A DNA stretch of 48,667 bases from Thermodiscus sp. (GTDB taxonomy: Archaea; Thermoproteota; Thermoprotei_A; Sulfolobales; Acidilobaceae): the NCBI GenBank assembly GCA_015523485.1, contig WAKH01000018.1, positions 1 through 48,667 of the forward strand, in the 5' to 3' direction. How positions within the stretch are numbered: position 1 is the stretch's first letter; the number at the start of each line of letters is the position of its first letter. Under the pieces are notes generated by a model. That model saw only the letters and a list, made by a program, of their open reading frames with translations. It searched no databases and was not told the origin of the DNA. A program made the translations under genes and the position numbers. This document shows, one piece after another, positions 1 to 48,667 of the stretch.

Positions 1-505
1 CTATACCCACGCCAGGTATCGTCTTAGAGGTGAGGAAAGTAACTCCACTAGTGGCAAAAATCGCAAGGAGCGTCACCATTACTCCATAAGTACCAGCTCC
101 CTTCCATAAAACCGCCATTATGATTATGCTGGCCAGTATAGGAACTAATCCACCACCAACGTTCAATGCTAATAGGCTCTTGCGTTCGACGAGGCGTACC
201 CTTGGTATAGGGACGGGTATGCCGAAGATAGTCGCATATTCCAGCTCTAGAACTTTCTCTACATAACCAGTCCTTAATGTTGTAATGATTATGTTAATGA
301 AGCTAAGGATTGGACTTAAGAAGATCAAGTATGCTACTATGTATGCAGCTATGATGTACTTGAATCCACCGAAGTCTGCTATTATCGCTGCAAGCGTGCT
401 AGACGCCGTCATGGATACAATTATTGCTATCAGAATATATATGGTGATGAGGTAGGGGTGGCCGGGCGGATATATAAGTATTCTCTCCTTTACGTCGTCG
501 GACAT
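1..505 (-). CDS. DUF1614-family membrane protein, C-terminus cut by window edge
   Basis: This ORF is absent from the supplied track because it runs off the left end. Reading the minus strand from the ATG at 505 gives MSDDVKERILIYPPGHPYL and then about 150 more codons without a stop. Four hydrophobic segments are visible, for example around LITIYILIAIIVSMTAS. The motifs LNVGGGLVPILAS and, near the edge, TIPGVG resemble the conserved LNVGG and PGVGI signatures I associate with DUF1614, a family of small polytopic membrane proteins of unknown function. It is divergent from the CBS gene at 588 and shares an 82-base intergenic region with it. The family call rests on recalled motifs. That it is a real membrane protein is much surer than the family name. 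Confidence 0.75.
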   Translation of the reverse strand, partial: MSDDVKERILIYPPGHPYLITIYILIAIIVSMTASSTLAAIIADFGGFKYIIAAYIVAYLIFLSPILSFINIIITTLRTGYVEKVLELEYATIFGIPVPIPRVRLVERKSLLALNVGGGLVPILASIIIMAVLWKGAGTYGVMVTLLAIFATSGVTFLTSKTIPGVGI

Positions 506-541
506 TAACCTGCGCCCCGCCCATTACCTGCATAGTGCATT

Positions 542-551
542 CGATATATAG
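542..551 (+). promoter_or_regulatory. Putative TATA box for the CBS genes
   Basis: The AT-rich element CGATATATAG lies about 42 bases before the ATG at 588. It would place transcription start near 573, just before the GGGGGTG ribosome binding site at 574-580. The call is by position and composition only. Confidence 0.4.
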
Positions 552-587
552 CTGGATTACTAGATGTTATGACGGGGGTGTAGACTT

Positions 588-1025
588 ATGGCAACAGTCC
601 CGGATGACATTAGATGCGAGGACATAATGAGTTCGCCGCCAGTAACAGCTTCACCTCACGAAACAGCGTCCGTGGCTGCAAAGCTCATGTTGGAGAAGAA
701 GATAGGCAGCCTCATAATCGTAGACGAGAATGGGAGTTTACTTGGAATAGTTACCAAAACTGATTTGGTTAGGGGTGTAGTAGCACCTGGGAAGGACCCC
801 GGTAAGGTTTCACTCGGAGAAATAATGACTAGGAACCCATACTATGTAACAACTGATTCACTAGTTAGGGAAGCAGCTGAAATCATGGGTTCATATGGTA
901 TAGGACATTTACCAGTTCTTCATCCAGAATCCCAGCGAGTTGTCGGAGTAATATCTATGAGAGATATTGTGAGGCTGGCACCTCACTACATAGAACTAGC
1001 AATCCTCGCCCGGCAGAGAGAGTGA
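588..1025 (+). CDS. Two-CBS (Bateman) domain protein
   Basis: The 145 residues hold two CBS motifs, roughly residues 10-68 and 75-135. Each has the typical layout of a MSxPxxVxxxxxxxxAAxxM start and an IGxLIIVDxxGxxxGIVTxxDL end (here SLLGIVTKTDLVRGV and RVVGVISMRDIV). Such stand-alone Bateman modules usually bind adenosyl ligands such as AMP, ATP or SAM and regulate partners. No catalytic domain is fused. The ATG is supported by GGGGGTG seven bases upstream. A second, four-CBS gene follows 56 bases later on the same strand, so the two may be co-expressed. The ligand and partner cannot be told from the sequence. Confidence 0.9.
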   Translation: MATVPDDIRCEDIMSSPPVTASPHETASVAAKLMLEKKIGSLIIVDENGSLLGIVTKTDLVRGVVAPGKDPGKVSLGEIMTRNPYYVTTDSLVREAAEIMGSYGIGHLPVLHPESQRVVGVISMRDIVRLAPHYIELAILARQRE

Positions 1026-1081
1026 AGGAACCAATATTATGATCATAAAGCACTTATTATTTATGTGCAGGGTGATGATGA

Positions 1082-1900
1082 ATGTTTGAAGACGTAACTT
1101 TGAGAACACTCAAGGAGGCTATGACGGACGACTTCCCCGTACTGGATAAGGACTACTCACTGGCGGCTGCCCTGGAAGAAATGGAAAAATATAAGACGGA
1201 TAGGATAATTTTAACTGAAAAAGGAGAAATAAGGGGCATATTAACACTAAGAGACGTAATATTCAAGCTAGGAACCGTTAGGACGAAGCAAACAACTCCT
1301 TCAGCGCTCCACGCATCTAGCTTCATGAATTCCCCAGTGTTTACGTTAAAGGAGAACGATACCGTCCTAAGGGCAGTTAAAGAGATGACCACGAGGTCAA
1401 TCACCAGTATTCCAGTAACAGCGAACGGTAAGCCGGTTGGACTCCTATCTAGATGGGAACTTGCTGAGATGATTAGAGATGCAAAAGATAGCAACGACGT
1501 TGTTGCTAGAACGGTAATGAGAACCCCACCTGTCGCCGTGACTCTCCAAACAAAAATACTGCATACAAGACAGCTCATATTCCAGCATAACCTAAGCGTG
1601 ATTCCTGTGATGGAGGAAGGTAGTTTTGTTGGAGTCGTTGGTATCGACGAAATCGCATTGCTCTTCATTAAATACTATGAGTTGGCTAGAGGTGAACCCA
1701 AGAGGATAACGCCGTTGAAATATGTGGTTGTCGCCGACGCGGTAAAATTGAGGCCTCCGAGAGTAGACCCGGACACTCCGCTGTCAGAGGTCGCTGACAG
1801 GATGCTCAAGCACCGCTATAGGGCTGTTGTCGTAGTAGATAATGATAAGCCTATTGGGATAATTAGTGGAGTCGAGCTGGCTAGGATGTTAACAATATAG
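1082..1900 (+). CDS. Four-CBS (double Bateman) domain protein
   Basis: The 272 residues consist almost entirely of four CBS repeats. Their second halves read RGILTLRDVI, VGLLSRWELAEM, VGVVGIDEIALL and IGIISGVELARM. Two Bateman modules in one chain usually form a disc binding up to four nucleotides. No enzymatic or DNA-binding domain is present. The GGGTGATG ribosome binding site overlaps the run of ATGs before 1082. A GCAC...GTGC inverted repeat surrounding an AT core lies just upstream (about 1049-1067). It follows the two-CBS gene and precedes the Mut7-C gene on the same strand. Function is presumably ligand-sensing regulation of an unknown partner. Confidence 0.88.
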   Translation: MFEDVTLRTLKEAMTDDFPVLDKDYSLAAALEEMEKYKTDRIILTEKGEIRGILTLRDVIFKLGTVRTKQTTPSALHASSFMNSPVFTLKENDTVLRAVKEMTTRSITSIPVTANGKPVGLLSRWELAEMIRDAKDSNDVVARTVMRTPPVAVTLQTKILHTRQLIFQHNLSVIPVMEEGSFVGVVGIDEIALLFIKYYELARGEPKRITPLKYVVVADAVKLRPPRVDPDTPLSEVADRMLKHRYRAVVVVDNDKPIGIISGVELARMLTI

Positions 1901-1942
1901 CCCCTATTTTTGCATCGCATGCTGGAAGGTGTTCACGTAGAT

Positions 1943-2485
1943 ATGTCTGAGGAGAAAGGTTCGAGTGAGAAACGTTACCTGAATCCGAGAATGATAGCTG
2001 ATACGATGTTAGGCGAGGTAGCCCGGTGGCTCAGGATTTTGGGATACGATGTGCTCTATTCAAGAAATTATAGCGATTATCAAATACTAAATATTGCTAG
2101 AAAAACTAATAGAGTGATACTAACAAGAGACTGGGGGTTGCACGTAAAAGCCAGAAAGAGGGGCATTAAGTCAATCTACGTTTCAACAGACAACATTACT
2201 GAGAGGCTAGCAGAACTTGTCCTGAAACTGGGAATCGAGCTTAACCCGGATCCAGCGAAGAGTAGGTGTCCGGAATGCAACGCGGAGTTAATTGTTGTTA
2301 GAGACAAGACACGTGTGAAGGATAGGGTCCCCCCGGGTGCCTATGAGAGATATTCGGTATTCTACTTATGTCCTCGTTGCGGTAGAGTATACTGGGAGGG
2401 GGGTCACTGGCGTAATATACGGAGAATTGTAAGTGAGGCGAGGAAGCTGGTAGAGGTGGCGAGGAGTGCAGGGAAAGCCAGTTGA
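1943..2485 (+). CDS. Mut7-C family predicted RNase (PIN-like) with zinc ribbon
   Basis: The core begins MIADTMLGEVARWLRILGYD, the hallmark of the Mut7-C domain, a PIN-fold predicted ribonuclease. A later VILTRDWGL supplies a second acidic residue. The C-terminal third has CPECN and CPRCG, consistent with one zinc ribbon. The track opens the frame at a TTG (1910), but ATG 1943 has GGAAGGTG about 11 bases upstream and is the more likely start, giving about 180 residues. The stop overlaps the AMMECR1 start by 20 bases, so the two are probably translationally coupled. Function beyond predicted RNA cleavage is unknown. Confidence 0.82.
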   Translation: MSEEKGSSEKRYLNPRMIADTMLGEVARWLRILGYDVLYSRNYSDYQILNIARKTNRVILTRDWGLHVKARKRGIKSIYVSTDNITERLAELVLKLGIELNPDPAKSRCPECNAELIVVRDKTRVKDRVPPGAYERYSVFYLCPRCGRVYWEGGHWRNIRRIVSEARKLVEVARSAGKAS

Positions 2486-3167
2486 CCCGGATGAGCTGAC
2501 TCACGAACACGGAGAATACCTCGTTAAGTTCTCGAGGAAGGTGTTGGAATATTACTTCAAGACGGGAGATGTAATAAAGCCGCCCCAAGAGATTGACCCA
2601 TTATTGTTAAGGCCTGGTGCAGTCTTTGTGACGATTGAAACCTACTACGACTATGATAAGAGAGAGCTTAGGGGCTGTATTGGAGTGACTCGTCCGGTCA
2701 AACCGTTAATTGAGGCTGTTATCGAGTCCACGCTGAACTCGGCATTCCACGATCCACGCTTCCATCCAATGGAGGAATATGAGCTAGACCAGGTGACATT
2801 CGAGGTATCAGTACTATCGGACTACGAGTACCTCGGTGATACTCCAGAAGAGCGGAGAAGAGGAGTCGTCATTGGCAGAGATGGTCTTATCGTAGAGAGG
2901 CCTCCTTACGCAGGCCTACTACTGCCGAGCGTACCCATTGATCACCTCTGGGACAAAACAACTTTCCTCTCGGAAACCTGTATAAAGGCTGGATTATGGC
3001 CTGACTGCTGGCTCGACCCTAAGACAAAAGTGTACAGGTTTAGAGCCCGTGTATGGCGCGAGAAGTATCCATTAGGTCCTATAGAGTATCGTGATTTACG
3101 CGAAGAGTATCGGGCGAAACTAATTAATGCGGGCGTAGACCCTGACTTGTTTGAGGAAGCAGTGTAG
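2466..3167 (+). CDS. AMMECR1-domain protein
   Basis: The 233-residue protein contains LRGCIGVTRPVKPL and a downstream GLIVERPPYAGLLLPSVPI. These fit the conserved AMMECR1 motif LRGCIG and the G-x-LLPQV-like segment, and the length is close to archaeal homologues. The start is GTG 2466, inside the end of the Mut7-C gene and preceded by GAGGTGGCGAGGA. The molecular function of AMMECR1 proteins is not firmly established; in Bacteria and Archaea they are often linked to radical SAM and MEMO partners. Neither partner is adjacent here. The secE start follows 25 bases after the stop. Confidence 0.9.
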   Translation: MQGKPVDPDELTHEHGEYLVKFSRKVLEYYFKTGDVIKPPQEIDPLLLRPGAVFVTIETYYDYDKRELRGCIGVTRPVKPLIEAVIESTLNSAFHDPRFHPMEEYELDQVTFEVSVLSDYEYLGDTPEERRRGVVIGRDGLIVERPPYAGLLLPSVPIDHLWDKTTFLSETCIKAGLWPDCWLDPKTKVYRFRARVWREKYPLGPIEYRDLREEYRAKLINAGVDPDLFEEAV

Positions 3168-3192
3168 AGTGGATGAAGCCGGTGAATTACAG

Positions 3193-3369
3193 ATGGTGAT
3201 GAACAAGATAAGAGAGTACATTACTGCGTGGAGGAGGATACTGATATTAGCGAGGAGACCAGATGAAGAGGAATTCATGCTTCTCACGAAGCTTAACTTC
3301 CTAGGTTTCACACTTGTAGGAGGTATAGCCTACATAATTCACCTCGTATACGTCCTTCTAACAGGCTAA
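3193..3369 (+). CDS. secE: Preprotein translocase subunit SecE (Sec61 gamma)
   Basis: This is a 58-residue protein with a basic amphipathic N-terminal helix (NKIREYITAWRRILILARRP), an acidic hinge and one C-terminal transmembrane segment (LGFTLVGGIAYIIHLVYVLL), the Sec61-gamma layout. The track begins at TTG 3151 inside AMMECR1. I prefer ATG 3193, which has GGTGA eight bases upstream and gives the normal family length. It sits 15 bases before spt5, the widely conserved secE-nusG/spt5 pairing that leads into the L11 operon. It would form the protein-conducting channel with SecY and SecG/Sec61-beta. Confidence 0.92.
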   Translation: MVMNKIREYITAWRRILILARRPDEEEFMLLTKLNFLGFTLVGGIAYIIHLVYVLLTG

Positions 3370-3384
3370 CACGGTGATGCTATC

Positions 3385-3849
3385 ATGTCAAGCCAAGTAC
3401 AACCCTCAAGATTCTACGCCATCTACGTAACCGGAGGGACTGAAGAGAGAGTAGCATTGATACTTAGACAGAGAACACTAGCGATGGGGCTTGACGTTAG
3501 AAGCATTATAGTTCCACTAGAGCTAAGGGGCACGCTAATTATAGAGGTAGGAAACCCAGGTGATCTATTCGACCTTATACGTGGTCTCCGTGATGTAAAG
3601 AGGAGAAGACCAGTACTCATCAAGAAAGAGGAGGCAGTAAGGCTCGCTGCACCAGTAGTCGAAGTACCATTAGTATCCAAAGACCAGATAGTCGAGATCG
3701 TCAGCGGCCCGTTCAGGGGAATGAAGGGCAAAGTTGTCGAGGTATATGAGACTCGCGGCGAAGTTGACCTAGTTCTGCTTGAGTCGGACTTCAGAATGAT
3801 AATCACGGTGCCTTTAGAACAAATAAGGCCAGTTAGCGAAGAAGCCTAA
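3385..3849 (+). CDS. spt5: Transcription elongation factor Spt5 (NusG homologue)
   Basis: The 154 residues comprise an NGN domain (about 8-90, starting RFYAIYVTGGTEERVALIL) and one KOW domain (about 98-150, VSGPFRGMKGKVVEVYETRGEVDLVL). Archaeal Spt5 pairs with Spt4 on the RNA polymerase clamp to promote processivity and coupling to the ribosome. The position directly after secE is canonical. The last 17 bases overlap the end of the convergent HTH-PRTase gene. Confidence 0.96.
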   Translation: MSSQVQPSRFYAIYVTGGTEERVALILRQRTLAMGLDVRSIIVPLELRGTLIIEVGNPGDLFDLIRGLRDVKRRRPVLIKKEEAVRLAAPVVEVPLVSKDQIVEIVSGPFRGMKGKVVEVYETRGEVDLVLLESDFRMIITVPLEQIRPVSEEA

Positions 3850-4573
3850 GCTTCCCCTCACTTATTCTAACTATTGCAGTAACATCCTCAACACCGCTTA
3901 CCCTCTTCCAGTCCTCACCGAATACAATCAACGATAGAATCCCAACAAGGGATGCCCCCGTATAATCCACTAATTGGAGCATTGAGGAAAGAGTATAGCC
4001 TGATCTAACAAAGTCATCCACTATGATAACCTTATCCGATCTTCTCAGAGAATGATAGGGAATGTAGAACGACCTGTTTATATTTGGCGGCGCTGTCACG
4101 TGGGCCTCTATCCATTTAATGTGGGGACTCGTTTTCCTTTTCCTCGCAACTATTACATCAGCGTCAAGGTACATTGATACCGCTGTGGCGAGTACAACTC
4201 CGCTGGTTTCTGGGACGAGTATCTTTGTGACACGCTTACCCTTGAGCCCGAGGTAGAATTCAATCGCGATAAGTCTTAGGAGATTCTTATCCATTAGCGG
4301 GAGGGTTGGATCTATCATGCCATTGGGTCCCTGCGCCTCCTCCAATACAAGCCTTGATAGATCGATTTTTCCCCGTAGAATATTAATTATTCTCTGAGCC
4401 TGGTCATAGCTAGGGAGCGTCTGACCCGTAGTATATCTCGAGATCACAGAGGTGTCCAAGTTCAGCATCTCGGATAGTGCTATGAGCTTGTAGAACCGCC
4501 TTGCTGATCTAAGCATCTCCACAGCTAGTATACGCATGTTAGTCTTCTCTAGCTTGTTCAAGCTATCGAGCAC
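3833..4573 (-). CDS. HTH-phosphoribosyltransferase-like transcriptional regulator (GfcR/PyrE-like)
   Basis: The N-terminal ~70 residues form a helix-turn-helix (LSEMLNLDTSVISRYTTGQ). The rest is a type I phosphoribosyltransferase fold with the PRPP-loop-like motif VIIVDDFVRSGYT near residue 190 and SGVVLATAVSMYL before it. This architecture matches archaeal HTH-PRTase regulators such as GfcR and PurR-like proteins, which use the PRTase fold as a ligand sensor; enzymatic activity is uncertain. The track start is GTG 4573, close behind GGGGTG; an internal ATG at 4537 is possible. It is divergent from rpl11 and convergent with spt5, overlapping that gene by 17 bases. Its place in the ribosomal block suggests, but does not show, nucleotide-dependent control of neighbours. 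Confidence 0.8.
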   Translation of the reverse strand: MLDSLNKLEKTNMRILAVEMLRSARRFYKLIALSEMLNLDTSVISRYTTGQTLPSYDQAQRIINILRGKIDLSRLVLEEAQGPNGMIDPTLPLMDKNLLRLIAIEFYLGLKGKRVTKILVPETSGVVLATAVSMYLDADVIVARKRKTSPHIKWIEAHVTAPPNINRSFYIPYHSLRRSDKVIIVDDFVRSGYTLSSMLQLVDYTGASLVGILSLIVFGEDWKRVSGVEDVTAIVRISEGKLRLLR

Positions 4574-4606
4574 ACCCCGGGTATTGCTAGTTCGGGCTTG
4601 GGATAG

Positions 4607-4616
4607 GATTAAAATG
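4607..4616 (+). promoter_or_regulatory. Putative TATA box of the rpl11 operon
   Basis: GATTAAAATG lies 40-49 bases before the L11 ATG at 4656. It would start transcription near 4636, leaving a short leader with GGTGG. The assignment is positional. Confidence 0.45.
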
Positions 4617-4655
4617 CACTAGTTGTTGCCTGGAAGAGTGGCTGGTGGAAGAAAG

Positions 4656-5168
4656 ATGCCGAGCGAGAAGGTAGTCACTGTCCAGATTGAGGGTGGCAAG
4701 GCTAGGCCAGGCCCCCCTCTAGGTCCAATGCTATCGCAGCTGGGTCTAAACGTGAAGCAGGTAGTCGATGAAATCAATGAGAAAACAAAGCAGTTCGAAG
4801 GCATGACTATACCAGTGAAGATCATCATCGATACTAAAACAAAGAAGTACAGAATCGAAGTCGGTATACCAACGACTACTGCTCTACTCCTAAAGGCTGT
4901 TGGAGCAAAGGAGCCCCCCGGAGACCCGATGCATCAAAAGATAGGAGACCTACCTATAGAGAAGATAATCGAGATAACCCTCCAGAAGAAGCCGCAACTT
5001 CTATCAAAGACGCTGAAGGCCGCGGTTAAGACGATACTTGGCTCAGCCAGGAGCATTGGTATAACGGTGGATGGCAAGGATCCAAAGCAGGTCACAAAGG
5101 AGATCGATGAGGGCCTATATGACGCCGTACTGGCTAAGTATGAGGAAGAGTGGGAGAAGGAGGAGTAA
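4656..5168 (+). CDS. rpl11: 50S ribosomal protein L11 (uL11)
   Basis: The N-terminal [20 protein letters not shown] is the signature of L11, and the C-terminal RNA-binding domain runs to the [11 protein letters not shown] region. L11 binds the GTPase-associated region of 23S rRNA beside the P0 stalk. The track opens at TTG 4623. ATG 4656, preceded at seven bases by GGTGG, gives [10 protein letters not shown] and a normal archaeal length of 170 residues. It is the first gene of the stalk operon L11-L1-P0-L12. The 100-base gap to L1 carries an unusual GC-rich leader, described separately. Confidence 0.97.
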
Positions 5169-5175
5169 CCGTCTA

Positions 5176-5268
5176 TTATTTAACCCCCTTCTACGGGATC
5201 ACCTACACGACTCCCCGGCTTCCGGGGAGGAGGGCCCGAGAAGGGGCCCGCCCAGGGGGTAGAAAGGA
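5176..5268 (+). promoter_or_regulatory. Structured L1 leader with two GC hairpins and a possible internal promoter
   Basis: After the L11 stop a TATA-like TTATTTAA (5176-5183) is followed by a perfect 8-bp hairpin, CTCCCCGG-ctt-CCGGGGAG (5211-5229). A second hairpin follows, GGGCCC-gagaag-GGGCCC (5232-5249), then GGGGG and AAAGG before the L1 ATG at 5269. In Archaea L1 is known to repress its own operon by binding an mRNA mimic of its 23S site, so this leader is a candidate control element. I could not match it to a specific L1 consensus. A processing or termination structure is an alternative. Confidence 0.5.
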
Positions 5269-5907
5269 ATGTCAATGGACGGAAAACTAGTGGAGGCGGT
5301 TTCAAAGGCTCTATCTCTAGGTAAGCCTAGGAGATTCAAGCAGAGCGTGGACCTGGTAATAGTTCTCAAGGACGTAGATCTAAGGAGTCCTGAAGGCAGG
5401 ATAAGGGAGATAGTGTATCTGCCAAAGAAGCCAACGAAGGAGCCAGAGGTCTGCGTAGTCGCTCAGGGTGACATGGAAGTCAAGGCTAAGGCCCTCGGCG
5501 TCACCGTCCTCAACAGGGAGGATTTGCAGAAGCTTCGTGGCAATAGGAAGGCGGTGAAGAAGCTCGCTAAGAAGTGTGACTGGGTCCTAGTTATGGCGCC
5601 ATTGATGGGTCTTGCTGGAGGTATACTGGGACCCGCTCTTGGTCCAAGAGGAAAAGCGCCAACACCTGTACCACCTAACGCCGATATAGAGGCGCTGATC
5701 AACAGGTTCAAGACAGCGGTGTGGGTTAGGACGAAGAACCAGCCACAGATAATGGTGCGTGTCGGAACAGAGGACATGAAGCCAGAGGATATAGCGGAGA
5801 ACATCAAGGCAGTCCTCTCCGCCGTGGAAAACAAGCTTGGAAGACAAAAGATAGCAAAAATATACATTAAAAAGACAATGGGTCCCCCTGTCCAAGTACT
5901 ATTGTAG
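5269..5907 (+). CDS. rpl1: 50S ribosomal protein L1 (uL1)
   Basis: The 212 residues match archaeal L1: RKFKQSVDL-like start (PRRFKQSVDLVIVLKDVDL), LGPRGKAPTPVPPN in the central domain and a KIYIKKTMGPPVQV end. L1 binds 23S rRNA helices 76-78 and forms the mobile L1 stalk. In Archaea it can act as translational repressor of the operon. P0 follows after 12 bases with GGGGGTG as its ribosome binding site. The structured leader directly upstream is the main oddity of this locus. Confidence 0.97.
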   Translation: MSMDGKLVEAVSKALSLGKPRRFKQSVDLVIVLKDVDLRSPEGRIREIVYLPKKPTKEPEVCVVAQGDMEVKAKALGVTVLNREDLQKLRGNRKAVKKLAKKCDWVLVMAPLMGLAGGILGPALGPRGKAPTPVPPNADIEALINRFKTAVWVRTKNQPQIMVRVGTEDMKPEDIAENIKAVLSAVENKLGRQKIAKIYIKKTMGPPVQVLL

Positions 5908-5919
5908 GGGGTGTAGGGT

Positions 5920-6954
5920 ATGAGTATGGAGGCACTGCATGCAAAGAAGGAGAGAGAAATCCCAGAATGGAAGAAGAAGGTAGTAGCTGAACTCGAGGAG
6001 TACTTCAAGACATACCCCGTAGTAGGAATCGCAGACCTAACAGGAATGCCGACAAAGCAGTTACAGCTAATTAGGAAGAAGTTCAGGAAACACATAGTAT
6101 TCAAAGTGGCAAAGAAGAACCTCATACTACTCGCCGCCGAGAGGGCTGGCGTCGACAAGGAGAAGATTGAAAAATACATAACGGGAAGCACAATGCTCCT
6201 CTTCACCAAGATGAATCCATTCAAAATGGCCCAGCTAATTGAGAAGGAAAAGGTTCCAGTCCCAGCTAAGCCGGGACAAGTAGCGGACAAAGAAATAGTG
6301 ATACCTGAGGGAGACACTGGCATAACGCCTGGTCCAATGCTAAGCGTATTCGGTAAGCTCAGGATCCCATACGAGATAAGGAAGGGAACAGTATACGTGA
6401 AGAAGGACACGGTAGTCGCCAAGCCAGGAGACACGATCAGCACTGACCTGGCAGGTCTACTACAACAACTCGGAATAATGCCCTTCGAAGTCGGCTTAAA
6501 GCTAGTCGCCGTCTACGACAGCGGAGTCATAATACCAAGAGAGGACCTACTAGTAGACCTAGAAGAATTCAAGAACGACGTGATAGCAGCCGCCAGAGAG
6601 GCTCTCGGACTAGCAGCCGAGATAGTATACCTGCCAGTACCTGAGGCGATAGAAACGGCGCTCGTAACAGCAGAGCAGGCAATCAGGGCAATCGCTGGCG
6701 AAACAGGCTTCCTAACAAGCGACGTAGCAGAGTACGTAATCGGAAAGGCGGCCAGCGAGGCACTAGCCCTAATAGCCGCACTCGGCGACAAAGCAAAAGA
6801 GCTAGGAATAGAAGAGGTCCCAGTCGCTGCTCCAGCTGCTGCTCCTGCGGCTGAGGCTGCTGCTGAGGAGGAGAAGAAAGAGGAGGAAGAGGAGAAGGAG
6901 GAAGAGAAGGAAGTCGATCTCAGCGAGGGTCTCGGAGGCCTATTCGGCTTCTAG
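5920..6954 (+). CDS. rplP0: 50S ribosomal protein P0 (uL10)
   Basis: The 344 residues follow archaeal P0: an N-terminal rRNA-binding globular domain (GIADLTGMPTKQLQLIRKKF), helical spines that bind L12 dimers (about residues 215-300), an Ala-rich hinge, a highly charged [10 protein letters not shown] stretch and the conserved stalk tip ending GLGGLFGF. The tip recruits translational GTPases. Its last 129 coding bases and stop, plus three bases, are identical to those of rpl12. It lies between L1 and L12 in the usual order. Confidence 0.97.
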   Translation: MSMEALHAKKEREIPEWKKKVVAELEEYFKTYPVVGIADLTGMPTKQLQLIRKKFRKHIVFKVAKKNLILLAAERAGVDKEKIEKYITGSTMLLFTKMNPFKMAQLIEKEKVPVPAKPGQVADKEIVIPEGDTGITPGPMLSVFGKLRIPYEIRKGTVYVKKDTVVAKPGDTISTDLAGLLQQLGIMPFEVGLKLVAVYDSGVIIPREDLLVDLEEFKNDVIAAAREALGLAAEIVYLPVPEAIETALVTAEQAIRAIAGETGFLTSDVAEYVIGKAASEALALIAALGDKAKELGIEEVPVAAPAAAPAAEAAAEEEKKEEEEEKEEEKEVDLSEGLGGLFGF

Positions 6955-6957
6955 CCC
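6826..6957 (+). repeat. 132-base exact direct repeat, copy 1 (3' end of rplP0)
   Basis: By eye, bases 6826-6957 are identical to 7234-7365. They cover the Ala-rich hinge, charged linker, stalk tip, stop codon and CCC after it. Identity ends abruptly on both sides (C versus T at each boundary). Confidence 0.9.
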
Positions 6958-7020
6958 CAATAGGATTTTTATATTCTGAAACTGGCCGTGAAGGGCCGGA
7001 AGAGTGGTAGGTGGTAAGGC
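6955..7020 (+). promoter_or_regulatory. P0-L12 spacer with TATA-like tract and hairpin
   Basis: The spacer holds ATTTTTATATT (6965-6975), usable as a TATA box or an oligo-T termination signal. It also holds a six-pair hairpin, CTGGCC-gtgaag-GGCCGG (6982-6999, one G-U), ahead of GGTAGGTGG and the L12 ATG. L12 is needed in excess over P0, so a separate L12 promoter would make sense. This is inference. Confidence 0.35.
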
Positions 7021-7362
7021 ATGGCTCAAGAAGGAAAGGCATACATTCACGCGGCTCTCGCACTCTACTACGCGGGCCAGGAAGTCAATGAGGAGAACCT
7101 GAAAAAGGTCGTCGAAGCGCTAGGCCTAGAGGTCGACGAGGCAAAGGTAAAGATGCTAGTCGCTAGCCTAAGCGAGATCAACCTAGAAGAAGTACTCAAG
7201 AGTGCAGTGGCAGCACCAGTCGCTGCAGCAGCTGCTGCTCCAGCTGCTGCTCCTGCGGCTGAGGCTGCTGCTGAGGAGGAGAAGAAAGAGGAGGAAGAGG
7301 AGAAGGAGGAAGAGAAGGAAGTCGATCTCAGCGAGGGTCTCGGAGGCCTATTCGGCTTCTAG
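7021..7362 (+). CDS. rpl12: 50S ribosomal stalk protein L12 (P1-like)
   Basis: The 113 residues have the archaeal L12 dimerisation domain (residues 1-60, [21 protein letters not shown]...VKMLVASL), an Ala-rich hinge, a charged linker and the tip GLGGLFGF. L12 dimers bind the P0 helical spine and recruit EF-1A and EF-2. The C-terminal 40 or so residues are the same as in P0, encoded by identical DNA. The ATG follows a strong GGTAGGTGG. It closes the stalk operon; alaS starts 74 bases later. Confidence 0.97.
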
Positions 7363-7365
7363 CCC
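7234..7365 (+). repeat. 132-base exact direct repeat, copy 2 (3' end of rpl12)
   Basis: This is identical to 6826-6957, including synonymous positions, stop codon and three bases beyond. The pattern suggests recent gene conversion or duplication between the two genes. Confidence 0.9.
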
Positions 7366-7436
7366 TCCAACCAACAAGTCTATTCTTATACTCTTAATCC
7401 CAAACAACTCCTTTCCCATAATCGGGAGAAGAAGCA

Positions 7437-10160
7437 ATGACTATGCCAATCGATCCCAGAGAATACCAGCTAGACTTCTTCAAAGAATACGGCTTCGTGC
7501 GGAAAGAAGGCAAGAAATGTAAGGGAGAATACTTCTGGACTCTAAACCTCGACTTCGAGGAACCACAGGACACGCCATGCGTAGACTATTGGTTCGACAA
7601 GATACCCGCATCAAAGGTGCTATCAGTCTCAGATGCAAGAAAGGAATTCATATCCTTCTTCGAAGAGAACGGGCACACGCCTGTAAAGCCTAGGCCAGTT
7701 GTAGCACGCTGGAGAGAGGACCTATACCTAACCATTGCAAGCATCGTCGTTTTCCAGCCCCATGTGACGAGTGGTCTAGTGCCTCCACCAGCAAATCCAC
7801 TGGTAATCAGTCAGCCAAGCATAAGGCTTGAAGACATAGACAATGTAGGAATTACTATAGGACGCCACCTAACAACGTTCGAGATGGCTGCACATCATGC
7901 TTTCAATTATCCAGACAAGCAAGTGTATTGGAAAGAAGAAACCGTTCGATTGGCATTTGAATTCTTCACGAAACGCATCGGTATACCCCCCGAGCAGATA
8001 ATATTCAAGGAGTCCTGGTGGGAGGGAGGAGGCAACGCTGGACCCAGCTTCGAAGTTACTGTTGGAGGGCTAGAACTGGCAACACTAGTATTCATGAAGT
8101 ACAAAGTAGTCAATGGCAAATACGAAGAGATCCCGTTGAAGATAGTTGATACCGGATACGGTGTCGAAAGGATAGCTTGGTTCACGCAGAAAACACCAAC
8201 AGCCTTCCAAACGATCTATGGCAACCTCCTTGAAACCTACCGTAAGCTATTAGGCGTGGAAGAACCAGCCCAGTCGATACTATGGGCGGCATTCAGAGCG
8301 GCAGGTAATCTTGACCCGGAGGATCCAGTTAGCCTAGAAGCGTATTATAAGAGGATCTCGAACGATACCGGTCTAGACATCGACAATGTAAAGAGCATCC
8401 TCGTAAAGGAGGCGAGACTCTATAGCGTGATAGACCATGCAAAGACTATAGCACTAATGCTCGGAGACGGCATCGTACCAAGCAATACGGGAGAGGGATA
8501 CCTAGCGAGGCTTGTGATCAGGAGGGCACTAAGGCAACTCAAGTTGCTGGGAGTAGATGTCTCGCTAGCTGAGCTCGTAGATATGCAGGTAGAGTACTGG
8601 GGTCGTGACTTCCCTCAGTTGATCGAGAACCGTGACTATATCATAGATGCTACAAGGTGGGAGGAGAAGAGGTTCACGGAGACGATATCTAGGGGAGAAC
8701 AAATAGTGAAGAAAATACTGAAAACAAAGAAAGCTATAACAGTCGATGACCTAATCCAACTCTATGATAGCCACGGTCTACCGCCAGAGATAGTGGCAGA
8801 GCTGGCCAAGAAGAGGGGACTAATTGTCAACATACCCCATAACTTTTACAGCCTTGTGGCAAGTAGGCACAAAGCCCCCTCGACGTTGAAGAAAACAAGT
8901 GAAAAAACGAGACTCCCCGAGGAGATCGTTCAATGGGCTAGTAGGTTCAACCCAACTAGGAAAGTCTACTATGAAGACCAGTATAAGCGTGAGCTAACAG
9001 CTAAGGTACTAGGTGTATCAGGTAGATTCGTGGTGCTAGATAAGACGATCTTCTATCCAACGGGAGGAGGACAGCTCCATGACACAGGCGTAATACTCTA
9101 CAATGGAGTAAAATACGAAGTAATAAATGTAGAGAAAATAGGCGACGTGATAGTCCATGAACTGAAGGAGCATGCCCCTATACCGGTCGGCGCCGAGGTT
9201 AAGTGTCTAATCGATTGGGAGAGGAGATACAGGCTAATGAGGCATCATACCTCAACCCACATCATTCTAGGTGCTGCCAGGAGAGTGCTAGGAAACCATG
9301 TATGGCAAGCAGGAGCGGAGAAGACACCTGAAAAAGCAAGGCTCGACATAACTCATCACAAGCCGATAACGAAGGAGCAACTACGCGAAATAGAGAAACT
9401 AGCCAACATGGTGGTGGATTCGAGGAAACCTATACGTTTCATGGAGCTGTCGAGGAGCGACGCAGAGGAGCGCTATGGATTCAGAATATACCAAGGAGGA
9501 GTCCCAATGACCCCCACTATACGGTTAGTGGAGATTGAAGACTGGGACGTTGAAGCTTGCGGTGGGACACATCTAAAGAATACCGGTGAGGCTGGAGCCA
9601 TCAAGGTTATATCAGCTACCAAGATCCAGGATGGTGTCATAAGGCTGGAGTACGTAGCTGGGACCAGGGTCTCGGAGGTCGCGGCAGAGCTTGAAGATGT
9701 TATAGATGATGTATCCATGATGATTAAAGCTAAGTCACAAAACATCAAGGCAAGAATCCAATCTATCTTAAACGAGCTAGAGAAGAAAGAAGAGGCGCTG
9801 AAAAGATACCGAGAGATCTGGGTAAACAATCTAATGTCTGAACTAAAGAGAAAGAAGTTCGTAATAGCCGAGGCACTCGATAAAGACAGGAGAATAATGC
9901 AGGAAATAATGAAGAAGCTAACAATGGAGGTAGAAGATGGCATAGTCGTATTCTACTATGAAGTAGACGACGTTAACATACAAGTGGAAATCGCCGCTGG
10001 ACAACAAGTCGCTACCAACATAGGCAAACTGGTAAAGGAAATCCTTCCAAAGTATAATGGAAGAGGAGGAGGCAGCAAGACATACGCTAGCGCAAGGATA
10101 CCAAAACAGCACCTAAACAACTTCCTCGACGAGATAATAACTTCCACTATGAAGAGGTGA
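7437..10160 (+). CDS. alaS: Alanyl-tRNA synthetase
   Basis: At 907 residues this is a full-length archaeal-type AlaRS. The class II catalytic core with the anti-codon-independent tRNA recognition region occupies about the first 480 residues. The editing domain follows, with RHHTSTHIILGAARRVLG and the zinc motif CGGTHLKNTG. The C-terminal C-Ala domain contains GQQVATNIG and GRGGGSKTYASA. It charges tRNA-Ala and clears mischarged Ser and Gly. The ATG is supported by GGGAGAAG upstream. The stop overlaps the ribosome binding region of the HAD gene, so the two may be co-transcribed. Confidence 0.97.
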   Translation: MTMPIDPREYQLDFFKEYGFVRKEGKKCKGEYFWTLNLDFEEPQDTPCVDYWFDKIPASKVLSVSDARKEFISFFEENGHTPVKPRPVVARWREDLYLTIASIVVFQPHVTSGLVPPPANPLVISQPSIRLEDIDNVGITIGRHLTTFEMAAHHAFNYPDKQVYWKEETVRLAFEFFTKRIGIPPEQIIFKESWWEGGGNAGPSFEVTVGGLELATLVFMKYKVVNGKYEEIPLKIVDTGYGVERIAWFTQKTPTAFQTIYGNLLETYRKLLGVEEPAQSILWAAFRAAGNLDPEDPVSLEAYYKRISNDTGLDIDNVKSILVKEARLYSVIDHAKTIALMLGDGIVPSNTGEGYLARLVIRRALRQLKLLGVDVSLAELVDMQVEYWGRDFPQLIENRDYIIDATRWEEKRFTETISRGEQIVKKILKTKKAITVDDLIQLYDSHGLPPEIVAELAKKRGLIVNIPHNFYSLVASRHKAPSTLKKTSEKTRLPEEIVQWASRFNPTRKVYYEDQYKRELTAKVLGVSGRFVVLDKTIFYPTGGGQLHDTGVILYNGVKYEVINVEKIGDVIVHELKEHAPIPVGAEVKCLIDWERRYRLMRHHTSTHIILGAARRVLGNHVWQAGAEKTPEKARLDITHHKPITKEQLREIEKLANMVVDSRKPIRFMELSRSDAEERYGFRIYQGGVPMTPTIRLVEIEDWDVEACGGTHLKNTGEAGAIKVISATKIQDGVIRLEYVAGTRVSEVAAELEDVIDDVSMMIKAKSQNIKARIQSILNELEKKEEALKRYREIWVNNLMSELKRKKFVIAEALDKDRRIMQEIMKKLTMEVEDGIVVFYYEVDDVNIQVEIAAGQQVATNIGKLVKEILPKYNGRGGGSKTYASARIPKQHLNNFLDEIITSTMKR

Positions 10161-10165
10161 CAGGC

Positions 10166-10972
10166 ATGGTGAAGGAATGCTACGATTCACTCATACTAGA
10201 TGTAGATGGCGTAGTATGGTTGGAAGGCACGAACATTGAAGAGAATATCCGGCTGATAAGGAAAGCAATAGATGAAGGAGTCAGCGTAGTGTTCCTTACC
10301 AACAATGCTACGAGAAGCAGGAAGATCTACTCGATTCTGTTATCAGATGCGATTGGGAGAGAAATATCGGTTAGCCAAATAGTCAACAGTGCGTTTAGCG
10401 CCGCGGAGTGGCTGAAGAGGGCAAAGGGACCCTCCAGGGTATTCCCGATTGGCGAGGAGGGTTTAATCGTTGAGTTGCAATTAGCGGGGCATTTGACATT
10501 CGGTATAACAGAGTGGAGATATGCCGATGTCGTTGTAGTTGGCCTTGACAGATATATTACCTATCACAAGCTTATGGCAGCCCACAAAGCCCTGACGAGG
10601 AATAACGCATTCTTCCTAATCACCAACCGCGACCCTGCGTATCCAGTAACTGGCGGCACCATACCGGGCGCAGGAGCCATAGTATCTTTCCTAGAGACAT
10701 CGACGGGGAGAAAGGTGGATCATAATGCTGGGAAGCCTGGGGAATGGATACTAAAACTGGCACTCGAGCACGCTGGTCGACCAGAGAACCCGCTACTCGT
10801 TGGTGACAGATTAGACATAGATATCGAGATGGGATTGAAGGCTGGCATAGACTCGATGCTAGTATTAACAGGTGTTACTAAAAAACCCCCAGAATCATCT
10901 ATGGGCTACATGGTGGCCAAGGACCTATATTCTGCATATGAAAAAGGAATTATAAGATTCTGTAAGCGCTAG
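10166..10972 (+). CDS. HAD-superfamily class IIA phosphatase (NagD-like)
   Basis: Motif I is LDVDGVVW, motif II VVFLTNNATRS, motif III the Lys in HNAGKPG, and motif IV GDRLDIDIEMG. The cap sits between motifs II and III, as in NagD/phosphoglycolate-type class IIA phosphatases, so the catalytic nucleophile and acid (DxD) are present. The track begins with a GTG overlapping the alaS stop. ATG 10166, five bases after GAGGTGA, is a better start and gives about 268 residues. The substrate is likely a small phosphorylated metabolite and cannot be specified. It is convergent with the MDR gene, with only three bases between stops. Confidence 0.88.
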   Translation: MVKECYDSLILDVDGVVWLEGTNIEENIRLIRKAIDEGVSVVFLTNNATRSRKIYSILLSDAIGREISVSQIVNSAFSAAEWLKRAKGPSRVFPIGEEGLIVELQLAGHLTFGITEWRYADVVVVGLDRYITYHKLMAAHKALTRNNAFFLITNRDPAYPVTGGTIPGAGAIVSFLETSTGRKVDHNAGKPGEWILKLALEHAGRPENPLLVGDRLDIDIEMGLKAGIDSMLVLTGVTKKPPESSMGYMVAKDLYSAYEKGIIRFCKR

Positions 10973-10975
10973 GGC

Positions 10976-11974
10976 TTAGGGCTCTAGTACTGCCCGACCA
11001 AGTATCTCTCCTTTAATTACTATCTCGTAGGCCTCGTTGATTCTAGTGAGGGGGAACTTTTGATAGAATGCTTTGATGACTCCTTCTCCAATTAGCTTGA
11101 TCGCAGCCTCGTACTCCTTCTTCGAATATGCAGCTGACCCGTGCATTTCAAGCTCTCTCATAACGAATAGCGCTGGGCGTTTGATCTCAATGGGCTCTCC
11201 AGAGATGTTTCCGATCAATACCAGCCTGCCGCGGGATCTCAACGATCTCATCGAGTCATTGAATGTATATTTTCCTACGAGCTCCATGACGACGTCCATC
11301 CTTCCTACTTCTTTGTAAAAGTCTAGCGAGGTCACCGGCTTTATACCGAGTTGCTCTAGAACCTTAGCTCTCTCCTTACTCCTAGTGTACCCATATACCT
11401 CTGCTCCGATCAGCTTCAAGTACTGTATACCGTGTATGCCAACTCCACCTGAGGCTCCCGTAACGAGAACTCTTTCACCGGAAGCTAGTCTTGAGACTCT
11501 AGCTGCCCTCATTAGGGTGGCGACGCCACAAGTTGCCGCGGCATACTTGGCGAAGTCGTCGTCGGGTAATGGGATTATGTTCCATTCTGGAACGTATACC
11601 TTATCAGCATATCCACCGGGGAATTGCTCTCCTAGTATGACAACTTCTCCCACACCGCACATTGCGCTTGGGTCGGCATCCATCTTTTTCCTACATTCTT
11701 CGCTAACTACTAGTGCTGGGAATACTGCGACTGGCTCTCCATTATAGTAGCCGAATATTTCGTGGCCTAGGAGTATCGGTGGCTTGAGATTTGGGAAGCC
11801 ACCTTTCCATACAACTGTGTCACGACCGCATACGCCTACGGCCTTTACTTGTACTTCAACCCAATCGTCAGGGACTTGGTATTCAAAGTCCCTGATGACG
11901 AATGGCTTTCGGAATTCTTCGAGGATTGCCCCTCTCACTTTTACTGTCTTGTAGCCGGACAAAGGATGGCACAC
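10976..11974 (-). CDS. MDR-family dehydrogenase/reductase (possible acryloyl-CoA or enone reductase)
   Basis: The N-terminal GroES-like domain (GVCGRDTVVWKG, LLGHEIFGY) is followed by a Rossmann domain with VLVTGASGGVGIHGIQYLK and GRLVLIGNISG, the medium-chain dehydrogenase/reductase layout at 332 residues. The catalytic-type Cys and GHE are kept, but the structural four-Cys lobe is reduced to two Cys. The GASGGVGIH motif and overall length recall the acryloyl-CoA reductase of Sulfolobales, but ordinary alcohol dehydrogenase or quinone-oxidoreductase-like enzymes fit too. The start is GTG 11974. A TATA-like TTTTTACC about 30 bases upstream and no ribosome binding site suggest a leaderless mRNA. 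Confidence 0.8.
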   Translation of the reverse strand: MCHPLSGYKTVKVRGAILEEFRKPFVIRDFEYQVPDDWVEVQVKAVGVCGRDTVVWKGGFPNLKPPILLGHEIFGYYNGEPVAVFPALVVSEECRKKMDADPSAMCGVGEVVILGEQFPGGYADKVYVPEWNIIPLPDDDFAKYAAATCGVATLMRAARVSRLASGERVLVTGASGGVGIHGIQYLKLIGAEVYGYTRSKERAKVLEQLGIKPVTSLDFYKEVGRMDVVMELVGKYTFNDSMRSLRSRGRLVLIGNISGEPIEIKRPALFVMRELEMHGSAAYSKKEYEAAIKLIGEGVIKAFYQKFPLTRINEAYEIVIKGEILGRAVLEP

Positions 11975-12021
11975 CGGGAGATATTGGTAACTTATAGTGG
12001 GTAAAAATAGAGGAAGGATCG

Positions 12022-12963
12022 TTATTGGCTTGCGTCCTCGCTTCTTAAACGATATATTCGGACTCCGTTTTCCTCATAATATTCTATGAAGCCCTCGTCT
12101 ACAAGTCTCTTGAGTCTACGGTAAAGGGGGGTCTTCGGTATTCTTGTTTCGTGCATTAGCTCTGGGGCGCTCATCGGTTTTCTTTTCAGGGCTTCTAGTA
12201 TCTTCTGGTCTCTGTCGTCTAATGAGCCTGATTTTGGAGGTGTGGTTATGATTTCGCTGCTGGATTTTTTGCCTCTATGTCTCTGGAAAAGGTATAATAA
12301 TATAATTAATAGTAGTATTATTGATATTAGATATATGTAGTTGTTTTGACCAGCAGTAGTTGTCTCTGTAGTTGTTGTAGTCTGTGTGGTTCCTGGCGTG
12401 TTTGTGTGTGTTGGTATGAACTGGGAGGGTAGAACATAGTAGTTCATGGTAATAGTGGTGTCGGGGGGGAATTCAAAGCCGGTTCTATTACCTATGATCA
12501 CAGGGTTGGGTGTAGGATTCATTGATACTGGTACTGAATTGTCTGGGAGTATGATTGTAGTTGGGCATTTTGCTTCGAGCGTTAGAGTCCAGATATCTCC
12601 TGCCTTGGTGGTCAGGTTTAGAGTATAGTATGATAGTGTGACTTGTCCTGAGGAATATACAGAGATTACTGCATGAGTATTATTATAATTTAGTGGGAGA
12701 GGGATGCCGTCGCTGTCTATTGCAAAGACATAGATGGGTGGTGCTAGGAGTCGTACTGTTATATTTGACGGTGCTTCTTGTACGCTTAGTGTTTCATTGA
12801 TTAAGACGCTGCCATCTGGATAAACTTCTATTATTGAATTAGTACAAGTAGTCTCTGCCATGATAATTGGAGAATAAAATAAGGAAAGTAAAAATAATAA
12901 AAATAGTGTGGATGTAGCTGTTATTCTAGCAGCGTAACCACTCTGTCGTCTCAGCGTAGTCAT
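12022..12963 (-). CDS. Membrane-tethered winged-helix transcriptional regulator with ectodomain
   Basis: Reading in order: an N-terminal signal/anchor (about residues 14-36, ending before AETTCTNS), a ~150-residue beta-rich extracellular domain with several N-x-S/T sequons, a Thr-rich stalk (TTQTTTTTETTTAGQ), one transmembrane helix (ISIILLLIILLYLF), a basic stop-transfer (QRHRGKK) and a C-terminal winged helix (KILEALKRKPMSAPELMHETRIPKTPLYRRLKRL). This is the layout of a one-component transmembrane regulator. The track starts at a GTG lying inside the GGTGAGG ribosome binding site; ATG 12963 is the real start. It is co-directional with the secreted protein gene 64 bases upstream. The signal sensed is unknown. 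Confidence 0.85.
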   Translation of the reverse strand: MTTLRRQSGYAARITATSTLFLLFLLSLFYSPIIMAETTCTNSIIEVYPDGSVLINETLSVQEAPSNITVRLLAPPIYVFAIDSDGIPLPLNYNNTHAVISVYSSGQVTLSYYTLNLTTKAGDIWTLTLEAKCPTTIILPDNSVPVSMNPTPNPVIIGNRTGFEFPPDTTITMNYYVLPSQFIPTHTNTPGTTQTTTTTETTTAGQNNYIYLISIILLLIILLYLFQRHRGKKSSSEIITTPPKSGSLDDRDQKILEALKRKPMSAPELMHETRIPKTPLYRRLKRLVDEGFIEYYEENGVRIYRLRSEDASQ

Positions 12964-13027
12964 TGTAACCCTCACCGTACTTATGTGTAGATTCGAGTTC
13001 TTGTGTGTTTACTGTTTCGGTAGAGGG

Positions 13028-14461
13028 TTATCCGTGCATGCCTCCCTGCTGGCCTCCATGGCCTCCTGGTCCGCTGCCGCCCTTTACTACGCCAGGTATG
13101 TTGGTTTTGATCCAGTTCAGGAAGGCGTCTATTTTCTGTATTAGCCAGTTCGGTGCTCTATCGTCTAGGGATTGCTTTATCATTACCATGTGCCTGTAAG
13201 TCTTTCCAGCTTCGATTAGCAGCCTCACCCTCGTTATTTCTCCATTATTATACTTTTGTATTAGTAGCTCTAGCTTTGCCTTCTCCCTATCCACATGGAC
13301 TGAGATGGCAGAGTATAGTCTAGCCTGGTCCCATATTATCGCTCTTCTGACCTTCTCAGCAGCGCCCCTCAAGACCCTGAGTTCTTTTCTTATTATCTGT
13401 GGGAGCCCTGTTTCGTTGACTTTCTCAATGGCGGTTGTCAACTCGTTAATAGCCATGGTTATGTACATTATAGAGGTGTTTGTATCGTTAGCTTCTAGCG
13501 CTGTGATTGACTCGTTTATGTAGATGGCGCTTGTGTTAGTAGCGTTTAGCAGTATATCGACGGCCTCAATGTACGTCTCATTCACACCTTGTCTGACCAT
13601 TGCATCCTTTATTCTTGATAGTGCGTTTGCCAGGTTTGTGAGTGCCTCTTCCGTGTTGTTCAGCTGGACTAGTGCTTCATCGTATCTGCCTTCTTCAATA
13701 AACTGTATAGTCATGTTTAGGTGAGTCGTTATCCTTGATAGTACAGTGTTCAGTCCCTTCATAGCTGAAGCTGCCGCTGTTACTGCGTGTAGCTTTGTGT
13801 TGACTAGCTTATAGGTTGCTTTGAGGGTTAAGCCGAACTGTTTCTCGGCTTGAAGCATTAGTTGTCGTGCTACAGAGAGATTGCCTTGTCTCGCATACTC
13901 CAGTGCCTGCTGGAGAGTTTGATTTATCCTTACTGTTAGGTTCTTGAGCATATCTACCTGCACGCCTGCCATTTCGAGCTTCTGTATCATAACCTGTACT
14001 CTGTGAAGTGCCATTATCCGTGCTTCAACAGCGTTGATAAGTCTCTCCTGCTTCAGGCCCTGCCTCTCTTCTGGCGATATCTGCTTCCATACGTATATGG
14101 CGACGTCAATGAACGTGTTTGACGCCTTAGTAGCGTATACTATTGCTTGGCCAATGTCACCGTTCTCCAGCGCGTTTTCTGCCTCCGCGATTAGGCTCTT
14201 AGCTGTCTCAATATTATCGGTTAGATTTTCTGGTATTGTTATATTGTATTTTTCTGCTAGTTCAAGTGTCTTATTTATGAATAATGATATCTTATTAATA
14301 TACATCTTGGCTGCCAGCGCTGAGGCGCCCTGTGTAGTGCTGGGGGCAGCGGTAGTTGTAGTAGTGTTCTCGGCCAGGGCCATTATTGGATAGCCTACGG
14401 CTGAGAGCGCCATTAACGCTATTATTAGGCCGCTTGCAAGTTTCAAACTCAGACCCTTCAT
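13028..14461 (-). CDS. Secreted alpha-helical Asn-rich protein with Gly/His tail
   Basis: A clear signal peptide (SGLIIALMALSAVGYPIMALA) is followed by a Thr-rich patch and then about 410 residues that look entirely helical, with repeated 35-50-residue units. Several units resemble each other, for example AKSLIAEAENALENGDIGQAIVYATKA, ARQGNLSVARQLMLQAEKQ and IEEGRYDEALVQLNNTEEAL. These are TPR-like or coiled-coil helical hairpins. More than a dozen N-x-S/T sequons suggest glycosylation. The C-terminus is a Gly/His tail (GGSGPGGHGGQQGGMHG). I do not recognise the family. It is upstream of, and probably co-transcribed with, the membrane-tethered regulator, and divergent from the MFS gene. Confidence 0.8.
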   Translation of the reverse strand: MKGLSLKLASGLIIALMALSAVGYPIMALAENTTTTTAAPSTTQGASALAAKMYINKISLFINKTLELAEKYNITIPENLTDNIETAKSLIAEAENALENGDIGQAIVYATKASNTFIDVAIYVWKQISPEERQGLKQERLINAVEARIMALHRVQVMIQKLEMAGVQVDMLKNLTVRINQTLQQALEYARQGNLSVARQLMLQAEKQFGLTLKATYKLVNTKLHAVTAAASAMKGLNTVLSRITTHLNMTIQFIEEGRYDEALVQLNNTEEALTNLANALSRIKDAMVRQGVNETYIEAVDILLNATNTSAIYINESITALEANDTNTSIMYITMAINELTTAIEKVNETGLPQIIRKELRVLRGAAEKVRRAIIWDQARLYSAISVHVDREKAKLELLIQKYNNGEITRVRLLIEAGKTYRHMVMIKQSLDDRAPNWLIQKIDAFLNWIKTNIPGVVKGGSGPGGHGGQQGGMHG

Positions 14462-14513
14462 CCTGCCTCGCCTCGTTTTGTAATAGTGGGTTTTATTCTA
14501 GATTAGGTACCCG

Positions 14514-14543
14514 CCGGGAACGTTCCCGGGAATCGAGGGAACG
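14514..14543. promoter_or_regulatory. Palindromic operator candidate between divergent genes
   Basis: A perfect 16-bp palindrome, CCGGGAACGTTCCCGG (14514-14529), overlaps a second palindrome, TTCCCGGGAA (14523-14532). A further GGGAACGG follows at 14537-14544, so GGGAACG recurs 21 bases (two helical turns) apart. The array sits between the start of the secreted-protein gene and TATA-like CTATATT (14544-) of the MFS gene. Confidence 0.6.
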
Positions 14544-14598
14544 GCTATATTGGAAACCGATATAATGGGATGGAATAGGCGTAGGTGACCGGTCAGGG

Positions 14599-15756
14599 AT
14601 GAGGCAACAATCCATCGTACGGGGCACAATCCTGTATGGCTTACCAGTATTTGCATACATGTACACTGTCGGGAGCGTGGGTTTCTGGCTACCACTATAT
14701 GTGAGGATACACGGATTCAGCTATCTCGAAGTACAGTTACTTGCTACTGTATACTTTCTGGTGATAACCCCTTCAACACTATTAGTGGGAAAGCTAGGTG
14801 ATAGAAGCGAACATCCCAACCGTATCGTTGCAGCTGGTATGATCCTGAACGCCCTCGCAGTGGTGCTGATGGCTCATATAACTGAAAGTATACCGCTAAT
14901 GGGAGTTAGAGTAATTCAAGCCATAGGACTATCTACATCATTCCCAATAGCCCTGGGAGCTTTAAGCCTATACCTGGGAGTCTCACGCGGAGTCGGTTCA
15001 AACGCATTCATGATGGCTACGGGGATGGCAGCAGGCTCCATTATAGGAGGTGTACTTATCGAGCTTGCCGGGTTCGAGTGGATGTTTTACAGCGCTGTTA
15101 TCATAAGCCTACTCGCAGCACTACTATCCCTAGCAACCGATTTTCCAAAGGTGAAGACGGGTACTGGTTTGATTGAGTCGCTAAAGAAGGTCCCTGCAAG
15201 CGTGTGGGTAGTCCTAGTAGGGTTACTGTTGAGGAATACACTTGCAACCGGCGTCTACTCGATCCTCGCAATACTATTCAATCAAATACTTGGTTTAAGC
15301 CTGTTGGAGACCGCTATAGCCCTAGCAGTTAATCCTATAGTTCAAGCAATGGCTAGCCTATACGTGGCTGATAAAGTAAAGCACAGAGAACTCCACTTTT
15401 ACTCCATAGCGATAGCCTCAACAAGCCTCGTATTCATACTCTACTATTACACTAGGTCAATAGAGCTTGCAATTATAGCTCAAATCCTCCAAGGCGTCAC
15501 ATTTGCCGTGATAAACGTGGCGGGAAACGTCTACATAATATCCAGAATACCGGAGACGGAGAGATACACGGCCTCCAGTCTATTCAACTTCGCCTTCAAC
15601 CTAGGCTGGGTCGTGGGAACAGTTATCGCAGGACTCGTTATGAACGCATACGGACCCATACAATGGCTGAAAATAGCCATAATACTACTACCAATAGTGG
15701 GGCTGGCCACGTTCATCGCAGGTAAAAAGCTGGAGGGAACGAGTAGGGTTCCATAA
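14599..15756 (+). CDS. Major facilitator superfamily transporter
   Basis: The 385 residues give 11-12 transmembrane segments. The MFS loop 2-3 signature is present as GKLGDRSEHPNRI (degenerate GxLxDRxGRR). The second half contains VIAGLVMNAYGP, typical of MFS C-domains. ATG 14599 has GGTGA about ten bases upstream. The promoter faces that of the secreted-protein/tethered-regulator pair across a palindromic element, suggesting shared control. The substrate cannot be predicted. A second MFS protein at 36152 shares no obvious long motif with it. Confidence 0.88.
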   Translation: MRQQSIVRGTILYGLPVFAYMYTVGSVGFWLPLYVRIHGFSYLEVQLLATVYFLVITPSTLLVGKLGDRSEHPNRIVAAGMILNALAVVLMAHITESIPLMGVRVIQAIGLSTSFPIALGALSLYLGVSRGVGSNAFMMATGMAAGSIIGGVLIELAGFEWMFYSAVIISLLAALLSLATDFPKVKTGTGLIESLKKVPASVWVVLVGLLLRNTLATGVYSILAILFNQILGLSLLETAIALAVNPIVQAMASLYVADKVKHRELHFYSIAIASTSLVFILYYYTRSIELAIIAQILQGVTFAVINVAGNVYIISRIPETERYTASSLFNFAFNLGWVVGTVIAGLVMNAYGPIQWLKIAIILLPIVGLATFIAGKKLEGTSRVP

Positions 15757-15776
15757 AAGAATAATGGTTGAACCAT

Positions 15777-16829
15777 TTATGCATTCCAAACCTTGTCAAT
15801 CGCCTTTAGGAAATCCTCAACATGCTCAGCTGGCGTAGCTTCCTTCCTAAAACATAGATAGTTCACTATGCCATGATAACTACCATAGACCTCATAGCCT
15901 TTCCCCTTCATGTAAGGCAATAGAGACGCGAGAGGCTTCTTCCCTGATACATGCCATGCACACGCTGTAAATCTCCCACTCAATTGATCGCTGTAGGCGG
16001 TTAACACTATCTTATCCCTGAATTGTAGACCAAATAGCCTCGACAGATAGTACTCATGCCTACCCTCTCCTACAGCATTAACTATCACAACATCGCTTTC
16101 CTCATCAATACTGGCGTTTCTCACCGTATCCTCCAAGGAGGCTTCAGCCATGCCGCGGAATGAAGTGAGCAAGGCATCTTTTAGCATAGCCTTGCAAGGG
16201 TCCTTATCAGCCTCGACAAGGCTCCTCGCGACTTCGCCATGGATTACAGGATCACCCATACTGGTTATCCCATACGCCTGCATGGCACAATTCCATGCCA
16301 GATCATAGTCGGAATTGTGATCGAGGCCAGCCATCGCCATCAAACTCTGGTAGAGTCTATTCGATCTTGCAGTCTCTCCCATAACCGATACAATACTAGC
16401 AGCTGTTAGGAACGGGTGCGGATGATCCAGTCCTATAGATACAAGTGAGGCTACACTCGGCCATGAACCCATCCGGTCGCCCTTAGGCGAGGGGTTATAG
16501 TAGATAACGTTTGGCCTCCTTGGAGGTATAAGGTTCCACGCGTTATCCACTACTACAACAGGGGCTAGTACCATTGACGCGAGAAGGTCTATATCAGACC
16601 CGCTCCAGCCAACTCCTAACAGCGCTACACTCTTTGTTTCCCTAGAATCTATTGCGATTTTTTCGAGGAGATCGATTGTCGGCTTCCATGCGTCAACGGC
16701 TATTATCCTATATTCTCGGGTATGCGTCGCATACGCCAATGTTATTATTGAAGCGAGTAGACCGTCTGGACTCCAATTATACACTATTAACGGCTTCTCT
16801 TTCAGAGTCTCAATAGCCTCCTCTATCAA
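15777..16829 (-). CDS. Degenerate DHH-family phosphoesterase-like protein (possible Cdc45/RecJ-like)
   Basis: This 350-residue protein has the outline of DHH-DHHA1 proteins: SPDGLLASIITLAYA where active enzymes have DxDGxxSA, then a strand ending VVVVDNAWN where the DHH triad is expected, and a C-terminal GSYHGIVNY resembling the DHHA1 GGHxxAAG loop. Catalytic Asp/His residues are mostly replaced, so it is probably inactive as a nuclease. Archaeal Cdc45/RecJ-like replication factors include such inactive forms, so a role with the MCM-GINS helicase is an attractive but unproven reading. It lies 12 bases after a two-TM protein gene on the same strand. Confidence 0.6.
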   Translation of the reverse strand: MIEEAIETLKEKPLIVYNWSPDGLLASIITLAYATHTREYRIIAVDAWKPTIDLLEKIAIDSRETKSVALLGVGWSGSDIDLLASMVLAPVVVVDNAWNLIPPRRPNVIYYNPSPKGDRMGSWPSVASLVSIGLDHPHPFLTAASIVSVMGETARSNRLYQSLMAMAGLDHNSDYDLAWNCAMQAYGITSMGDPVIHGEVARSLVEADKDPCKAMLKDALLTSFRGMAEASLEDTVRNASIDEESDVVIVNAVGEGRHEYYLSRLFGLQFRDKIVLTAYSDQLSGRFTACAWHVSGKKPLASLLPYMKGKGYEVYGSYHGIVNYLCFRKEATPAEHVEDFLKAIDKVWNA

Positions 16830-16841
16830 TCATTCCACCGT

Positions 16842-17315
16842 CTAGAGCTGGGCCGCTATACTAGGGTCTTTAGTCAATGATATTAGCGCGCTCCTCAGAG
16901 CATCTCGTTTCTCCGAATATTTGAAGAATGCTATCACGCCAAGTATTGCACCGATCACGAACAATAGGACTAGCCCTATAATCGTGACAATCAGATACCA
17001 GGTCTTTACACTAGCTTCAATTGAGAGATAGGGGGTATTGCCATATTTTTCGAGCCTAAGTCTCCACTCAATAATGTCGTCTATGACAAGATCTTCTCCC
17101 TGTCTTATACTATAAACTCCTCTACGTCCAAGTTCTATCTGAAGCTTCTCTATTAGGTCTTCGCCTGCCTCCTTCAATGGAATAAGCCGATAGTAGAAGC
17201 GCACCTTATCACCACCCATTGTACTTTTGTTGCCGAACAATAAGAATACTACAATAACTATGACCGCCGCTACTATCATCCACACAATAATCTCCCAGAA
17301 CAAGAGAACCGCCAT
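16842..17315 (-). CDS. Two-transmembrane protein of unknown function
   Basis: The track opens at 17546, well inside the divergent MBL gene. The first 77 residues lack hydrophobic or family character, and ATG 17315 has GGGAGTG five bases upstream, so I place the start there (157 residues). The protein has an N-terminal TM helix (IIVWMIVAAVIVIVVFLLFG), a ~70-residue soluble middle with RFYYRLIPLKEAGEDLIEKLQIELGR-type alpha/beta character, and a second TM (LIVTIIGLVLLFVIGAILGVIAFF). I do not recognise it. It is probably co-transcribed with the DHH-like gene. The divergent MBL gene shares an AT-rich promoter region near 17351-17361. Confidence 0.7.
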   Translation of the reverse strand: MAVLLFWEIIVWMIVAAVIVIVVFLLFGNKSTMGGDKVRFYYRLIPLKEAGEDLIEKLQIELGRRGVYSIRQGEDLVIDDIIEWRLRLEKYGNTPYLSIEASVKTWYLIVTIIGLVLLFVIGAILGVIAFFKYSEKRDALRSALISLTKDPSIAAQL

Positions 17316-17395
17316 CCCGACACTCCCGTCATATAGCAATATGGCCACTGGAAATAATTTGTTAGGACATGCTAAACACCTAGACGGGATAAGGT

Positions 17396-18133
17396 ATGCT
17401 TGTATCGATCGTTGGTGGAGGAGGTTCATATCCGCCACCTCACTTCGGGGGTCCCTCAGTTGCAATTGACTTCGATGGTTCGATTCTGCTGGTTGATTGC
17501 GGAGAAGACTGTTTGACTGGTCTGAGCGTAACAGGATATGACCCATGTGACGTCGAGGAGATATTCATCACCCATATCCATATAGATCACTGGGCTGGTA
17601 TTCCTCAATTGGCTGTCGGTAAAATAGCCGAGGGATGTCCACGCCTAAAATTCATCGGCGCTACGCCCGTTGTTACCAGTTTATCAGAAATTATTCCCAG
17701 ATTTTTACCAAGAAGTTTGTCATATGAATTTGTACGATTTGACGATTACTATGACGTGAATGGCTACTCCGTCAAACTAGTTGAAATGGATCATACTGTT
17801 GAGACTTACGGGTTACTCGTTAGTGACAGGGAAAGCAAGTTAGTAGCTATTATGTCCGATACTAGGCCGTCCAATAAGATCTTGAATGTGATAAAAGATA
17901 CAATATTAATGTTATTTGAGGCCACCTTACCCTCCGCTCTCGCTGAAATCGCCGCGTCTTCGAAGCACACTACTGTCACCGAATTATTAAATGTCGCCCG
18001 CCAAGTAGGCGCAAACTATACTATAGCGTATCACCTTTCAAAATTAAGCCTAGAAGAGCTAAGGCAAGCACTGCGAGCGATGCAGCAAACGCGAATATTG
18101 ATTGGCGCCAGGGGACTCCAGATATCTCTTTGA
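17396..18133 (+). CDS. Metallo-beta-lactamase-fold hydrolase (RNase Z-like)
   Basis: The motif THIHIDHWAG is the HxHxDH zinc motif of the MBL fold. It is preceded by GGGGSYPPPHFGGPS and LLVDCGED and followed by the later metal ligands MDHTVETYG, MSDTRPS and AYHLS. This order and the GGGS-type start place it in the RNase Z/ElaC-like branch rather than glyoxalases, although the exosite arm of RNase Z is missing at 245 residues. Its TGA overlaps the track start of the radical SAM gene by four bases, so the pair should be co-expressed. The substrate is unproven: a tRNA-processing or cyclic-phosphodiester hydrolase is possible. Confidence 0.85.
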   Translation: MLVSIVGGGGSYPPPHFGGPSVAIDFDGSILLVDCGEDCLTGLSVTGYDPCDVEEIFITHIHIDHWAGIPQLAVGKIAEGCPRLKFIGATPVVTSLSEIIPRFLPRSLSYEFVRFDDYYDVNGYSVKLVEMDHTVETYGLLVSDRESKLVAIMSDTRPSNKILNVIKDTILMLFEATLPSALAEIAASSKHTTVTELLNVARQVGANYTIAYHLSKLSLEELRQALRAMQQTRILIGARGLQISL

Positions 18134-18162
18134 GGAGTAGTAGGAAGGGTGAAGAGCGCATA

Positions 18163-19203
18163 GTGGCGATAAACGTAGTTAAACTAGAAAGGTGGAAACG
18201 CTTACTGGTTAACATAGAAGAACCGCTGCCACTCGTAGGTACCGTGTTCATTGGAGTTATAGATAGGGGAACCAATGTATTACAGGTACGGCCCACGACG
18301 CTCTGTCCTCTAAACTGTATATTTTGCAGTGTGGATGCCGGTCCGAGGAGCAAGTGGAGGGTTTCAGAGTTCATTGTTAATGATCCTGAATGGCTAGTCG
18401 ACTGGACTCTGCGTGTGGCTAGAGTAAAGAATACTAGGGTAGAAGCGTTGATAGACGGTGTCGGCGACCCCTTCACTTATGATAAACTAGTAGAACTAGT
18501 CCAACTCCTCAAGGAAAATGATCACTTGATCAGTAGTGTAGCGGTGGAGACACATGGCTGGGCGCTGGACAAGAAGCTTATCGACAAATTAAACGATGTG
18601 GGCCTGGATAGGATTAATCTAAGCATAGATACCCTGGACTCCCAGAAGGCACGGTTTCTCACTGGTACATCATGGTATGATATTAAGAAAGTAAGGAGAA
18701 TGGCTGAGTACATAGTTAAGGAGACTAGCATTGATCTACATGTTACGCCGGTATGGGTTCCTGGTATTAACGACAAGGACGTGATCGAGGTTGTAGAGTG
18801 GGCTTACAATATTGGGGCCGGTAAAAGATGGCCTCCGGCCACTATCCAAAAATACAATGCTCATAGGTATGGACGTATAGTAAAGAAAACGAAGCCGATG
18901 ACATGGAGGGACTTCTGGAGGAGGATTGAGGAGTTAGAGCAGAAGACAGGGTTCCGTGTGAAGTGGAGTATGGATGAGTGGGGGATTAAGTACGCGCCCC
19001 GGTATGAAGTACCATATAGGCTAGGATCCAAAGTGAGGGTACGTATAATAAGCCAGGGCTGGATAAAGGGTACCCATCTAGGCGTTACACTAGATTACAA
19101 CTGGCTAGTGACGGTTAGAACAGGTAACTATAATGTCACAGGTATTGTTAGTGTTAAGATTACTGAGATTAAAGACACAATAATTATGGCGAGTATCATA
19201 TAG
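18163..19203 (+). CDS. Radical SAM protein with C-terminal TRAM domain
   Basis: The cluster motif CPLNCIFCS (CxxxCxxC) follows LQVRPTTL, with further radical SAM features (ALIDGVGDPFTY, VAVETHGW, LSIDTLD). The last 60-70 residues (GSKVRVRIISQGWIKG ... GIVSVKITEIKDTII) form a TRAM domain, an RNA-binding OB module found in MiaB-like methylthiotransferases and other RNA-modifying enzymes. No N-terminal UPF0004 domain is present, so it is not a standard MiaB. The track begins at TTG 18130 overlapping the MBL stop; GTG 18163 has GGGTGA ten bases upstream and seems better. An RNA-directed reaction is inferred from TRAM. Confidence 0.85.
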   Translation: MAINVVKLERWKRLLVNIEEPLPLVGTVFIGVIDRGTNVLQVRPTTLCPLNCIFCSVDAGPRSKWRVSEFIVNDPEWLVDWTLRVARVKNTRVEALIDGVGDPFTYDKLVELVQLLKENDHLISSVAVETHGWALDKKLIDKLNDVGLDRINLSIDTLDSQKARFLTGTSWYDIKKVRRMAEYIVKETSIDLHVTPVWVPGINDKDVIEVVEWAYNIGAGKRWPPATIQKYNAHRYGRIVKKTKPMTWRDFWRRIEELEQKTGFRVKWSMDEWGIKYAPRYEVPYRLGSKVRVRIISQGWIKGTHLGVTLDYNWLVTVRTGNYNVTGIVSVKITEIKDTIIMASII

Positions 19204-19252
19204 TCATCGCAAAGAACACATATTACTCAATTACATGATTAATCCAGAATAG

Positions 19253-20428
19253 GTGGTGCTTCTGAGAGCATCTATTGGTACAGTAGCCTTTATACTATTA
19301 GGCGCTCTAGCCATCTCTACAATGGTAAATGCTCCAGGAATCCTAGTAGGATACGGATTAATCTATGCAGTACAATACTATGCATTACTAGCATATACGC
19401 CGGTATTAGCCGTGATTTATTTCCTCGCGGCGCATATGCTCGCGTTGCCAATATTAATTTATACAAAATCAGTATTCATGATAGTTGCACTGGCTAGTTT
19501 TCTACTGAGAACACCAGCCCTCTACGCTCTAGGCAGATTAAAGCCAAAGATCGGGTCTATTGGCCTAGCTATATCGCTAGCAGGCCTAGAACAATTACTC
19601 GCTCTTTCAATTGCGATACTCTACTATGGAGATGATGGTATACATACAGGATTAGCCATATACGGTTTGTTCCTCGCTCCATTCACATACTCGATCTACA
19701 GGTTCAACCGTATAGAGAATAACAGGCTAGGAGCAGTTGCCTCGGCAATACTTCTCGTCGGTTATTGGCTAAGTGCCTACGCATTCCTATCTGTTCCACT
19801 ACTAGTAGCTACCATCGCGGGACTACTTCTGCTAAATACTACAAGGCTCGGAATAAACCGCACCTGGCTTGGCCTGGGCGCTATAATACTAGTTGTACTA
19901 GGAGCCGTTACCAGTGGAACCCCGCTTGTCTACAATGCTAAGAGTGCATTCTATCCCTTCAACCCTTACAACTGGAGTGATGATAGGTGGAGCCAGAAGG
20001 AACCCGGACTATGCCCGAACACGACAAACGTCTTCGAGAACACGCATTCACCGCCACGACTAAGAATCATAGATTCATGTATGACCGTTGAGGGAATAGT
20101 TAAACCGGTCCCGGCCATAGTGGGAGACGGCGATTTTTGCTTCGACTTAGAGGTGAATGATACCTCACTCCTCAGTATAGGCAACGTGATCCTGAGGAAG
20201 AATGGATTGCACATAGAGGTGGTTCCCGCCGATCACTTCAAAGTTTTAGGAGAAATTGGTGGAGTCTGCCCAGGCGACGTTGTGAGAGTAACAGGTGTAT
20301 TCGTTATAGATACAGATCACGGTATGTGGAGCGAGATACACCCAGCATATAAGATAGAAATCATCAAGAAAGCCGAAAACCAGACTTGGCCAGATTGCAT
20401 TAGGGGTAAGATGTATGAAGGAGGATAA
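19253..20428 (+). CDS. Polytopic membrane protein with extracellular OB-like domain
   Basis: About the first 225 residues form seven or eight transmembrane helices. The remaining ~165 are a soluble Cys-containing domain (five Cys), probably outside the cell. In it TVEGIVKP, DFCFDLEVND, HIEVVPADHF, GDVVRVTGVFVIDTDHGMW and SEIHPAY follow the pattern of a small OB-like beta-barrel domain with a terminal EIHP motif seen in secreted proteins. The start is GTG 19253 with no ribosome binding site; an AT-rich stretch 25-35 bases upstream suggests leaderless transcription. Its end overlaps the flavoenzyme gene by 14 bases, so it heads a four-gene unit. Function unknown. Confidence 0.75.
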   Translation: MVLLRASIGTVAFILLGALAISTMVNAPGILVGYGLIYAVQYYALLAYTPVLAVIYFLAAHMLALPILIYTKSVFMIVALASFLLRTPALYALGRLKPKIGSIGLAISLAGLEQLLALSIAILYYGDDGIHTGLAIYGLFLAPFTYSIYRFNRIENNRLGAVASAILLVGYWLSAYAFLSVPLLVATIAGLLLLNTTRLGINRTWLGLGAIILVVLGAVTSGTPLVYNAKSAFYPFNPYNWSDDRWSQKEPGLCPNTTNVFENTHSPPRLRIIDSCMTVEGIVKPVPAIVGDGDFCFDLEVNDTSLLSIGNVILRKNGLHIEVVPADHFKVLGEIGGVCPGDVVRVTGVFVIDTDHGMWSEIHPAYKIEIIKKAENQTWPDCIRGKMYEGG

Positions 20429-21848
20429 GAGTGTTGAACTGGATGCTTTTGTAAAAGACCTCTCTGCCAAAGGTATCGCTATGGAGTCGATAGACGAGTA
20501 TCTTGAGGAGATCGTTGTCGATGATTATGACTCGTGGAAGGCTCCATTCGATATGTGGCCATATAATATAATTAGATACATGAGTGGATTGGAGGTAGAG
20601 AAGCCGGCATATATTGTAAGGATAGAGAGTGAAAACGATATAGTTGAAGTACTCGCTTCTGCAAGGGAAAACGGCGTCTGCATTATACCTGTCTGCGGGC
20701 TGAGCAACGTAGTAGGCGCAACACTGCCCTCCGGTAAATGCGTCTTCCTGGACGTCTCCAGAATGAATAGGATTCTCGAATTCGATCCAGAGAATAGATA
20801 CGTTGTAGTCGAGGCTGGCGTCAAAATACGGGAGTTACTCGAATGGTTAGAGGCGAAAGGATACACCTTGACCTATAGGCCTCAATCCGAGAAACTAGCG
20901 TGTGTGGGAGGGAGCATAGGAACACTAGGGTCAGGCGCGTTATCCCCTAGGCTAGGGAACATAGAGGACATTGTTCTATGGATGGAAGTAGTGACGCCCG
21001 CAGGTGAAGTACTTACAATTGGTAGTAAGAGGAATCCCAGGGGAATCATACAACCAGGAATAAACATGGTTTACTTCGGGAGCGAGGGTGGATATGGAGT
21101 AATAACTAAGGTGGCTCTCAGGGTTGTGGAGAAACCCGAAACGGTAATTGATATAGCATTCGCGATGGAGTCCTTCGAGAGGGCGGTTGAAGCCGCGAGA
21201 AGAATATACTCATGGGAGCCTCCCCTCCTAATGAGAATCCAGGATAAGCGTGAGGCACAACTACACTATGGCCTAGAAAAAGATGTCGTAATAGTCCAAG
21301 TAGGGGGTCCCTCAAGGATAGCTGAGGCTAAGGCAGCCTGGATTAGAGACTTAATAACCCAGCTAGGAGGGACCCCGAGGGAAGGCTTGATAGAGGAATG
21401 GTGGAAGACTAGATACAACTACTCCGAATCTATGAAGATGGTCCTCTCAGCAGGATTAGCGTTTGACACAATAGATATGGCCGCCTATTGGCGAGTGCTA
21501 CCACGTCTTCACAAGCGCCTTATAGGAGAATTAGAGTCCATGAGTGGCGTGAGCCTCGCGTTTAGCCATGCATCGCACTTCTATATCAATGGAGGGGCAC
21601 TCTACACTACGATAGTCTTCGAGAGGGACCCCGACTTATACTGGAAGATATGGGAGAAAGCGATAAGTGTAGCCATCAATGTTGGAGCCTCGATAGTACA
21701 TCATCACAACATAGGGGTACTAAGAGAGAAATGGGCCTTCGAGGAATTCGAAGGGTCCCTCAAGCTCGCGTATCTACTCAAGAAAGCCCTTGATCCAGGT
21801 GCCACGATAAGATCGGGCATACTAGGTAGGGTGCGGTTTGATGAGTGA
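20415..21848 (+). CDS. FAD-linked oxidase related to alkyl-DHAP synthase (AGPS)
   Basis: This is a PCMH-type FAD-binding protein of 477 residues. The family resemblance is strongest to AGPS: MNRILEFDPENRYVVVEAG, GYTLTYRPQSEK, GNIEDIVL, YFGSEGGYGVITK, and near the C-terminus IVHHHNIGVLREKW, matching the triple-His active-site loop of AGPS. The usual GGG(T/S)S pyrophosphate loop is divergent (PVCGLSNVVG). Archaeal ether lipids are not made by this route, so the substrate is probably not acyl-DHAP; a glycolate/lactate-type oxidation is an alternative. It overlaps both neighbours (14 and 8 bases) and is translationally coupled to the downstream DAO-type flavoenzyme. Confidence 0.82.
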   Translation: MKEDKSVELDAFVKDLSAKGIAMESIDEYLEEIVVDDYDSWKAPFDMWPYNIIRYMSGLEVEKPAYIVRIESENDIVEVLASARENGVCIIPVCGLSNVVGATLPSGKCVFLDVSRMNRILEFDPENRYVVVEAGVKIRELLEWLEAKGYTLTYRPQSEKLACVGGSIGTLGSGALSPRLGNIEDIVLWMEVVTPAGEVLTIGSKRNPRGIIQPGINMVYFGSEGGYGVITKVALRVVEKPETVIDIAFAMESFERAVEAARRIYSWEPPLLMRIQDKREAQLHYGLEKDVVIVQVGGPSRIAEAKAAWIRDLITQLGGTPREGLIEEWWKTRYNYSESMKMVLSAGLAFDTIDMAAYWRVLPRLHKRLIGELESMSGVSLAFSHASHFYINGGALYTTIVFERDPDLYWKIWEKAISVAINVGASIVHHHNIGVLREKWAFEEFEGSLKLAYLLKKALDPGATIRSGILGRVRFDE

Positions 21849-22920
21849 CAAAGCCGACGTCCTCGTGGTAGGTGCAGGTATCGTCGGGTTATTCACAGCT
21901 CTAGAATTCGCAAGAAAAGGCTATGATGTGATTGTAGTTGAGAAGAACGATGGCCCTGGACATGAAGCTACTAGCCGTAATGCGGGGGTTATCCATGTTC
22001 TACAACTCCCCTTTAATTCACTGAAGAGCCGGCTGTGTATAGAAGGTAACAGGATCTACCACGAGATAGACGAGGAATATGGTCTCGGGATAAGATGGGT
22101 TAATGCATATCTTGCATCAACAAGAAGCATCTACCGCGTCTTATCCACGCTCCTGACATGGTACCTTCATTACAAGCTACCTGAAGATTACAGAGTGAGG
22201 CTCGTTGATTCCAAATACTTAAGACGTGTAGAGCCTCTGGTCAGCAGGAATGTCAAAGTTGCCATTGAGGTACAAGGCTACGGCGTAGTTCATCCTCCCA
22301 CTCTGGCATCAAGGATAGCCGAGATAGTGGAGGAACTCGGTTCAATAAGCTATCGAGACACTGTCCACTCGATTAATGTCGTAGACGACTATGTTTTAGT
22401 TGAGTCGGAGAGGTCGACGTATAAGGCTAGGATGCTGGTGAACTCGGCTGGACTATATGCCGATGATGTTGCATCAATGGTGGGGGACGAGTATCGTGTC
22501 ATACCGATAAAGGGTGTTATGACGGTCTATGATTCGGTAAAGATAGATTCGATACTTGCATGGCTAAGGATTGAGAAGAAGCACGAGACGAAGGGGGGAG
22601 GTGTAATCCCTCATCCTAGGGGGACTCTGCTGGGACCCACTTATGGAGGTATAGTTGATAAGACTGATTACGCCTATAGTGATGGAGATATCGTTGCACT
22701 CAAAGATAAGTTCCAGCCGCTCATCGATGGTCCACTCGAGGGACTCCCCGAGGTTATCGTAGGCCTCAGAGCCACTACCGAGAAGAGGGACTTCATCATA
22801 GAATACAGTCAACGGTCTACAAGGGTTATTCACTTGGTGGGAATCGAGTCTCCGGGTTTAACGGCGGCGCCTGCTATTGCTAAGAGGGTTGCAGGGATGG
22901 CTAGGAGAGTCTTACCCTAG
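21841..22920 (+). CDS. DAO-family FAD oxidoreductase (LhgO/glycerol-3-phosphate dehydrogenase-like)
   Basis: The protein opens with a dinucleotide-binding fold (VLVVGAGIVGLFTALEFARKG...VVEKN). HEATSRNAGVIHV follows, the flavin-contact motif of LhgO and GlpA/GlpD-like enzymes, and a C-terminal GLRATTEKRDFII...GIESPGLTAAPAIA. The layout fits oxidation of a 2-hydroxyacid, glycerol phosphate or amine with transfer of electrons to a carrier or quinone. The track adds a TTG codon; ATG 21841 lies in ATGAGTGA overlapping the preceding stop. Two flavoenzymes encoded back to back suggest sequential steps or a complex. The RecQ-like gene follows after 27 bases. Confidence 0.85.
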   Translation: MSDKADVLVVGAGIVGLFTALEFARKGYDVIVVEKNDGPGHEATSRNAGVIHVLQLPFNSLKSRLCIEGNRIYHEIDEEYGLGIRWVNAYLASTRSIYRVLSTLLTWYLHYKLPEDYRVRLVDSKYLRRVEPLVSRNVKVAIEVQGYGVVHPPTLASRIAEIVEELGSISYRDTVHSINVVDDYVLVESERSTYKARMLVNSAGLYADDVASMVGDEYRVIPIKGVMTVYDSVKIDSILAWLRIEKKHETKGGGVIPHPRGTLLGPTYGGIVDKTDYAYSDGDIVALKDKFQPLIDGPLEGLPEVIVGLRATTEKRDFIIEYSQRSTRVIHLVGIESPGLTAAPAIAKRVAGMARRVLP

Positions 22921-22947
22921 TAATACCCTCTGGTACACTCTACTAGT

Positions 22948-25900
22948 ATGGGGGACCCTATCTTGCCATACACAATAATAGCCTATGTGATCTCAGCTGT
23001 ACTGCTGATGCTGACATTATACCTGGTGATGGTTAGACTTTACGCTATCGGAGCGAGCAGGAGTATCGGACCCCTCCTCTTAAATCCCCCGTTTTCTAGG
23101 GCGACAATATGGCTTCTCAGAAGATATGCTGGAAAGGGCAAGACATCGTGGGATACTGCTATCGACGTAGCATTAAAAACAAGAAACTTATCTATTATTC
23201 ACTTAAACGCCTATCATCAATCTTGCCCAAGCGAGGAAATCATAAAGCGTCTAAGGGACATGGGCCTCTACGAGACCATAACCCTACTCTACTCTCGAGG
23301 TTGCAAAATAAGCGAGGAACTAAAGAGGGAGGCTCTGAGGTTCCATATTCTGGCAGGCCAGAAGAACTACTTGGAGGTATATGGCTTTAGACAGCCGAGG
23401 CCCACCTTGATCTCTTTCTACTGTGGGGATAGGGTTATCGAGTTATGGGATGGAGAGCGTACAATAACCAGCAAGGGTTTGCCGGATAACGCGTTCAAGA
23501 GGCTTCAAACTCTTGTTAATCCAGATCTCGCTTCAATGGCACTGGGTGCTGGTATAGCAATATCATGGGGTTGTACTGGTGGAGTTAACGCAAGGCATAT
23601 CCTTAAGACAATATATCCGGAGATCCCCTCATCGATATCAGCATTATCCTATCATCTCGGTTTAACAGGGTCAAAGGCAGAGATAGTGGGTCGCGCCACG
23701 ATCCAAGCATTCAAGATCGCATACGAGATAGGCGGGCATCAAGAGTTAGGCCTACCAGACTGGATATCTTCAATCACTGTTAGTCCTGGAGTCGAATGTA
23801 TGATAGAGCCAGGAACGATAGTTGTAACCGATACTCCGCGAGCTGCATGCCCCACTTGGTCACCTTACAGGATAGCACTAGATGGTGATAAGCCGTCAAA
23901 CCTGTCGGTTGAAGCTTGGATCGCTCTCAAATCACTAGCATATAGGAGGGCATGCTACAAATCGGTGTTATCGACGGATCAAGGAGACCCGTTACTCCAA
24001 GAGCTACGCCAAGTTATCCCATCTTTCCTCAAGGAAGGCAGTGATCCACCAGCTGAAGGGGGATTCCAGGTCCACGTATCCGATGTGAAATATCTTCGCG
24101 TCTCAAAGTATCAGGTACTCTTCGACTGTGCCAGACCCGTGAAGCAATGTGCTGCTATGGCTGGGCTCAAGCCTCCTGAGGCCATTACTGTTAAGCCCAA
24201 GGTCGCTTCATCATCGCCAGTACTTCGTGGCCCGGTTGAGGCAATCGAAGTGGCAAGAGAACTATGGGGCGGAGGACCAACCTTGTATGTTACACCTAGC
24301 ATGTTGGCATCTAAGCTAACAGCGAGTGGCTTAGGCCTGTACATAATCAGTGAGCCAGAGGACGTTGATGAGTGGCTTGACAATGGTAGTGATGCGGTAA
24401 CATCGTGGAGTGCATTACTAGATATGCCATGGCTCAAAACGCTTGCTCCCAGGATTGTCTTAGTCTATCCAGAGACATTTCCCGGTAAACCCGTCAACGT
24501 AGGTGATATAGTAGACTGGGTTCGAATGCTGGCAACAGATGTCTCTAGCCTCATGGTCTCACGCTTAGCTTACTTCCAAGATTCTGTCCTTGTAGGTGAG
24601 GCAAGAGTACCGAGGGTCTCATCTCCAATATACGATAAAAACGATCTATCCGTTGAGGCTGAAGAGGTTTTCTCAGAGTATTGGAAGGGTTACAAGTTGA
24701 GGAGTTACCAGAAATCAATAATAAAAGCTATTCTAGAAATGATAATAAATAGGCCAGTCCAGCCGGTCTACACTATACTGCCTACTGGTAGCGGTAAGAG
24801 CGCGATATTCCAAATAGCTGGCATCATTGGTAAACGGCTAGGCTATGGTGGGTACGTCCTGGTTATATCTCCTCTGAGAGCACTGATGAGAGATCAAGTT
24901 GAGAATGCGAGGAGAAGGGGATTCGCGGCCGATAGGATTGACGCCTCAGTCTCTGGAAAGAAGAAGAAACTAATTATGATGGCTGCAAAGATGGGTGCGT
25001 TAGATATACTATATGTTACCCCAGAGAGGTTTATGGATGAAGATTTCAATAAGTTAGTCATAGAGGCACCGCCCGCACTAGTAGTATTGGATGAAGCCCA
25101 TACACTAGCGAGATGGGGTCCCTCGTTCAGACCTTCATACCTACACGCGGCCAAAATAATAGCAGATATACGCTCCGCGGATGGATGGCCACCTGTAGCG
25201 CTCTTCACGGCGACAGCGCCTCAAGACGTGGTAGAGAATTCACTAGCCGCAATAGGAGTATACACATCGTCAACAGTAAATGTGAGCTTGAATGAAGAGA
25301 CGGAGTACGTGTTTCCACGTGAGGGAGCACTGGTCTTTAGAGGGCCAATAGTGAGGTCCGAACTTGTATTCGACGTTATAACTGCACCGGATGGTCCAAG
25401 CAGGGTTGACCAAGCCGCCCATGTAATTAGGGAGCTGGCCCAGTGGTCGTCTTCCTTCAAGGAACCATGGGTTGGAGTAGTATACACGGGGTTCGTGAAG
25501 AGAACTAGGAAGGAATGGGAAAATGCTGATCAACTAGCCGATCTACTAGCCGAGAAAACAGGCTTGAGTACGATAAGCTACCATGGTCAATTGAGTAGCA
25601 GGGAGAGGCGTCTCAGGGAGAACATGATATATGAGGCGAGTATGGGCAAGAGGGACCCGCTAGTAGTCGTAGCCACAAAGGCCTTTGGAATGGGAGTCGA
25701 TATACCCAACATTAGGTGGATCATACACTTTACGGCGAGCGACAGCATCGAAGACTACTACCAGGAGGTAGGCAGGGCCGGCAGGGATGGTAAAGAGGCG
25801 AGAATAGTCACATTTTACAATCCCATAGACTTCGAGGAAAGGATCAGGATGGCGAGAGCTCAGCGAACCACTCCGTCAGCAGTAGCAGTAATGTACAACA

Positions 25901-26919
25901 CTATATACATGGTGTGGAACGCTATAAGACAAAGAACAGGAGGAAGCCCAATGATCATCCTCCCCACGAACGCAATTCACCCCGATCCGCTTGGCCTAAA
26001 AGCGGTGAGCATGCTTCAGAGGCTAGGCTACCTAGATTACTGGAGCGTAAGAACAACCCTAACAGGTTACAAGTTTAAGCGTGATGAGGATCCCTCTGAT
26101 TATCTTCCATGGTATATGGATCTAGGCAACGGAATAGTAGTTGGCCCCCAAGAGAACCTCTCTGGGATAGCCGAGAAACTCCCACTACGTATACAGAGAT
26201 GTACCTCACCAATCAATGGACACAAACCCTTAATCTTGAAAGTCGGCCCACTTACAATCTCTACTGGCAAGTGCAAGGACTATATTGTGGTCGAGACAAG
26301 TAGTGTTCAAACTATGATAGTCAACCTATCACTAGACATGGATCATAAGCCCTTAGAGTACTTCCCACCAGCAGACTACCATTACGTAGTCACCACCATG
26401 TGGAGCGAGGAAGAAAAAGTAGAGGCTTTACACAATCTCCTAGAATCTGCTATTGAGGCATCTAAGAAATCTAAGGATTTAACAAATCAAGTGTTAAGAT
26501 CGGGCCTAGAAGCCTATTTCTCAGACTCGCACCTTACAACGCCAAGCGACCCGCCAGCGAGCCTATTGGGGAAGAGATCGGCCTGCCCTACAATAGCTGA
26601 GTGCTTAGATGATATAGTGAAGATGATGATCCGTGCAACTGAATGGATCGGTGAGAGGGGTGTAACACTAGCTGTACAGAACGAGGAATGGGCGGATGCT
26701 ATAATAAGGCGTTATACCTCGATTACAGGGAAGCCTTTCAAAGGTACTTGGAAGGGGTCCTACGCACGGATTGTTAATGCTAGTCGTAGGAGTTGGGTTC
26801 ACCTGATGGATTATGGTTTCCTCATAGCTGTCGTTCGAGGTTCGCCGCGTCCCAGTGTTCTCATCGATAGGTTACGTGGCTACCCTTACCATGCGCTATT
26901 CATATACAATAAGGCATAA
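22948..26919 (+). CDS. Very large membrane-anchored RecQ-like SF2 helicase
   Basis: The 1,323 residues start with a transmembrane helix (about 8-32, IIAYVISAVLLMLTLYLVMV), then ~550 residues I do not recognise. A complete SF2 core follows: YKLRSYQKSII (582-592), Walker A PTGSGKS (612-618), DEAH (715-718), TATAP, ATKAFGMGVDIPNIRWIIHF, and YYQEVGRAGRDG (937-948). The GMGVD and QE.GRAGRDG motifs are RecQ-type. Another ~370 residues follow without the RecQ zinc or HRDC signatures. RecQ helicases unwind DNA 3'-5' and are normally soluble and half this size. The N-terminal anchor and flanks are unusual. It lies 27 bases after the DAO gene, likely the same transcript. Confidence 0.88.
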   Translation: MGDPILPYTIIAYVISAVLLMLTLYLVMVRLYAIGASRSIGPLLLNPPFSRATIWLLRRYAGKGKTSWDTAIDVALKTRNLSIIHLNAYHQSCPSEEIIKRLRDMGLYETITLLYSRGCKISEELKREALRFHILAGQKNYLEVYGFRQPRPTLISFYCGDRVIELWDGERTITSKGLPDNAFKRLQTLVNPDLASMALGAGIAISWGCTGGVNARHILKTIYPEIPSSISALSYHLGLTGSKAEIVGRATIQAFKIAYEIGGHQELGLPDWISSITVSPGVECMIEPGTIVVTDTPRAACPTWSPYRIALDGDKPSNLSVEAWIALKSLAYRRACYKSVLSTDQGDPLLQELRQVIPSFLKEGSDPPAEGGFQVHVSDVKYLRVSKYQVLFDCARPVKQCAAMAGLKPPEAITVKPKVASSSPVLRGPVEAIEVARELWGGGPTLYVTPSMLASKLTASGLGLYIISEPEDVDEWLDNGSDAVTSWSALLDMPWLKTLAPRIVLVYPETFPGKPVNVGDIVDWVRMLATDVSSLMVSRLAYFQDSVLVGEARVPRVSSPIYDKNDLSVEAEEVFSEYWKGYKLRSYQKSIIKAILEMIINRPVQPVYTILPTGSGKSAIFQIAGIIGKRLGYGGYVLVISPLRALMRDQVENARRRGFAADRIDASVSGKKKKLIMMAAKMGALDILYVTPERFMDEDFNKLVIEAPPALVVLDEAHTLARWGPSFRPSYLHAAKIIADIRSADGWPPVALFTATAPQDVVENSLAAIGVYTSSTVNVSLNEETEYVFPREGALVFRGPIVRSELVFDVITAPDGPSRVDQAAHVIRELAQWSSSFKEPWVGVVYTGFVKRTRKEWENADQLADLLAEKTGLSTISYHGQLSSRERRLRENMIYEASMGKRDPLVVVATKAFGMGVDIPNIRWIIHFTASDSIEDYYQEVGRAGRDGKEARIVTFYNPIDFEERIRMARAQRTTPSAVAVMYNTIYMVWNAIRQRTGGSPMIILPTNAIHPDPLGLKAVSMLQRLGYLDYWSVRTTLTGYKFKRDEDPSDYLPWYMDLGNGIVVGPQENLSGIAEKLPLRIQRCTSPINGHKPLILKVGPLTISTGKCKDYIVVETSSVQTMIVNLSLDMDHKPLEYFPPADYHYVVTTMWSEEEKVEALHNLLESAIEASKKSKDLTNQVLRSGLEAYFSDSHLTTPSDPPASLLGKRSACPTIAECLDDIVKMMIRATEWIGERGVTLAVQNEEWADAIIRRYTSITGKPFKGTWKGSYARIVNASRRSWVHLMDYGFLIAVVRGSPRPSVLIDRLRGYPYHALFIYNKA

Positions 26920-26921
26920 AT

Positions 26922-27392
26922 TTAACATTTTTCATTTATTACATCGCCTAGCCTCTCGTACCCTTGCCTGATTATCTTACAGATCTCTTCATACTCTTTC
27001 TGCATGCCAAGATTCTTTAATGCGATAGCACCATCGATGATGTAGAATATAATTACATCGAATTTAGCCCTAGCCTTTTCTTTTATAATCCTTGCTGCCT
27101 CCTGCACGCCCTTCTCGGTTAGCTTGTATACTATCCGCCTGCCACCTCTCACGTTTGATACGGCAATCTCAGCGACTTCAATTAATCCCTCCTGCCTCAA
27201 CTGGTCTAAGAGTGGGTACAAGGTACCGGCAGCGGGTTTCCACCTGTTGTTTGTTACTTCTTTGATCTTCTTCATGATTTCATATCCATGCATAGGTCCG
27301 TCGAGAAGTATCCGCATTACTAGGTTCCTAAGGGATTCTTTGTATACTGTTGATCCCTTCTCTTTGTACTCTCCTTTCAACCTGCCCTCCAT
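26922..27392 (-). CDS. PadR-family transcriptional regulator
   Basis: The signature MRILLDGPMHGYEIMKKIKE...WKPAAGTLYPLLDQLRQEGLI is the PadR winged helix. A C-terminal helical region (from about residue 105) mediates dimerisation and often ligand binding. The track starts at GTG 27401, but ATG 27392 follows AGGTG by six bases and is preferred (156 residues). PadR proteins usually repress nearby transporter or membrane genes. Here the closest divergent reading frame is only a 30-codon hydrophobic ORF, so its target may be elsewhere. The stop is three bases from the helicase stop (convergent). Confidence 0.9.
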   Translation of the reverse strand: MEGRLKGEYKEKGSTVYKESLRNLVMRILLDGPMHGYEIMKKIKEVTNNRWKPAAGTLYPLLDQLRQEGLIEVAEIAVSNVRGGRRIVYKLTEKGVQEAARIIKEKARAKFDVIIFYIIDGAIALKNLGMQKEYEEICKIIRQGYERLGDVINEKC

Positions 27393-27523
27393 CAATTGCA
27401 CCTGTATTCTAAAATGCGATATAACAGGGTATGATATATTTTCATGAGAATGGGGGTTCCTAGACTGGCGTCCATCCTCATCGGTATGTCCTCGGCAATA
27501 CCAGCCCTCTTCACAACCCCCAT

Positions 27524-27537
27524 ACTATATGTATAGT
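27524..27537. promoter_or_regulatory. Inverted repeat ACTATA-TG-TATAGT
   Basis: A perfect 14-base interrupted palindrome lies in the 166-base gap between padR and the orphan gene at 27559-28659. It is about 130 bases upstream of padR. It could be a regulator site or part of a terminator for the orphan gene. No further support. Confidence 0.3.
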
Positions 27538-27558
27538 CTGCTGGGAAGCTAATTTGCG

Positions 27559-28659
27559 TCACGACAATAGTCCATTGGCTATTTCACTTATAGTGATGTT
27601 CTTTTCTTGCGCTGTAATCGCTTTTAGCAGGGCTGTTGAAGAGTCAACTACATCAGACACGTCGATCGACTCTATTTGATCGTTTAACCCGATTAAGGAG
27701 GCCACCGGTTTTTTGCCTACGAGGTACAGTATACTCCCTTTGCCATGAGTATATGATTCGAATACTCTTTGTTCGACGTTTTTATTTAATATTAAATAGG
27801 GATAAGGGCACCTGTTGCCTGAACATATCCTTAGAACCTTGCCTGTACCTTCATTGACATAATAGTTAAACGGTACTACAATAGAGCCTAAGATTTCAAG
27901 TAATGGATTATTTGGAGTTTCAAAGCCTGCATTTGAGACCCATGCCGCTTCGGCTCCCACGATTATGGAAGTGAGGTCAACATCTGTAACGATTACATGG
28001 TCTGGCCTGTATCTTGTAATTGAATGATAGGAGGATGAGAGGAGTGTCCATATTTCCCTCCTTAGGGTGTGCTGGAGAGTATCGTGTAATAGTCTAGTAT
28101 GCAATATCCTGGTATCCTTGGAAACGAGCTTCTTTATGGTATCTGCTAGTCCCTTAATTTCATCCATCCTGTAGATGCCGTGTATAAAGTCTTGGCACTT
28201 CCTCTTTATGCTTCTCAGTTTTGGGAAATGACTTGCCATTTCCTCGTAGATCGCTACTACAAGAGGAGATATCCTGCAAAAGGCTTCTGCTGTCATCGGG
28301 TTTGCTTTTAGATTATGCGTTAAACTAATCCATTTTATGCAGGATTTTGTTGGGTTATATGTCTGGAGCAAATAATTGATTCTGTCTAGTATGGATCCCT
28401 TTTTCCTTCTCAAGTGGTCTGATGCTAGATTGTATGCAAGTAGGACAGCCTGGCACGGATCATTCACCTTATACGTTTTCTTCTGGCTATGGCTTACAAC
28501 GATGAAATGGTCGCCGTTATAGACGAGTTTGACACCGTTCTTATTGCCGGTGAACCAGAAGCCATCACTGGTTTCCAGAATATACTCGTCTTTTACTTCA
28601 TGGGCTTTGAACCCAAGGGCTGACGCGGCAAGCAGTATATCTCTATCCTTGCAATACAA
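27559..28659 (-). CDS. Protein of unknown function, 366 residues
   Basis: This is a long ORF with ordinary codon use and no overlap with other genes. I recognise no family. The N-terminus alternates short strands (YILETSDGFWFTGNKNGVKLVYNGDHFIVVSH). The middle is helical and basic with several Cys and His (KSCIKWISLTHNLKANPM, RKCQDFIHGIY). The C-terminal part includes DHVIVTDVDLTSIIVGAEAAW and SGNRCPYPYLILNKN. No transmembrane segment is obvious. The start is TTG 28659 in the track, which has only a weak GGGGGC upstream; no nearby ATG improves on it. It is divergent from dphB with a 62-base promoter gap. Confidence 0.65.
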   Translation of the reverse strand: MYCKDRDILLAASALGFKAHEVKDEYILETSDGFWFTGNKNGVKLVYNGDHFIVVSHSQKKTYKVNDPCQAVLLAYNLASDHLRRKKGSILDRINYLLQTYNPTKSCIKWISLTHNLKANPMTAEAFCRISPLVVAIYEEMASHFPKLRSIKRKCQDFIHGIYRMDEIKGLADTIKKLVSKDTRILHTRLLHDTLQHTLRREIWTLLSSSYHSITRYRPDHVIVTDVDLTSIIVGAEAAWVSNAGFETPNNPLLEILGSIVVPFNYYVNEGTGKVLRICSGNRCPYPYLILNKNVEQRVFESYTHGKGSILYLVGKKPVASLIGLNDQIESIDVSDVVDSSTALLKAITAQEKNITISEIANGLLS

Positions 28660-28721
28660 TGTCTATGCCCCCAGGCTCTGTTTATTACCAGTAGGATACC
28701 GGATTAAATGGGTGCAGCGTT

Positions 28722-29558
28722 ATGCCTCTTTACCTAGTAGGTGGTGGCCTCGCTCCAGGTTATCAAACGGAGATTCTAATTAAATTATTAAATATAGGAG
28801 ATAAAATATACGTTGAGACTTATACTGTTCCATCAGCTGACTGGCTCCTAGAATTCGTATCAAAGCATGCCTCAGGAGAGGTAGTGGCAGCCAATCGTAG
28901 CGTTTTGGAAGATAAGGCTTCGATACTAGTTAATGAGGCGAGGGATAAGAACATTGTCGTTGTGGTACCCGGCGATCCCATGATCGCAACTACCCATAGA
29001 AGTCTAATAATGCTAGCCGATGAGTTAGGAGTTAAGTACAAGATCGTGCCAGGTGTTTCAGGAGTTTGCGCTGCGAAGTCGATAAGCCTTTTAGACTTCT
29101 ACAAGTTTGGTAGGACTGTCACGATTCCAGGACCGTGGCGCATGGTTAAACCTTATAGCATCCTAGGTTACATCTATGATAATGCTTGCATAGGCCTTCA
29201 TACGCTCGTACTCCTTGACATTAAACCAAATGGTGAACAATTGCTACCCTCAGATGCCATAAGGACGCTCCTACAGCTTGAGGATGAACTAGGCGTGAAT
29301 TCACTATCCAGAGCAACAGGATTCGTAGTAGAACGTGCAGGCTATGATGATGAGCGAGTTAGAATTTACCGTGAACTGTCGGAGATCGCTTCTGAGGGCG
29401 AGTGGAGACAGCCATCTAGTATCATAATACCGGGTGAAATATCTCCTATCGATAAAGAGATCATAAGCAAGGTCTACAAGATTAGCGAACTCAACGGTAT
29501 TGAAAGAGATGAGGCCTGTTCGTCTTCAAAAGCCCTTAAGGAGTATTTAGGACTGTGA
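28722..29558 (+). CDS. dphB: Diphthine synthase (DphB/Dph5)
   Basis: The protein is a tetrapyrrole-methylase-fold enzyme: LYLVGGGLAPGYQT at the N-terminus, VVVVPGDPMIATTHRSL in the SAM-binding loop, VPGVSGVCAAKS, and ETYT near residue 30, all typical of Dph5. It trimethylates the modified histidine of elongation factor 2 in diphthamide synthesis. Length (278) is normal. The ATG is preceded by GGGTG. Its last 23 bases overlap the convergent DUF371 gene. Confidence 0.95.
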   Translation: MPLYLVGGGLAPGYQTEILIKLLNIGDKIYVETYTVPSADWLLEFVSKHASGEVVAANRSVLEDKASILVNEARDKNIVVVVPGDPMIATTHRSLIMLADELGVKYKIVPGVSGVCAAKSISLLDFYKFGRTVTIPGPWRMVKPYSILGYIYDNACIGLHTLVLLDIKPNGEQLLPSDAIRTLLQLEDELGVNSLSRATGFVVERAGYDDERVRIYRELSEIASEGEWRQPSSIIIPGEISPIDKEIISKVYKISELNGIERDEACSSSKALKEYLGL

Positions 29559-29979
29559 GATAAACTATTAGCACTTCTCCACTCTGGAGTTTCCTGATCA
29601 GGTCTCTCCTAAGATCCCTAGCACTTTTGTTGGCTCTTATCATGATAGTCTTTGAGTCGACATAACTACTTTTTCTAACCACAATCCTCAAGGGATCGTC
29701 GAAAGACAATTTTGGATGACCTCTACCAATGACTGAGTCACATATGTTATCGCTGCAGATTATCATTACTATTATTGAGTCTTCTTTCTGTGCAGCTTTC
29801 TTGAACCATTCTGGGAGGTCAGCTACGCTGTATTCGGATGAGACGCCTATTATGCAATCGCCTCTTGGTGTTAGGTGACTCTCCTTGGTTATTTCGAGGG
29901 TGGTTCTATGTGTAGCTCTCACATTACTGTGACCTTGTGCCTTGAAGGTTAGCCATTTACTCGTGAGTGTTCTCACCAT
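29536..29979 (-). CDS. DUF371 family archaeal protein
   Basis: The 147 residues contain KAQGHSNVRATHRTTLEITKE and GDCIIGVSSEYSVADLP, the conserved stretches I associate with DUF371, a small archaeal family of unknown function. The ATG has GGGTGA eight bases upstream and overlaps the end of the Trm5-like gene by 23 bases, indicating coupling. The 3' end overlaps dphB by another 23 bases. The neighbourhood of a tRNA methyltransferase and diphthamide synthesis hints at a translation-related role; this is inference only. Confidence 0.85.
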   Translation of the reverse strand: MVRTLTSKWLTFKAQGHSNVRATHRTTLEITKESHLTPRGDCIIGVSSEYSVADLPEWFKKAAQKEDSIIVMIICSDNICDSVIGRGHPKLSFDDPLRIVVRKSSYVDSKTIMIRANKSARDLRRDLIRKLQSGEVLIVYLTVLNTP

Positions 29980-30994
29980 TCTTTTTCACCCTGAGATCTA
30001 TTACGTATATTGATTGGCTTGGACTGTAATCTAGAACTTTCTTTACTTTTTCTATTTGCACCTTGCAATCTTCTTTGAGCATTATTTTCATTATATCTTC
30101 GAGCTCTACTTCTATGTAGTCGGTCAGTAGGTAAATGTGGATTATTCCGTTATCTTTAACGTATTTGCATGCTTGATATAAGAATTGTTTACTGTTACGA
30201 GGTAGGTTCATGATAATTCTATCGAATTGAATCTTGAAGGGTAGTTTCCCGGCATCAGCGTTAATCAATATTATTATACCTTTTAATTTTTTATTTATTT
30301 TCATTGATTTACTGGCTAGTAATAGGCCCTCGAGGTTTACGTCGATCCCATAGACTACGGCTTCCTTCCGCTTGGCTATATGTAGGGGAAAAGCTCCAAT
30401 ACCAGTAAACATATCCAATACTACTTCACCGTCATTTACAAGCTCTGCGATCCTGTAGTGCTCTGCAGCAAGCCTAGGATTGTAGTAGGCCTTGGCTATG
30501 TCTACTGCCAAATAGATCTCGTACTCCTTAGCGACTGTTTCAGTTTTCATCGCTCCAGCTAGATGTATTAGCTTGGGTATCCTCTCTTCACCGAAGGTCT
30601 CCATCTTTAACCATGCGGCTTTCAATCTGGGATTATCCTCTAGAACTTTCTTGGCAGCCTCAATATAAGCGTCGATAGGCGGTCCGGCTCTCCTGCTGAA
30701 AACCACTATATCGCCTACCACCTTGTAGCTTTTCACGGGTCCTCTGAGGCGTTTTGCTTTCTTGATAGCCTGGAACGTGTCTATTACTACTTCGTGTGGA
30801 ATATCGAAGTCTTCTAAGATACTACTGGCTTTCTCGCTATTGACGATTGGGAATACCACATACTTTCCTCCTTCAGTAGACTTTGGTTTAAGTCGTGTAT
30901 TCAGCAACGAGTATTTCCGCAGTAATCTTCTCACTCTTTCTGCTAGCCTAGCTTCTACTCTTATCGCTTCGGATTCGGAGTATGTCTCTTCCAT
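29957..30994 (-). CDS. tRNA (guanine37-N1)-methyltransferase, Trm5/Taw22-like
   Basis: The C-terminal two thirds are a class I methyltransferase: VVLDMFTGIGAFPLHIAK (motif I), VVYGIDVNLEGLLLASKS, NADAGKLPF and RIIMNLPRNSKQFL (motif IV, the Trm5 NLP). The upstream EIYLAVDIAKAYYNPRLAAEHYRIAE is the Trm5 family linker (YFsPRLstER-type). Trm5 methylates G37 of tRNAs, and some archaeal paralogues act on wyosine intermediates; I cannot say which. Length 345 is typical. It is upstream of and coupled to the DUF371 gene. Confidence 0.9.
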   Translation of the reverse strand: MEETYSESEAIRVEARLAERVRRLLRKYSLLNTRLKPKSTEGGKYVVFPIVNSEKASSILEDFDIPHEVVIDTFQAIKKAKRLRGPVKSYKVVGDIVVFSRRAGPPIDAYIEAAKKVLEDNPRLKAAWLKMETFGEERIPKLIHLAGAMKTETVAKEYEIYLAVDIAKAYYNPRLAAEHYRIAELVNDGEVVLDMFTGIGAFPLHIAKRKEAVVYGIDVNLEGLLLASKSMKINKKLKGIIILINADAGKLPFKIQFDRIIMNLPRNSKQFLYQACKYVKDNGIIHIYLLTDYIEVELEDIMKIMLKEDCKVQIEKVKKVLDYSPSQSIYVIDLRVKKNGENTHE

Positions 30995-31067
30995 ATTTCA
31001 CCGGTAAAGGATTGTAGAGGGTGGGAATTATTACCTAGATCCCTGCATGAATGTACTGGGATGAAGA

Positions 31068-31913
31068 TTGTTGTCTAATAGGGTGGGCATTGTAGTCAAA
31101 CCCGACAGTGCCTTGGCTGAGCGGGTTGCTGTTAGGGCTGCAAGGGCTCTCGCTGAACTCGACGCCGAAGTCCTAATTGAGGAGGATACTTGGAATACCT
31201 ATGATTCCTTACAGGACTTTGACAAATTCAGCCTCCAGGACCCACCCGAAAAAATGATTGTGATTGGCGGTGATGGTACTCTTCTTAGAACACTAATGAA
31301 GATGAAGAATCCGGAGAAAACGATCATTATGGCTGTCAGAGCGGGTAAGAGAGGCTTTCTCTTAGACGTTGAATCATATGAAATAGAGGAGAGGATAGAG
31401 GACTTTCTTAACGACGAATACAAGGTTCATGTCTATCCGAGGCTGCAAGCTTTCTATCCTGGAGGATCGAATTGTGTTATGAATGATGCTGTGCTGGTTA
31501 TGGATAATGCGAAACTTGTCCGTCTCGCGGTCTATGTTGGTGGAGAGAGGATAATGGGTATTGATGGAGATGGCCTCGTAGTCTCAACAACTGTAGGGAG
31601 CACGGCCTATAGTTTGAGCGCTGGTGGACCGATCATAGATCCTAGCCTCCAGGTTATTGTACTTACACCTTTGAACCCTGTTCAGCTCTATCTGCGGCCT
31701 GTGGTTCTACCGCTGGAAGCCACTATAGATATCGAGGTTAAGTCGAACAGCAACCCGTTATTTCTCGTGTTGGATGGACAGGAGAGTATTAGGCTAAACC
31801 CTGGGGATACTGTTAGAGTTAAGCTGTGTGACTCGAAGGTGAAATTGGCTAGATTCAAGTGGTGGGAGAACTACTACGAGAGGCTATACACGAGAGTATT
31901 CTCATACCTCTAA
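31068..31913 (+). CDS. nadK: NAD kinase
   Basis: The GGDGTLLRT motif, MNDAVLV in place of the usual NE/ND site, and DGLVVSTTVGSTAYSLSAGGPI are diagnostic of the NAD kinase family, which makes NADP+ from NAD+. Length 281 fits. The start is uncertain: TTG 31068, TTG 31071 or GTG 31083 all lie after GGGATGAAG, and the conserved N-terminus begins at RVGIVVKPD. It is convergent with the GNAT gene at 31935, with an A/T-rich gap that may terminate both transcripts. Confidence 0.93.
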   Translation: MLSNRVGIVVKPDSALAERVAVRAARALAELDAEVLIEEDTWNTYDSLQDFDKFSLQDPPEKMIVIGGDGTLLRTLMKMKNPEKTIIMAVRAGKRGFLLDVESYEIEERIEDFLNDEYKVHVYPRLQAFYPGGSNCVMNDAVLVMDNAKLVRLAVYVGGERIMGIDGDGLVVSTTVGSTAYSLSAGGPIIDPSLQVIVLTPLNPVQLYLRPVVLPLEATIDIEVKSNSNPLFLVLDGQESIRLNPGDTVRVKLCDSKVKLARFKWWENYYERLYTRVFSYL

Positions 31914-31934
31914 AATTAAAAAATATATTAAAGA
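31914..31934. terminator. A/T-rich bidirectional termination region
   Basis: The 21-base gap between the convergent nadK and GNAT genes reads AATTAAAAAATATATTAAAG. The minus strand has a T6 run, the usual archaeal termination signal. The plus-strand signal is weaker. Confidence 0.4.
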
Positions 31935-32414
31935 TTAGTCTAGTGGTTTGTATTTCTCGATTTGGAAATCCTTGAATCCGGCCTTCTTGTAGAAGCTGTC
32001 AGCAATGCTATTACCAGCTGGATATACTGCCGTTATAATGCCAGCACCCATCTCCTTCGCAACTTTTATTGCCTCGTCGAGAAGTATCGAGCCTAACCTC
32101 TTCCTCCTATACTTTGCTTTAACGTAGAAATCGGTGATTACCGCCTTCTTTCTGGGCTCATAGAAGACTCGGTCTTCAACTCTTAGGATGATTATCCCAG
32201 CGATATCGGCGGTTGCCATATCCACGGCTACTAGTATCTTGGTATTCTCGTCTTGGACAGCCTTCTCAACGTATTCTCGTGCTATCTCATTTATGTTGGA
32301 AACCGCCTTGAAGTGCGGATCCAACTCTTCATTTAGCATCTTCAGCCTTGCAACTAACTCTGAAATCGTCTCTATATCATTCTCGACGGCTTCTCTAACA
32401 TATATGCTACTCAT
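31935..32414 (-). CDS. GNAT-family N-acetyltransferase (copy A)
   Basis: The 159 residues have the GNAT fold. The acetyl-CoA loop is KYRRKRLGSILLDEAIKVAKEMG (consensus Q/RxxGxG/A, here with R-K-R-L-G), preceded by ITDFYVKAKYR and followed by NSIADSFYKKAGFKDF. The substrate is unknown. ATG 32414 has a strong GGGAGGTG nine bases upstream. Copy B lies six bases upstream on the same strand and is clearly homologous (NEELDPHFKAV versus NEEFDPAWAV), so this is a tandem duplication that has diverged. Confidence 0.88.
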   Translation of the reverse strand: MSSIYVREAVENDIETISELVARLKMLNEELDPHFKAVSNINEIAREYVEKAVQDENTKILVAVDMATADIAGIIILRVEDRVFYEPRKKAVITDFYVKAKYRRKRLGSILLDEAIKVAKEMGAGIITAVYPAGNSIADSFYKKAGFKDFQIEKYKPLD

Positions 32415-32420
32415 AATTAA

Positions 32421-32894
32421 TTACACCTCCCTTAGGTAGATGCTCGAGTATGACCTGAACTTCAGTTTCGTATAGAAGGACTGTGCGACGAAGTTCTGGC
32501 TTGGGAATTCCGCTGCTATGTGCGCGATTCCAAGCGATGATAGTTCTTTCTGGGCTTCCTCAACTAGCTTCGATGCTATTCCTCTCCCTCTCTTCGCCGG
32601 AATCACGTAGAGTTCCGTGATTATGCCTAGCTTTCTAGTCGATAGCATGGGGTTGTCCCTTATCTCGACGTGTAGGTATCCTACAGGCTCATCGTCGCAT
32701 ACGGCGACAAGGGTTATGCCATCTCCTTCTATGTAGGCTTTTGCCCTCTCCATAGCTGCCTGGTCAAGGTTGTCTGTGACTGCCCATGCCGGATCGAATT
32801 CCTCGTTGAAAAGATAAAACCTCTTGATTAGATTAGCCAGGGCTTCAAGATCGCTCTCCACGGGTTTCCTAACACTTAATGCAGGCTCATACAT
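32421..32894 (-). CDS. GNAT-family N-acetyltransferase (copy B)
   Basis: This is a GNAT protein with the canonical acetyl-CoA loop KRGRGIASKLVEEAQKEL, preceded by IITELYVIPA and followed by NFVAQSFYTKLKF. The track frame starts at 32942 inside malic enzyme, but the GGAGGTG at 32896-32903 points to ATG 32894, giving 157 residues, the size of copy A. It is sandwiched between malic enzyme and copy A on one strand and probably belongs to a three-gene transcript. Confidence 0.88.
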   Translation of the reverse strand: MYEPALSVRKPVESDLEALANLIKRFYLFNEEFDPAWAVTDNLDQAAMERAKAYIEGDGITLVAVCDDEPVGYLHVEIRDNPMLSTRKLGIITELYVIPAKRGRGIASKLVEEAQKELSSLGIAHIAAEFPSQNFVAQSFYTKLKFRSYSSIYLREV

Positions 32895-32913
32895 ACACAT
32901 CCACCTCCAAATA

Positions 32914-34263
32914 TCACTCATAATCAACTGGGGGCTTTGCAATGTACCCGTTCTTCCAGAGTTCTTGATATTTCTTCCTAGCCGTGGCTATTATAGTCTG
33001 GGCCCTTTCCAGTTCTTCCTTATAGGTGGTTGTTTTCCTAGCTACTCCTAGCTCGACGGCTTTCACAGCCACGGCTGCTGCTTCCCTTGGATATACCTCC
33101 CACTCTTCCATGGTTGGAAGGATGTAGTCTTCATGTATTCCCTTCTCTCTTGCGTACTTAGCAAGTTCTTCCGCAGCGGCAATGGCCATCTCGTCTGTCA
33201 CGGTCTTGGCTCTGACGTCTAGGACTCCTCGGAACACGGCTGGGAATACTAGGCTGTTGTTCACCTGGTTGGGGAAGTCGCTTCTACCGGTTGCTACTAT
33301 TCTTGCTCCAGCTTCTTTTGCCTCCCATGGCCAGATCTCCGGGACTGGGTTTGCTTCAGCGAAGACTATGGCGTCCTTGGCCATTTTTGAGACCCATTCT
33401 TTCTTGATGACGCCTGGTCCAGGCTTGCTTGCCGCTACTATGGCGTCCGCTCCCTCCATGGCCTTGTCTATTGGCGCGCCCGGCGGGAGTCCTCCTCCTT
33501 TCGTTTCTATGGCTATCTTGTACTTCCATGGATGGCTTATCATTAGCTTGTCGATGTCCGCCCTGTCCGGGTGCAGTACTCCTCTGCTATCTAAGACTAC
33601 TAGGTTTGTTGGTGGGACCCCATATAGGACTAGGAGTCTATAGAGGGCGATATTCGCTGCTCCAGCACCGAACAATACAATCCTAGACTTCCTCATATTC
33701 TTGCCAACAATGTGGAAGGCGTTTATCAATCCTGCGAGTGTTACAGCCGCGGTTCCCTGTTGGTCGTCGTGCCACACTGGGATTTCTAAGCGTTTCCTCG
33801 CCTCCTCTAGTATGTAGAAGCACTTGGGGCTCTCGATATCCTCTAGGTTTATACCGCCGAAGGAAGGTTCAAGCGCTTCGAGGAGGTCTAGAAATTTCTC
33901 CGGGTCCCTGTGTTTGTGTACAATAGGTATTGCATCTACCCCGCCTAGGAATTTGAAGATGAGGGCTTTGCCTTCCATTACAGGATAGGCCGCTTCTGGA
34001 CCAACATTACCTAGCCCGAGTACTCTTGTCCCATCGCTCACTACAGCTATGGTGTTCCACCTATTAGTTAACTCGAAGCTCTCGTCTGGGTCTTTGCTTA
34101 TTCTTCTCGAGGGTTCCGCAACGCCGGGCGTGTACCAAATTGCGAAGTCTTTTATTCTCCTGACCGGAACCTTTGGGATTATCTCTATTTTACCACCATA
34201 GAATTTGTGTAAATTAACGCTCAAAGAGTACCAGTCTACCGTCTCCTTCCTTTTGTCTTGCAA
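32914..34263 (-). CDS. NAD(P)-dependent malic enzyme
   Basis: The motifs of the short malic enzymes are in order: [70 protein letters not shown] (Rossmann), [12 protein letters not shown] and [21 protein letters not shown]. It converts malate to pyruvate and CO2 with NAD(P)+. Length 449 suits archaeal enzymes. The start is TTG 34263, nine bases after GGAGG. The next two genes encode tandem GNATs, which might acetylate it or be unrelated passengers. Confidence 0.95.
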
Positions 34264-34383
34264 CTCTGGACGCCTCCAGTTCGATTAATGTCGTTATAAT
34301 GTTAGTCATATGCCGAGGTATTATAAGAGTATAGGAGAAAGATTATGGTGGTAATAGGAGGTAATAATAAAAATTCTAGATAT

Positions 34384-36063
34384 TTAACCCGACTCTTCAA
34401 GGAGGATGTTCGAATACTTCTCTCTCAGAGCCCTCTTGTTTATCTTGCCTACGCTTGTCTTAGGCAGGTCTTCCACGACCAGCACCTTGTCTGGTAGCCA
34501 CCACTTGGGTATCTTGCCAGTCTCTACGAAGTTCTTCATGAGGAAGCTATTGATCTCGTCAGTGGTTATCTTGTCTTCGCAACCTGGTTTGGGTACGATT
34601 AGTGCTATAGGCCTCTCCTGCCACTTCGGGTGTTTAGCCGCTATAACGGCAACCTGTGCAACGCATTCGTGTCTGCTTATCGCGTCTTCCAATCTCACGC
34701 TGCTAATCCACTCTCCTCCGCTCTTGATGACGTCTTTGTCCCTGTCTACTATCACTATGCTTCCATCAGGGTACCATACAGCTATGTCTCCTGTGTGGAA
34801 CCACCCTCCTCTCCATGCTGCTTCGGTCTTCTCCGGGTTCTTGTAGTATTCTGGGGTTATCCATGGTGCACGTACTACTATCTCGCCCATAGTCTTACCG
34901 TCTTTTGGCACGGGCTTCATCTCAGGGTCAACGACTTGGAGGTCTACTAGTGGTATTGGCCACCCGGTTCTTAGGGCGTAGTCGAAGTACTCAGGGCTAT
35001 CGGCTGTTACTCCCGTCTTGGCAGGTGGGCTGGCTAGTGTTAGTATTGGTGCTGTCTCCGTCATTCCATAGCCTACAAATACCCTCATCCCCCGCTTCTT
35101 TGCTAACTCAGCTAGTCCTCTTGGCAGTGCTGATCCCCCGTTTACGAACGTCAGCCTGCTTAAGTCGTACTTCTGGCTGTCTGGGTGTGAAAGTAGCATG
35201 TAGAGTATAGTTGGAACTCCTGCAGTGAAGTCCACTTTCTCCTTCTCGATTAGCTCTAGTAGGACTTCCGGCTCTAGCTTATTCGGATATACTTGCTTCA
35301 TTCCGAGTAGAGTTGCTATGTATGGTAGTCCCCATGAGTACACATGGAACATTGGGACTATATGGAGTATCGTGTTCATGCTTGACAATCTAAAGTCCTT
35401 GGATATCGTAGCTAGGTGTAATGCTCCGCTCATGGCGTGTAGAACTATCGCCTTGTGGCTATGGTATGCTCCTTTTGGCAAGCCAGTGGTTCCGCTAGTG
35501 TATCCCATGGCTGCAGGCTGGTCTTCGCTGAGCTGCGGCCATTCGAATCCTCCGGCTTCCTCCTTTATGAGGTCTTCATAGTGGTATGCCGGTAGGCCAG
35601 CAATCTTCTCAGGTACACTATCGGTGTCGACGACAATGACTTTCTCGAGGCTCGGCACTTTAGGTGCTATTACTTCAACTAGTTTGATGAAGTCTGCGTT
35701 GGTTATGAGTACCTTGTCCTCGGCCTGCGACATTACATACGCAATCTCGGCGGGTGCGAGCCTGATGTTGATTGGGTGGAGGACTGCTCCCATCATTGGT
35801 ACCGCGAAGTATGCCTCATAATGCCAGTGAGTGTTCCAGTCTAGAGTCGCCACTCTATCTAGTTTCCCCACCCCTAGCTTCGCTAGCGCTGAGGCTAGCT
35901 TTTCGATCCTCTCGGCCGCCCTTGTAAACGTGTATCTGTCAACTCCCTTCTTCGTCCGGTAAACGATCTCCATGTCTGGGAAGAGCGCGAGTGCTCTCTT
36001 GTAGATCATGTCCAGGGTCACTTCATAGCCAGGTCTGACCTGAACTTTCTCTGGTAGAGACAT
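34384..36063 (-). CDS. Medium/long-chain fatty acyl-CoA ligase (AMP-forming)
   Basis: This is an ANL-superfamily adenylating enzyme: P-loop-like YTSGTTGLPKGAYHSH, GYGMTETAPI, WFHTGDIAVWYPDGSIVIVDR, DVIKSGGEWIS and the C-terminal catalytic Lys in TSVGKINKRAL. It activates carboxylic acids as acyl-CoA. The N-terminus LDWNTHWHYEAYFAVPMMGAVLHPINIRL is that of fatty acyl-CoA ligases. The track start GTG 36075 sits in the ribosome binding site GGGGTG; ATG 36063 (MSLPEKVQV) is preferred, 559 residues. Its TATA box at 36093-36100 is flanked by an inverted repeat. Confidence 0.93.
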   Translation of the reverse strand: MSLPEKVQVRPGYEVTLDMIYKRALALFPDMEIVYRTKKGVDRYTFTRAAERIEKLASALAKLGVGKLDRVATLDWNTHWHYEAYFAVPMMGAVLHPINIRLAPAEIAYVMSQAEDKVLITNADFIKLVEVIAPKVPSLEKVIVVDTDSVPEKIAGLPAYHYEDLIKEEAGGFEWPQLSEDQPAAMGYTSGTTGLPKGAYHSHKAIVLHAMSGALHLATISKDFRLSSMNTILHIVPMFHVYSWGLPYIATLLGMKQVYPNKLEPEVLLELIEKEKVDFTAGVPTILYMLLSHPDSQKYDLSRLTFVNGGSALPRGLAELAKKRGMRVFVGYGMTETAPILTLASPPAKTGVTADSPEYFDYALRTGWPIPLVDLQVVDPEMKPVPKDGKTMGEIVVRAPWITPEYYKNPEKTEAAWRGGWFHTGDIAVWYPDGSIVIVDRDKDVIKSGGEWISSVRLEDAISRHECVAQVAVIAAKHPKWQERPIALIVPKPGCEDKITTDEINSFLMKNFVETGKIPKWWLPDKVLVVEDLPKTSVGKINKRALREKYSNILLEESG

Positions 36064-36084
36064 GCAATGCTTCACCCCACTAGA

Positions 36085-36113
36085 GGACCACTGTTTATAT
36101 CATTTGATGGTCC
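36085..36113 (-). promoter_or_regulatory. Inverted repeat GGACCA-N17-TGGTCC flanking the acyl-CoA ligase TATA box
   Basis: On the minus strand ATATAAAC (36100-36093) is a good TATA box about 30 bases before the start of the ligase. The perfect 6-base arms at 36085-36090 and 36108-36113 straddle it symmetrically, with 23 bases between arm centres. A repressor dimer bound here would block TBP/TFB. Which regulator binds is unknown. Confidence 0.5.
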
Positions 36114-36151
36114 CTGGTATTTAGCTATATGGATACCTGTCATTCAGAGTC

Positions 36152-37213
36152 TCAGCTAAGCAGGAGGGCTAGTGCGATATTACCAATAGTCCAGGAAAGA
36201 CCCATTATGGCATAAACTATTCCAAACGTAATTCCCCTTTCTTCACGCCTAGTCGACGCCGCTACGTATGCCTTGGCAATGGTTTCGTAAGTCGCCATTG
36301 CAGTCCCCCACAGTACTGCGAAGATTAATGGACTAGAGTAGAATAGCGAAACGCTTCCAAGTGCTGAGAGTATTGGAAGTAGAGCAAGCGAGGTCTTTCC
36401 AACCCGGTCGTATAATGCACCTAGAGGTAGGGCTACGATACCGTCTACCAGCATCGCTACCGAGTATAATGCGGCGATAGCTTCTATCGAGATTTCTCTC
36501 GATAACAGGAATCCTGCGGTAGCCCAATGGACGTAGATGAGCATTGGAAGTCCTACTGGTAGAGAGATGCGGAGAGCATCTTTCATAATGGGTTTTAGAG
36601 ACCGCGCTGGTTTTGCGGCCACTTTAGGCCTGGGATGCAACATATATGAAGCGGTCAGTAATCCAATTGCCGCAGCGGCTGGTATCGATAGTAGGAGTAG
36701 TCCGCTGCTGACCCCTAGAGCTCCAATACTCCATGATATGAAGAGTGCTCCCACTATAGCTCCTGCTTGATCGAGTAGCTCGTGTATACCGAAGAGCTTG
36801 CCTGGACCGAGGCTTGCTCCTACTTCAGAGAGAATAGCGTCCCTGACAGGTACCCTTAACCCCTTCCCGATTCTCTCTATTAGGTAGAGGATGAACGCTA
36901 GCTTCCATTCACCTGCAAATGCTAGGAGTGGTACTGCTATTAGGTTTATCGAGTAGCCTGTGAATACCATTCCCCAATAGAACCTGGGGGTAGAGTATCT
37001 ATAGGTCAGGAGACCCGATAGTAGTCTTCCAAGATAGGATAATGTTTCACCTATTGAGATGCTGCCAGCTATGACTAGTGAAGCCCCTAGCTCTGAGAGA
37101 TACGGTCCCGAGATGCTACGCGCTCCCTCATATGTAAAGTCGGCGAAGAAGGATACTAGCGATAGTAGCAAGAAGACGAGAATGGGCCTCGTTATTCTCC
37201 TGTTAGTCTTCAA
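36152..37213 (-). CDS. Major facilitator superfamily transporter
   Basis: About 11 hydrophobic helices are visible in 353 residues. The N-terminus FADFTYEGARSISGPYLSELGAS and the GLRVPVRDAILSE loop are features of archaeal and bacterial MFS members annotated as putative permeases near metal or drug exporters. GKGLRVPVRDAIL is quite conserved among them. The start is TTG 37213, and there is no good ribosome binding site. It is divergent from the PAC2 gene with a 52-base shared promoter gap. The substrate cannot be inferred. Confidence 0.85.
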   Translation of the reverse strand: MKTNRRITRPILVFLLLSLVSFFADFTYEGARSISGPYLSELGASLVIAGSISIGETLSYLGRLLSGLLTYRYSTPRFYWGMVFTGYSINLIAVPLLAFAGEWKLAFILYLIERIGKGLRVPVRDAILSEVGASLGPGKLFGIHELLDQAGAIVGALFISWSIGALGVSSGLLLLSIPAAAAIGLLTASYMLHPRPKVAAKPARSLKPIMKDALRISLPVGLPMLIYVHWATAGFLLSREISIEAIAALYSVAMLVDGIVALPLGALYDRVGKTSLALLPILSALGSVSLFYSSPLIFAVLWGTAMATYETIAKAYVAASTRREERGITFGIVYAIMGLSWTIGNIALALLLS

Positions 37214-37265
37214 TATCGTGACCCAAGAAAATTATACGGCGGATATACACCTTTATAGTAAATAG

Positions 37266-38048
37266 GTGGTTTTGTTGTTGTCGAGGGCTATTGAGGAGGA
37301 AATAAACGGATTCAACTATTACATGTTCGATGAACCAAAAGATATCGACTACCTAGTAGTATCGCTGCCTGATGTTGGACTAGTTGGCTCTATAGCGGGA
37401 TTGCACCTCGTTAGAGAGCTAGAAATGATTGATATTGTCGGCATAGATAGCTATACCGCTCTCCCACCTGTAGTCGTGATACAAAACGGAGAACCGAAGC
37501 ATCCCATTCGACTATACGTTGGGAAAGGTATAGGTGTTGTAGTCACAGATGTCCCAATAGCTCCCCCGGCCCTTCCAATGTTTGCACAATCGATCGTTCA
37601 GTTCGCGAAGATGAATCGCGTAAAGCTCATCCTCAGCGTGACAGGTATGGGGTCCCCTCGCAGGATAGAGGTGGAGAAACCTAGGCTATTCACGCTCGCT
37701 GTTGGGAGAGAGGCCGAGATCGAAGCCAATAGGTTAAACCCTAGCAAGATCGAGAACGGTATACTTGTGGGTCCTTACGCTCTGATATTAAAGGAAGCAA
37801 TTAGGCGCAGGATGCCGAATCTAGTGTTAATGGTTGAATCATTCATAGACTTGCCTGATCCCGAAGCGGCTGCTGTCGCGGTGGAAGCGTTATCGAAGAT
37901 AGCTGGGGTTGAAGTTAATGTTGGAAAGCTGCTCGAGGAGGCTGAGAAGCTCAAGCTTAGACTGAAAGAACTGATGAAAGAGACTAAGAATGTAATGGCG
38001 AAGATGGGTAAAACGTATGAGTACAGACCGCCACTAATCTACACTTGA
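37266..38048 (+). CDS. PAC2-family proteasome assembly chaperone (PbaB-like)
   Basis: The PAC2 core reads LVVSLPDVGLVGSIAGLHLVRELEM...YTALPPVVVIQNGEP...VTGMGSPRR..., followed by GPYALILKEAIRRRMP and a C-terminal helical extension. The chain ends IYT, an HbYX-type tail (hydrophobic-Tyr-any). In archaeal PbaB this tail docks in pockets between proteasome alpha subunits and can act as an ATP-independent activator. The start is GTG 37266, but downstream TTGs are possible. The Hsp20 gene follows 32 bases later on the same strand, giving a protein-quality-control pair. Confidence 0.9.
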   Translation: MVLLLSRAIEEEINGFNYYMFDEPKDIDYLVVSLPDVGLVGSIAGLHLVRELEMIDIVGIDSYTALPPVVVIQNGEPKHPIRLYVGKGIGVVVTDVPIAPPALPMFAQSIVQFAKMNRVKLILSVTGMGSPRRIEVEKPRLFTLAVGREAEIEANRLNPSKIENGILVGPYALILKEAIRRRMPNLVLMVESFIDLPDPEAAAVAVEALSKIAGVEVNVGKLLEEAEKLKLRLKELMKETKNVMAKMGKTYEYRPPLIYT

Positions 38049-38080
38049 AGCTGATCCCCATTTGCTTAAGGTGACGAAAG

Positions 38081-38533
38081 ATGAGTGATGAACTATTCGA
38101 TGAGATGCTTAGGGACATTGCAAAGACGTTGAAGAGAATGAGGATGCTGCGGGACGAGATAGAAGCTTACTTCACGAGAATGATGTTTGGGGTAGAAGAG
38201 CTATACGAGGATAGGCTGAGGAGCATGTCATCTGAGTTCGAGGAGCCGCTAGTCGAGATAAGAGACGTGGGAGACGAGATCCTAGTTTTGATTGACGTGT
38301 CGGGCGTTAAGGAAGAGACGATAGATGTCCGGGTAGGGGAGGACACTATAGTTGTGATGGGCGAGACTGACATTAGAAAGGTAGAGGAGGCGCTGAGGGG
38401 CTGGCATCTCGCTAGGACGAAGAGGGCCTACAAGGGAGTGTATAGGCTACCATCCAAGATTGATCCGTCAAGTGTTGTGGTCGAGAAAAAGGGTAGCCTG
38501 ATAGTTATTAGGGCTAGGAAGATTTCTTCTTAG
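38081..38533 (+). CDS. hsp20: Small heat shock protein Hsp20 (alpha-crystallin family)
   Basis: A helical, Met/Arg-rich N-terminal arm (about 1-60) precedes an alpha-crystallin domain (PLVEIRDVGDEILVLIDVSGVKEETIDVRVGEDTIVVMGE ... GVYRLPSKIDPSSVVVEKKGSLIVIRARK). The C-terminal I-x-I tail motif used for oligomerisation is not evident. It holds unfolding proteins in large oligomers without ATP. The ATG follows GGTGACG. Its last 20 bases overlap the end of the convergent oxidoreductase gene. Confidence 0.93.
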   Translation: MSDELFDEMLRDIAKTLKRMRMLRDEIEAYFTRMMFGVEELYEDRLRSMSSEFEEPLVEIRDVGDEILVLIDVSGVKEETIDVRVGEDTIVVMGETDIRKVEEALRGWHLARTKRAYKGVYRLPSKIDPSSVVVEKKGSLIVIRARKISS

Positions 38534-40631
38534 TCTCTTCAACAGCCTCTCCGAGTATTTCTGCTATATCCTTAACCTCGAACCCGAAGTCTTCTGCTTC
38601 ACCGCGGAACATTGTATTACAGTATGGACACGCTACAGCCACAACTCGTTTACCATTACCAGTGGCTTCGAGAGTTTTGGCTGCTTCCTCTGCTCTTATT
38701 CTGGCTATTCTCTGTCCTCTCTTGATTTCGTAGAACATGTGTCCGCCTCCTCCACCGCAGCAGAAGCTCTTGTCCCTGGATCTTGGCATCTCTCTTATTC
38801 TTAGTCCTTTGACTTTCTTCAACACGGTTCTCGGTTCATCATAGTGGCCATTCCATCGTCCTAGGTAGCATGGGTCGTGGAAGGTTACTGTTAGGTTGAC
38901 TTCCTTGCTCGGCTTGATCTTACCCTCATTTAGAAGCCTTGCTAGGACTACGCTATGGTGTTCGACTTCGAGGTTTTCTAAGACCTTTGCGTATTCCTTG
39001 GTCTCCTCGTTGTTCTTTATGTAGTCAAGGTACTTCTTGTATTCATTCTTGAAGACGTGATAGCCGTGTGGGCAGTGGACTAATAGTTTCCTGAACTTGT
39101 ACTGGGATAGGGTTTCGAGGTTCATCTTCATTATTTCAACGAATAGAGTCTCCTCACCCATTCTCCTTGCTGGCTCGCCACAGCATCCCTCTTCTAGGAG
39201 TACGCCGACCTTGTAGCCAGCAGACTTTAGCAGTCTGATGGTGTTTTCTGCTACTGGCCTGATTCTCGGGTCGTAGCTGGCTACGCAGCCTATCCAGTAG
39301 ATGTAGTCGTATTCGTTGTCTGGGTCTGCTATTAGGTCTTCGCCGTATTTCTCAGCGAGTTCTCTTACCCAGTCTTCTCTATCGACTGGGTTGTAGCCGA
39401 AGGGATTGCCGGTTTGCTGCATTGTGTATAGTGCGTTTAATGCATCCTCGGGGATCTGTTCGCTTCCGGTGCTCATCATTCCTCTTCTAATGTCTATGAT
39501 TGTCTCGACGTGGTGTATTAGTACTGGGCACTCGTTTACGCATGCTCCACATGTTACACAGCTCCATATGGCTTCTGGGTCTATCTTAATGGATTGCTCT
39601 TCTTCTGATTCCTTCCATACGGTTTCCTCCCAAGCGTTTTGATACATTAAATCCTTCATGTTTATTATTACATTTCTTGGGGATAGTATCTTGCCTGAGG
39701 CAAACGCGGGACAGGAGTTGGTACACCTCATACAGCTTGTACAGGCGTCGTAATCCATCCTCTGCTTCCACGTAGTGTCCTTGAGCTTGACGATGCCAAT
39801 CGGCTTCTCCTCCTCTATCCTTTCATCGATATCCAGATATGCTCTGAGTGACTGGGCTGGCGGCTCGAGCCTGCTGAATGTTACATTCAATGTCGCTGCA
39901 GCAATGTGCCATAGGTTAGTGAATGGGATTAGTGCTAGGGTGAACTGGGCTATTAGGAAGTGGAATAGCCATAGTGGCCTGTAGATGGACTCGACTTCTC
40001 CTAGTGATAGTGTTAGTGCCCATTTATAGATGGGGTATCCTATGGGGTCAAACCATGCCTTCTCGTAAGCTGTTCGGGTAACTGAAGCTACAAGACCGTC
40101 TAGGAAGAAGCCTGTTACTACTATCGTGACGAATAATATGTGAACCACGTAGTAAACCGGATCCCTAGGTAAGTTTGGCGTTAATCCTAGAGCCCGTCTT
40201 AGGATTGCGATAATGCTTCCTACTATTACCATCACACCAGCAATATTGTTTAGAAGCTTGTAGATCATCCACACGTCTCCGGTGAGAATCCTAGTGACAT
40301 GTAGATCGATTGCTCTCAGAGTAGTTGCTATGAGTAGCCATAGCATTCCTCCATAGATAAGCAAATGTAGGAGACCGGGGAAGCGGTGTCTTACTACCTT
40401 CCACTGGAAAAGTGCATACTTTACTAGGTTTTTCAGCCTAGATCCTACTGGTTGTATTTTGATTCTCTGCCCTCCATAGGTCCATCTCTTGTAGGCTTCG
40501 TAGAGGCTGTAGAGCAGGACTATTACTGTGATTGTTGATACTATGTAGATTATTGGTTCAAGGTCTTCGACCATAGCGTAGTGTTGGATCTGTATTGGAT
40601 CCACCACTTCTAGCACCTCTAACCGGTACAC
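38514..40631 (-). CDS. Membrane CCG/Fe-S oxidoreductase (HdrDE-fusion; EMO-like)
   Basis: The first ~250 residues carry five or more transmembrane helices of the NarI/HdrE-like cytochrome b type with several His in helices (LLHLLIYGG, VVHILFV, LFHFLIAQ, LWHIAA). Two [4Fe-4S] ferredoxin motifs follow, CTSCMRCTNSCP (297-308) and CVTCGACVNECP (358-369). The HdrD-like part has CCG-domain cysteines: GCCGEPARRMGEE, HCPHG, DPCYLGR, FCCGGGGGH and CPYC. This fused layout matches ETF-linked membrane oxidoreductases (EMO), which pass electrons from EtfAB to menaquinone in acyl-CoA oxidation; HdrDE or GlpC-like roles are alternatives. No etf genes are in the window. Confidence 0.85.
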   Translation of the reverse strand: MYRLEVLEVVDPIQIQHYAMVEDLEPIIYIVSTITVIVLLYSLYEAYKRWTYGGQRIKIQPVGSRLKNLVKYALFQWKVVRHRFPGLLHLLIYGGMLWLLIATTLRAIDLHVTRILTGDVWMIYKLLNNIAGVMVIVGSIIAILRRALGLTPNLPRDPVYYVVHILFVTIVVTGFFLDGLVASVTRTAYEKAWFDPIGYPIYKWALTLSLGEVESIYRPLWLFHFLIAQFTLALIPFTNLWHIAAATLNVTFSRLEPPAQSLRAYLDIDERIEEEKPIGIVKLKDTTWKQRMDYDACTSCMRCTNSCPAFASGKILSPRNVIINMKDLMYQNAWEETVWKESEEEQSIKIDPEAIWSCVTCGACVNECPVLIHHVETIIDIRRGMMSTGSEQIPEDALNALYTMQQTGNPFGYNPVDREDWVRELAEKYGEDLIADPDNEYDYIYWIGCVASYDPRIRPVAENTIRLLKSAGYKVGVLLEEGCCGEPARRMGEETLFVEIMKMNLETLSQYKFRKLLVHCPHGYHVFKNEYKKYLDYIKNNEETKEYAKVLENLEVEHHSVVLARLLNEGKIKPSKEVNLTVTFHDPCYLGRWNGHYDEPRTVLKKVKGLRIREMPRSRDKSFCCGGGGGHMFYEIKRGQRIARIRAEEAAKTLEATGNGKRVVAVACPYCNTMFRGEAEDFGFEVKDIAEILGEAVEETKKKSS

Positions 40632-40700
40632 AATCCATCGTTGTGTATTGTCAATTCATACTAACTATGGAATTACATTATAGGATATAGTCTGGAGCCT

Positions 40701-43676
40701 ATGCTTGCCTTAAAAACCCCATGGAGCCTAGGAATTAATTACTCTCCCCCTGTTACTTATCTGTGGGGACTGGAGATAGTGCCACAGCGTAAAACAAAGA
40801 CATTAGATGAGTTCCTTAAAAAGATCGACAAAGCAGTAAATGGTAGAAGTAAGCTACATACGAACAGCCGTAAAGATAGAGTAAAAACATCACATGGCAA
40901 CCAAGATAAGCCCAATAAAAAGGCGGTGTCAACTTTAGATAATTATCTATTTAGCTCAAAAAAGAAACAAGCTAGAAGCTCTCCGAAGCCCCCGGAGAGA
41001 ATAACGACTAGCAAAGAAGTAGTTGTATCACGTGCTCCAAGTAATATGCTATCTGAACAATTAGTGAGCAAGAAAGCGGAAGAAAAAACCATTATAAAAG
41101 AAAATATGAGACCAGCTAAACAAGTAAAAGCATCAGTTAGTAGTAGAGGCATATTCTTAACCATAGACGAATCCTACGTGAAAGAGGCTTACGGGTATCT
41201 ATTGGATATCAGGTATGATGGATCTCTGGGTAAGGCGGTGGCATTCATATACGATATAAACAAGGATAAACTAGTCAAGTGGATCGATCGAACAGGTCAT
41301 AGGCCATACTTCCTAACGGACGCCACACCAGAGCAACTAGCCGAGATGAAACCCCCGATTACAAGTGATGAGAGGGTTGTTAGCATAGAGGTAGTATCAA
41401 AGACACATCCAATCCAAAGAAAGAAAATCAAGCTTACGAAGATCGTCGTTTCAGATCCACTAGCTGTGAGAAGCCTGCGAGATAGGGTAAAGGAAAATGG
41501 ATTCAATTACTGGGAGGCTGATATAAGATATCACCACAACTACATATTTGACGAGCACCTTATCCCAGGCATGATCTATAAGGTTTCAAAACGATGGAAG
41601 CTCGAGAACATTGACCCAGAGAAGGCTTCTAGGCTCGTGGAGGAGGTATTCCCCGAGGAGTCAAGAGAATTCAAGAAGCTGGCAAGGGAGTGGATGCCGA
41701 TCTTCGAGCAGCCACCTCCGGATATTCCACGTGTAGCGATAGATATCGAGGTATACTCTCCAGAGTCAGATGAGCTACCCGATCAACACAAGGCGCCATA
41801 TCCCGTGATAAGCATCGCTTTAGTCGACAATAAGGGGATGAAGAAGGTACTATTGCTCGACCGGGATGATGTAGACAAGGGGGACCTATCTAACATTGAT
41901 GCGGAGATAGAGCTCTTCTCAGATGAGACCCAACTCTTAATCCGAGCATTAGAAATTATCTCTGAATATCCAGTAGTTTTGACATTTAACGGAGACAACT
42001 TCGACCTCCCATACATTTACAACCGTCTTGTCTCACTCGGTATCGATCCAAACACCCTGCCTTTCGATTTCAAGCAGGACTATGTTACCTTCACACATGC
42101 CCTACACGTGGACCTACACAGATTCTTCGACATAAGAGCTCTCCAAGTATACGCTTTCGGCAACAAGTATCGCGAAAAAAGCCTGGATGCTATAGCCGAA
42201 GCCCTACTAGGAAGGAAGAAAATCCAGCTCGAAAAACCAGTGTCAGAGCTAAGCCTCGAGGAACTCGCCAGTTATAACTTGAGGGACGCCGAACTAACAT
42301 TGGAATTAACAACCTATTCCAATAACCTTGTATGGAACCTAATCATCCTCCTAATGCGTATCAGTAAACTCGGGCTTGAAGACGTAACCCGCACACAGGT
42401 CTCTGGCTGGATCAAGAGTTTAATGAACTGGGAGCACAGGCGGAGAAAATACTTGATACCGTCCAGGGATGAGATAGCCGTATATGGCAATACGGCGAGG
42501 TCACAGGCGATAATAAAGGATAAGAAATACAAGGGTGCAAAAGTCCTACAGCCGCCACAGGGAGTATTCTTCAACATTTATGTACTTGACTTCGCCAGCC
42601 TATACCCGTCGATAATAAAGAATTGGAACCTGAGCTACGAGACCGTAAACAATCCCTACTGTAAGGGTGAGAAGGAAGAGATTCCGGAAGTAGGCCATTT
42701 CGTGTGCCGATCTATACATGGCATATCAAGCCTTATAGTAGGTCTGCTCAAGGACTTCCGAGTGAAAATCTACAAGAAAAAGGCCAAAGATAAATCTCTT
42801 CCAGAATCAGAGAGGCTATGGTACGATACCGTTCAGGCAGCGATGAAAGTCTACGTTAATGCTAGCTATGGAGTATTCGGAACCGAATCATTCCACCTCT
42901 ACTCGCTCGCCGTGGCTGAGAGCGTAACTACAATAGGGAGAATGGTCCTCACAGCAACTGAAGAGAAGGCTCGTGAGCTCGACCTAATCATCCTGTATGG
43001 AGACACAGACTCGGTATTCATATGGGACCCGCCTGAAGAGAAGATTGAAGAGTTAAGGAAGTATATAAAAGAGAGATTCAACCTTGACCTTGAGAAGGAC
43101 AAGGAATTCAAAATTGGATTATTCTCGGGATTAAAGAAGAACTATATCGGAATAACGAGAGATGGCTCTATTGTAATAAAAGGCATGGTTGGTAAGAAAA
43201 GCAACACGCCAGAATTCATTAAGAAGGAGTTCAGGAAAGCCGTTGAAATCCTGTCAGAACTAGACAATCCAGAGGACGTGGTCAAAATCCTTGAGAAAAT
43301 GAGGGTCCATGTAGGCGAGATCTACAAGAAGCTCAGAAAACGAGCCTATACGCTTGACGAACTTGCGATAAGGGTAATGCTATCAAAAGATCCAAGAGAA
43401 TATCGGAAGAATACGCCTCAACACGTAAAAGCAGCACTCCTATTGAGGAAGAATGGGATAAGGGTTGGTAAGGGATCAATAGTCTCATTCGTAAAAACAA
43501 AAGACAGTCTCGGCGTCAAACCGGTAAAGCTAGCTAAACTCAGCGAAGTAGACACTTCAAAGTACTTCGACTACGTGAAAACCGTGTTCGAGCAGATGTT
43601 ACTGGCGCTAGGTGTACACTGGAATGCATTGGGAGGATCGGCTTTAACCGATCTATTAAACCGTGCAGAACATTAG
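40701..43676 (+). CDS. polB1: DNA polymerase B1 (replicative family-B polymerase)
   Basis: All family-B motifs are intact: exonuclease AIDIEVYSP (D348, E350), TFNGDNFDLPYI and YNLRDAEL; polymerase motif A DFASLYPSII (about 630), motif B KVYVNASYG (716-724) and motif C YGDTDS (766-771). The body aligns by eye with Sulfolobus Dpo1. The ~150 residues before the conserved ILTID-like start are basic and low in complexity and include two LDxxL repeats. At 991 residues it is about 100 longer than Sulfolobus Dpo1. ATG 40701 fits a leaderless start 25 bases from CATTATAGG; GTG 40779 is an alternative. Confidence 0.96.
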   Translation: MLALKTPWSLGINYSPPVTYLWGLEIVPQRKTKTLDEFLKKIDKAVNGRSKLHTNSRKDRVKTSHGNQDKPNKKAVSTLDNYLFSSKKKQARSSPKPPERITTSKEVVVSRAPSNMLSEQLVSKKAEEKTIIKENMRPAKQVKASVSSRGIFLTIDESYVKEAYGYLLDIRYDGSLGKAVAFIYDINKDKLVKWIDRTGHRPYFLTDATPEQLAEMKPPITSDERVVSIEVVSKTHPIQRKKIKLTKIVVSDPLAVRSLRDRVKENGFNYWEADIRYHHNYIFDEHLIPGMIYKVSKRWKLENIDPEKASRLVEEVFPEESREFKKLAREWMPIFEQPPPDIPRVAIDIEVYSPESDELPDQHKAPYPVISIALVDNKGMKKVLLLDRDDVDKGDLSNIDAEIELFSDETQLLIRALEIISEYPVVLTFNGDNFDLPYIYNRLVSLGIDPNTLPFDFKQDYVTFTHALHVDLHRFFDIRALQVYAFGNKYREKSLDAIAEALLGRKKIQLEKPVSELSLEELASYNLRDAELTLELTTYSNNLVWNLIILLMRISKLGLEDVTRTQVSGWIKSLMNWEHRRRKYLIPSRDEIAVYGNTARSQAIIKDKKYKGAKVLQPPQGVFFNIYVLDFASLYPSIIKNWNLSYETVNNPYCKGEKEEIPEVGHFVCRSIHGISSLIVGLLKDFRVKIYKKKAKDKSLPESERLWYDTVQAAMKVYVNASYGVFGTESFHLYSLAVAESVTTIGRMVLTATEEKARELDLIILYGDTDSVFIWDPPEEKIEELRKYIKERFNLDLEKDKEFKIGLFSGLKKNYIGITRDGSIVIKGMVGKKSNTPEFIKKEFRKAVEILSELDNPEDVVKILEKMRVHVGEIYKKLRKRAYTLDELAIRVMLSKDPREYRKNTPQHVKAALLLRKNGIRVGKGSIVSFVKTKDSLGVKPVKLAKLSEVDTSKYFDYVKTVFEQMLLALGVHWNALGGSALTDLLNRAEH

Positions 43677-43721
43677 CAATTTATGTTTAGAAGCTATCTT
43701 TAACTAGATCCTGGTGGTAGT

Positions 43722-45308
43722 TTGCCGTCTAGAGGGGGTGTTGCATTCTCTAATGCAGTTATTGCAATTGTCCTCATAGTCATAATCATCGCCGGAATTA
43801 TCCTGTGGATAACAAAGCCGTGGAGCGTGGAGCCAGTCACTACCACAACTAGTACGACTAGACCAGAATATTCCCAGTTAACGATAGGTGTGGTCTCAAG
43901 CAAGATAGTATTGGACCCAGCCGTCGCAGACGACTATGTCTCATGGGAAATCCTCTCAAAGGTAATGGAAGGCCTCGTGAAAATCGATCCCAAAACAGGC
44001 GCCATTAAGCCAGGCATTGCTGAGAGATGGTCGACCCCTGATAACGGGCTAACATGGATATTCATATTGAGGAAAGGAGTGAAATTCGCTGATGGAACTG
44101 AGTTAAAGGCAGAGGACGTAGTAAGAAGTATCCAGAGAGTCATGATAATTAGAGGATCCTATTCATGGTTAGTGACAGAATTCGTGTATAATATACAGGC
44201 TCTGAATGATACCGCGGTAATGATAAAGCTAAAGAAATCAGTCCAAGACTTCCCTGTTATCGCAAGCCTGCCTGTTTACTACATAGTCCACCCCAATTAT
44301 CCACTACAGAACCCAGTACCTGGAGCAACTTACGGTGGAGTGGGTCCGTACAAGATTGACTCAGTGACCACCAACCAAATCATCCTGTCCGTAAATCCAA
44401 ACTACTACGGTGAGCAGCCAGGAACCAAGAAACTCGTCTTCAAGCTTTATCCGAGCAGCTCAGACTTAAGGAGCGCGTTGGAAAATGGAGAAATAGATAT
44501 TGCATGGTGGGGCCTAACGCAGGAAGATGCGGCCAAACTAAAATCTGAAGGCTACAATGTCATTACATCTGATAAGACCGCTGTCAAGATCCTAGCTTTG
44601 AAGGTTTCAGGTACTAGGCCTACCCATCTCCCAGAAGTGAGAAAAGCAATTGCATACGCGGTAGATCCACAAGCCGTTTCAAACGCCTTACCAGGCGATT
44701 ACGACGAACCAGTTCTCAGCGTTATCCCCTCAAACTACATTGGATATACCGAAGCATACAAGAATTATACAGGTAAAATGATTGACAAATCTAAAGAATT
44801 ACTGAGAAAGGCTGGATACGGCGAATTCAACCTCCTAAGACTGACCCTAATAATTTCGTCAAGTACATATGGTTCAAGCGACCTCGCTATAGCCAATGAA
44901 ATCAAGAAGGACATTGAAGAGACGGGCGTTGCTTTCGTCGAGATAAAGGATCTTCCACATGACGCGTTTCTAGGAGCCATATTAACAGGGGACTATGATA
45001 TGGCACTCATTACTCTATACCCAATATATCCCGATCCAGCATTTTACATAATGCTAAGCGTGTATAGTAAAGCGAACAAGTATCTTGGAATAGGATATGT
45101 TAATCCACAAGCAGATACCCAGATTGAACTGGCCTTGTCAACCGTAGATTACTCTCTCCGGGCAAGAATATACGAAACCATTCAAACTACTTATCTGAGC
45201 CATGACGTTCCACTAGTACCGTTAGTCGAATTCCCAACGTTCGCCGCGATGAAGAGCGACATAACAGGCGTAGAAATACTGCCAAATATGTTCCTATCAA
45301 CTCCCTAA
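43722..45308 (+). CDS. ABC-type solute-binding protein (SBP family 5) with pilin-type signal
   Basis: A family 5 extracytoplasmic binding protein of 528 residues: SRGGVAFSNAVIAIVLIVII (class III, prepilin-peptidase-like signal: basic plus Gly, then a hydrophobic stretch), a Thr-rich stalk (TTTTSTTRPEYSQ), then LDPAVADDYVSWEILSKVMEGLVKIDP and WIFILRKGVKFADGTELKAEDV, typical of peptide/oligosaccharide binding proteins. In Sulfolobus such signals assemble binding proteins into bindosome-like structures. The start is TTG 43722 after GGTGG. No permease or ATPase gene is adjacent, so its transporter is encoded elsewhere. Confidence 0.88.
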   Translation: MPSRGGVAFSNAVIAIVLIVIIIAGIILWITKPWSVEPVTTTTSTTRPEYSQLTIGVVSSKIVLDPAVADDYVSWEILSKVMEGLVKIDPKTGAIKPGIAERWSTPDNGLTWIFILRKGVKFADGTELKAEDVVRSIQRVMIIRGSYSWLVTEFVYNIQALNDTAVMIKLKKSVQDFPVIASLPVYYIVHPNYPLQNPVPGATYGGVGPYKIDSVTTNQIILSVNPNYYGEQPGTKKLVFKLYPSSSDLRSALENGEIDIAWWGLTQEDAAKLKSEGYNVITSDKTAVKILALKVSGTRPTHLPEVRKAIAYAVDPQAVSNALPGDYDEPVLSVIPSNYIGYTEAYKNYTGKMIDKSKELLRKAGYGEFNLLRLTLIISSSTYGSSDLAIANEIKKDIEETGVAFVEIKDLPHDAFLGAILTGDYDMALITLYPIYPDPAFYIMLSVYSKANKYLGIGYVNPQADTQIELALSTVDYSLRARIYETIQTTYLSHDVPLVPLVEFPTFAAMKSDITGVEILPNMFLSTP

Positions 45309-45360
45309 AGCAATTAATCACTACGAGAGATATCTACCCTATTTCCAATAATATAATGAT

Positions 45361-45426
45361 GAAGGGCTATGATGAACGACTTCGGATCTGAAAAATAATG
45401 TTGATCCGTGTGAGGTCTGAGCCCTT
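45361..45426 (+). ncRNA. C/D box guide sRNA
   Basis: This element lies in a 130-base gap between convergent genes. It reads, in order: stem arm AAGGGC (45362-45367), C box ATGATGA (45369-45375), a 12-nt guide, D' box CTGA (45388-45391), a 6-nt spacer AAAATA, C' box ATGTTGA (45398-45404, one mismatch from RTGATGA), a 12-nt guide, D box CTGA (45417-45420) and stem arm GCCCTT (45421-45426) complementary to the first. Both guides have exactly the 12-nt spacing normal for archaeal box C/D RNAs, which bind L7Ae, Nop5 and fibrillarin for 2'-O-methylation. A TATA-like AGATATCT (45328-45335) is 25 bases upstream. Confidence 0.85.
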
Positions 45427-45438
45427 ATACTTAGCTAA

Positions 45439-46107
45439 TCACATTAAGTTTTCCAGCAGAGTCTTAGAGCACCCACCCACGAACCTCATCCTTTTGATAG
45501 ATTTTTCCTGACCTTGCACAAAGAGATTCCCAAGTAAGCCCTCTTCCGAGGGTGATAATATCAAGACTTCCCCGATTCCATTCAATTCAGACATAAGAGC
45601 CAATATTAAAGCGGAATAAAGGAGGACTAGCTCGTTATCTGAGCTTTCCACGACTACTATCGCCTTAGACTCGCGTGGTATATAGAATGATACAGGTAGC
45701 TGGATGCCCGAAGGGCTTGCTAGGTATGCATTTTCTAAGTACTCATGCCCTTTTGCTTGCAACAAGCTCTTGATTTCTTTCTTACACTCAATAGTAGAGT
45801 CGGATGAGAGTAGTAGCTTATACAGGGCCTTCATGGCTAGGAGTGCTAGCATTCCCTTGTCTGTTAGACTGTAATATATTTCCCTACCTATCTTCTTGGA
45901 TGATACCGCACCGCCATTTTCGAGCATTCTGAGATACTTAGCCGCTGTACTACTATTAAGATTACATCTATTTAATATATGAGTTTTTTTGGATGAACCA
46001 TGTGATAATTGTACTAGGACACACTTGAATATATCAAAGTAGCCCCTATAGCGCCTGCTATGTGTATCTCGTTCCATAATCTCTTCACTGTATAGTTTGA
46101 TGTTCAA
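45439..46107 (-). CDS. Winged-helix transcriptional regulator with C-terminal sensor-like region
   Basis: The N-terminal ~90 residues form a winged helix (GYFDIFKCVLVQLSHGSSKKTHILNRCNLNSSTAAKYLRMLENGGAV followed by REIYYSLTDKGMLALLAMKAL), of the archaeal wHTH type with a C-terminal helix. The remaining ~120 residues (YIPRESKAIVVVESSDNELVLLYSALILAL) resemble an alpha/beta domain I cannot assign. The start is TTG 46107 after GGGTG, or ATG 46077. The stop is 12 bases from the end of the C/D sRNA, so the two are convergent. It may regulate the neighbouring solute-binding protein. Confidence 0.75.
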   Translation of the reverse strand: MNIKLYSEEIMERDTHSRRYRGYFDIFKCVLVQLSHGSSKKTHILNRCNLNSSTAAKYLRMLENGGAVSSKKIGREIYYSLTDKGMLALLAMKALYKLLLSSDSTIECKKEIKSLLQAKGHEYLENAYLASPSGIQLPVSFYIPRESKAIVVVESSDNELVLLYSALILALMSELNGIGEVLILSPSEEGLLGNLFVQGQEKSIKRMRFVGGCSKTLLENLM

Positions 46108-46203
46108 ATGTTATGCACCCTTGTTACTCCGTGTCAAGAGCCTTGTTGACGCGTTAATATCTGAATGGTTTGATAATACATGTAAAACCATCGATGATAA
46201 CGT

Positions 46204-46313
46204 TGGTGGGCCCGCGGGGATTTGAACCCCGGACCACGGGGTCCCGAGTCGGGCACCGCCCCCTGTCGGGGCTCGGCGTACCCCGCATCCTAGCCAGGCT
46301 AGACGACGGGCCC
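46204..46313 (-). tRNA. tRNA-Pro(CGG) with a 32-nt intron and encoded CCA
   Basis: On the minus strand: acceptor GGGCCCG, D arm with AGCCTGGCTA loop, anticodon stem CGGGG/CCCCG, variable TGGTC, T arm CGGGG-TTCAAAT-CCCCG, acceptor CGGGCCC, discriminator A and encoded CCA. Between the anticodon stem arms are 39 bases instead of 7. Removing 32 leaves loop CTCGGGA: U33, anticodon CGG, G37 and A38, as in tRNA-Pro. The intron would be 46249-46280 (junction 31/32), or one base later (32/33, loop TTCGGGA). Neither is the canonical 37/38 site. Confidence 0.88.
46248..46280 (-). other. tRNA-Pro intron (noncanonical position, junction ambiguous by one base)
   Basis: This 33-base span covers both possible 32-nt introns. 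It is GC-rich and can form CCCC-gaca-GGGG. The intron's CCGAG can pair with the exon's CTCGG across the 3' junction, as expected for a bulge-helix-bulge splice motif, though I could not draw a canonical one with certainty. Confidence 0.7.
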
Positions 46314-46357
46314 TTCATTCCGTTTTGTGTTCATCATTAGTAACAGGAGTCATCCAG

Positions 46358-46366
46358 TTATAATAG
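46358..46366. promoter_or_regulatory. Putative bidirectional TATA element for tRNA-Pro and the XRE regulator
   Basis: TTATAATAG reads as a TATA box on both strands. It is 45 bases upstream of the tRNA and 39 bases upstream of the ATG at 46405. The assignment is positional only. Confidence 0.35.
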
Positions 46367-46404
46367 TTTAGGAGAAGATATTTAGACTCTAGCTTAATTT
46401 CTTA

Positions 46405-47178
46405 ATGATGGTGATTCGACCATTGTCTATAACGAGGCCTGGAGACTACGTGATCGCTATAATAGCTAGGCGTATTGCTGGAGACATTGTAATGAGTGAA
46501 GATCCAGGTTCTGCGCTCAGGAAATGGAGAGAATATTTTGGAGCAAGCCAGCATGAAGTAGCAAAACAAATGGGTGTCTCAGCAAGCGTAGTCAGCGACT
46601 ATGAGAAGGGGAGAAGGCTCCCTGGAGCCCGGTTCATCCATAGATTTGTCTCAGCTCTAATAGTAATAGACCAGTCGAGAGGCTGGACAAAGATTCAAGA
46701 ATTAACTAGGACGCTGGGCCTTCCGGCTGGAGCGATCATCGACATGAGAGAGTTCAGAGAAGCATTGACAATTGAGCAATTGCTAGAAGCTGTGAAGGGC
46801 GTCCTTCTCGCCCCTGACTATCCAATAAATAAGAGGGTCTATGGCTATACGATTGTTGATAGCATTAAAGCGATCGCAACATTATCTGGCATGCAATTCT
46901 ACGCCCTGCTCGGTGGGACCCCTGAGCGTGCAATTGTATTTACAGGCGTACGCATGGGTAGGAGTCCGATGGTGGCAGTAAGGGTTTCACCAGTAAAGCC
47001 AGGAATCGTAGTCATACATGGTCCAAGGGAGAAATTGGATCCTCTAGCAGTTGAACTTGCAAAGCTTGATGGCGTGCCATTAATACTTAGCTTAGCCGAG
47101 TCTGTTGATGAGCTAGTTAAGGGTCTAAGAAAGTATAGCGTTGGGGAGGCTATTCTTCCTGTTGGAGCTTTAGGATAG
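46405..47178 (+). CDS. XRE-family HTH regulator with conserved archaeal C-terminal domain (COG1709-like)
   Basis: A Cro/C1-type HTH occupies about residues 37-75 (LRKWREYFGASQHEVAKQMGVSASVVSDYEKGRRLPGA). A C-terminal domain of ~120 residues follows with GTPERAIVFTGVRMGRSPMVAVRVSP, a stretch I recall from a widespread archaeal regulator family. The target is unknown; the C-terminal domain suggests ligand sensing. ATG 46405 or 46408 is the start; a later ATG at 46492 would still keep the HTH. The 3' end overlaps the convergent nac gene by 29 bases. Confidence 0.85.
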   Translation: MMVIRPLSITRPGDYVIAIIARRIAGDIVMSEDPGSALRKWREYFGASQHEVAKQMGVSASVVSDYEKGRRLPGARFIHRFVSALIVIDQSRGWTKIQELTRTLGLPAGAIIDMREFREALTIEQLLEAVKGVLLAPDYPINKRVYGYTIVDSIKAIATLSGMQFYALLGGTPERAIVFTGVRMGRSPMVAVRVSPVKPGIVVIHGPREKLDPLAVELAKLDGVPLILSLAESVDELVKGLRKYSVGEAILPVGALG

Positions 47179-47506
47179 CCTCAGCTATATCTCCTCCAGT
47201 TTCTTCGAGGGCCTTCCTGGCCTCTTCAAGCGATACGCCCGCCTGTTCTGCTACTAGGGCAACATCTTCCTCGGTGAATGGTGGCTTTTCCTCTTCCTCT
47301 TTCTTCTCGACCTTCTTGATTTCACCAGTTATGTATAGCATTGGTGGTTGGCCCTTAGCCTTCATGATCATAACTTGTGGATCTTCAACCATGAGCTGTT
47401 CTCCTGTGTCGAGTTCTATGGTAACCTTTATGGCATTGACTTCTTCTAGTTTTATTCCAAGCCTTTTCATAGCTTTCTGCAGATCTCGGGGGCTCATGCC
47501 GAACAA
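47150..47506 (-). CDS. nac: Nascent polypeptide-associated complex protein (aNAC)
   Basis: The 118 residues have the archaeal NAC layout: a short basic RNA/ribosome-binding N-terminus (SPRDLQKAMKRLGIKLEEV), the NAC beta-barrel (AIKVTIELDTGEQLMVEDPQVMIMKAKGQPMLYITG-like), a charged linker and a C-terminal UBA domain (TEEDVALVAEQAGVSLEEARKALEETGGDIAEAILKL). The homodimer binds nascent chains at the exit tunnel. The start is TTG 47506 (six bases after GGTGA, matching MFxM starts of relatives) or ATG 47497. It overlaps the XRE regulator gene at its 3' end. Confidence 0.95.
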   Translation of the reverse strand: MFGMSPRDLQKAMKRLGIKLEEVNAIKVTIELDTGEQLMVEDPQVMIMKAKGQPPMLYITGEIKKVEKKEEEEKPPFTEEDVALVAEQAGVSLEEARKALEETGGDIAEAILKLQQEE

Positions 47507-47589
47507 TGAACTTCACCAGGGATACTCTTGGATGGTTCTAGGTTAAATCTGCATAATGAGAAGAATTGGGTTTATAGGAAAATATTTGT

Positions 47590-47955
47590 TTATTTTCCAA
47601 GAGCTTTAAGTAACGCTATCAGTCTGCCAAGCCCTTTGGCGACTTCGGGGTCTTTTAGGCTAGCGAGTAACTCACTTAGACTCGCTGGTTTTGAGTCTTC
47701 TTGGAGGGCCTCGGCGACGTCTCCTAGCTTGTTTAGGAGGCCTTCGATTGAGTCTCCCAGTTTCATTGTTCCAGTCGTGATTACCATGTCGAATATGCGG
47801 TTGATCACTTCTGGCTCTGTGATGGCTACTAGCATGTCTAGTAGTCCGCTTTTCTCGAGGTTCTTGACTAGTTCTAGTAGTTTTGATAGTACTTCTTGGA
47901 ACTCTGGATTTTCGAGTTCAGTTAAGAGTTGTGCAAGAGGGTCCCTCTCACTCAT
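47590..47955 (-). CDS. DUF1641 protein
   Basis: A 121-residue helical protein with NLEKSGLLDMLVAITEPEVINRIFDMV and SLKDPEVAKGLGRLIALLKALG, the pattern of DUF1641 proteins that commonly accompany SQR-like flavoproteins in Archaea. The track starts at a GTG overlapping the upstream stop; ATG 47955 follows GGGTGGTAGG. It abuts the SQR-like gene (three bases between), so they form one operon. Its role is presumably accessory, perhaps in assembly or membrane association of the flavoprotein. Confidence 0.85.
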   Translation of the reverse strand: MSERDPLAQLLTELENPEFQEVLSKLLELVKNLEKSGLLDMLVAITEPEVINRIFDMVITTGTMKLGDSIEGLLNKLGDVAEALQEDSKPASLSELLASLKDPEVAKGLGRLIALLKALGK

Positions 47956-47957
47956 TC

Positions 47958-48667
47958 CTACCACCCGCTCTCACCCAATTTTGTCGGATCTGTTGCCTCG
48001 AAGTATGCTTTAAACACAGGCCTCCATTTCTCCGGGTCTCTTAGGCTAGACCAGTATGCTGCGATGAATAGGTCTTCTAGCATTCTCTTGAATTTGCTGA
48101 ACTTGACGGGTATAACTGGGTGTTCATAGGAGCTGATCACGAAGGTTGCTGTGCCGTTAGCTACGATTGGACAGTTTGTTCTTCCAGTGAACTTGGCATC
48201 GTAGCCGAGTATTCTATCTACCACTACCTCGGCACCGAGGTGTGCGGTTACGCCTGTCTTGCTCGTAGGTGTATTGTTGCAGTCACCGATTGCGTATACA
48301 TCGTCGAATCCCTCTACCTCGAGGGTGTATTTGTTCACCTTGATGAAGCCGTCTTCGTCCTTCACACTATCAGGTGTCATTTCAATCTGGGGTCCCTTGT
48401 TTATTGGGATTACAGCGGCAACGTCGTATTCAAGCTCTTCTCCCTCCATGGAGTATATCTTCTTGTTTTCAACGTCAATGCTCTCAACTGTAAACATTGT
48501 CATTACAGTGACTCCCGCCTCTTCCAGCTTGGGTTCGACGATTTTCGCCATTGTCTCTGATGGGTATGCGTGTATGAAGGGTAATGCTAAGATGACTTCA
48601 ACCTTGTCTTTCCGGCCCATCTTCTTCAGCGTATAGCTGGAGAGGAACGCTGCCTTATGTGGAGCAG
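47958..48667 (-). CDS. Sulfide:quinone oxidoreductase-like flavoprotein, N-terminus beyond window edge
   Basis: The track begins at an internal ATG (48620), but the frame stays open to the window end, giving APHKAAFLSSYTLKKMGRKDKVEVIL upstream; this is a C-terminal fragment of ~236 residues. APHKAAFL resembles the CGAPYKPAFL region of SQR and FCC flavoproteins. VYAIGDCNN is the FAD-binding GD motif, and HLGAEVV and KFSKFKRMLEDLFIAAYW form the C-terminal part, including an amphipathic membrane-docking helix. It probably oxidises sulfide, or a similar donor, to quinone. Redox Cys residues lie largely outside the window, so specificity is uncertain. DUF1641 follows downstream. Confidence 0.82.
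   Translation of the reverse strand, partial: APHKAAFLSSYTLKKMGRKDKVEVILALPFIHAYPSETMAKIVEPKLEEAGVTVMTMFTVESIDVENKKIYSMEGEELEYDVAAVIPINKGPQIEMTPDSVKDEDGFIKVNKYTLEVEGFDDVYAIGDCNNTPTSKTGVTAHLGAEVVVDRILGYDAKFTGRTNCPIVANGTATFVISSYEHPVIPVKFSKFKRMLEDLFIAAYWSSLRDPEKWRPVFKAYFEATDPTKLGESGW

Follow-up and report, generated by a model that had tools for sequence, protein, structure and literature searches.

A RecQ-type helicase with an unusual, conserved architecture in the archaeal family Acidilobaceae

The window (the whole stretch of DNA that was analysed, 48,667 nucleotides of contig WAKH01000018.1, assembly GCA_015523485.1) belongs to Thermodiscus sp. of the family Acidilobaceae and comes from a draft assembly of 1.3 Mb in 110 contigs with a completeness of 88%. 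One long open reading frame of 1,323 residues lies at positions 22948-26919, and the coordinates proposed for it in the first-pass annotation are exact from ATG to stop codon. The features of this gene and of its convergent neighbour are the following (G302 is a genome from another order of the same phylum, which encodes a relative considered below).

22948..26919, + strand: whole gene, 1,323-aa protein (open reading frame; ATG at 22948, stop at 26917-26919)
22975..23031, + strand: N-terminal hydrophobic helix, residues 10-28 (hydropathy; shared by G302 and 16 of 31 orthologs)
23134..23367, + strand: short helical hairpin, approximately residues 63-140 (single-sequence model, pLDDT about 70-89 for residues 63-122)
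23368..24207, + strand: N1 region, approximately residues 141-420 (alignment; Cys 209, 394 and 401; first part possibly a degenerate DEDDh exonuclease)
24220..24627, + strand: N2 region, residues 425-560 (alignment; invariant P508-E509, PE in 31 of 31 orthologs)
24670..25902, + strand: RecQ helicase core, residues 575-985 (Pfam, NCBIfam, PDB profile, predicted structure)
24781..24801, + strand: Walker A motif PTGSGKS, residues 612-618 (G614, G616, K617 and S618 in 31 of 31 orthologs)
25090..25101, + strand: DEAH box, residues 715-718, then the aromatic-rich loop with W723, F727 and R728 (31 of 31 orthologs)
25762..25791, + strand: motif VI, QEVGRAGRDG, residues 939-948 (Q939, G942, R943 and R946 in 31 of 31 orthologs)
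25960..26052, + strand: putative winged-helix-like stretch, approximately residues 1005-1035 (alignment pattern by eye, low model confidence)
26200..26604, + strand: span of C1085, C1109, C1213 and C1219, candidate metal site (complete set in 28 of 31 orthologs)
26922..27401, - strand: convergent PadR-type regulator (Pfam PF03551, E 4e-19; 17 of 33 loci)

The helicase core is the part of the protein that is most readily named. The full set of SF2/RecQ motifs claimed for it at first reading is intact (approximately residues 575-985) and includes the RecQ-type motif 0, aromatic-rich loop and motif VI, while the Pfam models DEAD and Helicase_C match above their cut-offs. In the alignment of 31 orthologs the residues Q588, G614, G616, K617, S618, D715, E716, H718, W723, F727, R728, R923, Q939, G942, R943 and R946 are unchanged throughout, and in motif III T754 is found in 30 and T756 in 26 of the sequences, with serine in the remainder. 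Because the motor residues are invariant across these orthologs, the RecQ motor of the window protein is expected to be active. Searched against PDB, the family profile found RecQ catalytic cores (E 6e-75 for 1oyw) in a match that covers the core only, and the predicted structure of the core also resembles RecQ structures (4tmu, E 7e-27). This resemblance does not count as evidence separate from the sequence match, since the alignment behind the model contained bacterial RecQ cores.

The assignment to the RecQ family has definite limits. Among the NCBIfam models recQ scores highest, at 222 bits (E 9e-66) against an equivalog cut-off of 640, and recQ_fam reaches 186 bits, below its cut-off of 219.8, so that the curated RecQ family thresholds are not passed. 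The absence of the RQC, RecQ_Zn_bind and HRDC domains was correctly noticed before, as Pfam gives no match to any of them even when E values up to 1 are allowed. Some RecQ proteins lack a canonical RQC, and for this reason its absence lowers the case for RecQ membership without ending it; we therefore call the protein a RecQ-type helicase and not an orthodox RecQ. Compared with the RecQ family (bacterial RecQ, BLM, WRN, RECQ1/4/5) it shares the whole SF2 motor, motif 0, the aromatic-rich loop, the QExGRAGRDG signature and the best solved-structure matches, while it differs by having no recognised RQC, RecQ zinc or HRDC region, by the predicted anchor and the flanks of about 570 and 340 residues, and by belonging to a clade separate from bacterial RecQs. 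In the RecQ-core tree the Acidilobaceae proteins form one group (89/92) with the G302 protein as its sister, and both together are split from 38 bacterial RecQs at 100/100. Among archaea, a RecQ-like helicase of Sulfolobus, Hel112, is cited in PMC8708640.

By tblastn 235 of 72,556 plasmid records matched, the core matches being in bacteria and the top one extending to residue 454, and among 50,697 phage records 29 matched the core, bacterial by the organism names in the tally. The search of a wider contig set with the core alignment (A1), with named archaea and other archaeal phyla outside the sample, gave at least 80 loci among the matches listed, all bacterial by their titles, and a contig scan with the single window protein gave 36 pattern matches and no relatives.

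The long flanks noticed at first reading are confirmed, with about 570 residues before the core and about 340 after it. They received no name from the Pfam scan or from profile searches, and a profile search of PDB with each of N1, N2 and the C-terminal flank, with E values allowed up to 10, gave nothing significant. Two candidates were considered and rejected: a degenerate RecA domain in N2, for which hhalign against the first RecA domain gave a probability of 8%, and Oxidored_q6 in N1, a weak Pfam match in 2 of 23 members (best E 0.005) that was taken as chance. Structure prediction, suggested earlier as a way to the identity of the flanks, was informative for the core, which matches RecQ in the model of residues 560-1323, and for little else, since the N-terminal flank as a single sequence reached a mean pLDDT of 38.9 and exceeded this level clearly only in the hairpin. 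Confidence in the C-terminal flank is mostly below 60, and because of this no fold is claimed for it.

Conserved cysteines were found in both flanks. The three of N1 are kept in 24-25 of 31 orthologs, where genus g4 differs and genus g6 has no such region. The four of the C-terminal flank call for a correction to the earlier description, which named no RQC zinc site: they are a candidate metal site, all of them being kept in 28 orthologs; C1085 and C1109 are absent in genus g4. Most genera possess proteins of 1,318-1,459 aa, and genus g6, which has no N1 region, possesses proteins of 816-904 aa.

The N-terminal transmembrane helix reported by the first-pass annotation was confirmed by hydropathy, with a Kyte-Doolittle 19-residue mean of 2.55 at residues 10-28. 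The start codon, on which the helix depends, also holds up: in both members of the genus whose N-terminus can be read, 57% and 50% identical in protein sequence, the hydrophobic segment is at the same place, the start of one of them (L032) being TTG. In the other (L033:2360-6292, - strand) the frame is open through the helix and contains no ATG, GTG or TTG before the equivalent of residue 157 of the window protein, which suggests either a different start codon or an error in the sequence. The helix is present in 16 orthologs, 14 of which were read directly, the others being L033, with its open frame, and L050, with a gap-cut gene. The latter (L050:5893-10070, - strand) appears as two open reading frames from unknown bases (X), which is an assembly gap and not a split gene. 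Two sequences (L047, L036) lie slightly below the hydropathy threshold, and a hydrophobic stretch that lies deeper in the chain of a third (L057) was not counted.

In the window protein the net charge is -1 before the helix and +3 after it, placing the positive charge on the helicase side, and in all 16 anchored orthologs and in G302 the net charge after the helix is higher than before. This pattern points to a cytoplasmic motor, as the positive-inside rule asks. Thus the anchored form is real as judged by sequence and would put the motor on the cytoplasmic face of the membrane. No membrane-anchored archaeal RecQ was reported in the literature searched, as judged by titles.

The anchor is nevertheless not indispensable, because it is missing in 15 of the 31 orthologs, namely in genera g12, g13, g4 and g6 and in L051, and two of the genomes concerned (G016, G024) are single contigs. 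This absence is what favours the explanation that the helix is incidental and all members act in the cytosol. We consider this unlikely, since the helix is kept in 16 orthologs at low sequence identity and in G302, while a lone N-terminal segment of such kind occurs in 11 of 213 neighbouring genes of at least 250 aa. As the anchor is present both within the family and in an outside relative, it looks ancestral; probably it is old and was then lost about four times, the number of losses needed by eye on the RecQ-core tree with G302 as an anchored outgroup.

The distribution of the gene is narrow and dense. Of the 36 genomes examined from the family 33 have an ortholog, and at E 1e-20 there is none in 24 genomes from ten other families of the order; the three family genomes without an ortholog (G002, G014, G029) have completeness values of 74, 55 and 66%. 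Across 398 sampled genomes of the phylum, all 15 from the family were matched by the C-terminal profile and 14 of these 15 by the N1 profile, with 0 of the 383 others matched by either, and the one missed by N1 (G009) belongs to genus g6, whose short orthologs lack this region. Taken together, a predicted membrane anchor, a RecQ core and large unrecognised flanks are a real and conserved architecture, and the window protein is a RecQ variant of unusual build.

The commonest neighbour is the convergent PadR regulator (17 of 33 loci), followed by an upstream TFB gene and a YdjM-like membrane protein (7 of 33 loci each, by Pfam); all these counts are lower bounds, as many loci end at contig ends. 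The recurrent neighbours are kept within genera, and the other neighbours are by eye ordinary metabolic and information-processing genes. Beside the PadR gene the window also contains a 366-aa open reading frame (27559-28659, - strand) with no Pfam match above cut-off, which occurs at 4 of the 33 loci, all within one genus. Near-universal presence and ordinary neighbours favour a housekeeping gene and argue against a defence system. Hel308, the archaeal repair helicase, is likewise a member of SF2, but it is a separate gene that stands alongside in 32 of the 36 family genomes, so that the window protein comes on top of Hel308 rather than in its place and does not simply fill a gap.

The one relative found outside the family is the 1,515-aa protein of G302 (L199:4436-8983, - strand), which consists of an N-terminal helix (hydropathy 3.37), a DEDDh-like exonuclease and a RecQ core in this WRN-like order. 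The family core profile gives its core 431 bits and bacterial RecQs no more than 269. The exonuclease is recognised by Pfam slightly below the cut-offs, as DNApol_Exo (E 2e-5, 24.3 bits against 26.7) and RNase_T (E 5e-4, 21.0 bits against 24), and its motifs LDIET, GHN and HDPVEDA were read by eye. Similarity to WRN lies in this exonuclease placed before a RecQ core of the window's clade, while the anchor is a difference, as is the lack of a recognisable exonuclease, RQC and HRDC in the window protein. The window protein itself shows no recognisable RecQ accessory domain of a known type in its flanks; G302 has its DEDDh-like exonuclease at the corresponding place.

By hhalign the N-terminal 680 residues of G302 align with the family N1+N2 profile over 305 columns, in order, with a score of 29.6, and N1 is collinear with the exonuclease region. 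None of 250 control proteins and none of 60 shuffles scored as high, the best control being close (28.0 against 29.6), and unlike G302 none of the 250 controls spanned at least 200 columns. The second and third exonuclease motifs align with positions at which conserved acidic residues are missing from the family. The direct comparisons, which count against this correspondence, were negative: an exonuclease profile against N1 gave 10.6 over 15 columns, none of 27 single family members aligned meaningfully with 29 exonucleases, and the helical stretch alone and the last 119 residues alone were equalled against G302 by 32 and 75 of 300 controls, respectively. The whole C-terminal flank against G302 was equalled by none of 250 controls and by one of 74 bacterial RecQ C-termini (29.8 against 29.5), and the N1 and C-flank profile searches at E 1e-3 did not match the G302 flanks, though this genome is in the phylum sample.

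These alignments are suggestive, and we give about an even chance to N1 being a catalytically dead DEDDh exonuclease that matches the one of G302. If so, part of the N-terminal flank would be what is left of a WRN-type exonuclease, an accessory domain already known from RecQ helicases. Probably the ancestral form was an anchored exonuclease-helicase like G302. A more far-reaching proposal, in which a membrane-tethered WRN-like archaeal lineage has the exonuclease dead in one family and kept in G302, processing single strands at the membrane during DNA exchange or segregation, seems improbable to us. The G302 type itself is rare, since this genome alone has it among 81 of its class, 45 of its order and 25 of its family. 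Possibly its contig is misbinned, because a gene beside the locus shows mostly 43-49% identity to sequences of G302's own family, with fragments at 32-58%, and 41-48% to those of the window's order, and was not found in the four other genomes of the G302 genus.

As to function, a chromosomal, vertically inherited DNA-maintenance helicase is our tentative preference, held at a little less than an even chance, and housekeeping repair or recombination is favoured over defence because the distribution is vertical and not island-like. RecQ motors move with 3'->5' polarity, and the protein would unwind DNA in this direction as RecQ, BLM and WRN do, remodelling recombination or fork intermediates, with branched or resected DNA as the presumable substrate. 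The winged-helix-like stretch and the four-cysteine region might stand in for RQC in DNA binding. The N-terminal region might serve as a DNA- or protein-binding platform, perhaps as an exonuclease of the DEDDh type that has lost its activity, and the anchor, kept in about half of the lineages, would bring the helicase activity to the membrane.

A tethered helicase could alternatively take part in crenarchaeal DNA exchange, separating strands for the Ced machinery or receiving single strands from it. The predicted anchor with the motor on the cytoplasmic side suits such a role; moreover, according to PMC9905601, A. pernix builds CedA1 pili, the transferred DNA is most likely single-stranded, and the source of the single strands is an unanswered question. 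The proposal is improbable to about the same degree as the WRN-like lineage, since the gene has a much narrower range than Ced (PMC11868833) and was not found in any of the 24 genomes from other families of the order, the genus taken to be Aeropyrum has no helix, and no ced genes were recognised among the genes adjacent to the helicase.

Chromosome segregation or decatenation at the membrane, together with a topoisomerase, is equally doubtful. Type IA topoisomerases are partners of RecQ in other organisms, and an anchor combined with a RecQ core would fit this partnership; however, no topoisomerase or segregation genes were recognised among the recurrent neighbours, and the anchor is dispensable.

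The weakest explanation, an antiviral helicase of the DpdF, PsyrT or BREX-helicase kind, is highly improbable, and with it the earlier suggestion of defence against incoming DNA is disfavoured: the PADLOC matches to DpdF (225 bits) and PsyrT (207 bits) cover only the RecQ-like helicase core, as they would in any RecQ, the NCBIfam DpdF model reaches 137 bits against a cut-off of 550 with neither a whole-protein match nor dpd neighbours, the flanks are left unmatched, no system partners or other defence genes were recognised beside the gene, and instead of the patchy gain and loss expected of defence the gene is near-universal in the family, with genera kept together in the tree and ordinary genes around it.

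The RecQ-type motor is thus the product of a core gene of a whole hyperthermophile family, probably including cultured genera, and 0 of 398 sampled genomes of the phylum pass the curated RecQ-family cut-off. Should the anchored form prove to be a genuine DNA helicase of the membrane, it would stand apart from most RecQ proteins and offer a concrete candidate for the processing of DNA strands at the membrane of archaea. Elsewhere in the window a 391-aa open reading frame (19253-20428, + strand), with no Pfam matches at E up to 1, contains many hydrophobic stretches.
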